A DNA stretch of 32,721 nt, from contig PFPU01000025.1 of NCBI GenBank assembly GCA_002793215.1, positions 1 to 32,721 of the forward strand, written 5' to 3'. Source of the stretch: Flavobacteriales bacterium CG_4_10_14_0_2_um_filter_35_18 (GTDB lineage: Bacteria; Bacteroidota; Bacteroidia; Flavobacteriales; Flavobacteriaceae). A program made the position numbers and the translations under genes. Shown here piece by piece: positions 1-32,721 of the stretch; position 1 is the stretch's first letter, and every line of letters starts with the position of its first letter. The notes under the pieces are model-generated. The model made no database searches. It was not told the DNA's origin and saw only the letters and a list, made by a program, of their open reading frames with translations.

Positions 1-102
1 TTCAACAAAATCGAATGCTTCTAAAACTTAATTATATTACATTTGAACATCAGAAAATTTCGATTTCAAACCCGCAACTTTTCATAGCCTAAACCGTTGG
101 CA
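1..102 (+). repeat. Cassette-junction repeat, family 1 (left part cut by window)
   Basis: This segment closely matches the repeat at 2644-2775 over about 100 bases. The shared blocks include AAAACTTAATTATATTAC and CAACTTTTCATAGCCTAAAC. It ends in CCGTTGGCA at 94-102, 14 bases before the start codon of the first gene. Its beginning, expected to carry TGCCAAC, lies outside the window. The repeat belongs to the 3' end of a preceding cassette that is not visible. Confidence 0.75.
38..45 (+). promoter_or_regulatory. Possible -7 box inside the junction repeat
   Basis: TACATTTG fits the Bacteroidota -7 consensus TAnnTTTG and lies about 70 bases before the start codon of the 117-791 gene. No convincing -33 TTG at about 19 bases upstream is visible. 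The equivalent position in the family-1 copy at 2644-2775 is degenerate. It is only a candidate for a promoter carried by the repeat. Confidence 0.25.
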
Positions 103-116
103 AAAAGCAGAAAAAA

Positions 117-791
117 ATGAGTGACGACAAAAAAAAGAACCAAATAGATGTTTTTAAGTCAGTAAAGTCAGAGGCTTTAAATGAATTAACACCTGAAATC
201 TTGGAAACTGGTTTTGATTTACTTATTGAATCAGAAGTATTAAAAGAAATACCAGTATTTGGTATTGGATTTAAAAGCTTTAGTCTTTATAACAAAATAA
301 CGGAATCTTTTTTCACGAAAAAGCTGCTTAGATTTCTGTTTGAATTAAAGGATATTCCTCAATCTAAAAGAGAGGAATTTATTACGGAATTGGAATCTAA
401 AAATGAAACAAAGAAAGCTGGAGAAAAATTGCTAATAACTTTGAACAGATTAAATGACGATGACAAAGCATCAATTATCGGAAAACTATTAAAAAAAACA
501 ATTTTAGGTAATATTACTTTCAATGATTTTAAAAGATTAACTCATATAATTGACAATACTTATTTGGAAGATTTGGAATTGCTGAAAGACAATGAGTATT
601 TACGAAACATTAATGATGACATAAAGACAAATCTTCATCAGATTGGACTGTTAAATCGATCAATTAAAGATAATAGAGAACACGAAGAATATAAATTTAA
701 AAAAACAGGAAGAAGAGAGATAATTCCTGCTACATTTGAATATAAACTAAATTCTTACGGCAGAATTTTAATCGAAAATGGATTTGACTAA
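117..791 (+). CDS. Unrecognised cassette-borne protein, 224 aa
   Basis: I do not recognise a named family. The protein is soluble-looking, rich in Lys and Glu, with no signal peptide. Residues about 30-75 form a mildly hydrophobic stretch with an IPVFGIGF segment and then a helix with KKLLRFLFELKDI. A region near 95-150 looks helical (KLLITLNRL, IIGKLLKK). The C-terminal 50 residues are charged. The architecture of a short hydrophobic N-terminal patch followed by helices recalls small accessory proteins that recur in mobile regions of bacterial genomes, but a function cannot be assigned. The start at 117 is the first ATG after the repeat end at 102. The stop is followed 17 bases later by the next repeat, so this is a single-gene cassette. 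Defence or phage exclusion is possible only by association with its neighbours. Confidence 0.6.
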   Translation: MSDDKKKNQIDVFKSVKSEALNELTPEILETGFDLLIESEVLKEIPVFGIGFKSFSLYNKITESFFTKKLLRFLFELKDIPQSKREEFITELESKNETKKAGEKLLITLNRLNDDDKASIIGKLLKKTILGNITFNDFKRLTHIIDNTYLEDLELLKDNEYLRNINDDIKTNLHQIGLLNRSIKDNREHEEYKFKKTGRREIIPATFEYKLNSYGRILIENGFD

Positions 792-808
792 TATTATAAA
801 ATGACAGT

Positions 809-938
809 TGCCAACACCTTATAAAATTTATTCTTACATTTGAACTAGAACAACCAATAAACATTCAATAAAAATAGAGCCAAGGCGGAAAAATCTCCGA
901 TTTTTACGTCGCACAAATCTTATAAAATCACGTTGGCA
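809..938 (+). repeat. Cassette-junction repeat, family 2 (130 bp)
   Basis: The element runs from TGCCAAC (809-815) to GTTGGCA (932-938), so its ends are perfect 7-bp inverted repeats. The subterminal bases are also partly complementary (TTATAAAAT near both ends). Near the right end there is an internal dyad of AAAAATC and GATTTTT around TCC, followed by ACGTCGCACAAATCTTATAAAA. That right-hand block is nearly identical in the copy at 1886-2016. TACATTTG at 835-842 resembles a -7 box. The element could fold as a long imperfect hairpin when single-stranded, as attC sites do. Confidence 0.8.
835..842 (+). promoter_or_regulatory. Possible -7 box inside the junction repeat
   Basis: TACATTTG matches TAnnTTTG, about 125 bases before the start of the DUF5655-type gene at 969. 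A TTG lies at 808-810, at a spacing of 24, which is longer than usual. The same octamer occurs in the repeat at 1-102, which is why it is listed, but transcription from it is speculative. Confidence 0.2.
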
Positions 939-968
939 TTCATTACGACAAAAAAAATCAACTAAATA

Positions 969-1880
969 ATGGCATTATATAAAATAGAAAAAGATTTAGA
1001 ATACATTAAAGAGAAACCTTTTAAACTTGAAAAAGAAATTCAAGATTTAACAGAACATAATCTAAAAACAGTTTTAGGACTTAATTTTGTAAAATCTGAG
1101 TTTGCTATGAATAATTTCAGAATTGACACTTTGGCTTTTGACAAAGAGGCGAATGCTTTTGTGATTATAGAGTATAAAAGAGATAAAAATTTTAGTGTTA
1201 TTGACCAAGGTTATGCTTATTTATCTTTAATGTTAAACAACAAAGCCGACTTTATTTTAGAATTCAACGAAAATCTTGACAAAACTTTGAAACGGAACGA
1301 CGTTGATTGGTCACAGTCAAGAGTTTTATTCATTTCACCTTCGTTTACAAACTATCAGAGAGAAGCTATTAACTTCAAGGATTTACCAATTGAACTTTGG
1401 GAAATAAAAAGATTTGAAAATAATACAGTTTCATTCGAACAAATTCAAAAAGCTGGCGCTCAAGAAAGTATTAAAACAATTTCCAAAACTGACAACACAA
1501 TCGACAATGTTGCAAAAGAAATTAAAGTTTACACCGAACAAGAACATTTAGATAATGCTTCAGAAGAGATTAAAGAACTCTATGAAAAATTGAAAAATGG
1601 AATTTTAAATCTCGACAATTTAGAGGTTAAGCCAAAGAAAAAATATATTGCTTTTATGTCTGGAAGAAACGTAATTGACATTCATCCACAAAAAAAATCA
1701 TTGAAAATGTGGATAAATATGAACAAGGGAGAACTTGAAGACACAAAAGGTTTGACAAGAGATGTCTCGTCAACTGGACACTGGGGAAATGGAGAATATG
1801 AATTACAAATTGACTCTGATGACAATTTAGAATATATTTTGAGCCTTGTAAAACAGTCGATTAAAAAGAATAAAAAGTAA
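969..1880 (+). CDS. PD-(D/E)XK nuclease-like protein with C-terminal DUF5655-type domain
   Basis: The 303-aa protein has two parts. Residues about 1-165 show a PD-(D/E)XK-type arrangement: Glu23 in an N-terminal helix, Asp53 in FRIDTLAFD, then VIIEYKR with Glu68 and Lys70, and Gln80 in a following helix. That is the order D...ExK...Q seen in restriction-endonuclease folds. Residues about 185-303 resemble DUF5655 (LYEKLKNGIL, IAFMSGRNVIDIHP, LKMWINMN, and a C-terminal region ending in a Lys-rich tail). Proteins of this architecture are common in accessory regions and are presumed DNA-binding or DNA-cleaving, but the substrate is not known. There is no signal peptide. The gene stands alone in its cassette, 31 bases after one repeat and 6 bases before the next. 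A defence role is inferred from fold and context. Confidence 0.75.
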   Translation: MALYKIEKDLEYIKEKPFKLEKEIQDLTEHNLKTVLGLNFVKSEFAMNNFRIDTLAFDKEANAFVIIEYKRDKNFSVIDQGYAYLSLMLNNKADFILEFNENLDKTLKRNDVDWSQSRVLFISPSFTNYQREAINFKDLPIELWEIKRFENNTVSFEQIQKAGAQESIKTISKTDNTIDNVAKEIKVYTEQEHLDNASEEIKELYEKLKNGILNLDNLEVKPKKKYIAFMSGRNVIDIHPQKKSLKMWINMNKGELEDTKGLTRDVSSTGHWGNGEYELQIDSDDNLEYILSLVKQSIKKNKK

Positions 1881-1885
1881 CGAAA

Positions 1886-2016
1886 TGCCAACACTGTATA
1901 TAATTTATGCTCAAATCGGAACTAGTACAAACCGACAAACATTCAATAAAAATAGGGCTACGGCGGTAAAATCTCCGATTTTTACGTCGCACAAATCTTA
2001 TAAAAACTCGCTAGCA
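1886..2016 (+). repeat. Cassette-junction repeat, family 2 (131 bp)
   Basis: It begins TGCCAAC at 1886, six bases after the preceding stop codon, and ends GCTAGCA at 2010-2016 where the sister copy has GTTGGCA. It matches the 809-938 copy strongly in the second half (AACATTCAATAAAAATAG, then ATCTCCGATTTTTACGTCGC), and at the left end. The central part from about 1909 to 1930 has diverged. A dyad of GCGGTAAAATC with GATTTTTACGTCGC could form a stem. A 63-codon open frame through this repeat is not a gene. Confidence 0.8.
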
Positions 2017-2058
2017 ACCATACGGAAAATTCAAACTACTAATATTTTTTTTTCAAAT

Positions 2059-2085
2059 GATGTAATTTTGGTGTAAATTTACATC
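2059..2085 (+). promoter_or_regulatory. Operator/promoter of the ParD-ParE operon
   Basis: An inverted repeat with 11-base arms (GATGTAATTTT and AAATTTACATC, one mismatch) around a 5-base centre lies 14 bases before the antitoxin start. The left arm contains TAATTTTG (2063-2070), a full match to the Bacteroidota -7 box TAnnTTTG. A dyad overlapping the promoter just upstream of a ribbon-helix-helix antitoxin is the expected layout for autorepression. The binding itself is inferred. Confidence 0.6.
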
Positions 2086-2099
2086 AAAAAACAAAAATT

Positions 2100-2339
2100 A
2101 TGGCAAGACAAAGCATTTCATTCACAAACCCGAATGATGAATGGTTAAAAACTCAAGTTGACAATAAAGAATACTCTAGTAAAAGTGAACTTGTTAATGA
2201 TTTAATTAGACAAGCTAGAAAACAGCATATTCAGATTGACTGGATTAGAACTAAAATTGAACAAGCGGAAAATAGCGGATTTACTGATGACCATAAAGAT
2301 CAAATATTAAAACAATCAAAGTCTTTACTTAATGGCTAA
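2100..2339 (+). CDS. ParD/CopG-like ribbon-helix-helix antitoxin
   Basis: This 79-aa protein begins MARQSISFTNPNDEWL, the short N-terminal strand of a ribbon-helix-helix DNA-binding domain. Two helices follow, with a YSSKSELVNDLIRQARK motif at about residues 24-40, as in ParD-family antitoxins. The C-terminal 35 residues are charged and probably wrap the toxin. The stop overlaps the toxin start by 8 bases, so the pair is translationally coupled. It should neutralise ParE and, as a dimer, repress the operon through the dyad at 2059-2085. Length and order (antitoxin first) are normal for the family. The pair forms the third cassette of the array. Confidence 0.85.
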   Translation: MARQSISFTNPNDEWLKTQVDNKEYSSKSELVNDLIRQARKQHIQIDWIRTKIEQAENSGFTDDHKDQILKQSKSLLNG

Positions 2340-2619
2340 ATATAAGTTAAGTAATGCCGCTAAAGAAGATTTAATACGGATTCATCATTACGGAGTAAAA
2401 AAATTTGGAATTGTCCTCGCTGACAAATACTTTGATTCATTTTTTGAATACTTTGAGATTATTGCTCAACGACCTTTATCATTCGAGTCGGTTGATTTTA
2501 TAAAAAAAGGATATAGACGCTGTGTATGCGGATCTGATAGTATTTATTACAAAATAAATAATGACATTGTTGAAATAATGACAATAATTGGAAGGCAAGA
2601 TTTAAACAATATATTTTAA
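2332..2619 (+). CDS. ParE/RelE-family toxin
   Basis: The 95-aa protein has the ParE/RelE pattern: an N-terminal AAKEDLIRIHHYGVKKFG helix, a second helix near residues 28-45, then RPLSFESVDFIKKGYRRCVCGSDSIYYKI and a final strand with VEIMTIIGRQDLNNIF. The Arg near the end, in GRQD, and the GYRR turn are typical of the family. ParE members poison DNA gyrase and RelE members cleave mRNA in the ribosome. The DLIRIHHYG helix and ParD partner favour ParE, but the target is inferred. The gene looks intact. It overlaps the antitoxin by 8 bases and is followed after 24 bases by the next junction repeat. Confidence 0.85.
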   Translation: MAKYKLSNAAKEDLIRIHHYGVKKFGIVLADKYFDSFFEYFEIIAQRPLSFESVDFIKKGYRRCVCGSDSIYYKINNDIVEIMTIIGRQDLNNIF

Positions 2620-2643
2620 CCTTCTGAATTTTTAAAGTACAGT

Positions 2644-2775
2644 TGCCAACAACGCACCTAAAAAATTGCTCAATTCAACTAAATAGAATGCTTTTAAAAC
2701 TTAATTATATTACATCTTAACATCGAAAAATTGCGTTTTAAAACCCACAACTTTTCATAGCCTAAACCGTTGTGA
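2644..2775 (+). repeat. Cassette-junction repeat, family 1 (132 bp)
   Basis: It starts with TGCCAAC 24 bases after the toxin stop and ends with CCGTTGTGA, where the copy at 1-102 has CCGTTGGCA. Over the right-hand 100 bases it is a close relative of that copy, with long identical blocks such as CAACTTTTCATAGCCTAAAC. Apart from the end heptamer it has little similarity to the family-2 repeats at 809 and 1886. The array thus alternates at least two repeat types. Confidence 0.8.
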
Positions 2776-2824
2776 TTCATACCGACAATGATTTTTATTT
2801 TTCAATTATAATCCGATTTTTTTG

Positions 2825-2832
2825 TAACTTTG
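2825..2832 (+). promoter_or_regulatory. -7 box of the decayed toxin-antitoxin operon
   Basis: TAACTTTG is a full match to TAnnTTTG and lies 20 bases before the ATG of the antitoxin remnant at 2852. The promoter may still be active even though the genes are broken. Confidence 0.4.
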
Positions 2833-2851
2833 AATTTAATCTATTATAGAT

Positions 2852-3070
2852 ATGGCTATTCGAACTTCTAAGATAGCGTTGGTAAAAATGATTCTTAACA
2901 TTGAGAATGACAAATTCATTGAAAAAATCACAGAATTTGTTCAAAAGGAAAAAGTTGATTTTTAGAATGAGCTGAGTTTATCTGAGCAAAAAGAAATTGA
3001 AAAAGGTATTAAACAACTGAATAAAGGAAAAAGAGATGAGTTTAAAGACTTTTTGAAAAAGATTTCTTAA
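2852..3070 (+). pseudogene. Antitoxin remnant with in-frame stop
   Basis: From the ATG at 2852 the frame reads 37 codons, meets TAG at 2963-2965, then continues in the same frame for 35 codons to TAA at 3068-3070. The two halves together look like the small Bacteroidota antitoxins that accompany RelE/ParE toxins: an N-terminal helix (IEKITEFVQKEK) and a C-terminal LSEQKEIEKGIKQLNKGKR segment that probably contacts the toxin. A single base change would restore a 72-aa protein. Stop-codon reassignment or readthrough is unlikely, because the partner gene next to it is also broken. Confidence 0.75.
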
Positions 3071-3303
3071 CGAAAGTGTTTTTAACAAAATTAGCTGAAA
3101 ATAAACTTTTAAAATTGACCAGATTTCTAAACAACCTGAAAATTGTTTAAAATCCACAGAGTTTTAAGGACTTTTTTAAATGTGTTGTAACAAAACAGAC
3201 AACTTTCAATTACAGAATAAACTTTGACAGAAAAGAAATTGAGGTTTTCACAGTTTTTGACACAAGACAAAATCCGGGCAAATTAGAAAAAGACATAAAA
3301 TTA
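3070..3303 (+). pseudogene. RelE/ParE-type toxin remnant (deletion and frameshifts)
   Basis: Immediately after the antitoxin remnant the frame reads KVFLTKLAENKLLKL, a typical toxin N-terminus, but the first codon is ACG, not ATG, and a TAA interrupts it at 3148-3150. A neighbouring frame carries QISKQPENC, the usual middle of such toxins, at about 3122-3145. The C-terminal part is again readable from about 3180 (CVVTKQTTFNYRIN, then VFDTRQNPGKLEKDI). About 20 residues expected between the N-terminal helix and the QISKQPE motif are missing. The gene therefore has a lost start codon, an internal deletion and frame changes, and cannot make a toxin. Confidence 0.75.
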
Positions 3304-3310
3304 GTACTTT

Positions 3311-3350
3311 TGCCAACTTCGTATATAATTTATACACAAATTTGAACTAA
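3311..3350 (+). repeat. Truncated family-2 junction repeat at the array end
   Basis: TGCCAAC at 3311-3317 is followed by GTATATAATTTAT and CAAATTTGAACTA, matching the first 40 bases of the copy at 1886 and, more loosely, that at 809. After about 3350 the similarity stops and no right-hand GTTGGCA is seen. It marks the last cassette boundary before conserved chromosomal DNA. Confidence 0.6.
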
Positions 3351-3417
3351 CAGAAACTGAGTATGTTCAAAATTTTGTGTTTTTGAAAAATAACTTTAAA
3401 ATCTCTAATTTGGCCTT

Positions 3418-3906
3418 ATGAAAGCGGTAACTATTAAAGCACTTAAAACGGAATTGTCAAATTGCTCACCTAACGAACTCTTTAAAATATGTTTGTGTTT
3501 AACAAAGTTTAAAAAAGAAAATAAAGAACTCCTCTCCTATCTGTTATTCCAATCAGCTGATGAAGAAGGCTTTATTAACGATTTAAAAACGGAAATTGAT
3601 TTTCAGTTTACTCAAATCAACTCTAAAAATTATTATTTTATCAAAAAAAGTGTTCGTAAAATCCTTCGGTATGTCAAGTCAAACATACGTTACTCAAAAA
3701 ACAAAGAAACCGAAATTGAACTATTGCTTTACTTTTGCGCCGTACTCAAAAACTCAAAGCCTTCAATCGACCAAAACCTTGTGCTTAAAAATATTTTTAT
3801 TCGCGAAATTGCTGGCATCAAAAAAAAAGTAGCTGTTTTGCACGAAGATTTACAATACGATTACAAATTAGAACTTGATAAGCTGCTTAGCGCTGATAAA
3901 GTTTGA
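3418..3906 (+). CDS. Conserved hypothetical protein, 162 aa
   Basis: This is a soluble, Lys- and Leu-rich, helical protein without signal peptide or membrane segment. It begins MKAVTIKALKTELSNCSPNEL and has a central KENKELLSYLLFQSADEEGFI segment, then KNYYFIKKSVRKILRYVKSNIRYSKNKETE split over residues about 75-105. I associate this pattern with a small protein widely present in Flavobacteriaceae, but no function is known to me. The Arg/Lys-rich middle could bind nucleic acid; this is a guess. It is the first gene after the cassette array and its codon use looks like the rest of the core region. The stop is at 3904-3906, 67 bases before the lipoprotein gene. Confidence 0.75.
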   Translation: MKAVTIKALKTELSNCSPNELFKICLCLTKFKKENKELLSYLLFQSADEEGFINDLKTEIDFQFTQINSKNYYFIKKSVRKILRYVKSNIRYSKNKETEIELLLYFCAVLKNSKPSIDQNLVLKNIFIREIAGIKKKVAVLHEDLQYDYKLELDKLLSADKV

Positions 3907-3973
3907 GAAAAAGCTTTTAAGATAACTATTCGACATAATTTTTATTAATTTTATACATTATTTTAAATAAGCA

Positions 3974-4363
3974 ATGACCATGAAAAACACCATCTTACTT
4001 TTAGCCGGTTTCTTGTTGATTTCAAGTAGTTGTACCGTTGATGATGCAGCGCTAAAAATGCAAGAGCAACAACAACTCGATGTTTTGTATCAAGCATTAA
4101 TAAACATAGCTGGCAGCGTGCCCTGTACCAATTCACAAAATTGGGCTTTTACGGCAGTTGGCGCTAAGGCTTGTGGCGGTCCTATTAGTTATTTGGCTTA
4201 TCCGCTCAGTATTGATACCACAAGTTTTTTAAATAAAGTGGCTCATTTTACTGCTGAACAAGAAAAGTTTAATATTAAATGGCAAATTAGTTCAGATTGC
4301 ATGATTTTGCAACCCCCTACTGGTGTTGAATGCGTTGATAATAAGCCAACTTTTATTTACTGA
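3974..4363 (+). CDS. Small predicted lipoprotein, 129 aa
   Basis: The N-terminus MTMKNTILLLAGFLLISSSC is a type II signal peptide with the lipid-anchored cysteine at residue 20. A second ATG two codons downstream (3980) is an equally good start. The mature protein starts CTVDD; the early acidic residues would fit an outer-surface lipoprotein export signal of Bacteroidota, although the match is loose. After a Gln-rich helix there are four cysteines, in VPCTN, KACGG, SDCM and VECV, which could form two disulfides in the periplasm or on the surface. No named domain is recognised. The gene is followed by convergent copD-like DNA, with a weak hairpin region between them. Confidence 0.7.
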   Translation: MTMKNTILLLAGFLLISSSCTVDDAALKMQEQQQLDVLYQALINIAGSVPCTNSQNWAFTAVGAKACGGPISYLAYPLSIDTTSFLNKVAHFTAEQEKFNIKWQISSDCMILQPPTGVECVDNKPTFIY

Positions 4364-4407
4364 TAAAAGGGTGCTTTTAATTTTATCTCGGTTCCAGCCG
4401 TTTTTTT
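4361..4407 (+). terminator. Weak candidate terminator between convergent genes
   Basis: GATAAAA (4362-4368) and TTTTATC (4381-4387) can pair. Directly after this, CGGT and GCCG around TCCA (4389-4400) form a short stem followed by seven T residues. Both stems are weak, so this is a tentative call. Confidence 0.35.
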
Positions 4408-4482
4408 ATTTCTATAAAATATTTTTATACAAGTCTTGCTAAAGCTTACTTTGGTGTCAATTTTTATAGGCTACTTGGCTTT

Positions 4483-4917
4483 TTAAACGCCTCCAAATCG
4501 TATAGAAACACCTAGATAAAGCATACAAATTCCGATAAGTGTTACCGCAATAATATGTAAACCAAGCCACCACAAATTTTTAGGCGTTAATTTTGGAAAA
4601 ACAAAAAACCGCACATTAATGGCGAGTAAAATTGTAGCGAGCAATAAAATTAATTTTGTGCCTACCGCCTGGGCAATGGCACTTGAATAGTCTATAAAAT
4701 TTACCTGATAAAAAGTAATCGCCATCCAAACACCCGTAATTACTTGGATTATCAAAGCCGGAAATCCAATGATTTCAAATTTTTTCTCGAAGGCTTTTAT
4801 AAGCTCCAAATTTTTGTCGCGCAAAGCTTCTGGTAAATAGCGCAAGGCAAGCAATAAATGACCGCCTACCCAAATGGTGGCTCCTATTACATGTATGATA
4901 ATTAGCCATTTAAACAT
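4483..4917 (-). CDS. CopD-like integral membrane protein
   Basis: The 144-aa protein consists of four predicted membrane helices (about residues 3-23, 48-70, 86-108 and 117-137). The first carries HVIGATIWVGGH with His9 and His20, and the last contains His121. This pattern belongs to the CopD/YjhB-like group of small haem- or copper-associated membrane proteins; paired helix histidines suggest haem or metal binding. In Bacteroidota, members are often found near respiratory or nitrosative-stress genes, but no such neighbour is seen here. The gene is alone on the - strand, with an 18-bp palindrome 44 bases upstream of its start. The precise substrate is unknown, so the name CopD family is a fold-level assignment. 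Confidence 0.75.
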   Translation of the reverse strand: MFKWLIIIHVIGATIWVGGHLLLALRYLPEALRDKNLELIKAFEKKFEIIGFPALIIQVITGVWMAITFYQVNFIDYSSAIAQAVGTKLILLLATILLAINVRFFVFPKLTPKNLWWLGLHIIAVTLIGICMLYLGVSIRFGGV

Positions 4918-4960
4918 AACTTATTTTTTATTTTTTTACTTATAACCGTTAGTTTTAATT

Positions 4961-4978
4961 AAAGATAAATTTATCTTT
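4961..4978. promoter_or_regulatory. Perfect 18-bp palindrome upstream of copD-like gene
   Basis: AAAGATAAATTTATCTTT is a perfect palindrome in the region between the divergent copD-like and DUF4199 genes. It is 44 bases from the former start and 147 bases from the latter, so it more probably serves the copD-like gene. The AAAGAT-N6-ATCTTT form resembles operators of dimeric regulators such as the Rrf2/NsrR group. The regulator is not identifiable from this window. Confidence 0.4.
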
Positions 4979-5095
4979 TAAGTCATCAAATGTAAGGTTA
5001 TTTTTTATAGACTGTTTTATTAATTTAAAAAGAAAACAGCTGTGCTATGAAGCAATTTTTGTTTTAAAAACAAGCTTTAAATAAGCATAATTATT

Positions 5096-5103
5096 TATAT
5101 TTG
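5096..5103 (+). promoter_or_regulatory. -7 box for the DUF4199-led operon
   Basis: TATATTTG fully matches TAnnTTTG and lies 22 bases before the start codon at 5126. A clear -33 TTG is not seen at the expected spacing. It is the best promoter candidate for the operon that runs to about 10.2 kb. Confidence 0.45.
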
Positions 5104-5125
5104 TTCATTCTAAAAACCTAAGATT

Positions 5126-5656
5126 ATGGAAAATCAAACGACTTCAACAAAACAAATTGCGCTAACCTATGGGCTCATCCTCGGCTTTTTATCGATTGCC
5201 TTTGCCGTAGTGATGTATGCATTAGGAAAACATTTAGAAGGCGGCACGCTCAACTCCGTTGTCAGTCTGTTATTAAACATTGGCTTTATTGTTTTTAGCT
5301 TGAGGGCTTTTAAAACCGCTAACGGCGGCATGTTGAGCTTAAGCGAAGCCTTAAAAACCGGAATTGCCGTTGCCTTAATTGGCGCTATTCTCAGTTTAAT
5401 TTACACTTATATTTTTATGTCTTTCATTGAGCCTAACTTTATGGATCAAGTATTGGAGTTGCAACAAACCAAAATGCTTGAAAAAAATCCAAATATTAGT
5501 GATGAGCAACTTGAAGCGATGGCTATTATGTCTAAAAAATTCTCTTCTCCCACCATCATTTTGGCTATCGGACTCGTTTGGAGTCTCTTTTTAGGCTTTA
5601 TTATTTCGCTTATTGCGGGTTTAATTATGAAAAAAGCACCCGAACAAACTTATTAA
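5126..5656 (+). CDS. DUF4199 family membrane protein
   Basis: The 176-aa protein has four predicted membrane helices at about residues 10-30, 42-60, 75-100 and 147-170, with a cytoplasmic or periplasmic helical insertion between the last two that contains EKNPNISDEQLEAM. This organisation, including the SLSEALKTGIAVALIGAILSL helix, is typical of DUF4199 proteins found throughout Bacteroidota. No biochemical function has been established. The stop codon lies 12 bases before the glycosyltransferase start, so the two are surely co-transcribed. In Bacteroidota a DUF4199 gene and a dolichol-phosphate-mannose-synthase-like gene are commonly adjacent, which suggests a shared role in envelope glycan or lipid handling; that link is inferred. 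Confidence 0.85.
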   Translation: MENQTTSTKQIALTYGLILGFLSIAFAVVMYALGKHLEGGTLNSVVSLLLNIGFIVFSLRAFKTANGGMLSLSEALKTGIAVALIGAILSLIYTYIFMSFIEPNFMDQVLELQQTKMLEKNPNISDEQLEAMAIMSKKFSSPTIILAIGLVWSLFLGFIISLIAGLIMKKAPEQTY

Positions 5657-5668
5657 AATGCAATAAAT

Positions 5669-6619
5669 ATGGACATTTCGGTAGTTATACCGCTACTTAA
5701 CGAAGCCGACTCATTAAACGAATTACACGATTGGATTGCACAGGTTATGCAATCCAATCGTTTTTCGTATGAGCTGCTATTTATTGATGACGGTAGCACC
5801 GATGCATCTTGGGAAGTGATTACCCAACTCTCTAAAAAAAATCCCAATGTTAAAGGCATTCAATTTTTACAAAATTACGGCAAATCACAAGCCTTAAACG
5901 CCGGGTTTAAACAGGTAAAAGGAAGCGTCATTATCACTATGGATGCCGATTTACAAGATAGTCCCGATGAAATTCCCGGTCTTTATCAAATGATAACTAC
6001 CCATAATTTCGACTTAGTTTCGGGCTGGAAAAAAAAGCGCTACGACTCAAAAATTCGCAAAAATTTACCATCAAAATTATTCAATTGGGCAGCGCGAAAA
6101 ACTTCGGGCTTAAGCCTCCATGATTTTAATTGTGGCCTTAAAGCCTATAAACTTGAAGTCGTAAAAAATATTGATGTATATGGTGAAATGCACCGCTACA
6201 TTCCTGTGCTGGCAAAACACCAAGGCTTTGGCAAGATTGCCGAAAAAGAAGTTCAACATCAAGCCCGTAAATACGGCGAAACAAAATTTGGTATGAGTCG
6301 ATTTACAAACGGATTTTTAGATTTATTAACCATTTGGTTTATAACCAAATTTGGCAAGCGCCCAATGCACCTCTTCGGTTTATTGGGAAGTTTGATGTTT
6401 TTTATCGGATTTTTAGCCGCAAGCTATATTGGCGTTTTAAAACTCTATAAATTGTATAACGGCTTTAAAACCATTTTAGTAACTGATAATCCTTGGTTTT
6501 ATATCGCTTTAGCGACCATGATTTTAGGAACGCAATTATTCCTTGCCGGATTTATAGGCGAGTTGATTCTTCGTGGCAAACAAACCGAAAATAGGTATCA
6601 AATTAAAGACGTTATTTAA
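5669..6619 (+). CDS. DPM1/GtrB-like family 2 glycosyltransferase
   Basis: The 316-aa enzyme has a GT-A catalytic domain at about residues 1-225, with IDDGSTD (Asp40, Asp41) for nucleotide binding and DADLQD (Asp92, Asp94) for the divalent metal. A QARKYGETKFG segment sits near residue 205. Two membrane helices follow (about 232-256 and 275-300), as in polyprenyl-phosphate sugar transferases such as GtrB. It probably moves a sugar from a nucleotide donor to undecaprenyl phosphate on the inner face of the cytoplasmic membrane, giving a lipid-linked sugar for envelope glycosylation. Length and topology are normal. It is preceded after 12 bases by the DUF4199 gene and followed after 42 bases by the phosphohexomutase, which makes sugar-1-phosphates. 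Confidence 0.88.
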   Translation: MDISVVIPLLNEADSLNELHDWIAQVMQSNRFSYELLFIDDGSTDASWEVITQLSKKNPNVKGIQFLQNYGKSQALNAGFKQVKGSVIITMDADLQDSPDEIPGLYQMITTHNFDLVSGWKKKRYDSKIRKNLPSKLFNWAARKTSGLSLHDFNCGLKAYKLEVVKNIDVYGEMHRYIPVLAKHQGFGKIAEKEVQHQARKYGETKFGMSRFTNGFLDLLTIWFITKFGKRPMHLFGLLGSLMFFIGFLAASYIGVLKLYKLYNGFKTILVTDNPWFYIALATMILGTQLFLAGFIGELILRGKQTENRYQIKDVI

Positions 6620-6661
6620 GATTAAATCTTATTTTAGCAAAACAATTAAAATCTATTTCAA

Positions 6662-8374
6662 ATGAAAGAAAGTGCTTTAAAGGCAGCAAAATTGTGGCTT
6701 GCTGCTCCATTCGACAAAGAAACGCAAACTCAAGTTCAACAGCTTATCAATGCAGATAGTGCTAATTTGATTGAGTGTTTTTATCAAAATATGGAATTCG
6801 GAACGGGCGGTATGCGCGGTATTATGGGCGTTGGCACAAACCGAATTAATAAATACACCCTTGGGCGTGCCACGCAAGGTTTAGCAAATTATCTTATAAA
6901 AGCTTTTCCAAATAAAACTTTAAAAGTAGCTATCAATTACGATTGCCGACACCATTCAACCGAATTTTCACAGTTGGTTGCTGATGTTTTTTCGGCTAAT
7001 AATATCAGTGTTTATCTCTTTTCAGATATGCGCCCTACGCCCGAATTGTCGTTTGCCGTACGCTTTTTAGGATGTGATGCCGGCATCATTTTAACCGCCA
7101 GTCACAATCCTCCCGAATACAACGGTTATAAAGTCTATTTTAACGATGGCGGACAAATTGTTCCTCCCGAAGACGGCGCTATCATTGACGAAGTTAACAA
7201 AGTAGCCTTCGATAAAATTAAATTTCAAGCTAAAGCTGAATTGATACATCCCGTTGGTAAAGATTTGGATGATGCCTTTTTAAAGGAAAGTGTTAAGCAC
7301 AGTATTTTTAATAAAAAAGGCTTTGAAAACCTGACCATTGTTTATACTTCCTTACACGGAACTTCAATTAAATTAATTCCGAGTGCCCTCGAAAAAGCTG
7401 GTTTTACAAAAGTTCACATCGTACCCGAACAGGCCGAACCCAACGGCGATTTTCCAACAGTAGCTTCACCAAATCCCGAAGAGCCTGCCGCATTAAAAAT
7501 GGCGATTGATTTAGCTAAAAAAGTAAAGGGCGATATTGTTTTTGGTACCGACCCTGACTCTGACCGTATTGGCATCGCCACCCCCGATTTAGATGGAAAC
7601 ATCAAATTGCTAAATGGCAATCAAACCATGGCGTTGATGGTTCATTATCTGCTAAAACAATGGCAAAAACAAGGCAAATTAAACGGCAAACAGTTTGTGG
7701 GTTCAACCATCGTTTCAACTCAATTAGTGAATAAAATTGCCGACGGATTTGGCGTGGAAACTAAAGTTGGTTTGACCGGATTTAAGTGGATAGCCAAAAT
7801 GATTCGCGATTTTAAACACCAAGAATTTATTGGCGGCGGTGAAGAAAGTTTTGGCTTTATGATTGGCGACTTTGTTCGTGATAAAGACGCTGTTTCGGCT
7901 GCACTTTTAGCCTGTCAAATTGCTGCCGAAGCTAAAGAAAATGGATCTTCATTATATAAAGAATTGCTCAATATTTATACAGAATTTGGCTTTTTTAAAG
8001 AACACCTAATCTCATTGGTAAAAAAAGGAATTGACGGCACTGAAGTCATTAGCAATATGATGAAAGACCTTAGAAACAAACCTTTAAAAACCATTGATGG
8101 CTCTAAAGTTACCGAAATTTACGATTACGATTCCAGTATTTGTAGCAACCAGCTAACGGGTGAAAAAACAAAAATTGACATCCCTAAATCAAACGTATTG
8201 ATTTATCATACCCAAGATGGCACCAGCATTGCGGCAAGACCAAGTGGAACCGAACCGAAAATAAAGTTCTATTTTAGTGTTAACAAACCGCTCGATTCCG
8301 TTAAAAATGTCGTAAAAGTTGAAGCCGAACTCGATGCCAAAATTCAGCGCATTATAAAAGAAATGAAATTATAA
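6662..8374 (+). CDS. Phosphoglucomutase/phosphomannomutase (alpha-D-phosphohexomutase)
   Basis: This 570-aa protein contains all four phosphohexomutase signatures. The catalytic serine is Ser147 in TASHNPPEYNG. The metal loop is DPDSDR with Asp297, Asp299 and Asp301. The sugar-binding loop is GGEESFG (391-397). The phosphate-binding loop is RPSGTEPK (526-533). It interconverts hexose 6-phosphate and 1-phosphate through a bisphosphate intermediate in the cytoplasm and supplies precursors for nucleotide sugars. The length of about 570 aa is that of the PGM2-like bacterial group rather than the shorter ManB/GlmM enzymes. Glucose or mannose specificity cannot be read from sequence. The next gene starts 8 bases after the stop, so the operon continues into the ABC exporter. 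Confidence 0.95.
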   Translation: MKESALKAAKLWLAAPFDKETQTQVQQLINADSANLIECFYQNMEFGTGGMRGIMGVGTNRINKYTLGRATQGLANYLIKAFPNKTLKVAINYDCRHHSTEFSQLVADVFSANNISVYLFSDMRPTPELSFAVRFLGCDAGIILTASHNPPEYNGYKVYFNDGGQIVPPEDGAIIDEVNKVAFDKIKFQAKAELIHPVGKDLDDAFLKESVKHSIFNKKGFENLTIVYTSLHGTSIKLIPSALEKAGFTKVHIVPEQAEPNGDFPTVASPNPEEPAALKMAIDLAKKVKGDIVFGTDPDSDRIGIATPDLDGNIKLLNGNQTMALMVHYLLKQWQKQGKLNGKQFVGSTIVSTQLVNKIADGFGVETKVGLTGFKWIAKMIRDFKHQEFIGGGEESFGFMIGDFVRDKDAVSAALLACQIAAEAKENGSSLYKELLNIYTEFGFFKEHLISLVKKGIDGTEVISNMMKDLRNKPLKTIDGSKVTEIYDYDSSICSNQLTGEKTKIDIPKSNVLIYHTQDGTSIAARPSGTEPKIKFYFSVNKPLDSVKNVVKVEAELDAKIQRIIKEMKL

Positions 8375-8382
8375 ATCTGTAA

Positions 8383-10215
8383 ATGAGTCCTTTTAAAAAA
8401 ATTCTATCCTTTATAAAACCCCATATTAGATTTGCTTGGCTCAATGTGTTTTTTAATGTGCTCTACGCCATTTTTAATGTGTTGACCATCATTTCATTTA
8501 TCCCTGTTTTAAATATTTTATTTAAACAAAAAAATATTATTACAAAAATTCCGGTTTACCATGGCATCCGCACGGCGGGTAATTTTTTACAGGATCAGTT
8601 TTATTATTTTATTTCGCAAACCATAAGTCACGATGGTCCCATAAGAGCCTTATTAATTATTTGCGTGCTCTCAATTACTCTCTTTTTTCTAAAAGATTTA
8701 TTCAAATACCTAGCGGCATTTTTCTTGGCATTTTTAAGCAACGGCGTGATTAGAGATATTCGAAATACCTTATATGACAAGATTGTAGCATTACCCATTT
8801 CCTATTTTTCCGAAAAGCGAAAAGGCGATATTATTTCGCGCATGTCTAACGATGTTAAAGAAGTAGAAACGTCGTTTCTATCTTCGCTAGAAGCTCTTTT
8901 TAGAGATCCTATTACCATTTTTATTTCGCTATCTGCGATGCTAACCATCAGCTACAAACTCACTTTATTTGTCATGTTTTTGCTGCCAATTTCGGGTTTT
9001 ATTATTTCGAGTTTAAGTAAGCGTTTAAAATCTAAATCCTTAAAAGCACAACAAGAAACAGGTAATTTTTTGTCTTTTATAGAAGAAACCTTAACAGGAT
9101 TACGGGTGATTAAAGCCTTTAATGCCGAAGGAAAAATCAGTAAAAAATTTAAAGATTCAACCTACAAATTTTATTGTTTAATGAACCATGTGCTTCACCG
9201 ACAAAACCTTGGGTCTCCCTTGAGTGAATTTTTAGGTGCAACTACCATCATTAGCATCTTGTGGTTTGGTGGGCGTTTGGTTTTGAGCAACCAAAGCGAT
9301 TTAAAACCAGAAGAGTTTTTAACATTTATCCTATTATTTTACCTGGTTTTAACACCTGCAAAAAATATTACAGCCGCATTTTATAGCATTAAAAAAGGGA
9401 TGGCTTCCGCCGAACGGATTATTGAAATTCTCGATTTAGATATCAGCATTAAAGACCAGCCAAGTGCACAAACTAAATCTGATTTTAATCAATCTATTGA
9501 GCTTAAAAATGTGTCGTTTAAATATAAAGATGAATATGTGTTAAAAAACTTTTCACTGTGCATTAATAAAGGGCAAACCATCGCTTTGGTGGGACAATCG
9601 GGAAGTGGCAAATCTACCATCGCTAATTTGGTTACCCGATTTTATGACGTAAACAAAGGCACCATTTTTATTGATGGCATTGATATTAAAGAACTTAAAT
9701 TAAAATCCTTGCGCGGCTTAATGGGAATTGTAACTCAAGACTCTATTTTATTTAATGATACTGTTAACAATAACATCGCTTTAGGCGTTGAATTTGCCGA
9801 ACAAGAAGCAATTGAAAATGCCGCAAAAATTGCCAATGCACACGAATTTATTATCAATTTGCCGCTACAATACGAAACCAATATAGGCGACGGTGGCAAT
9901 ACCTTATCTGGTGGTCAAAAACAGCGCCTTTCTATTGCGCGTGCCGTACTTAAAAATCCGCCTATAATGATTTTAGACGAAGCCACTTCGGCGCTCGATA
10001 CCGAATCGGAACAATTGGTTCAAAAAGCCTTAGAAAAAATGATGGAAAACCGTACGTCTATTGTCATTGCACACCGCTTATCTACCATTCAAAAAGCGGA
10101 TTTAATTGTGGTGATGCGCAAAGGTAAAATTGTTGAGCAAGGCAAACACGACGATTTATTGGCACAAAAAGGCGACTATTTTAAGCTCGTTACCATGCAA
10201 TCATTTGATGCTTAA
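8383..10215 (+). CDS. MsbA-like ABC exporter (fused TMD-NBD half transporter)
   Basis: The 610-aa protein combines a six-helix ABC-exporter membrane domain (about 1-340) with a nucleotide-binding domain (about 365-610). Seen motifs are Walker A GQSGSGKST at 404-412, the LSGGQ signature at 508-512, Walker B IMILDEATSALD with Asp532 and Glu533, and the switch histidine His564 in IAHR. It should act as a homodimer in the cytoplasmic membrane. Family members flip lipid A-core, other lipids or drugs; MsbA-like lipid export is the likeliest role given the glycosyltransferase and sugar mutase upstream, but the substrate is inferred. There is an unusually long insertion after the first helix (about residues 40-95). 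The operon ends in the hairpin at 10297-10336. Confidence 0.92.
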   Translation: MSPFKKILSFIKPHIRFAWLNVFFNVLYAIFNVLTIISFIPVLNILFKQKNIITKIPVYHGIRTAGNFLQDQFYYFISQTISHDGPIRALLIICVLSITLFFLKDLFKYLAAFFLAFLSNGVIRDIRNTLYDKIVALPISYFSEKRKGDIISRMSNDVKEVETSFLSSLEALFRDPITIFISLSAMLTISYKLTLFVMFLLPISGFIISSLSKRLKSKSLKAQQETGNFLSFIEETLTGLRVIKAFNAEGKISKKFKDSTYKFYCLMNHVLHRQNLGSPLSEFLGATTIISILWFGGRLVLSNQSDLKPEEFLTFILLFYLVLTPAKNITAAFYSIKKGMASAERIIEILDLDISIKDQPSAQTKSDFNQSIELKNVSFKYKDEYVLKNFSLCINKGQTIALVGQSGSGKSTIANLVTRFYDVNKGTIFIDGIDIKELKLKSLRGLMGIVTQDSILFNDTVNNNIALGVEFAEQEAIENAAKIANAHEFIINLPLQYETNIGDGGNTLSGGQKQRLSIARAVLKNPPIMILDEATSALDTESEQLVQKALEKMMENRTSIVIAHRLSTIQKADLIVVMRKGKIVEQGKHDDLLAQKGDYFKLVTMQSFDA

Positions 10216-10296
10216 TGGTTCGTCATTTAAATTGAATGGGTACTTTTCAAAGTTATTTTTAGGATGCTACTTCTTAATATAAAATGAATAATCAAT

Positions 10297-10336
10297 AAAA
10301 AATGCGGTAACCCATTTTAAAGTTACCGCATTTTTT
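10297..10336. terminator. Bidirectional intrinsic terminator
   Basis: AAAAAATGCGGTAAC (10297-10311) pairs perfectly with GTTACCGCATTTTTT (10322-10336) around a 10-base loop. The stem has T-tracts on both strands, so it can end transcription of the ABC exporter operon on the + strand and of the small - strand frame at 10354-10578. Confidence 0.85.
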
Positions 10337-10353
10337 AAAGCTTGATAATCAAT

Positions 10354-10578
10354 TTATTGCACCAATACTTTTTTAGATAAAATTACGGTATTATTTAATT
10401 TAACCGTAACAAAATAGAGACCGGTTTTTATCTTTTTGGGAGCTAAGTCTAATTCATAAGTACCTTCTGATTTATAAGCTTTACTTGTTGAAACAATTTC
10501 TCTTCCCAACCTATCATAAATCCGCATTTTTATCCCCTTCAATTTCATTTGATATTTGTAACTTTGCGCGTTTATCAT
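10354..10578 (-). pseudogene. Orphan T9SS C-terminal sorting-domain fragment
   Basis: The 74-codon frame carries RIYDRLGREIVS, then GTYELDLAPKKIKTGLYFVTVKLNNTVILSKKVLVQ in two halves, which is the second half of a type A sorting domain that directs proteins through the type IX secretion system. There is no room for a cargo protein: its 5' end lies 9 bases from the lipA start on the other strand. It has no signal peptide. It could be a relic of a cargo gene deleted at this locus, with the terminal stop and terminator retained. A short expressed peptide cannot be excluded but could not be secreted by the usual route. Confidence 0.6.
10559..10566 (+). promoter_or_regulatory. -7 box for lipA
   Basis: TAACTTTG fully matches TAnnTTTG, 21 bases before the lipA start codon, predicting a very short leader. 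It lies inside the 5' part of the - strand sorting-domain fragment. No good -33 TTG is visible. Confidence 0.45.
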
Positions 10579-10587
10579 TTATAATTA

Positions 10588-11457
10588 ATGAGCGAAAATA
10601 CAACTGCCGAAACACGAACTGCAAAGCCAAATTGGTTGCGCGTAAAGCTTCCTATCGGAAAAAAATACACCCAATTAAGGGGTTTGGTTGATCAATATAA
10701 ATTGCATACCATTTGCACCAGTGGCGGCTGTCCGAATATGGGCGAATGTTGGGTTGAAGGTACGGCAACTTTTATGATTTTAGGAAATACCTGTACACGC
10801 TCTTGCGGATTTTGTGGCGTAAGTACCGGAAGACCCGATAAAGTTGATTGGGATGAACCCAAAAAAGTAGCCCAATCTATTAAGATTATGAATATTAAAC
10901 ATGCGGTGATTACTTCGGTTGACCGCGATGATTTAAAAGATGGTGGTTCAATTATTTGGGCTGAAACCATTGAAGCCATTCGTCAAGCCAATCCCGAGAC
11001 CACTTTAGAAACCTTGATACCCGATTTTAGAGGCATTCATGCAAATATTGATCGGATAATTGCCGTTGCTCCCGAGGTGGTTTCGCACAACCTTGAAACC
11101 GTGAGACGCCTAACTCGCGAGGTCCGCATTCAAGCAAAATACGATAGAAGCCTAGAAGTTTTAGCTTACTTAAAAGCACAGGGTATTAACAGAACAAAAT
11201 CGGGTATTATGCTCGGTTTAGGTGAGTTAGAAGCAGAAGTTATCCAAAGTATGCAAGACCTTAGAGCTGTTAATGTAGATATCATTACCATTGGTCAGTA
11301 TTTACAACCTAGCAAAAAGCACCTTCCCGTTAAGGAATATATCACACCCGAACAATTTAAAAACTATGAAATCATTGGTTTAGAAATGGGCTTTAGGCAT
11401 GTTGAAAGTGGCCCTTTGGTGCGCTCTTCTTATAAAGCTCAAAAACACCTGCTTTAA
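10588..11457 (+). CDS. lipA: Lipoyl synthase
   Basis: This 289-aa radical SAM enzyme inserts two sulfurs into protein-bound octanoyl groups to form lipoate for pyruvate and 2-oxoglutarate dehydrogenases and the glycine cleavage system. Both iron-sulfur cluster motifs are present: the auxiliary cluster cysteines Cys43, Cys48 and Cys54 ([12 protein letters not shown]) and the radical SAM cysteines Cys69, Cys73 and Cys76 (CTRSCGFC). The late RSSYKAQ motif near the C-terminus (about residues 279-285) includes the serine that ligates the auxiliary cluster. Length and order are normal. The gene is alone, convergent with the cbpM-like gene 55 bases downstream. Its partner lipB is not in the window. 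Confidence 0.97.
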
Positions 11458-11512
11458 GCTCCTTTTAAATTCATTTTAAAACTTAATTCAGAGATAGGGG
11501 CTTAGATTTACT

Positions 11513-11809
11513 TTATAAATCCTCGTAAATTCTCAACCTGTTTTTAACGGAATTGAGGTCGTTTTGAAGCCGTTCAATTTTTTGTAATAAATTAATAATA
11601 ACGTCAATTCCTTCAATATTTACATCGAGTTCATTGTGAATTCTCAAAATTTTTTCAATTTCAGAAATCTTATCTTTATCAATGTATTGAGATTGTGCAA
11701 TGGTTTCAATTTTAATCAATCCATAGTCATTTAGATTGCTAAAAAATGATCTATCCACTTGATAATGCGCACATAAATTGGTCAAGGTGATATAAGTTTT
11801 TTTGTTCAT
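11513..11809 (-). CDS. cbpM: CbpM-like chaperone modulator
   Basis: The 98-aa protein resembles the MerR-like CbpM family: an N-terminal helix-turn-helix-like region ([24 protein letters not shown]) and a C-terminal helix with [27 protein letters not shown] in two heptad-like parts. CbpM binds the J domain of CbpA and modulates its co-chaperone activity. It overlaps the cbpA stop by 4 bases (11806-11809), directly downstream of it, the classic cbpA-cbpM order. The family name is assigned by similarity and context together. Confidence 0.8.
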
Positions 11810-12702
11810 ACCGTTCTTAATTTAGCGAGTTCATTAAACAAATCTTTTTCTTTTTTTGTCAAGTTTGTAGGGGTTTTAATTTGGTAAGTAATAAATAAAT
11901 CGCCAAAAACACCCTCTTTTTTATAAACCGGAAAACCCTTTCCTTGTAATTTAACTTTAGTGCCATTTTGTGTTTCTGGTTTTACTTTTAACTTGACTTT
12001 TCCATCAAACGTATCAATGGTTATAGCGCCTCCCAAAAGGGCTTTATATAAATCTAAATCTACCGTAGTGTAAAGATTATCATTGTCTAATTTAAAATTA
12101 CTGTTGTTTTTTATTGAAAATTGAATGATTAAATCACCTTTTGGACCGCCATTAATTCCGTCGCCTCCATAGTCTTTAATTTTTATAATTTGTCCGTTTT
12201 TAACGCCCGCAGGAATGTTTATTCGGATGTTTTTTCCATTGACCATTAAGGTTCGTTTGTGACTTGTGTAAACATCTTTTAAATCTAATTGCAATTCGGC
12301 TTGATAATCTTGTCCTCTATATTTTACTTGACCGCCCCTTGTCCTGGCGCTATTACCGCCTCCAAACAGCGATTCAAAAAAATCGGAATAATCACCAGCA
12401 CCAAAATCATCTGAATAACTTTGACGCGATGATTGTTGCCTGTATTGCTGCTGATTGGCTTGTTCATAAGCTTCGGCTTGACTCCAATCTTTGCCATATT
12501 TATCGTATTTTTTTCGCTTCTCAGGGTTGCTTAAAACCTCATTTGCTTCGTTGACTTCTTTAAATTTTTGCTCAGCTTCTTTATCATTCGGATTCAAATC
12601 GGGATGGTATTTTCGGGCGAGTTTACGATAGGCTTTTTTGATATCAGTTTCGGAAGCTGTTTTATCAAGACCCATAATTTTATAATAATCTATAAATGCC
12701 AT
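11806..12702 (-). CDS. cbpA: CbpA-like DnaJ co-chaperone
   Basis: The 298-aa protein has a J domain at residues 1-70 with the His33-Pro34-Asp35 motif that stimulates Hsp70 ATPase. A Gln/Ser-rich and Gly-rich linker with FFESLFGGG near residue 110 follows, then two C-terminal beta domains that bind clients (about 120-295). There is no CxxCxGxG zinc domain, so it belongs to the CbpA/DnaJ type II group rather than canonical DnaJ. It works with cytoplasmic DnaK. Overlap with the cbpM-like gene gives a two-gene operon. Confidence 0.9.
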
Positions 12703-12735
12703 AAGTGCTATTTATTTAATATTAGAATCTAAATT

Positions 12736-14274
12736 TTATCCCAACCAACCCTCTCTGTCTAAACTTCGATACTGAATGGCTTCTGAAATATGACTGGGTT
12801 TTATATTTTCGGAAGTTTCTAAATCGGCAATGCTTCGCGAAACCTTTAAAATGCGGTCATAAGCACGCGCCGACAAGCCTAAACGTTCCATGGCAACTTT
12901 AATTAAATTCAAACTTTCAGCATCTAACACGCAATATTTGCGAATCTGCTTAACGGTCATCTGTGCATTATAATGTACATTTTTATTGTTTATAAAGCGC
13001 TCGGTTTGTATTTCACGCGCTTTAATTACGCGTTCCCTAATCACTTTACTCGACTCTCCTTTGCGTTCTTCGGCTAACTTTTCAAAAGGTACGGGTTGAA
13101 CCTCAATATGAATGTCGATTCGGTCTAAAAGAGGTCCCGAAATTTTACCTAAATAGCGTTGCATATCTTGTGGTGAAGCATTTAAAGCCTTGTCATCATC
13201 AGCAAAATAGCCACTCGGACTCGGATTCATACTCGCCACCAGCATAAAACTGCAAGGATAAGTAACCGTAAACTTTGCTCTTGAAATCGTTACTTCCCGA
13301 TCTTCTAACGGCTGTCGCAAAACTTCTAATACGGTGCGTTTAAATTCAGGCAACTCATCTAAAAACAAAACGCCGTTGTGTGATAAAGAAATTTCGCCCG
13401 GTTGCGGATAAGCGCCCCCACCAACTAAAGCAACATCACTAATGGTGTGGTGTGGCGACCTAAACGGACGTTGGCTCATCAGCCCCATATTTTCTTTTAC
13501 ACGACCTACAACCGAATGTATTTTAGTGGTTTCAAGAGCCTCTTGAATGGTCATCGGTGGCAAAATTGTTGGCAAGCGCTTGGCTAACATGGTTTTTCCG
13601 CTTCCGGGCGGGCCTATTAAAATAACATTATGGCCACCTGCTGCGGCAATTTCCATACAACGCTTAATTGATTCTTGCCCTTTAACATCCGAGAAATCAA
13701 ATTCAGGATGTTCTAAATTTTCATAAAATTGTTTTTTGGTATCAACAACTAAGGGGTTTAAAGAGGTGTGGTCTTGAAAAAAGTCGATGACTTCCTTAAT
13801 ATTTTCAACGGCATAAACATTGAGTTCGCTAACAATAGCGGCTTCCATAGCGTTTTGTTTGGGCAAGATAAAGCCTTTAAAACCTTCTTCTTGAGCTTTA
13901 ATTGCGATGGGCAACGCGCCTTTTATGGGTTGCAAACCGCCGTCGAGTGATAATTCACCCATAATAATATATTGGTCAATATCATCGGCTTGAATTTGCT
14001 TTGAAGAAACCAAAATGCCAAGTGCCAAAGTCAAATCGTAGGCAGAGCCTTCTTTGCGCAAATCGGCTGGAGCCATATTGATGGTAATTTTTTTGCCGGG
14101 TAGCACAAAACCATTGTTTTTTAAGGCTGCCGAAATGCGAAAACTACTCTCCTTGATGGCATTATCTGGCAATCCAACTAAGTGATATCCAATACCCTGA
14201 TCAATATTGACTTCAACAGTTATGGTTGTAGATTCAACGCCAAAAACTGCACCGCCATAAACTTTTGTGAGCAT
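12736..14274 (-). CDS. YifB-type Mg-chelatase-like AAA+ ATPase
   Basis: The 512-aa protein has three parts. Residues about 20-140 form a Lon-protease-like ChlI domain without obvious catalytic role. Residues about 190-395 form the Mg-chelatase AAA+ domain, with Walker A GPPGSGKT at 221-228 and Walker B LFLDELPEF with Asp306 and Glu307. The C-terminal Mg_chelatase_C domain carries the RAYDRILKVSRSIADL segment. The family is known as YifB/ComM. ComM is a hexameric helicase that promotes branch migration during natural transformation in Gram-negative bacteria, so a role in recombination of imported DNA is plausible here. The start MLTKVYGGAVFGVES matches the family. The cbpA-like gene begins 33 bases downstream and may be co-transcribed. 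Confidence 0.93.
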   Translation of the reverse strand: MLTKVYGGAVFGVESTTITVEVNIDQGIGYHLVGLPDNAIKESSFRISAALKNNGFVLPGKKITINMAPADLRKEGSAYDLTLALGILVSSKQIQADDIDQYIIMGELSLDGGLQPIKGALPIAIKAQEEGFKGFILPKQNAMEAAIVSELNVYAVENIKEVIDFFQDHTSLNPLVVDTKKQFYENLEHPEFDFSDVKGQESIKRCMEIAAAGGHNVILIGPPGSGKTMLAKRLPTILPPMTIQEALETTKIHSVVGRVKENMGLMSQRPFRSPHHTISDVALVGGGAYPQPGEISLSHNGVLFLDELPEFKRTVLEVLRQPLEDREVTISRAKFTVTYPCSFMLVASMNPSPSGYFADDDKALNASPQDMQRYLGKISGPLLDRIDIHIEVQPVPFEKLAEERKGESSKVIRERVIKAREIQTERFINNKNVHYNAQMTVKQIRKYCVLDAESLNLIKVAMERLGLSARAYDRILKVSRSIADLETSENIKPSHISEAIQYRSLDREGWLG

Positions 14275-14333
14275 CTTTTTAAGCTTTGCATAAAAGTAGT
14301 CAATTTATGGTAGATTGAAAACTAATATCTTAT

Positions 14334-14364
14334 AAAAAAACCTCAAAAAAATATTTTGAGGTTT
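14334..14364 (-). terminator. Intrinsic terminator of the hmgA-hppD unit
   Basis: AAACCTCAAAA (14338-14348) pairs perfectly with TTTTGAGGTTT (14354-14364) around a 5-base loop. On the - strand it is followed by a run of T residues (the A run at 14334-14340 on +), 34 bases after the hppD stop. Confidence 0.8.
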
Positions 14365-14397
14365 ACGCCATTAAAATTTTTAATAAGTTATACTTGA

Positions 14398-15552
14398 TTA
14401 CAGTGTTCCGCGACGTTCTTGTTCTGCTTCAATCGACTCAAATAAGGCTTTAAAATTTCCTTTTCCAAATGATTGTGCGCCTTTGCGCTGAATAATTTCA
14501 AAAAATAAAGTAGGCCTATCACTTACGGGCTTGGTAAAGATTTGCAATAAGTAACCTTCATCATCGCGATCGACTAAAATGCCTAGGCTTTTTAACTGTT
14601 TTAGGTCTTCGTCAATTTCGCCAACGCGGTCTAATACAGTGTCGTAATAAGTTCCGGGAACGTATAAAAACTCGACACCTCTTTGAGTGAGTGCTTTAAC
14701 TGTTTCGATAATATTATTGGTAGCAACTGCAATGTGTTGGCATCCGGGACCCAAATAAAAATCAAGGTATTCTTCAATTTGTGATTTTTTGAGACCTTCG
14801 GCAGGCTCGTTTATCGGAAACTTTACACGTCCATTTCCATTTGTCATCACTTTGCTCATTAAAGCTGTAAATTGGGTTGAAATATCCTTATCGTCAAAGG
14901 TAATAAGATTGGCAAAGCCCATAGTATCGCGATAAAATTTTGCCCAAACATTCATTTCTTCCCAACCCACATTTCCAACCATGTGGTCAATATAGCGCAA
15001 GCCAACATCAGGCGGGTTATAATTTGATTCCCATTTTTGATATTTTGGCAAAAAGATGCCGTGATAATTTTTGCGTTCAATGAAAAGGTGCACTGTGTCG
15101 CCATAGGTTTGAATTCCGGACTTTATAACAATACCATTTTTATCACTTTCGGTCGTAGGTTTTAAAAAGGATTTTGCACCGCGTTTTGTAGTTTCATTCC
15201 AAGCCTTTGTAGCATCGTCAACCCAAAGTGCAATTACTTTAACGCCATCGCCGTGTTTGGTAATATGCTCAAATATTTCTTGATGGGTATTAGGCATTGG
15301 CGTAGTTAAAACCAATCTAATTTTATCTTGCGCTAAAACATAACTGGTTCGGTCGGTTAGTCCGGTTTCTAAACCAGCATAGGCTAAGGATTGAAAACCG
15401 AAGGCCGTTTTGTAGTAATGCGCTGCTTGTTTGGCATTGCCAACATAAAGTTCAACGTAATCGGTACCCAATAAAGGTAAAAAGTCGTCGGCTTCAGGAA
15501 ATATTTTTTCTAGGCTATAAGCCGTATTTGTGATGTTTTTTAGTGTTTTCAT
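14398..15552 (-). CDS. hppD: 4-hydroxyphenylpyruvate dioxygenase
   Basis: This 384-aa Fe(II) enzyme converts 4-hydroxyphenylpyruvate to homogentisate, the second step of tyrosine breakdown. It has two glyoxalase/VOC-like halves (about 25-160 and 185-360). The three iron ligands are recognisable in the second half: His190 in DHMVGNV, His273 in CQHIAVAT and Glu352 in FFEIIQRKG. The C-terminal SFGKGNFKALFESIEAEQ is the usual lid helix. Length is normal. It lies 117 bases downstream of hmgA on the same strand and is followed by a good terminator. The product feeds straight to HmgA. The next pathway enzymes (maleylacetoacetate isomerase, fumarylacetoacetase) are not in the window. Confidence 0.96.
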   Translation of the reverse strand: MKTLKNITNTAYSLEKIFPEADDFLPLLGTDYVELYVGNAKQAAHYYKTAFGFQSLAYAGLETGLTDRTSYVLAQDKIRLVLTTPMPNTHQEIFEHITKHGDGVKVIALWVDDATKAWNETTKRGAKSFLKPTTESDKNGIVIKSGIQTYGDTVHLFIERKNYHGIFLPKYQKWESNYNPPDVGLRYIDHMVGNVGWEEMNVWAKFYRDTMGFANLITFDDKDISTQFTALMSKVMTNGNGRVKFPINEPAEGLKKSQIEEYLDFYLGPGCQHIAVATNNIIETVKALTQRGVEFLYVPGTYYDTVLDRVGEIDEDLKQLKSLGILVDRDDEGYLLQIFTKPVSDRPTLFFEIIQRKGAQSFGKGNFKALFESIEAEQERRGTL

Positions 15553-15617
15553 GTTTTGAAAAATTTAAATTAACAAGATTGCGGTTTTGAATCTAAAATT
15601 TATAACTCTTATCTTTT

Positions 15618-15673
15618 GACTTCGGTCTTCCGACTTCGGTCTTCTGACTTCAGTTTTCGGTCTTCGGTCTTAC
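15618..15673. repeat. Four-unit 14-bp tandem repeat
   Basis: Four head-to-tail 14-base units start at 15618, 15632, 15646 and 15660. The first two are GACTTCGGTCTTCC and GACTTCGGTCTTCT. The third and fourth are degenerate (GACTTCAGTTTTCG, GTCTTCGGTCTTAC). The last unit contains the hmgA stop codon (15670-15672), so the array begins at the 3' end of hmgA and fills part of the gap to hppD. Each good unit holds GAC-TTCG-GTC, able to form a small stem-loop. Confidence 0.8.
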
Positions 15674-16824
15674 AGCCAAGATTTAAAATAATCCGCATCC
15701 TGAATTTGAATAGCCGTTTCGGTTAACATTAAAGGTTTAAAGGTATCGACCATTACGGCCAATTCGCAAGTTTCTTTTTTGCCGATGCTTCGTTCCATAG
15801 CGCCGGGATGCGGACCGTGTGGCACACCCGCAGGATGCAAACTTATCTGACCTTTTTGAATGTTATTACGACTCATAAAATCACCATCAACATAATACAA
15901 AACCTCATCAGAATCAATATTGCTGTGATGATAGGGAGCCGGAATGGCATTGGGATGATAATCGTATAAACGCGGAACAAAAGAGCAAATTACAAAACCC
16001 GCTGCCTCAAAAGTTTGATGAATGGGCGGAGGCAAGTGAATACGACCCGTAATGGGTTCGAAATCGTGTATTGAAAACTTATAAGGAAAATTATAGCCAT
16101 CCCAACCTACCACACTAAAAGGGTGATAGGCATAAACATATTGGTGAATGGTGTCTTGTTTTTTAACTTTCATCAAAAAGTCACCTTTCAAGTTATAGGT
16201 TTCTAATTCCTTTGGTGGATGCATATCGCGTTCACAAAAAGGTGCGTGTTCTAAATGCTGTCCAAACCAATTGCGGTAGCGTTTTGGTGTGTAAATCGGA
16301 CTTTTAGACGTTACAATAAACAGGCGATTATCCTTTGTGTCAAACTCAATTTGATAAATCATTCCACGCGGAATTACCAAATAATCACCGTATTTAAAAT
16401 CAATGTTTCCCAAAAAAGTGCGCAATTTTCCTGTTCCTTTATGGATAAAAAGGAGTTCATCAGAATCGGTATTTTTATAAAAATAGTCAGTTAAAGATTG
16501 CGTTGGGGCTGCCAAAATAATTTGACAATCACTGTTTACCAAAACGGGAAAGCGACTTTCTAAATAATCGGCTTTTGCCGGAATGTTAAAGCCATTTAAA
16601 CTGGTGGCACGCATATTTTTTGCCACGGCAATTTTTGGACTCACATCATAAGATTCTAAAAGTTCCTTAACCTGTGTGGGGCGTTGGGTGTGATAAAGCA
16701 ATGTTGACATGCCATCAAAACCAACGGTTCCAAAAAGTTCTTCGTAATAAAAATCGCCATTTTCATTTTTAAAAACGGTATGACGTTTAGGAGGAATTTT
16801 ACCTAAAGTATGGTATCTAGGCAT
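15670..16824 (-). CDS. hmgA: Homogentisate 1,2-dioxygenase
   Basis: This 384-aa Fe(II) cupin enzyme opens the homogentisate ring to maleylacetoacetate. Recognisable features are the N-terminal PRYHTLGKIPPKRH segment, an FGTVGFDG motif near residue 31 and the C-terminal metal site. Likely ligands are His300 in YHHSNIDSDE, Glu307 and His336 in VPHGPHPG, chosen by alignment from memory with the human enzyme. It is shorter than the 430-445-aa proteobacterial and human enzymes, the usual size in Bacteroidota. It is first of a two-gene - strand unit with hppD, the reverse of reaction order. Confidence 0.95.
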   Translation of the reverse strand: MPRYHTLGKIPPKRHTVFKNENGDFYYEELFGTVGFDGMSTLLYHTQRPTQVKELLESYDVSPKIAVAKNMRATSLNGFNIPAKADYLESRFPVLVNSDCQIILAAPTQSLTDYFYKNTDSDELLFIHKGTGKLRTFLGNIDFKYGDYLVIPRGMIYQIEFDTKDNRLFIVTSKSPIYTPKRYRNWFGQHLEHAPFCERDMHPPKELETYNLKGDFLMKVKKQDTIHQYVYAYHPFSVVGWDGYNFPYKFSIHDFEPITGRIHLPPPIHQTFEAAGFVICSFVPRLYDYHPNAIPAPYHHSNIDSDEVLYYVDGDFMSRNNIQKGQISLHPAGVPHGPHPGAMERSIGKKETCELAVMVDTFKPLMLTETAIQIQDADYFKSWL

Positions 16825-16989
16825 ACTATATTTGTTTTAAGAAATTAATAAATCAGTTATAACTCAGCTAAGTTGCAGCGTTATTCTGGATTTCTTTTCA
16901 AGTAGAATTTTAATAGCGCTAACAAGTCTAAAAATATAAATTCCATTGTTTGATTTCTTTTTAACAATTATAACTCAAAAATGTTTGAT

Positions 16990-17226
16990 TTATTTTACCT
17001 CAATCACTTGCGTAATTTGGGGAGCATATTTTTTTATAGTGGCTTCTACACCATTTTTTAAAGTTAAATGATTTATGGTACAACCAAAACATGCGCCTTC
17101 GAGTTTTACTTTTACAATATTATTTTCAATAGCAACTATGCTAATGTTACCTCCATCGGCAATTAAAAAGGGTCTGATTTCTTGTAAAGCGATTTCTACA
17201 TTCGCTTGTGTTTGTTGTGCGGTCAT
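16990..17226 (-). CDS. NifU C-terminal-domain (NfuA-like) iron-sulfur scaffold
   Basis: The 78-aa protein is a lone NifU C-terminal domain: ALQEIRPFLIADGGNISI, then KLEGACFGCTINHLTLKNGVE with the CxxC motif at Cys46 and Cys49. Two subunits would share a 4Fe-4S cluster through these cysteines for delivery to apo-proteins in the cytoplasm. The phenylalanine between the cysteines is unusual only in detail. The gene begins 8 bases after the mrp stop, so it is co-transcribed with another cluster carrier. LipA, encoded in this window, is a typical client of such factors. Confidence 0.92.
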   Translation of the reverse strand: MTAQQTQANVEIALQEIRPFLIADGGNISIVAIENNIVKVKLEGACFGCTINHLTLKNGVEATIKKYAPQITQVIEVK

Positions 17227-17234
17227 CTTGTGTT

Positions 17235-18365
17235 TTATTTATGTGTTGCGCAGCCTGCCATAGTGGTGATTCTGACTATTTCGGTTGGAGGTAAATCCTC
17301 ATTGCGTTTTACTAACTCGTCAATCATATTTTGTGCAATTTGCTTAAATGATGCTTCGAGTGGCGTATTGTTTTGTAAGCTTATTGGATGTCCAACATCA
17401 CCGGCTTCGCGGATACTTTGAACGAGGGGAATTTCACCTAAAAATCGTGTATTTTCATCTTCTGCTAGGTGTTTAGCACCATCTTTTCCAAAGATATAAT
17501 ATTTATTATCGGGCAATTCTGCCGGCGTAAAATAGCTCATGTTTTCTACCAATCCTAAAACGGGTACATTGATATTGACTTGTTTAAACATGGCGATGCC
17601 TTTTCGAGCATCCGCTAAAGCGATATTTTGCGGTGTGCTCACTATAACTGCTCCTGTAACCGGAATGGCCTGAACAATAGACAAATGAATATCGCCTGTG
17701 CCCGGAGGTAAATCAATTAATAAAAAATCGAGTTCGCCCCAAGCAGCATCAAATAACAATTGGTTTAAGGCTTTTGACGCCATAGCGCCCCGCCAAATTA
17801 CCGCCTGATTGGCATCGGTAAAAAAGCCTAAAGATAAAATCTTAATGCCATAACTTTCTACGGGTTTCATTTTAGATTTGCCATCTTCAACTACCGAAAG
17901 GGGTTTTGCTAGTGCAACGTCAAACATTATTGGCATTGAGGGTCCATAGATGTCGGCATCTAAAATGCCAACTTTAAAACCCATTTTTGACAGTGATACT
18001 GCCAAATTTGCGGTAATTGTAGATTTGCCAACACCACCTTTTCCGGATGCAACAGCAATAATATTTTTTATATTTGGTAAGGGATTTGCCTTTTTTTGAG
18101 GTTCTGGTTTTTCGGGCACTTCAACCTTTACATTAACTTTTACAATTGCTTTTTGATAAACCAAATCGTGAATTACTTTCATAATTTCGACTTCTATTTT
18201 CTTTTTTGCCTGTAAAGTTGGATTGGATATAACTATATCAATCACCACTTCTTTGCCAAAAATAACCACATTTTTTACCGACTCACTTTCTATAAGGCTT
18301 TTACCAGCACCTGGTTCGGTAATGGTATTTAGTGCATTTAAAATATCTTGTTTTTTAAACTCCAT
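17235..18365 (-). CDS. mrp: Mrp/ApbC-type iron-sulfur carrier ATPase
   Basis: The 376-aa protein has an N-terminal MIP18/DUF59 domain (about 1-80), a Pro/Lys-rich linker and a ParA/MinD-like ATPase domain. The deviant Walker A is GKGGVGKST (108-116), with DADIYGPSMP and DLPPGTGD motifs further on. Mrp proteins bind and transfer 4Fe-4S clusters in an ATP-dependent way. The usual CPxC pair after ENMSYF is absent: the sequence there reads FTPAELPDNKYYIFG. A cysteine occurs only near the C-terminus (MAGCATHK). I believe this form is common in Bacteroidota. The NifU-domain gene follows after 8 bases. Confidence 0.93.
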   Translation of the reverse strand: MEFKKQDILNALNTITEPGAGKSLIESESVKNVVIFGKEVVIDIVISNPTLQAKKKIEVEIMKVIHDLVYQKAIVKVNVKVEVPEKPEPQKKANPLPNIKNIIAVASGKGGVGKSTITANLAVSLSKMGFKVGILDADIYGPSMPIMFDVALAKPLSVVEDGKSKMKPVESYGIKILSLGFFTDANQAVIWRGAMASKALNQLLFDAAWGELDFLLIDLPPGTGDIHLSIVQAIPVTGAVIVSTPQNIALADARKGIAMFKQVNINVPVLGLVENMSYFTPAELPDNKYYIFGKDGAKHLAEDENTRFLGEIPLVQSIREAGDVGHPISLQNNTPLEASFKQIAQNMIDELVKRNEDLPPTEIVRITTMAGCATHK

Positions 18366-18396
18366 TTTGTTAACTAATTATATTCATTCTAAATTA

Positions 18397-18404
18397 CAAA
18401 TATA
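18397..18404 (-). promoter_or_regulatory. -7 box for mrp
   Basis: Read on the - strand the octamer is TATATTTG, a full match to TAnnTTTG, 31 bases before the mrp start codon. No clear -33 element is seen. Confidence 0.4.
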
Positions 18405-18462
18405 ATAACTAAACTAGGAGTATAAAAATAAAAAAGGCTTAATCGTTAATATATTTTGGCGC

Positions 18463-20064
18463 TTACTTTGCCAAATCAAACACTTCGGTTATTTCCCAAT
18501 TTGCCCTTACATCTAGCTCATTTTTAAAATAGATAACTTCTTCAGGATTAATGTGTTTTAAAAAATTGCCGGTATCCCAAACGCTATTTTTGTTTTCGTC
18601 ATAAATAACTCGAATTAAATATTTTTCAGGGTCAATATTTAAGAAGCTAACTTCTTGTGGTTTTTCGAGATACCGCGATTGAATGACCTTTGTTTTTAAG
18701 TCGGTTAATTCTACAATAATTGGATAGGATTTTACATGAGCAAAACTCAAAAAAACGCTTCCTAATTCGGTTATTTTTTTAGTTCCAAATAGATAGCGGA
18801 TGGTATCGGTGTTGCTTTCAAAAAAAGTTTGAATGGCATTTGGCAAGAGCATTAAGCGGTAAGCTTTATTGGGTTCTTTCTCAAATTTAAAATGCAATTG
18901 TGTTTTTAATTCTGATATCACAGTTTTAAAAGGTGTTTTTACAGAATCTTTATCCATTAAAATTATTTTAGAGTCATCTACTTTAGTGATGGGCTGATTA
19001 GACAACAATTTAAAATCATCATTAAAATTTAAGACACTTTTGTTAAGGCTTCCAACCACTAAGGAATCAAATTTTTGGGCACGCAATTTAACCATAACCG
19101 TATCAATGGCTTCTTTATTAGAAACCTTAAATTGCAATGAATCAAGATTTGGCGTATTAAACCAATAATTTAAGGTGTCCTTATCAGATTCAAAAGCCTG
19201 AATAGATTTAAAGCTATCGGTAACTTGAGATAGCAATTCAATTTTAATATCTTTCGCAATGCCATTGTAACCAAAAACTATGTGTTGTTTAGTAACTTCG
19301 GAAGGTCTTGCTAATTTATAGTCTAAAATTTCTTTAAAAAGCGCTAAATTAAAGCTAGAGTCTCTTGGAATATTAATCGTATCAGGATAAAACGCAATTT
19401 TATCGGAAGCTGGTTTGAATTTATAATCGTAATTTTTTTGTTTTAGGGCAACTAATTTGTATTTGCCTTCTTTTAGGTTAGTCAGCTCCCAAGTAACAGT
19501 GTCTAAAGTATTTGCAATATAATTTGGAAGTCCTTTGTAGATGATTGAATCGTTAAATTTTTCATCCATTCGGTATAATAAAATAGCGACATCCTTATCA
19601 ACCACATTGCTTAAAGCATCTTTTATAGTTCCTTTTAAATTTAATGAATCAATATAACCACCCGTTGACATCACATATTTAAAATTGTATAATATATTGC
19701 CTTCGTTATTGTCGCGTACGCTCGTGCCAAAATTAAAAATATAGGTTGTCTCTTTTTGAAGCGTATCTAAAATTTTGATATTTAAAGTTTTGCTCGCCGA
19801 ACCCAAAGGAGTAATGATTGGCTTGTATTTTAAGGGAGGTGAAACAATCAATTGCTGCCCTATTTTATCGAGTTTAATATACTCGTCAAAATAAATTTGA
19901 ATTGATTTTGAATTGAAATGAGTTGTTTCAAAAGCAGGTTTTGAAGTAATCATAATGGGTGCGACTTCGTCTTTATCGCCTCCTGTTGGGCGGCCACGAC
20001 GGGCACAATTAGATAAAATCAAAATCAAAAAAACTATGCTTATTCTTATAAAACTGGACTTCAT
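18463..20064 (-). CDS. Large lipoprotein with N-terminal Ig-like (Big_5) domain
   Basis: I place the start at 20064 (MKSSFIRISIVFLI), six codons inside the longest frame that begins at 20082, because it gives a normal signal peptide. The lipobox LSNC puts the lipidated cysteine at residue 20. A Gly/Arg-rich RRGRPTGGDKDEVAP segment follows, then an SbsA/Big_5-like Ig domain (about 35-130) that includes IQIYFDEYIKLD and YIFNFGTSVRDN. The remaining 400 residues are predicted beta-rich, with a late YDENKNSVWDTG calcium-site-like turn. This is a well-known architecture of Bacteroidota outer-membrane lipoproteins of unknown role. It is downstream of comF by 37 bases on the same strand. Confidence 0.85.
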   Translation of the reverse strand: MKSSFIRISIVFLILILSNCARRGRPTGGDKDEVAPIMITSKPAFETTHFNSKSIQIYFDEYIKLDKIGQQLIVSPPLKYKPIITPLGSASKTLNIKILDTLQKETTYIFNFGTSVRDNNEGNILYNFKYVMSTGGYIDSLNLKGTIKDALSNVVDKDVAILLYRMDEKFNDSIIYKGLPNYIANTLDTVTWELTNLKEGKYKLVALKQKNYDYKFKPASDKIAFYPDTINIPRDSSFNLALFKEILDYKLARPSEVTKQHIVFGYNGIAKDIKIELLSQVTDSFKSIQAFESDKDTLNYWFNTPNLDSLQFKVSNKEAIDTVMVKLRAQKFDSLVVGSLNKSVLNFNDDFKLLSNQPITKVDDSKIILMDKDSVKTPFKTVISELKTQLHFKFEKEPNKAYRLMLLPNAIQTFFESNTDTIRYLFGTKKITELGSVFLSFAHVKSYPIIVELTDLKTKVIQSRYLEKPQEVSFLNIDPEKYLIRVIYDENKNSVWDTGNFLKHINPEEVIYFKNELDVRANWEITEVFDLAK

Positions 20065-20119
20065 TTTTAAAATTTGATACAAAGAAACAATTTATTTTTT
20101 TTTATTTTGAGTAAAGATT

Positions 20120-20812
20120 TTAATTTTTCAATAACGTTGCTGCCATTGTTGCAATACTTATTTTAACACCCTTAACCTTAAGCAATTCACGACAACACGA
20201 TTCTAAAGTAGCGCCAGTTGTGATAATATCATCTATCAACAATAAATGCTTATCTATAAAGCATTCATTATCAGCCAAAACAAAAATTTCATTCACATTT
20301 AAAATCCGCTCTGAACGGTGTTTATGCGTTTGTGATTCGGTTGAGGTTATCTTTATTAATTTATCATCAACATATTTTGCATCAAGTTGTTTTGCCAGTG
20401 ATTTACCAAATTTTTCAACCTGGTTATAACCCCTTATTTTTAATTTTTTAGGATGCAAAGGCACCGGTATAACCATATCAATTGACTTAAACCGACCGCT
20501 TTTAACTAGTTCCTCTCCCAGCCAGTCTCCTAAATAGGTGCCAATTTCTTCAAAACCCTTGTATTTTAATTGATGGATAAGTTGTTGCACTTTACTATTT
20601 TTAGAATAAAGCAACAGTGCAGTAGCCGCTGTTAAAGGAATTCTTCCATAAAATGATTTTTCTATTTGATTGCCTTCAACGGACGTGTAATTGGCTAAAG
20701 GTAAATCGTGCAAGCAACGAATGCAAAGTAATTTTTCGGATTCTTGCAAGGTTTCATCACAAGTTAAACACCGTTTTGGAAAAAAGAGATTTATCAAATT
20801 TTCTAAATTCAT
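20120..20812 (-). CDS. comF: ComF family phosphoribosyltransferase-like protein
   Basis: The 230-aa protein starts with a four-cysteine zinc module (Cys15, Cys18, Cys30, Cys33) and carries a type I phosphoribosyltransferase domain with the PRPP loop LLIDDIITTGAT around Asp194 and Asp195. ComF-family proteins are needed for natural transformation in several bacteria, where they act with the cytoplasmic recombination machinery; the enzymatic reaction is not established. YRGYNQ-like KIRGYNQVEKFGKSLAKQL near residue 130 is diagnostic. Together with the YifB/ComM ATPase in the same window it fits competence for DNA uptake, although both are also present in species not known to be competent. Confidence 0.92.
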   Translation of the reverse strand: MNLENLINLFFPKRCLTCDETLQESEKLLCIRCLHDLPLANYTSVEGNQIEKSFYGRIPLTAATALLLYSKNSKVQQLIHQLKYKGFEEIGTYLGDWLGEELVKSGRFKSIDMVIPVPLHPKKLKIRGYNQVEKFGKSLAKQLDAKYVDDKLIKITSTESQTHKHRSERILNVNEIFVLADNECFIDKHLLLIDDIITTGATLESCCRELLKVKGVKISIATMAATLLKN

Positions 20813-20905
20813 TTTAAAAAGTTTAATCGATTAAAATTAAGTTAATTGAACAAATATCCACTCAAATTTTCCCATAAAAAAAGACAAGGTTAAATTTAAT
20901 TAGCT

Positions 20906-20913
20906 TAATTTTG
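20906..20913 (+). promoter_or_regulatory. -7 box for the coiled-coil protein and glyS
   Basis: TAATTTTG is a full match to TAnnTTTG, 26 bases before the start at 20940. The spacing to the start is typical. No -33 TTG is seen. Confidence 0.45.
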
Positions 20914-20939
20914 CAAAAAATTTTAAAACTCCTTAAAAA

Positions 20940-21809
20940 ATGAAAAATTCAAAAATTATCATTATTGTATTAGCGGTATTGTTAGTATTGAGTATTGGTT
21001 ATAGTGTTTACACTAAGATTGACAATACTAAATTTGTAACGCAACTTAGCTCTGAAAAAGATCAAGTTAAATCAGAGTTAGACAGTATGATTGCACAATA
21101 TGATGTAGAAATTAGTAAAAATACAGTATTAAATGACGATTTAGTTAAATCACGTGCCGAAGTAGTTGCCATCCGAGATTCATTAATGCAAAACAGAAAA
21201 GTAAATTATGCTGCCATTAGAAAACTGAAATCAAAATTGGCAAAATTAGAAAAGTTAAACAAACACCTTTTCTTTTTAGTAGATTCAACTAAGCAAGCCA
21301 ATGCCCGATTGGCTTTGACCATTGATAGCACTCAGGTTTTAGTTGAACTAAAAGATGATACCATTAAAAACCTTGTTGGCGAAAATATTATTTTGTCTAA
21401 AAATATTGAAAATGGCTCTGCCCTTCAATTAACTGCCCTATCGGCAAATGGCGTTAAGCAAAAATCAAACGGTCAATTGCTTTTAACCACAAAAGCTTCG
21501 CGAGCAGACCGAATTAGAGTTTGTGCAGTTGTTACAAAAAATGTTTTAGCTGCCAAGACTGACCGTGAATTTTACGTACAAATTTTTAGCCCAGACGGAA
21601 AACTTTTAGGCGCTAATGAAACCATCGCACTTGGTGATGAATCAATAAATTATAGCGAAAAAGCAAATTTCTTCTATCAAAATATTGACACTCAATTTTG
21701 TGTGTTAAGCAAATCTAATACCAATAAAGGACTTTTAAAGGGAACTTATAAAATAAAAGTATTTGGCGAAGGCCGACTTTTAGGTCAGTTAGATTTAAAT
21801 CTTCGATAG
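20940..21809 (+). CDS. Membrane-anchored coiled-coil protein, unknown function
   Basis: The 289-aa protein has one N-terminal membrane helix (residues about 5-22, IIIIVLAVLLVLSIGYSVY) and then a long predicted coiled coil (about 30-160) rich in Lys, Glu, Asp and Ser with repeated hydrophobic spacing. A compact beta-rich C-terminal domain (about 165-289) contains LLTTKASRADRIRVCAVV and FYVQIFSPDGKLLG. A single cytoplasmic Lys-Asn start suggests the bulk is periplasmic. I know no named family. The stop is 5 bases before the glyS start, so the two are co-transcribed; the pairing is common enough in flavobacteria to suggest conserved linkage, without telling the function. Confidence 0.75.
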   Translation: MKNSKIIIIVLAVLLVLSIGYSVYTKIDNTKFVTQLSSEKDQVKSELDSMIAQYDVEISKNTVLNDDLVKSRAEVVAIRDSLMQNRKVNYAAIRKLKSKLAKLEKLNKHLFFLVDSTKQANARLALTIDSTQVLVELKDDTIKNLVGENIILSKNIENGSALQLTALSANGVKQKSNGQLLLTTKASRADRIRVCAVVTKNVLAAKTDREFYVQIFSPDGKLLGANETIALGDESINYSEKANFFYQNIDTQFCVLSKSNTNKGLLKGTYKIKVFGEGRLLGQLDLNLR

Positions 21810-21814
21810 GTTAT

Positions 21815-23359
21815 ATGGCAATTTTAGAGGAAGATAAATTCAAAAAAGTCATTGCCCATGCCAAAGAGTATGGCTATGTTTTTCCGTCAAGTGAAATATA
21901 CGACGGATTAAGTGCCGTTTATGATTACGGTCAAAATGGTGTAGAATTAAAGAAAAATATCCGCGACTATTGGTGGCAGGCCATGGTGCAAATGAATGAA
22001 AATATTGTGGGTTTAGATGCCGCCATATTTATGCATCCAACCACCTGGAAAGCCTCGGGGCATGTCGATGCTTTCAACGACCCTTTAATTGACAATAAAG
22101 ATTCTAAAAAACGCTATCGTGCCGATGTGTTGATTGAAGATTATGTCGCTAAAATTGAAGATAAAATAGAAAAAGAAGTTTCAAAAGCCGCAAAACGCTT
22201 TGGCGAATCTTTTGATAAAGCTCAGTTTTTGGCTACCAACACCCGCGTCATTGAATACCAAGCCAAAGCAGCTGCTATTTTAAAACGTATGGGGCAATCT
22301 TTAGCAAATGAAGATTTAGCTGATGTTAAAGCACTTATCGAAGAATTAGAAATTGCTTGTCCACTTACAGGTTCTCGAAATTGGACCGAAGTTAAACAAT
22401 TCAACCTTATGTTTGGCACTAAAATAGGCGCTTCGGCAGAGAATTCGGTTGATTTATATTTGCGTCCAGAAACCGCTCAAGGAATTTTTGTTAATTTTTT
22501 GAATGTACAAAAATCGGGGCGAATGAAAATCCCTTTTGGCATCGCTCAAACTGGAAAAGCCTTTAGAAATGAGATTGTTGCCCGACAATTTATTTTTAGG
22601 ATGCGTGAATTTGAACAAATGGAAATGCAATATTTTGTGCGTCCCGGTGAGGAACTACAATGGTATGAAAGTTGGAAACAACGGCGCTTAAAATGGCATT
22701 TATCACTTGGTTTAGGGGCTGAAAATTACCGCTTTCACAATCATGATAAGTTGGCACATTACGCCAATGCTGCCGCTGACATTGAGTTTAAATTCCCTTT
22801 TGGCTTTAAAGAATTAGAAGGTATTCATTCACGAACCAATTTTGATTTGAGTAGTCATCAAAAATTCTCAGGAAAAAAATTACAGTATTTCGACCCAGAA
22901 CACAACGAAAGCTATGTGCCTTTTGTGGTTGAAACTTCGGTTGGTTTAGACCGCATGTTTTTAGCTGTATTTTCTACTGCTTTGCAAGACGAAACTTTAG
23001 AAGATGGTTCTATGCGAACCGTTTTAAAACTACCGGCCGTTTTAGCACCTATAAAAGCAGCCGTTTTGCCATTGGTTAAAAAAGATGGTTTGCCCGAAAT
23101 TGCCCATAAAATTATAGATACCTTAAAATTCGATTTTAATGTTGTTTATGATGAAAAAGACGCCATTGGTCGCCGATACCGTCGCCAAGATGCTAATGGA
23201 ACCCCTTTTTGCATTACCGTTGACCACGACACTTTGCTTGATAATACCGTAACAATTAGATATCGCGACAGCATGCAACAAGAACGCGTTAAAATTCAAG
23301 ACTTAATAGCACTCATATCTAAGGAAGTTTTGCCTAAGTATTGGCTTGAAAAATGCTAA
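21815..23359 (+). CDS. glyS: Glycyl-tRNA synthetase, single-chain class II type
   Basis: The 514-aa enzyme attaches glycine to tRNA-Gly. It is the archaeal/eukaryotic-like single-chain form: class II catalytic core with MQ-like RPETAQGIFVNF, IAQTGKAFRNEI (motif 2 region) and EMQYFVRPGEE, then GIHSRTNFDLSSH and ETSVGLDRMFLAV (motif 3 region), and a C-terminal anticodon-binding domain from about residue 405 (APIKAAVLPLVKKDGL). Length is normal for the bacterial group. The start at 21815 is 5 bases after the upstream stop, and MAILEEDKFKKVIAHAKEYGYVFP fits the family. A strong terminator follows 14 bases downstream of the stop. Confidence 0.97.
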   Translation: MAILEEDKFKKVIAHAKEYGYVFPSSEIYDGLSAVYDYGQNGVELKKNIRDYWWQAMVQMNENIVGLDAAIFMHPTTWKASGHVDAFNDPLIDNKDSKKRYRADVLIEDYVAKIEDKIEKEVSKAAKRFGESFDKAQFLATNTRVIEYQAKAAAILKRMGQSLANEDLADVKALIEELEIACPLTGSRNWTEVKQFNLMFGTKIGASAENSVDLYLRPETAQGIFVNFLNVQKSGRMKIPFGIAQTGKAFRNEIVARQFIFRMREFEQMEMQYFVRPGEELQWYESWKQRRLKWHLSLGLGAENYRFHNHDKLAHYANAAADIEFKFPFGFKELEGIHSRTNFDLSSHQKFSGKKLQYFDPEHNESYVPFVVETSVGLDRMFLAVFSTALQDETLEDGSMRTVLKLPAVLAPIKAAVLPLVKKDGLPEIAHKIIDTLKFDFNVVYDEKDAIGRRYRRQDANGTPFCITVDHDTLLDNTVTIRYRDSMQQERVKIQDLIALISKEVLPKYWLEKC

Positions 23360-23373
23360 AATGTGCAAACATT

Positions 23374-23404
23374 AAAAAGGCGGTTTATTAGACCGCCTTT
23401 TTTT
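23374..23404. terminator. Intrinsic terminator between convergent glyS and yjdM-like gene
   Basis: AAAAAGGCGGT (23374-23384) pairs perfectly with ACCGCCTTTTT (23392-23402) around a 7-base loop and is flanked by A and T runs, so it can work in both directions. Confidence 0.9.
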
Positions 23405-23448
23405 ATCAATTATAATTTTTTTTAAATAAGCCGTTTCAAATAATACCC

Positions 23449-23658
23449 CTAACCTTTCTTTAAAAAGCAAGTTTTTAAAACAATTTGACTTTTACCAATA
23501 CGACATTCTACTTCGTCTGCGTTATCTGTTAACTTTATATTTTTAAGGGCTTCACCTCGTTTTAAGGTTTTTGCCATTCCTTTTATTTTTAAATCTTTGG
23601 TAACCGTAACCGTATCACCATTATTTAAAATATTTCCATTGCTGTCTTTTACTTCCAT
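23449..23658 (-). CDS. Short YjdM/PhnA-like protein without zinc ribbon
   Basis: The 69-aa protein matches the C-terminal PhnA/YjdM domain: MEVKDSNGNILNNGDTVTV, KDLKIKGMAKTLKRGEALKNIKL and a final strand with IVLKTCFLKK. The family's usual N-terminal zinc ribbon is missing, so it is about 40 residues shorter than E. coli YjdM. Despite the old name, the family has no proven role in phosphonate use. Such zinc-ribbon-less versions are frequent in flavobacteria. The gene is single, between two hairpin terminators. Confidence 0.85.
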   Translation of the reverse strand: MEVKDSNGNILNNGDTVTVTKDLKIKGMAKTLKRGEALKNIKLTDNADEVECRIGKSQIVLKTCFLKKG

Positions 23659-23679
23659 TTTTTTTGTTAAATTTTAAAA

Positions 23680-23707
23680 AAAAACCACGCCAAAAAGCGC
23701 GGTTTTT
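23680..23707 (-). terminator. Intrinsic terminator downstream of sucC
   Basis: AAAAACCACGC (23680-23690) pairs with GCGCGGTTTTT (23697-23707) with one G-T wobble and a 6-base loop. A long A run to the left gives a T-tract on the - strand. It lies 17 bases after the sucC stop. Confidence 0.8.
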
Positions 23708-23723
23708 AAATGATATTATCTTA

Positions 23724-24917
23724 TTACTTTAATACTTCTTGAACTTTATCGGCTGCTTCTTGAAACTCAACTGCCGAAATGACGTTTAAACCACTATCGT
23801 CAATTAACTTTTTAGCTTCAATGGCGTTAGTGCCTTGTAAACGGACAATAATAGGAACTTTAATAGCATTTCCCATATTTTTATAAGCATCAACAATGCC
23901 TTGAGCCACACGGTCGCAACGGACAATTCCACCAAAAATATTCACTAAAATAGCTTTTACTTTCTCGTCTTTTAATATAATTCTGAAGGCTTTTTCAACG
24001 CGTTCGGCATCGGCTGTACCGCCAACATCTAAAAAGTTAGCAGGTTCACCACCACATTGTTTAATTAAATCCATAGTGCTCATTGCTAAGCCCGCGCCGT
24101 TAACCATACAACCCACATTTCCATCTAAGGCTACATAATTTAAACCAGCTGCTTTTGCTTCAACTTCTATCGGATTTTCTTCACGGATATCGCGCAATTC
24201 GGCATAATCTTGATGTCTAAAAAGGGCATTATCATCTAAAACAACTTTAGCATCGACTGCCAAAATTTTGTCATCCGAAGTTTTTAAAACCGGATTGATT
24301 TCAAAAAGAGAAGAATCAGATTTTGTATAAGCCGTATATAAACACGTTACAAACTTGGTCATTTCTTTAAAAGCGTTACCCGATAAACCCAAATTAAAAG
24401 CAATTTTACGCGCTTGAAATGGCAATAACCCGGTTGAAGGGTTAATTTCTTCTGTAAAAATTAAATGAGGTGTATTTGCCGCAACCGATTCAATATCCAT
24501 TCCGCCTTCGGTAGAATACATAATCATATTACGCCCACTGGCTCTGTTCATTAAAACTGACATATAAAATTCGCTCGTTGCACTAGCACCGGGATAATAA
24601 ACATCTTCAGCTATTAAAACTTGATTCACTTTTTTTCCTTGAGGAGGTGTTTGAGGCGTTTTTAGCATCATTCCTATCATTGTGTTAGAAATTGATTCAA
24701 CATCTGCCAAATTTTTAGCCAATTTTACACCACCACCTTTTCCACGACCACCCGCGTGGATTTGTGCTTTTATAACCCACCAGCTAGTGCCGGTTTCAAT
24801 TGATAATTGTTTTGCCGCCTCAACAGCTTTAACAGGATTATCGGCAACAATGCCGCGCTGCACGCGAACGCCAAAACTGCTCAATATGTTTTTACCTTGA
24901 TATTCGTGTAAATTCAT
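23724..24917 (-). CDS. sucC: Succinyl-CoA synthetase beta subunit
   Basis: The 397-aa protein is the nucleotide-binding subunit of the TCA-cycle enzyme that converts succinyl-CoA to succinate with ATP or GTP formation. It has the ATP-grasp domain (about 1-235), with KAQIHAGGRGKGGGVKLA near residue 50 and SLFEINPV near residue 203, and the CoA-ligase domain (about 250-397) with GNVGCMVNGAGLAMSTMD and NIFGGIVRCD. Length is normal. The sucD partner that carries the phosphohistidine is not beside it, which is common in Bacteroidota. Preceded by a -7 box and followed by a hairpin terminator, it is a single-gene unit. Confidence 0.96.
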   Translation of the reverse strand: MNLHEYQGKNILSSFGVRVQRGIVADNPVKAVEAAKQLSIETGTSWWVIKAQIHAGGRGKGGGVKLAKNLADVESISNTMIGMMLKTPQTPPQGKKVNQVLIAEDVYYPGASATSEFYMSVLMNRASGRNMIMYSTEGGMDIESVAANTPHLIFTEEINPSTGLLPFQARKIAFNLGLSGNAFKEMTKFVTCLYTAYTKSDSSLFEINPVLKTSDDKILAVDAKVVLDDNALFRHQDYAELRDIREENPIEVEAKAAGLNYVALDGNVGCMVNGAGLAMSTMDLIKQCGGEPANFLDVGGTADAERVEKAFRIILKDEKVKAILVNIFGGIVRCDRVAQGIVDAYKNMGNAIKVPIIVRLQGTNAIEAKKLIDDSGLNVISAVEFQEAADKVQEVLK

Positions 24918-24945
24918 GATGTTTTTGTTTAAATTAAAGTGGTTA

Positions 24946-24953
24946 CAAATTTA
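24946..24953 (-). promoter_or_regulatory. -7 box for sucC
   Basis: Read on the - strand the octamer is TAAATTTG, a full match to TAnnTTTG, 28 bases before the sucC start codon. No TTG is found at about 19 bases upstream. Confidence 0.45.
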
Positions 24954-25068
24954 CATTTCTAAATTCATTTTCCGTTGATTTTTATCATAAAATTTGAAAC
25001 AATAAAGTTAAAATCCCCTTGTAAATATGTTTTGGATTTTACCTAACTTTCCCCTTTAATTTTTTTAC

Positions 25069-25722
25069 ATGATTGTAGCAAAAAACATACATAAATCCTT
25101 TGGTGACTTGCAGGTTTTAAAAGGAATTGATTTACACATTATAAAAAATGAAATTGTTGCCATTGTAGGGCCATCGGGTGCAGGAAAAACAACACTTTTA
25201 CAAATTTTAGGAACTCTTGATCAACCCGATAATGGCGCTTTTTTAAGCATCAATAATCAAGAAACACTTCAGTTAAAGGATAAAAAATTGTCGCTTTTTA
25301 GAAATGCACATATCGGATTTATTTTTCAGTTTCATCAATTGTTACCTGAGTTTACTGCTTTAGAAAATGTGTGTATTCCAGGCTTTATCGCCAATAAACC
25401 TAAGCAAGAGGTTATTAAAACAGCAACCGAACTCTTAGATTTTTTACAATTGTCACATCGGCTAAACCACCATCCTAATGCCCTTTCGGGAGGTGAGCAA
25501 CAGCGTGTTGCCGTAGCACGAGCACTCATTAACAAGCCCGACGTTATTTTGGCAGATGAGCCTACCGGGAATTTAGATTCTGCTTCGGCAGACCAGTTAC
25601 ACCAATTATTTTTTGACTTGCGCGATAAATTTGGTCACACCTTTGTTATTGTTACCCACAATGACGAATTGGCAAGCATGGCCGATAGAACCCTACACAT
25701 GAAAGATGGTTTTATGTTATAA
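25069..25722 (+). CDS. LolD-like ABC transporter ATPase
   Basis: The 217-aa nucleotide-binding subunit has Walker [10 protein letters not shown] (34-42), signature LSGGEQQR from Leu139, Walker [13 protein letters not shown] with Asp163 and Glu164, and a switch histidine in VTHND. The DEPTGNLD form and small size place it in the LolD/MacB/FtsE group, which pairs with FtsX-like permeases to extract lipoproteins or other envelope substrates from the inner membrane. In flavobacteria such a LolD-like gene lies apart from its permease, and none is seen here. A TAACTTTC element at 25044-25051, close to TAnnTTTG, may be its promoter. The mtnN gene follows after 9 bases. Confidence 0.9.
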
Positions 25723-25731
25723 ACTTTTGAA

Positions 25732-26481
25732 ATGCTAGGAATTATCAGTGCCATGCCCGAAGAAATTGATTGCGTTTTAAATGCCATGACTTCAATTGAA
25801 ACCAAAACTTTTGGCAATCGAAAATTTTATAAAGGTTTTCTTTTTAAACGACTTGTTGTTGTGGTCTTTTCTAATTGGGGAAAAGTGGCGGCTGCAACAA
25901 CAGCGACCCAATTAATTGCAAAATACCATCCAAAAAAAATCATTTTTACCGGACTTGCAGGTGCTCTACAAGCGCATATCAATATTGGTGATGTGGTTAT
26001 TGGTACTCATTTATTTCAGCACGATATGGATGCACGTCCGCTATTTAAACAATTCGAAATCCCCATTATCAATCAAATAGCTTTTAAAACAGATACCTCA
26101 CTAACTGAAAAATTAATTAAAGCAAGCGCACAATTTTTATCCAAAATAAACAATCACATCACAAAATTGGAAGATTTTGAAATTATAAATCCCCGAGCCT
26201 ATTGTGGAGGCATTGCCAGTGGTGACCAATTTATTTCATCCGTTTCAAAATCGAAACAGTTAAATAAAGCCTTGCCCGATGCCCTTTGTGTTGAAATGGA
26301 AGGCGCTGCTGTGGCACAAGTTTGCTTTGATTATCAAATTCCTTTTGGAATTATAAGAACCATCTCTGACAAGAGTCAGCACAATGCACCCATTGATTTT
26401 AAACGTTTTGCCGATGAAATTGCGAGCCAGTATGCCTTAGGAATTTTAAAACACTATTTTGATTTTGATTTAATAATTTAA
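25732..26481 (+). CDS. mtnN: 5'-methylthioadenosine/S-adenosylhomocysteine nucleosidase
   Basis: The 249-aa enzyme removes adenine from methylthioadenosine and S-adenosylhomocysteine, clearing by-products of methylation and polyamine synthesis. The family start IGIISAMPEE is matched by LGIISAMPEE with Glu11 in the position of the catalytic acid E12 of E. coli. The VEMEGAAVAQVC motif contains Glu190, and RTISDKS contains Asp213, the two other key active-site residues. Residues 118-145 hold an insertion compared with the about 230-aa enzyme of E. coli. It lies 9 bases after the LolD-like gene. Confidence 0.93.
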   Translation: MLGIISAMPEEIDCVLNAMTSIETKTFGNRKFYKGFLFKRLVVVVFSNWGKVAAATTATQLIAKYHPKKIIFTGLAGALQAHINIGDVVIGTHLFQHDMDARPLFKQFEIPIINQIAFKTDTSLTEKLIKASAQFLSKINNHITKLEDFEIINPRAYCGGIASGDQFISSVSKSKQLNKALPDALCVEMEGAAVAQVCFDYQIPFGIIRTISDKSQHNAPIDFKRFADEIASQYALGILKHYFDFDLII

Positions 26482-26484
26482 TTC

Positions 26485-26517
26485 AGAATTGACAACTTTT
26501 AAAAAGTTGTCAATTCT
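26485..26517 (+). repeat. Near-perfect 33-bp palindrome
   Basis: AGAATTGACAACTTTT (26485-26500) pairs with AAAAGTTGTCAATTCT (26502-26517) around a single base. It starts 3 bases after the mtnN stop codon and ends directly at the first ATG of the hydrolase frame (26518). It could be a terminator-like 3' hairpin of mtnN, but there is no T-tract. If 26518 were the true start, the hairpin would bury the ribosome-binding region. Confidence 0.75.
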
Positions 26518-27555
26518 ATGAACTTTAAAAATATAATATTCAATTTTATAAAACTACCGTTTAAGCAAATTATGTCCTTAGTTTCCGACACTTCATATAA
26601 ACCTTGGATGCCTTTTAAAAACAAGCATTTTAATACCATTTACCGAACACTCGGCTCAAAGTTTAAGGTTATTTATCGGCGAAAGCGCCTTCAAACACCT
26701 GATAATGATTTTATTGATTTAGATATCGCCTCCGTGAAATCAAATAATGTGGTAATTGTTATTCACGGTTTAGAAGGTAGTGCACAATCGGCCTATGTTT
26801 TGGCGGTTGCTCATTTTTTAAACACCCAAGCGGTAGATGTGATTGCCGTTAATTTGAGAGGATGTAGCGGCGAAGACAATAAGCATATTTTTGCCTATCA
26901 CAGTGGTTTTACATCCGATTTAAATTTTGTTATTCAACAAGTTATAAAAGGCTATTCCTACCAAACCATCAGTTTGTTGGGCTATAGTTTAGGTGGAAAT
27001 ATGGTTTTAAAATATATGGGCGAATATGCCGATAGCCTACCGCTGCAATTAAAATGTGCTGTCGGTGTTTCGGCACCTTGTGATTTGGAAGATTCATCAA
27101 ATCAATTGGCTAAAAAATCGCGTTTTTTATATATGAATTCGTTTTTAAAATCCTTAAAGAAAAAGGCTTTGCTCAAATTTGAGCATTTCCCTAATTTTGA
27201 ATTAGACAAAAATCGCATCCTTAATGCACGCAATTTTACAGATTTTGACGATGCCTTTACAGCGCCAATTTTTGGGTATAAATCGGCTTTAGATTATTGG
27301 ACACAAAATAGTTGCAAACAATTTTTACCCCTAATAAAAAAACCTACTTTGCTTATAACCGCCCTTGATGACCCCTTTTTATCCGATAAATGTTATCCGT
27401 TTTTAGAAGCTAAAAACCATCCCCATTTTGATTTGTTAGCGACCAAATACGGCGGTCATGTGGGTTTTAATTGCCGGTTTAACAAGGTTTATAATTTGTG
27501 GTGCGAACGGCAATTATTAGGTTTTATTGAACCACATTTTAGCCATTCACAATAA
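26518..27555 (+). CDS. YheT-type alpha/beta hydrolase
   Basis: The protein has the alpha/beta-hydrolase fold: VIHGLEGSAQSAYV near residue 83, LRGCSGE, the nucleophile elbow GYSLGGN with Ser157, a catalytic Asp in ITALDDPFL, and His in YGGHVGFN. This motif set matches the YheT/EMB8 family of esterases, whose substrates are mostly unknown. Family members usually start with a short S-x-Y-x-P-P-x-x-FKN-HF-T segment. Here that is SDTSYKPWMPFKNKHFNTIY at residues 23-42, so the real start is perhaps Met19 (position 26572) rather than 26518, giving 327 aa. The choice is not settled by the sequence. It may be co-transcribed with mtnN. Confidence 0.85.
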   Translation: MNFKNIIFNFIKLPFKQIMSLVSDTSYKPWMPFKNKHFNTIYRTLGSKFKVIYRRKRLQTPDNDFIDLDIASVKSNNVVIVIHGLEGSAQSAYVLAVAHFLNTQAVDVIAVNLRGCSGEDNKHIFAYHSGFTSDLNFVIQQVIKGYSYQTISLLGYSLGGNMVLKYMGEYADSLPLQLKCAVGVSAPCDLEDSSNQLAKKSRFLYMNSFLKSLKKKALLKFEHFPNFELDKNRILNARNFTDFDDAFTAPIFGYKSALDYWTQNSCKQFLPLIKKPTLLITALDDPFLSDKCYPFLEAKNHPHFDLLATKYGGHVGFNCRFNKVYNLWCERQLLGFIEPHFSHSQ

Positions 27556-27608
27556 GTTTTTTAAAAAGAAGTTTATTAATAATAAAATTAGATATTTGTA
27601 AAAATTAC

Positions 27609-28682
27609 ATGTTTTTGAAACGCAATTTATTCTTACTAATAATCGTCTTTGGCACGCTTCAAAGTCAAGCGCAAGTTTTTAGAAAATATTCAAATGAATT
27701 TTTAAATTTAGGGGTTGGCGCAGATGCTTTTGGCATGGGAAAAGCGGTAGTAGCGTCCGCTAAAGGTGTCAACGCGGGTTATTGGAATCCGGCAGGTTTA
27801 ACCGAATTAAAAGAACGCGAAGTGAGTTTTATGCACGCTTCCTATTTTCAAGGCATTGCTAATTATGATTTTGCTGCTTATGCGCTGCCAATAAATAGAA
27901 CGAGTAGCTTGGCATTTTACGCCCTTCGTTTTGGCGTTGATGACATTTTAAACACCACTGAACTAATAGATAATCAAGGAAATATTGATTTTAATCGCAT
28001 CAGTCTTTTTTCGGCAAACGACTATGCTTTCAACATGGCTTACGCCAAAAAATTAGAAAAAAGCGGTATGAGCTTTGGGTTTAATGCCAAGGTAGTAAGG
28101 CGTTTAATCGGCAAATTTGCTAGTGCTTGGGGTTTTGGTTTTGATGCCGGTTGGCAATATAAATCAGCTACTTGGAAAGCCGGCATCATGGTTCGAGATA
28201 TTACCACAACTTTTAACACTTGGACCATTAATCAAGCTGAATTTGATAAAATAAGTGGCGCTATTGATGGGCAAAATCAAGAATTACCGCAAACAACAGA
28301 GCTCAGTATTCCAAAAATACAAATCGGACTTGCGCGTCAATTTAATATAAGCTATGATTTTAACTTATTGGCTGAAGCCGATTTAGCTATTAGCTTAAAG
28401 CACACTAATGACTTAATTGCCACCTCCTTGTTTAGTATGAGTCCCGCTTTAGGTTTTGAACTCAATTATCAAGAACGAGCCTTTTTGCGCGGTGGTGTAA
28501 CAAATTTTCAAAACTTTAAAAACTTTGATGGCTCAAAATCACTTAGCATTGAACCCAATATTGGGGTTGGTTTTATAGTAAAAAATATTCAGATTGATTA
28601 TGCCCTAAGCAACATTGGTGGTGCAAGTGGAACCTTATTTTCGAACGTATTCTCAATAAAATTCAACTTATCAAACAATTAA
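27609..28682 (+). CDS. PorV/PorQ-family outer membrane beta-barrel
   Basis: The 357-aa protein has a Sec signal peptide (residues about 1-21, ending QAQ) and a first part FLNLGVGADAFGMGKAVVASAKGVNAGYWNPAGL typical of the PorV/PorQ/UPF0164 group, which have FadL-like barrels. The WNPAGL motif is diagnostic. The last strand ends in FKFNL-like FSIKFNLSNN, as expected for assembly by BamA. PorV shuttles T9SS cargo to the attachment complex. This is a shorter, divergent paralogue, so a role in sorting is possible but not shown. It is followed after 6 bases by lnt. Confidence 0.82.
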   Translation: MFLKRNLFLLIIVFGTLQSQAQVFRKYSNEFLNLGVGADAFGMGKAVVASAKGVNAGYWNPAGLTELKEREVSFMHASYFQGIANYDFAAYALPINRTSSLAFYALRFGVDDILNTTELIDNQGNIDFNRISLFSANDYAFNMAYAKKLEKSGMSFGFNAKVVRRLIGKFASAWGFGFDAGWQYKSATWKAGIMVRDITTTFNTWTINQAEFDKISGAIDGQNQELPQTTELSIPKIQIGLARQFNISYDFNLLAEADLAISLKHTNDLIATSLFSMSPALGFELNYQERAFLRGGVTNFQNFKNFDGSKSLSIEPNIGVGFIVKNIQIDYALSNIGGASGTLFSNVFSIKFNLSNN

Positions 28683-28688
28683 TCAATT

Positions 28689-30290
28689 ATGAAAAAAAAT
28701 CTTTTACTTGCCATATTATCCGGACTATTACTAGGATTTTCATGGCCTACTTATGGATTTTCATTATTGCTTTTTATTGGATTTGTCCCTTTGCTTTTTG
28801 TAGAAAAAAACCTCCGCAATAGCGCCGTTAAAAAAAAAGGGCTCAAGATTTTTGGATTAAGTTATATTAGCTTTTTGATATTTAACGCAATAGCTACTTG
28901 GTGGCTTTGGTATGCCACCGCTTTTGGCATGTTTTTTGCGATTGGAGTCAACGCTCTTTTAATGACTTTGGTATTTTTTATCTATCATAAAGTTGCTTTA
29001 AAAATGAGCTTTGGCGTTTCGCTTTTCTTTTTAGTAATTTTTTGGATAAGCTTTGAAAAGTTCCATTTAAATTGGGATTTTTCTTGGCCTTGGCTCAATT
29101 TAGGGAATGGGTTCTCACTTGACCACGAATGGATTCAATGGTATGAATATACCGGTGTTTTTGGCGGTTCACTTTGGATTTTGGTTGTAAATATTGGAAT
29201 TTTTACTACTTTAAAAAATTATTTTGAAATCAAAAATACTACAAGGCTTTTTAAAGGTCTTATATTCAATTTAGGAATTGTCATTTTAGGAATTTACAGC
29301 TCACTTTTTATCTATCATCACTATCAAATAAATTCCAATGGTCGTGCACAAGTACTCGTTATTCAACCCAATATCGATCCGTATAACGAAAAATATAACA
29401 TCAGCAATATTGAAACGGCTCAAAATTTAATTGCACAAGTTGAAAAAAATATTGATTCATCAACCAATTTTGTCATTGCTCCCGAAACTACTTTTTCAAC
29501 ACCTATATTGCAAAACACTTTTACGGCCACACCCGAATATCAGCTTTTAGAAAATTTTACTCAATCACATCAAAACATCAATTTTGTTTCGGGCTATACC
29601 TTTTATAAGCGCTATAAAAGCGGCTTACAACCTACGCCAAGTGCTAATAAAATAAGGAATTCTAAAGATGAATGGTATGATATGTATAACGCTGCAGCGA
29701 TGATTAATGCGGGTAATAATCCACCTATTTATTACAAATCAAAATTAGTTGTTGGCGTTGAATTGTTTCCCTATCAAAATATATTAAAACCGCTTTTAGG
29801 AGAGTCACTCATCAACTTAGGTGGTTCGGTTTCATCATTAGGAACGCAAAAACAGCGAAGTGTATTTGCTATAAAAGATGTTAAGCTTGCGCCTATAATA
29901 TGTTATGAATCTATTTATGGTGATTTTGTAAATGACTATGTTAAAAATGGCGCACAGTTTTTAGCAGTCATCACAAATGATGGTTGGTGGCAAAATTCGC
30001 AAGGGCATAAACAACATTTAATGCTATCTAAACTCAGGGCTATTGAAAATAGGCGTGATTTGGTAAGGTCGGCAAACACAGGTATTTCGGCTATTATCAA
30101 TCAGCAAGGAGCCCTTTTACAACAATTGGATTACGGCACTAAAGGTGTTTTAAAAGCCTCAATAAACTTAAATAAGCAACTAACTTTTTATAATCGTTAT
30201 GGCGATTATATTGCGCGAATTTCACAATTTTTAAGTATCCTGCTACTTTTGACTACTTTTTTAAGTCGCAAAAAAGCTAATTTCCTCTGA
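28689..30290 (+). CDS. lnt: Apolipoprotein N-acyltransferase
   Basis: The 533-aa inner-membrane enzyme adds a third acyl chain to the lipid-modified N-terminal cysteine of lipoproteins. It has an N-terminal block of membrane helices (six or seven, up to about residue 215), a periplasmic nitrilase-like domain and one final helix. The catalytic triad is recognisable: Glu266 in APETTF, Lys350 in YYKSKLV and Cys405 in ICYESIYGD. The LGNGFS and WPWLNLGN segments match the family. It is co-oriented with the porV-like gene 6 bases upstream. The last 14 bases overlap the 3' end of the opposite-strand glycosylphosphotransferase gene. Lipoproteins are plentiful in this window, so Lnt should matter to this cell. 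Confidence 0.94.
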   Translation: MKKNLLLAILSGLLLGFSWPTYGFSLLLFIGFVPLLFVEKNLRNSAVKKKGLKIFGLSYISFLIFNAIATWWLWYATAFGMFFAIGVNALLMTLVFFIYHKVALKMSFGVSLFFLVIFWISFEKFHLNWDFSWPWLNLGNGFSLDHEWIQWYEYTGVFGGSLWILVVNIGIFTTLKNYFEIKNTTRLFKGLIFNLGIVILGIYSSLFIYHHYQINSNGRAQVLVIQPNIDPYNEKYNISNIETAQNLIAQVEKNIDSSTNFVIAPETTFSTPILQNTFTATPEYQLLENFTQSHQNINFVSGYTFYKRYKSGLQPTPSANKIRNSKDEWYDMYNAAAMINAGNNPPIYYKSKLVVGVELFPYQNILKPLLGESLINLGGSVSSLGTQKQRSVFAIKDVKLAPIICYESIYGDFVNDYVKNGAQFLAVITNDGWWQNSQGHKQHLMLSKLRAIENRRDLVRSANTGISAIINQQGALLQQLDYGTKGVLKASINLNKQLTFYNRYGDYIARISQFLSILLLLTTFLSRKKANFL

Positions 30291-31665
30291 AAAAAAGCAC
30301 GGTGCTAAAGGTTTTAATAATGATTTTAAAATCTAAATAAAAGCTGCGATTTTTGATATAATACAAATCAAAGCGCAATTTTTTTCCTTGCTCTTCAACA
30401 CTTGAAGCGTAGGGATACATGACTTGCGCCCAACCGGTTAGCCCTGGTTTAATGACATGGCGAATGCGGTATAAATTTATTTTTGAAGCCAATTCTTCAA
30501 CAAATTTGGGGCGTTCAGGGCGCGGACCTATAAAAGCCATTTCGCCTTTTAAAATATTGTAAAATTGAGGAATTTCATCGAAACGTGTTTTTCGTAAAAA
30601 TTTGCCAAACACAGTTACTCTTGGATCCTTTTTAACAGCCCAAACAGCGCCATTTTCTTCGGCATTTTTTACCATTGAGCGGAATTTAATAATCTTAAAA
30701 GCCTTGCCTTTTAAACCGATTCGTTCTTGTTTATAAAATAATGGACCCCGATTGGCGACCAAATTACCTACTAAAACAAAGGGTATTAAAAACAGTAAAA
30801 AAACCAATCCAATAATTGAAAGTATGATGTCTATTAACCTCCCCAAGGCTAGATACATTCTATCTTCGTGATTCTTACTAAATGAAATATTTCTATAAAA
30901 ATCTTCATTTAGATGATGGCGTGGAATGCAAGAAGTAATTTCTTCGTAATAATTCTCAATATTTTTAATGGCAATACCATTTTCAAAAAGCTTTACCAAA
31001 TCTTGATTGATACTATTTGTTTTTACAGATTTTAAACGGTCAGTTACAATAATCTCTGTAACCGAATATAAATTTACAATTGGAATTAACTCATCAGTTT
31101 TTTTATCAAAAAAAGGAATGTCAGGATATTTTAAAATTTTTTCGGAAGTAAAATAGCCAACAATATGGTTTTCGGGTGCTTTGCTGATAATTAGGTCAAT
31201 AACTTTCGAAACACTTTGACTTTCTCCTAAAATTAAAATATCTTTAAAATATTTAGGTGTAAAAATAAAGAAAATATAGGCAAATCGCCAAAGCAAAATG
31301 GGAATAGTTATGGCTAAGTAAAGGTATAAAATATAGATTCGTTTTGGGGGTAATTCTGGCGCGATAACAGGCGTGAAAATATAAAAAAAGGTTGTAAAAA
31401 AAGTAGTTAACACAATGCTTCTAACAATTCTAAATTGATCGCTCGCTACTTTTAAACGGTACATTTCAAATATTTGTCCGATAAGCAACAAATAAACGCC
31501 GAGGGTGAGCATCCAAGGGAAAAAATGCGCGTTGTATTTGTTAAGGTCTTCAAAATTTAAAAAATAAACGTAAACGTAAAATCCTAAGATTGCAAACAAC
31601 ACATCCAACAATCTCAATAACAAGAGGCGTTCAGAAATATTAATTTTATTTTTAGGTTTATTCAT
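30277..31665 (-). CDS. Polyprenyl glycosylphosphotransferase (exopolysaccharide/O-antigen initiation)
   Basis: The 462-aa protein has four N-terminal membrane helices (about 10-130), a cytoplasmic CoA-binding-like domain (about 140-255), a fifth helix (about 272-297) and a C-terminal bacterial sugar transferase domain. The last contains KQERIGLKGKAFKIIKFRSM, DEIPQFYNILKGEMAFIGPRPERPKF and KPGLTGWAQV, the family hallmarks. It transfers a sugar-1-phosphate from UDP-sugar to undecaprenyl phosphate, the first step of many polysaccharides. It resembles WcaJ/WbaP-type enzymes; the sugar is unknown. The stop overlaps the convergent lnt by 14 bases. It overlaps the upstream glycosyltransferase by 8 bases, so both lie in one operon. 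Confidence 0.93.
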   Translation of the reverse strand: MNKPKNKINISERLLLLRLLDVLFAILGFYVYVYFLNFEDLNKYNAHFFPWMLTLGVYLLLIGQIFEMYRLKVASDQFRIVRSIVLTTFFTTFFYIFTPVIAPELPPKRIYILYLYLAITIPILLWRFAYIFFIFTPKYFKDILILGESQSVSKVIDLIISKAPENHIVGYFTSEKILKYPDIPFFDKKTDELIPIVNLYSVTEIIVTDRLKSVKTNSINQDLVKLFENGIAIKNIENYYEEITSCIPRHHLNEDFYRNISFSKNHEDRMYLALGRLIDIILSIIGLVFLLFLIPFVLVGNLVANRGPLFYKQERIGLKGKAFKIIKFRSMVKNAEENGAVWAVKKDPRVTVFGKFLRKTRFDEIPQFYNILKGEMAFIGPRPERPKFVEELASKINLYRIRHVIKPGLTGWAQVMYPYASSVEEQGKKLRFDLYYIKNRSFYLDFKIIIKTFSTVLFFRGN

Positions 31666-32721
31666 TTTTAAATAAAGAGTTATAGGTTTCGCTTAATACG
31701 GTAAAATTATGGTATTTTTTTACATAATCATAAGCTTTTTCGCCCATTTTTTTTCGTTCGGCTAAAGGCAAGTTATAAAATGTTAAAATGCCATCGGCTA
31801 TTGTCTGTGCGCTTTCGGGTTTTACAGTAATTCCACATTGAGAGCGCTCAACCGGATCATTTATCAAGTTTGAAGAAACCAATATAGGCGTTTTACTCAA
31901 CATATAATCAAAATATTTATTTGAAGAAACTCCAAAATCAAATAATGGGGTATTATTTCTACCAATAAAGCAAACATCAAAATAGCTTAAAACAGTTTGC
32001 ACCTGCGCTTTTGATATTTTTTCTATAAAGGTGATATTATTTTGACCTGAAGTTTGCTTTTGAAGTTCTGGTTTTAAGTAGCCATCTCCTACCATAACAA
32101 AATGAATATCATTATAATTGCTCAATATTTTAGAGGCTTCTACAAAATATTCTAAAGCATTTGCCATTCCCATGGTTCCGGTGTAAGCAATAATGAATTT
32201 ATTTTTAGGAATTTGGTTGATTATGCTTTGAGAAAGGGCTTCCTTTTCAAGAAGGTTTTCATCAATGCCATTCGGAATCCAATGAAACTTTGAAGGATCT
32301 TTAGAAATTGCGTTGATATAAGGCGCTGCATTTGGCAATAACGAAACTATACTATCAGATTTTCTATAAGCAAACTTTTCAAACCACCCAACAATTATAA
32401 TTAGTGGGTGTTTAAGCGAATAGCCTTTTAAATGAATGGGTGTTAGAGGCCATAAATCTCTAATTTCCACAATTAATTGCGCCTTAAATCTTAATTTAAA
32501 AAAATAGCCGTTAATAATGGGAAAAATTGGCATTGAAGAAACGATGATATCGCTTGGTTTTCCTAGCTTTTTTATGGGTAAAAAGAATACTTTGAGTGTA
32601 AATAAAAAATTACTCCAAAATTTACGGTAGCCACCATCGTAATATTTTGGAGTTTTCACCCAACAAAAGCTGATGCCTTTTTCAACGGGTTGAATGGTAA
32701 ACATTTTATTAGAAACTAGAG
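31658..32721 (-). CDS. Glycosyltransferase family 4, 5' end cut by window
   Basis: The visible part reads from the window edge to the stop at 31658. The first ATG in view is at 32702-32704, giving 348 aa, but the frame stays open above it to the edge and the usual N-terminal Rossmann start of the family is missing. The real gene therefore probably begins outside the window. The remaining sequence shows VEIRDLWPLTP, WIPNGIDENLL, FIIAYTGTMGMANALEYFV, FVMVGDGYLKPELQ and GVSSNKYFDYMLSKTPILVSS, the GT4 retaining-transferase pattern with the E-x7-E-like nucleotide-sugar region in modified form. It resembles WbuB-type enzymes that add a sugar to lipid-linked oligosaccharides in the cytoplasm. It overlaps the glycosylphosphotransferase gene by 8 bases. 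Confidence 0.88.
   Translation of the reverse strand, partial: LVSNKMFTIQPVEKGISFCWVKTPKYYDGGYRKFWSNFLFTLKVFFLPIKKLGKPSDIIVSSMPIFPIINGYFFKLRFKAQLIVEIRDLWPLTPIHLKGYSLKHPLIIIVGWFEKFAYRKSDSIVSLLPNAAPYINAISKDPSKFHWIPNGIDENLLEKEALSQSIINQIPKNKFIIAYTGTMGMANALEYFVEASKILSNYNDIHFVMVGDGYLKPELQKQTSGQNNITFIEKISKAQVQTVLSYFDVCFIGRNNTPLFDFGVSSNKYFDYMLSKTPILVSSNLINDPVERSQCGITVKPESAQTIADGILTFYNLPLAERKKMGEKAYDYVKKYHNFTVLSETYNSLFKNE

Follow-up and report, generated by a model that had tools for sequence, protein, structure and literature searches.

At the left end of the window, the whole stretch of 32,721 nucleotides analysed here, two long copies of one repeat each stand behind a gene, and the question is what these copies are and what might read them. 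The earlier note on this DNA had proposed that a protein reads the right half of the repeat and its ends. The window is contig C193 of a metagenome-assembled genome (MAG) of 2.5 Mb, in 203 contigs and 90% complete. On the sequence comparisons given below, the repeats are very probably attC-type sites in an integron-like array of cassettes on the chromosome.

Repeats and genes alternate in the window and on a second contig

We found that both copies, at 809-938 and 1886-2016, are real (85% identical, E 2.9e-35) and that the central dyad GGAAAAATCTCCGATTTTTAC is present, as had been described. Positions 1-3350 hold four attC-like sites (1-99, 812-935, 1889-2013 and 2647-2772) and a truncated fifth at the right end, all on the + strand, as are the genes between them. 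The site at 1-99 (covariance model R1, cmsearch E 5.4e-07) belongs to sequence family 1, has lost its left part to the contig end and pairs as a repeat with 2674-2772 at 89% identity. It is followed by a cassette gene taken from the ORF list (117-791), whose 224-aa product has no Pfam match at E <= 0.01, and by the site at 809-938, with its YAAC..GTTR core at 812-935 (R1 75.1 bits, E 5.2e-15). Then come a gene at 969-1880 for a 303-aa protein with a DUF5655 domain (PF18899, 6.6e-14), the N-terminal half of which is weakly nuclease-like (PF13588 and PF01939 match only below cut-off), and the site at 1886-2016, with its core at 1889-2013 (R1 71.2 bits, E 4.3e-14) and its right core decayed to GCTA. 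These two main sites belong to the alignment from which R1 was trained. The site at 2647-2772 is of the second sequence family (family 1; R1 44.7 bits, E 1e-07) and lies outside that alignment, and both it and the site at 1-99 are absent from the training set. Ahead of 2647-2772 are genes for a ParD-like antitoxin (2100-2339; PF03693 22.2 bits, cut-off 21) and a ParE-like toxin (2332-2619; PF05016 40 bits, cut-off 23). This toxin-antitoxin pair (2100-2619) serves as one cassette, and toxin-antitoxin cassettes are a type that stabilises large integron arrays.

A third copy had been described as keeping only the left 40 bases, at 3311-3350. This copy is there as a direct repeat, and its left 50 bases recur, at 3311-3360 with 78% identity to the second copy; it is a truncated site of which only the left arm (3311-3350) is left, at the right-hand end of the array, and it gave no R1 match. 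A search of Rfam with positions 1-5000 returned zero matches at E <= 1.

A second contig of the same genome, C178, carries eight further copies of the same sequence family (C178:28635-36649) and two sites of other families (L009:10017-10143 and L009:11055-11179; model R1). Each C178 site lies 3' of a + strand gene. One extra site was found upstream by the R1 search (21839-21963), and the whole genome has 30 R1 matches at E <= 1, spread over 13 contigs. The sites of this genome were detected with BLAST and with R1, which was itself trained with ten of them. A separate scanner that looks for YAAC, an inner stem and GTTR finds one of the C178 sites and none in the window at its threshold of 22. 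Scanner and R1 were derived from the same type of site and are hence mutually dependent.

Neighbouring sites share the ends of a cassette

In these arrays one gene, sometimes two, and one site form a cassette, and all cassettes point in the same direction. If cassettes are the unit, matching bases are expected at the beginning and the end of a cassette, and not at the two ends of a single site. For each site we therefore took the 8 bases that follow GTT and set them against the reverse complement of the 8 that run up to and include the Y of the next site's YAAC. In 11 arrays from 10 relatives, adjacent pairs had a mean of 6.26 matches out of 8, with at least 6 in 110 of 131 pairs, against a mean of 2.77 for the two ends of the same site (at least 6 in 11 of 146) and 2.63 for non-adjacent ends (at least 6 in 107 of 2389). 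The maximum reached by 2000 permutations was 3.54. Array G080a has a mean of just 3.86. The C178 array gave, from its attI-like core on, the values 0, 3, 4, 1, 6, 3, 6, 7, 6 and 7. The values for the window were 5, 6, 5 and 2, where 6 belongs to the left flank of 1886-2016 and the last is the pair before the truncated site. The array in this genome is thus mostly clean in its later part, unlike its first cassettes and its truncated end. The repeat ends had been read as 7-bp inverted repeats, slightly decayed in the second copy. The letters are as described (TGCCAAC/GTTGGCA and TGCCAAC/GCTAGCA); their interpretation as the two ends of one element did not survive, as they derive from two neighbouring cassettes.

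Direction was equally uniform among the relatives. At 30 loci, selected because they had an array or an integrase, the scanner found 236 forward and 2 reverse sites; at two of these loci it found none. When 54 recombinase loci were scanned, forward hits were present downstream of the recombinase in 18 and reverse hits in none; the other 36 had no forward site downstream, many of them with little sequence there.

The question of which end of the repeat is the breakpoint can be answered from similar cassettes, and the answer is the right end, at G^TT of GTTR. Our sample consisted of 39 blastn matches between array loci (at least 250 bases and at least 80% identity), which are not independent, many being repeated cassettes of one array (G279). 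In 16 of the 39 the match stopped, at its right end, 0 to +7 bases from G^TT in each partner, compared with 0.7% of random positions. At the left end there was no such sharp limit: 2 of 39 matches fell within 3 bases in both partners, and the test was weak because matches extend into similar neighbouring sites. Cassettes are also common to different genera, for example G279 and Winogradskyella at 84-85%, and a stretch in G069 matches the unfinished last cassette of C178 with 85.7% identity over 434 bases. By eye, the cassettes of G015 tend to end with AAAAACnnnnnnYAAC and to start with GTTRnnnnnAATTTGA, a conserved context beyond the core.

The conserved element is a long stem marked on one strand

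The scanner sites are 120-129 nt long in 189 of 236 cases, with smaller groups of about 47, 62 and 190 nt. Very short sites, of about 47 and 61 nt, occur in the same kind of array at L085 (G026, ~3924-3969) and L127 (Rufibacter). The single bottom strand of a site can form the YAAC/GTTR pairing, an asymmetric unpaired spacer, a stem of 16-17 bp and a variable terminal part. The fold of an attC site, that is, an R stem, an unpaired central spacer, an L stem and a variable terminal structure as defined in PMC2727003, is thus present in these sites.

The earlier note had located the divergence in the middle of the repeat and the conservation in the right half around the dyad. We found otherwise: identity between the two window copies is 32/42 in the left third, 36/42 in the middle and 37/41 in the right third, and the best-conserved ten-column blocks among the ten copies of this genome are columns 101-110 (1.00) and 11-20 (0.97). 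These blocks are the two arms of one long stem and the dyad lies elsewhere; near ATCTCCGAT, it sits in the variable terminal part. Among the genome's own copies, inspection by eye revealed no compensatory change in the dyad, and variant copies weaken it.

Covariation in the stem was strong across genera. We aligned 74 sites, chosen from 246 for length and diversity. In this alignment 92.0% of the cells pair, against 71.5 in shuffles, and both sides have changed in 285 cells, against 90.2 in shuffles. The covariation score was 0.517, with 0.159 for shuffles and at most 0.129 for slid versions of the structure, the advantage over slid versions arising in part because the structure was derived from these same sequences. 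The element that is read would thus be YAAC...GTTR together with the 16-17 bp inner stem. The idea that a protein reads the ends holds up well, as ends and folded stem are very probably read by a recombinase; the restriction to the right half does not, since the stem needs both halves.

We then asked how the pairs of this stem are distributed between strands, using a symmetric, ungapped search for 16 pairs in 234 sites (the ten from this genome and the 224 found by the scanner with a length of 100 nt or more). The cells comprised 2941 Watson-Crick pairs, 525 wobbles on the bottom strand, 33 wobbles on the top strand and 245 others. Bottom-strand wobbles outnumbered top-strand wobbles in 215 of the 234 sites, the two were equal in 19, and no site had an excess on the top strand. 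Two G.T wobbles exactly five pairs apart were found on the bottom strand in the ungapped stem of 146 of 234 sites, including all ten from this genome and with them both window copies. In the commonest register (96 sites) G.T stands at pair 7 in 90 sites and at pair 12 in 93, and of the fourteen other positions ten vary among Watson-Crick pairs and four hardly vary. A minor class of 49 sites, in registers (4,1) and (3,1), has its inner half unpaired when no gap is allowed, and the two G.T pairs occur in only 1 of the 49. As judged by eye, a single bulged base on the 5' arm of the bottom strand seems to restore the stem. Extrahelical bases on the R''-L'' arm, which according to PMC2727003 IntI requires for attC x attC recombination, were lacking in 146 of the 234 sites, and the bulge in the 49 lies on the other arm.

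The two G.T wobbles become A.C mismatches on the top strand and would probably leave only the bottom strand a good substrate, in which case they probably take over the role that extrahelical bases have in known attC sites. For the site at 809-938, whose stem has two G.T wobbles, we predict the bottom (-) strand to be the active one. Consistent with this strand marking, 57 of 66 non-redundant sites, folded whole, did better as bottom strand than as top strand; for the ten copies of this genome with their flanks this was so in 6 of 10, with a small difference. The terminal part, which holds the dyad, has a moderate tendency to form hairpins that is alike on the two strands (mean z -1.72 bottom and -1.68 top; z < -2 in 29/66 and 26/66).

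A tyrosine recombinase and an attI-like core stand at the head of the arrays

Immediately ahead of the first site of C178 lies what is left of a tyrosine recombinase, its C-terminal end (in an open frame of 51 aa that matches PF00589 positions 140-171). This remnant is interrupted by a stop and split between frames, and it is followed by an attI-like core, GATATAACCAGTTAGGCAC, that still fits the consensus TATAAC-NN-GTTR, and then by the first site. A second integrase remnant, from another branch, lies at C83:1714-1902 of the same genome (G000) beside sites at 69-194 and 833-958. The genome thus holds two decayed integron-like loci.

The best matches of the C178 remnant are recombinases from many genera, most of them full-length, and those that head arrays in relatives are mostly of 345-415 aa. 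Fifteen of them, called group A, can be aligned and share a conserved catalytic domain. In G015, G025 and G049, genomes that are complete or nearly so, the integrase is followed by the array on the same strand; in G026 the integrase is broken. Recombinases of two further groups (B and C) also precede arrays. A pattern search found the TATAAC-NN-GTTR core 3' of 17 of 21 group-A genes, the misses being L104, L086, L094 and L045, the contig of the last ending inside the core; most group B and C loci showed no core by pattern. A looser pattern also matched five unrelated loci (L142, L157, L171, L177 and L179). Draft contigs of G001, G006, G009, G016 and G077 end just 3' of the integrase, probably because arrays break assemblies.

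The system may work as follows. A tyrosine recombinase of the Bacteroidota family that heads such arrays would cut the folded bottom strand between G and TT of GTTR, and it would let circular cassettes enter at the attI-like core (TATAAC-NN-GTTR) that directly follows the recombinase gene. The array of this genome is probably frozen, an attC cluster lacking an integrase, because only C-terminal integrase remnants were assembled; with the MAG 90% complete and sites on 13 contigs, a full integrase could be absent from the assembly only.

The integrases carry an N-terminal extension. A motif in it points to the HARP domain, and we tested this likeness by search. PF07443 (cut-off 25) matches L128, from a Spirochaetota MAG, at 29.6 bits when the N-terminal stretch is searched in isolation. 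In the set of ten homologues to which L128 belongs, L119 gave 14.3 bits (E 0.03) and eight gave no match; in a set of 40 full-length members 4 matched at E <= 1, the best at 5.7e-6. A PDB sequence search ranked the SMARCAL1 HARP structure 4o66 second, at E 0.27. These matches offer a lead that the N-terminal domain may be HARP-like in a few members. Integrases of 675-718 aa occur in Marinilabiliaceae-type genomes (L136, L138 and L141), and five attC-like sites follow L141.

The recombinases differ from IntI as it is defined

Our data suggest a system that is integron-like in its predicted working, yet outside the IntI family as currently defined. None of 299 genomes of the family exceeded the 265-bit cut-off of the IntI model TIGR02249. 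Six group A-C proteins scored 192-211 bits and Algibacter L109 190.8, with the match split or N-terminal, whereas eight IntI references from other phyla scored 373-488 bits in one piece. A profile of the new family likewise matches IntI4 in two stretches. Two catalytic motifs are 57-63 aa apart in 36 of 38 rows (L101-L119, L122-L139 and L141), the spacing being 38 in L127 and no value being obtained for L111, whereas three of the eight IntI references have a spacing of 100 aa; the spacing pattern failed or misread the other five references, L111, L127 and L142, the last giving 100 aa yet being no IntI (197 bits). The split match and the motif spacing indicate that the additional domain specific to IntI is absent from the catalytic domain of these integrases. 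IntI is defined by that domain according to PMC9668308, which cites Messier and Roy (2001).

Structure comparison was done with an AlphaFold model built from alignment A2 (pLDDT 83.7; a single-sequence model had pLDDT 34.6) and covers mainly residues 100-360 of the model. It gave Z 19.4 and an rmsd of 3.6 over 252 residues with IntI4 (2a3v), and Z 22.1 and an rmsd of 8.9 with archaeal XerA (4a8e). In trees, 8 and 7 IntI proteins form their own branch (support 100/100 and 100/99), and 22 Bacteroidota proteins of the new type are placed apart from it. AU tests rejected neither one clade of IntI and the new type (p-AU 0.332) nor one clade of the 22 (p-AU 0.596), so that shared ancestry and separate invention both stand.

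Sites and integrases are spread through the Bacteroidota

In the family, R1 found sites in 106 of 120 genomes at E <= 0.01; each genus was represented by one genome, this one among them, and no more than 29 candidates were scored in any of them. Across the Bacteroidota, at E <= 1e-4, 63 of 118 genomes had sites. The 14 family genomes with zero R1 sites include G009, despite its full group-A integrase. Carriers of the integrase include Mesonia, Zunongwangia, Flavobacterium, Algibacter, Winogradskyella, Seonamhaeicola, Algoriphagus, Cyclobacterium and Rufibacter. Judged by these names and the tree, the family of this genome would be the Flavobacteriaceae. In Mesonia L104 and on a Chryseobacterium oryzae plasmid (L184) the integrase is present, but the 9-10 kb behind it has no R1 site.

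Mobile DNA also carries such sites. A plasmid of Chryseobacterium sp. SNU WT5 (L183) has the integrase and four attC-like sites on the array strand; its cassettes hold Crp/Fnr, RidA and other single genes. A Pontibacter plasmid has three weak R1 matches. Polaribacter phage P12002L (L181) has three, at 38879-38936, 39122-39245 and 39515-39710; it is a lytic flavobacterial phage, and its sites flank a methyltransferase gene and small genes. IntI1 is described as recombining one P12002L attC site (PMC9892861), which may or may not be among our three matches; at least one site from within this host range is therefore a substrate for a canonical integrase.

Outside the phylum our R1 search was confined to eight recombinase loci, and none had a match at E <= 1 (L137, L148, L161, L165, L168, L171, L175 and L177); Endozoicomonas L177 has 2 forward scanner hits downstream, yet no R1 match. 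Integrases with the N-terminal extension occur in MAGs labelled Undinarchaeales (L119), Firmicutes (L122) and Spirochaetota (L128), for which transfer, mislabelled MAGs or old spread are possible.

Alternative explanations

The repeats could be thought of as MITE-like non-autonomous transposable elements with short terminal inverted repeats that stand behind genes by chance, and the short inverted ends and high identity of copies within one genome fit that picture. We give it next to no probability: there is one copy per gene on one array strand (236 forward, 2 reverse), the flanks of a copy complement the previous copy and not its own other end, and many sequence families have one common stem with compensatory changes. 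Copies in both orientations with inverted ends within one copy were not found. Transcription terminators or RNA processing elements would also follow stop codons, as the sites do, and the moderately hairpin-prone variable part would suit them, but it is the bottom strand, antisense to the genes, that folds better (57/66) and carries the G.T pairs. Such elements would leave the complementarity of cassette ends and the recombinase at the head of the array unexplained, and we consider this account very improbable.

Two further accounts accept cassettes, and each is improbable, if a little less so. One is an ordinary IntI integron whose attC sites existing tools merely miss. The GTTR/YAAC cores, the G after AAC, the unpaired spacer and the variable terminal part all match known attC sites, IntI1 recombined a Polaribacter phage site (PMC9892861), and L086 passes an NCBI XerA-type model named 'site-specific tyrosine recombinase/integron integrase', a name also borne by a Chryseobacterium plasmid protein of this family. 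Moreover, a survey of tyrosine recombinases reports that the integron insertion is not fully conserved within its integron-like subgroup (PMC8138268). Against this account are the IntI cut-off, passed by 0 of 299 family genomes, the missing IntI-specific domain, sites mostly without extrahelical bases, and the separate, fully or almost fully supported branch of the IntI rows. On the other account the arrays would be inert everywhere in the phylum, relics passed on by descent alone. The remnant integrase genes of this genome, the decayed core of the second window copy and the broken integrase of G026 would agree with it; intact recombinases in many genera, near-identical repeated cassettes that end at the cut point, cassettes common to genera such as G279 and Winogradskyella, and a plasmid-borne array in Chryseobacterium do not. 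An integron-like cassette array with a recombinase of its own type is the reading that we prefer.

We would go one step beyond it, tentatively and at slightly less than an even call. The Bacteroidota may have a second solution for recombining single-stranded hairpin DNA, consisting of a recombinase without the IntI additional domain, a HARP-like N-terminal domain that would recognise the folded strand, and attC sites marked by two G.T wobbles and not by extrahelical bases. It would be present in most genera of the Flavobacteriaceae and would have gone unnoticed, as search tools depend on the IntI domain being there.

Comparison with known systems

The integron habit itself is already known. 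Bacteroidota are listed among the integron-bearing phyla (PMC8618304), and the IntegronFinder 2.0 survey, in its account of Bacteroidetes proper, names one complete integron (PMC9024848). In the open-licence literature, with preprints outside the scope, we found no description of this integrase type, of wobble-marked sites or of their spread, and no account of integrons across the Flavobacteriaceae. According to published descriptions, an integron depends on an IntI-specific domain for reading the extrahelical bases of attC, and Escudero et al. (2016, PMC4792948) present domain and bases as a case of coevolution with a chicken-and-egg paradox. This question would become testable in a widespread cassette system that has no IntI domain and whose sites mostly have no extrahelical bases. 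Sites in 106 of 120 genera of the family would also imply a large cassette reservoir in the Bacteroidota.

With the sedentary chromosomal integrons of the Vibrio type, which use IntI, these arrays share tandem one-gene co-directional cassettes, GTTR/YAAC cores with a G after AAC, an unpaired spacer and a variable terminal part, an attI-like core, and a tyrosine recombinase at the array head. In contrast, the integrases here are without the IntI additional domain, have an extra N-terminal domain and are read in the direction of the array; two G.T wobbles take the place of extrahelical bases in most sites, and the assembled genome of the window holds integrase remnants only. The co-directional integrase has a precedent in Treponema, reported as having integrons with intI (PMC3607928), a likeness that we draw from the description. 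Like a CALIN, a cluster of attC sites lacking an integrase, the array of this genome consists of sites without a complete integrase; unlike one, it is still headed by a remnant integrase and an attI-like core. A resemblance to the HARP domain of SMARCAL1-type annealing helicases is limited to PF07443 matches in part of the N-terminal domain of a few members; most integrases tested have no PF07443 match and a helicase domain was matched in none. XerA and XerCD, including phage integration by hairpin sites, also lack an IntI-type insertion, and the catalytic core is closest in sequence to archaeal XerA (4a8e, 5hxy). To our knowledge, however, Xer systems have no cassette arrays, attI-like core or N-terminal domain of this kind.
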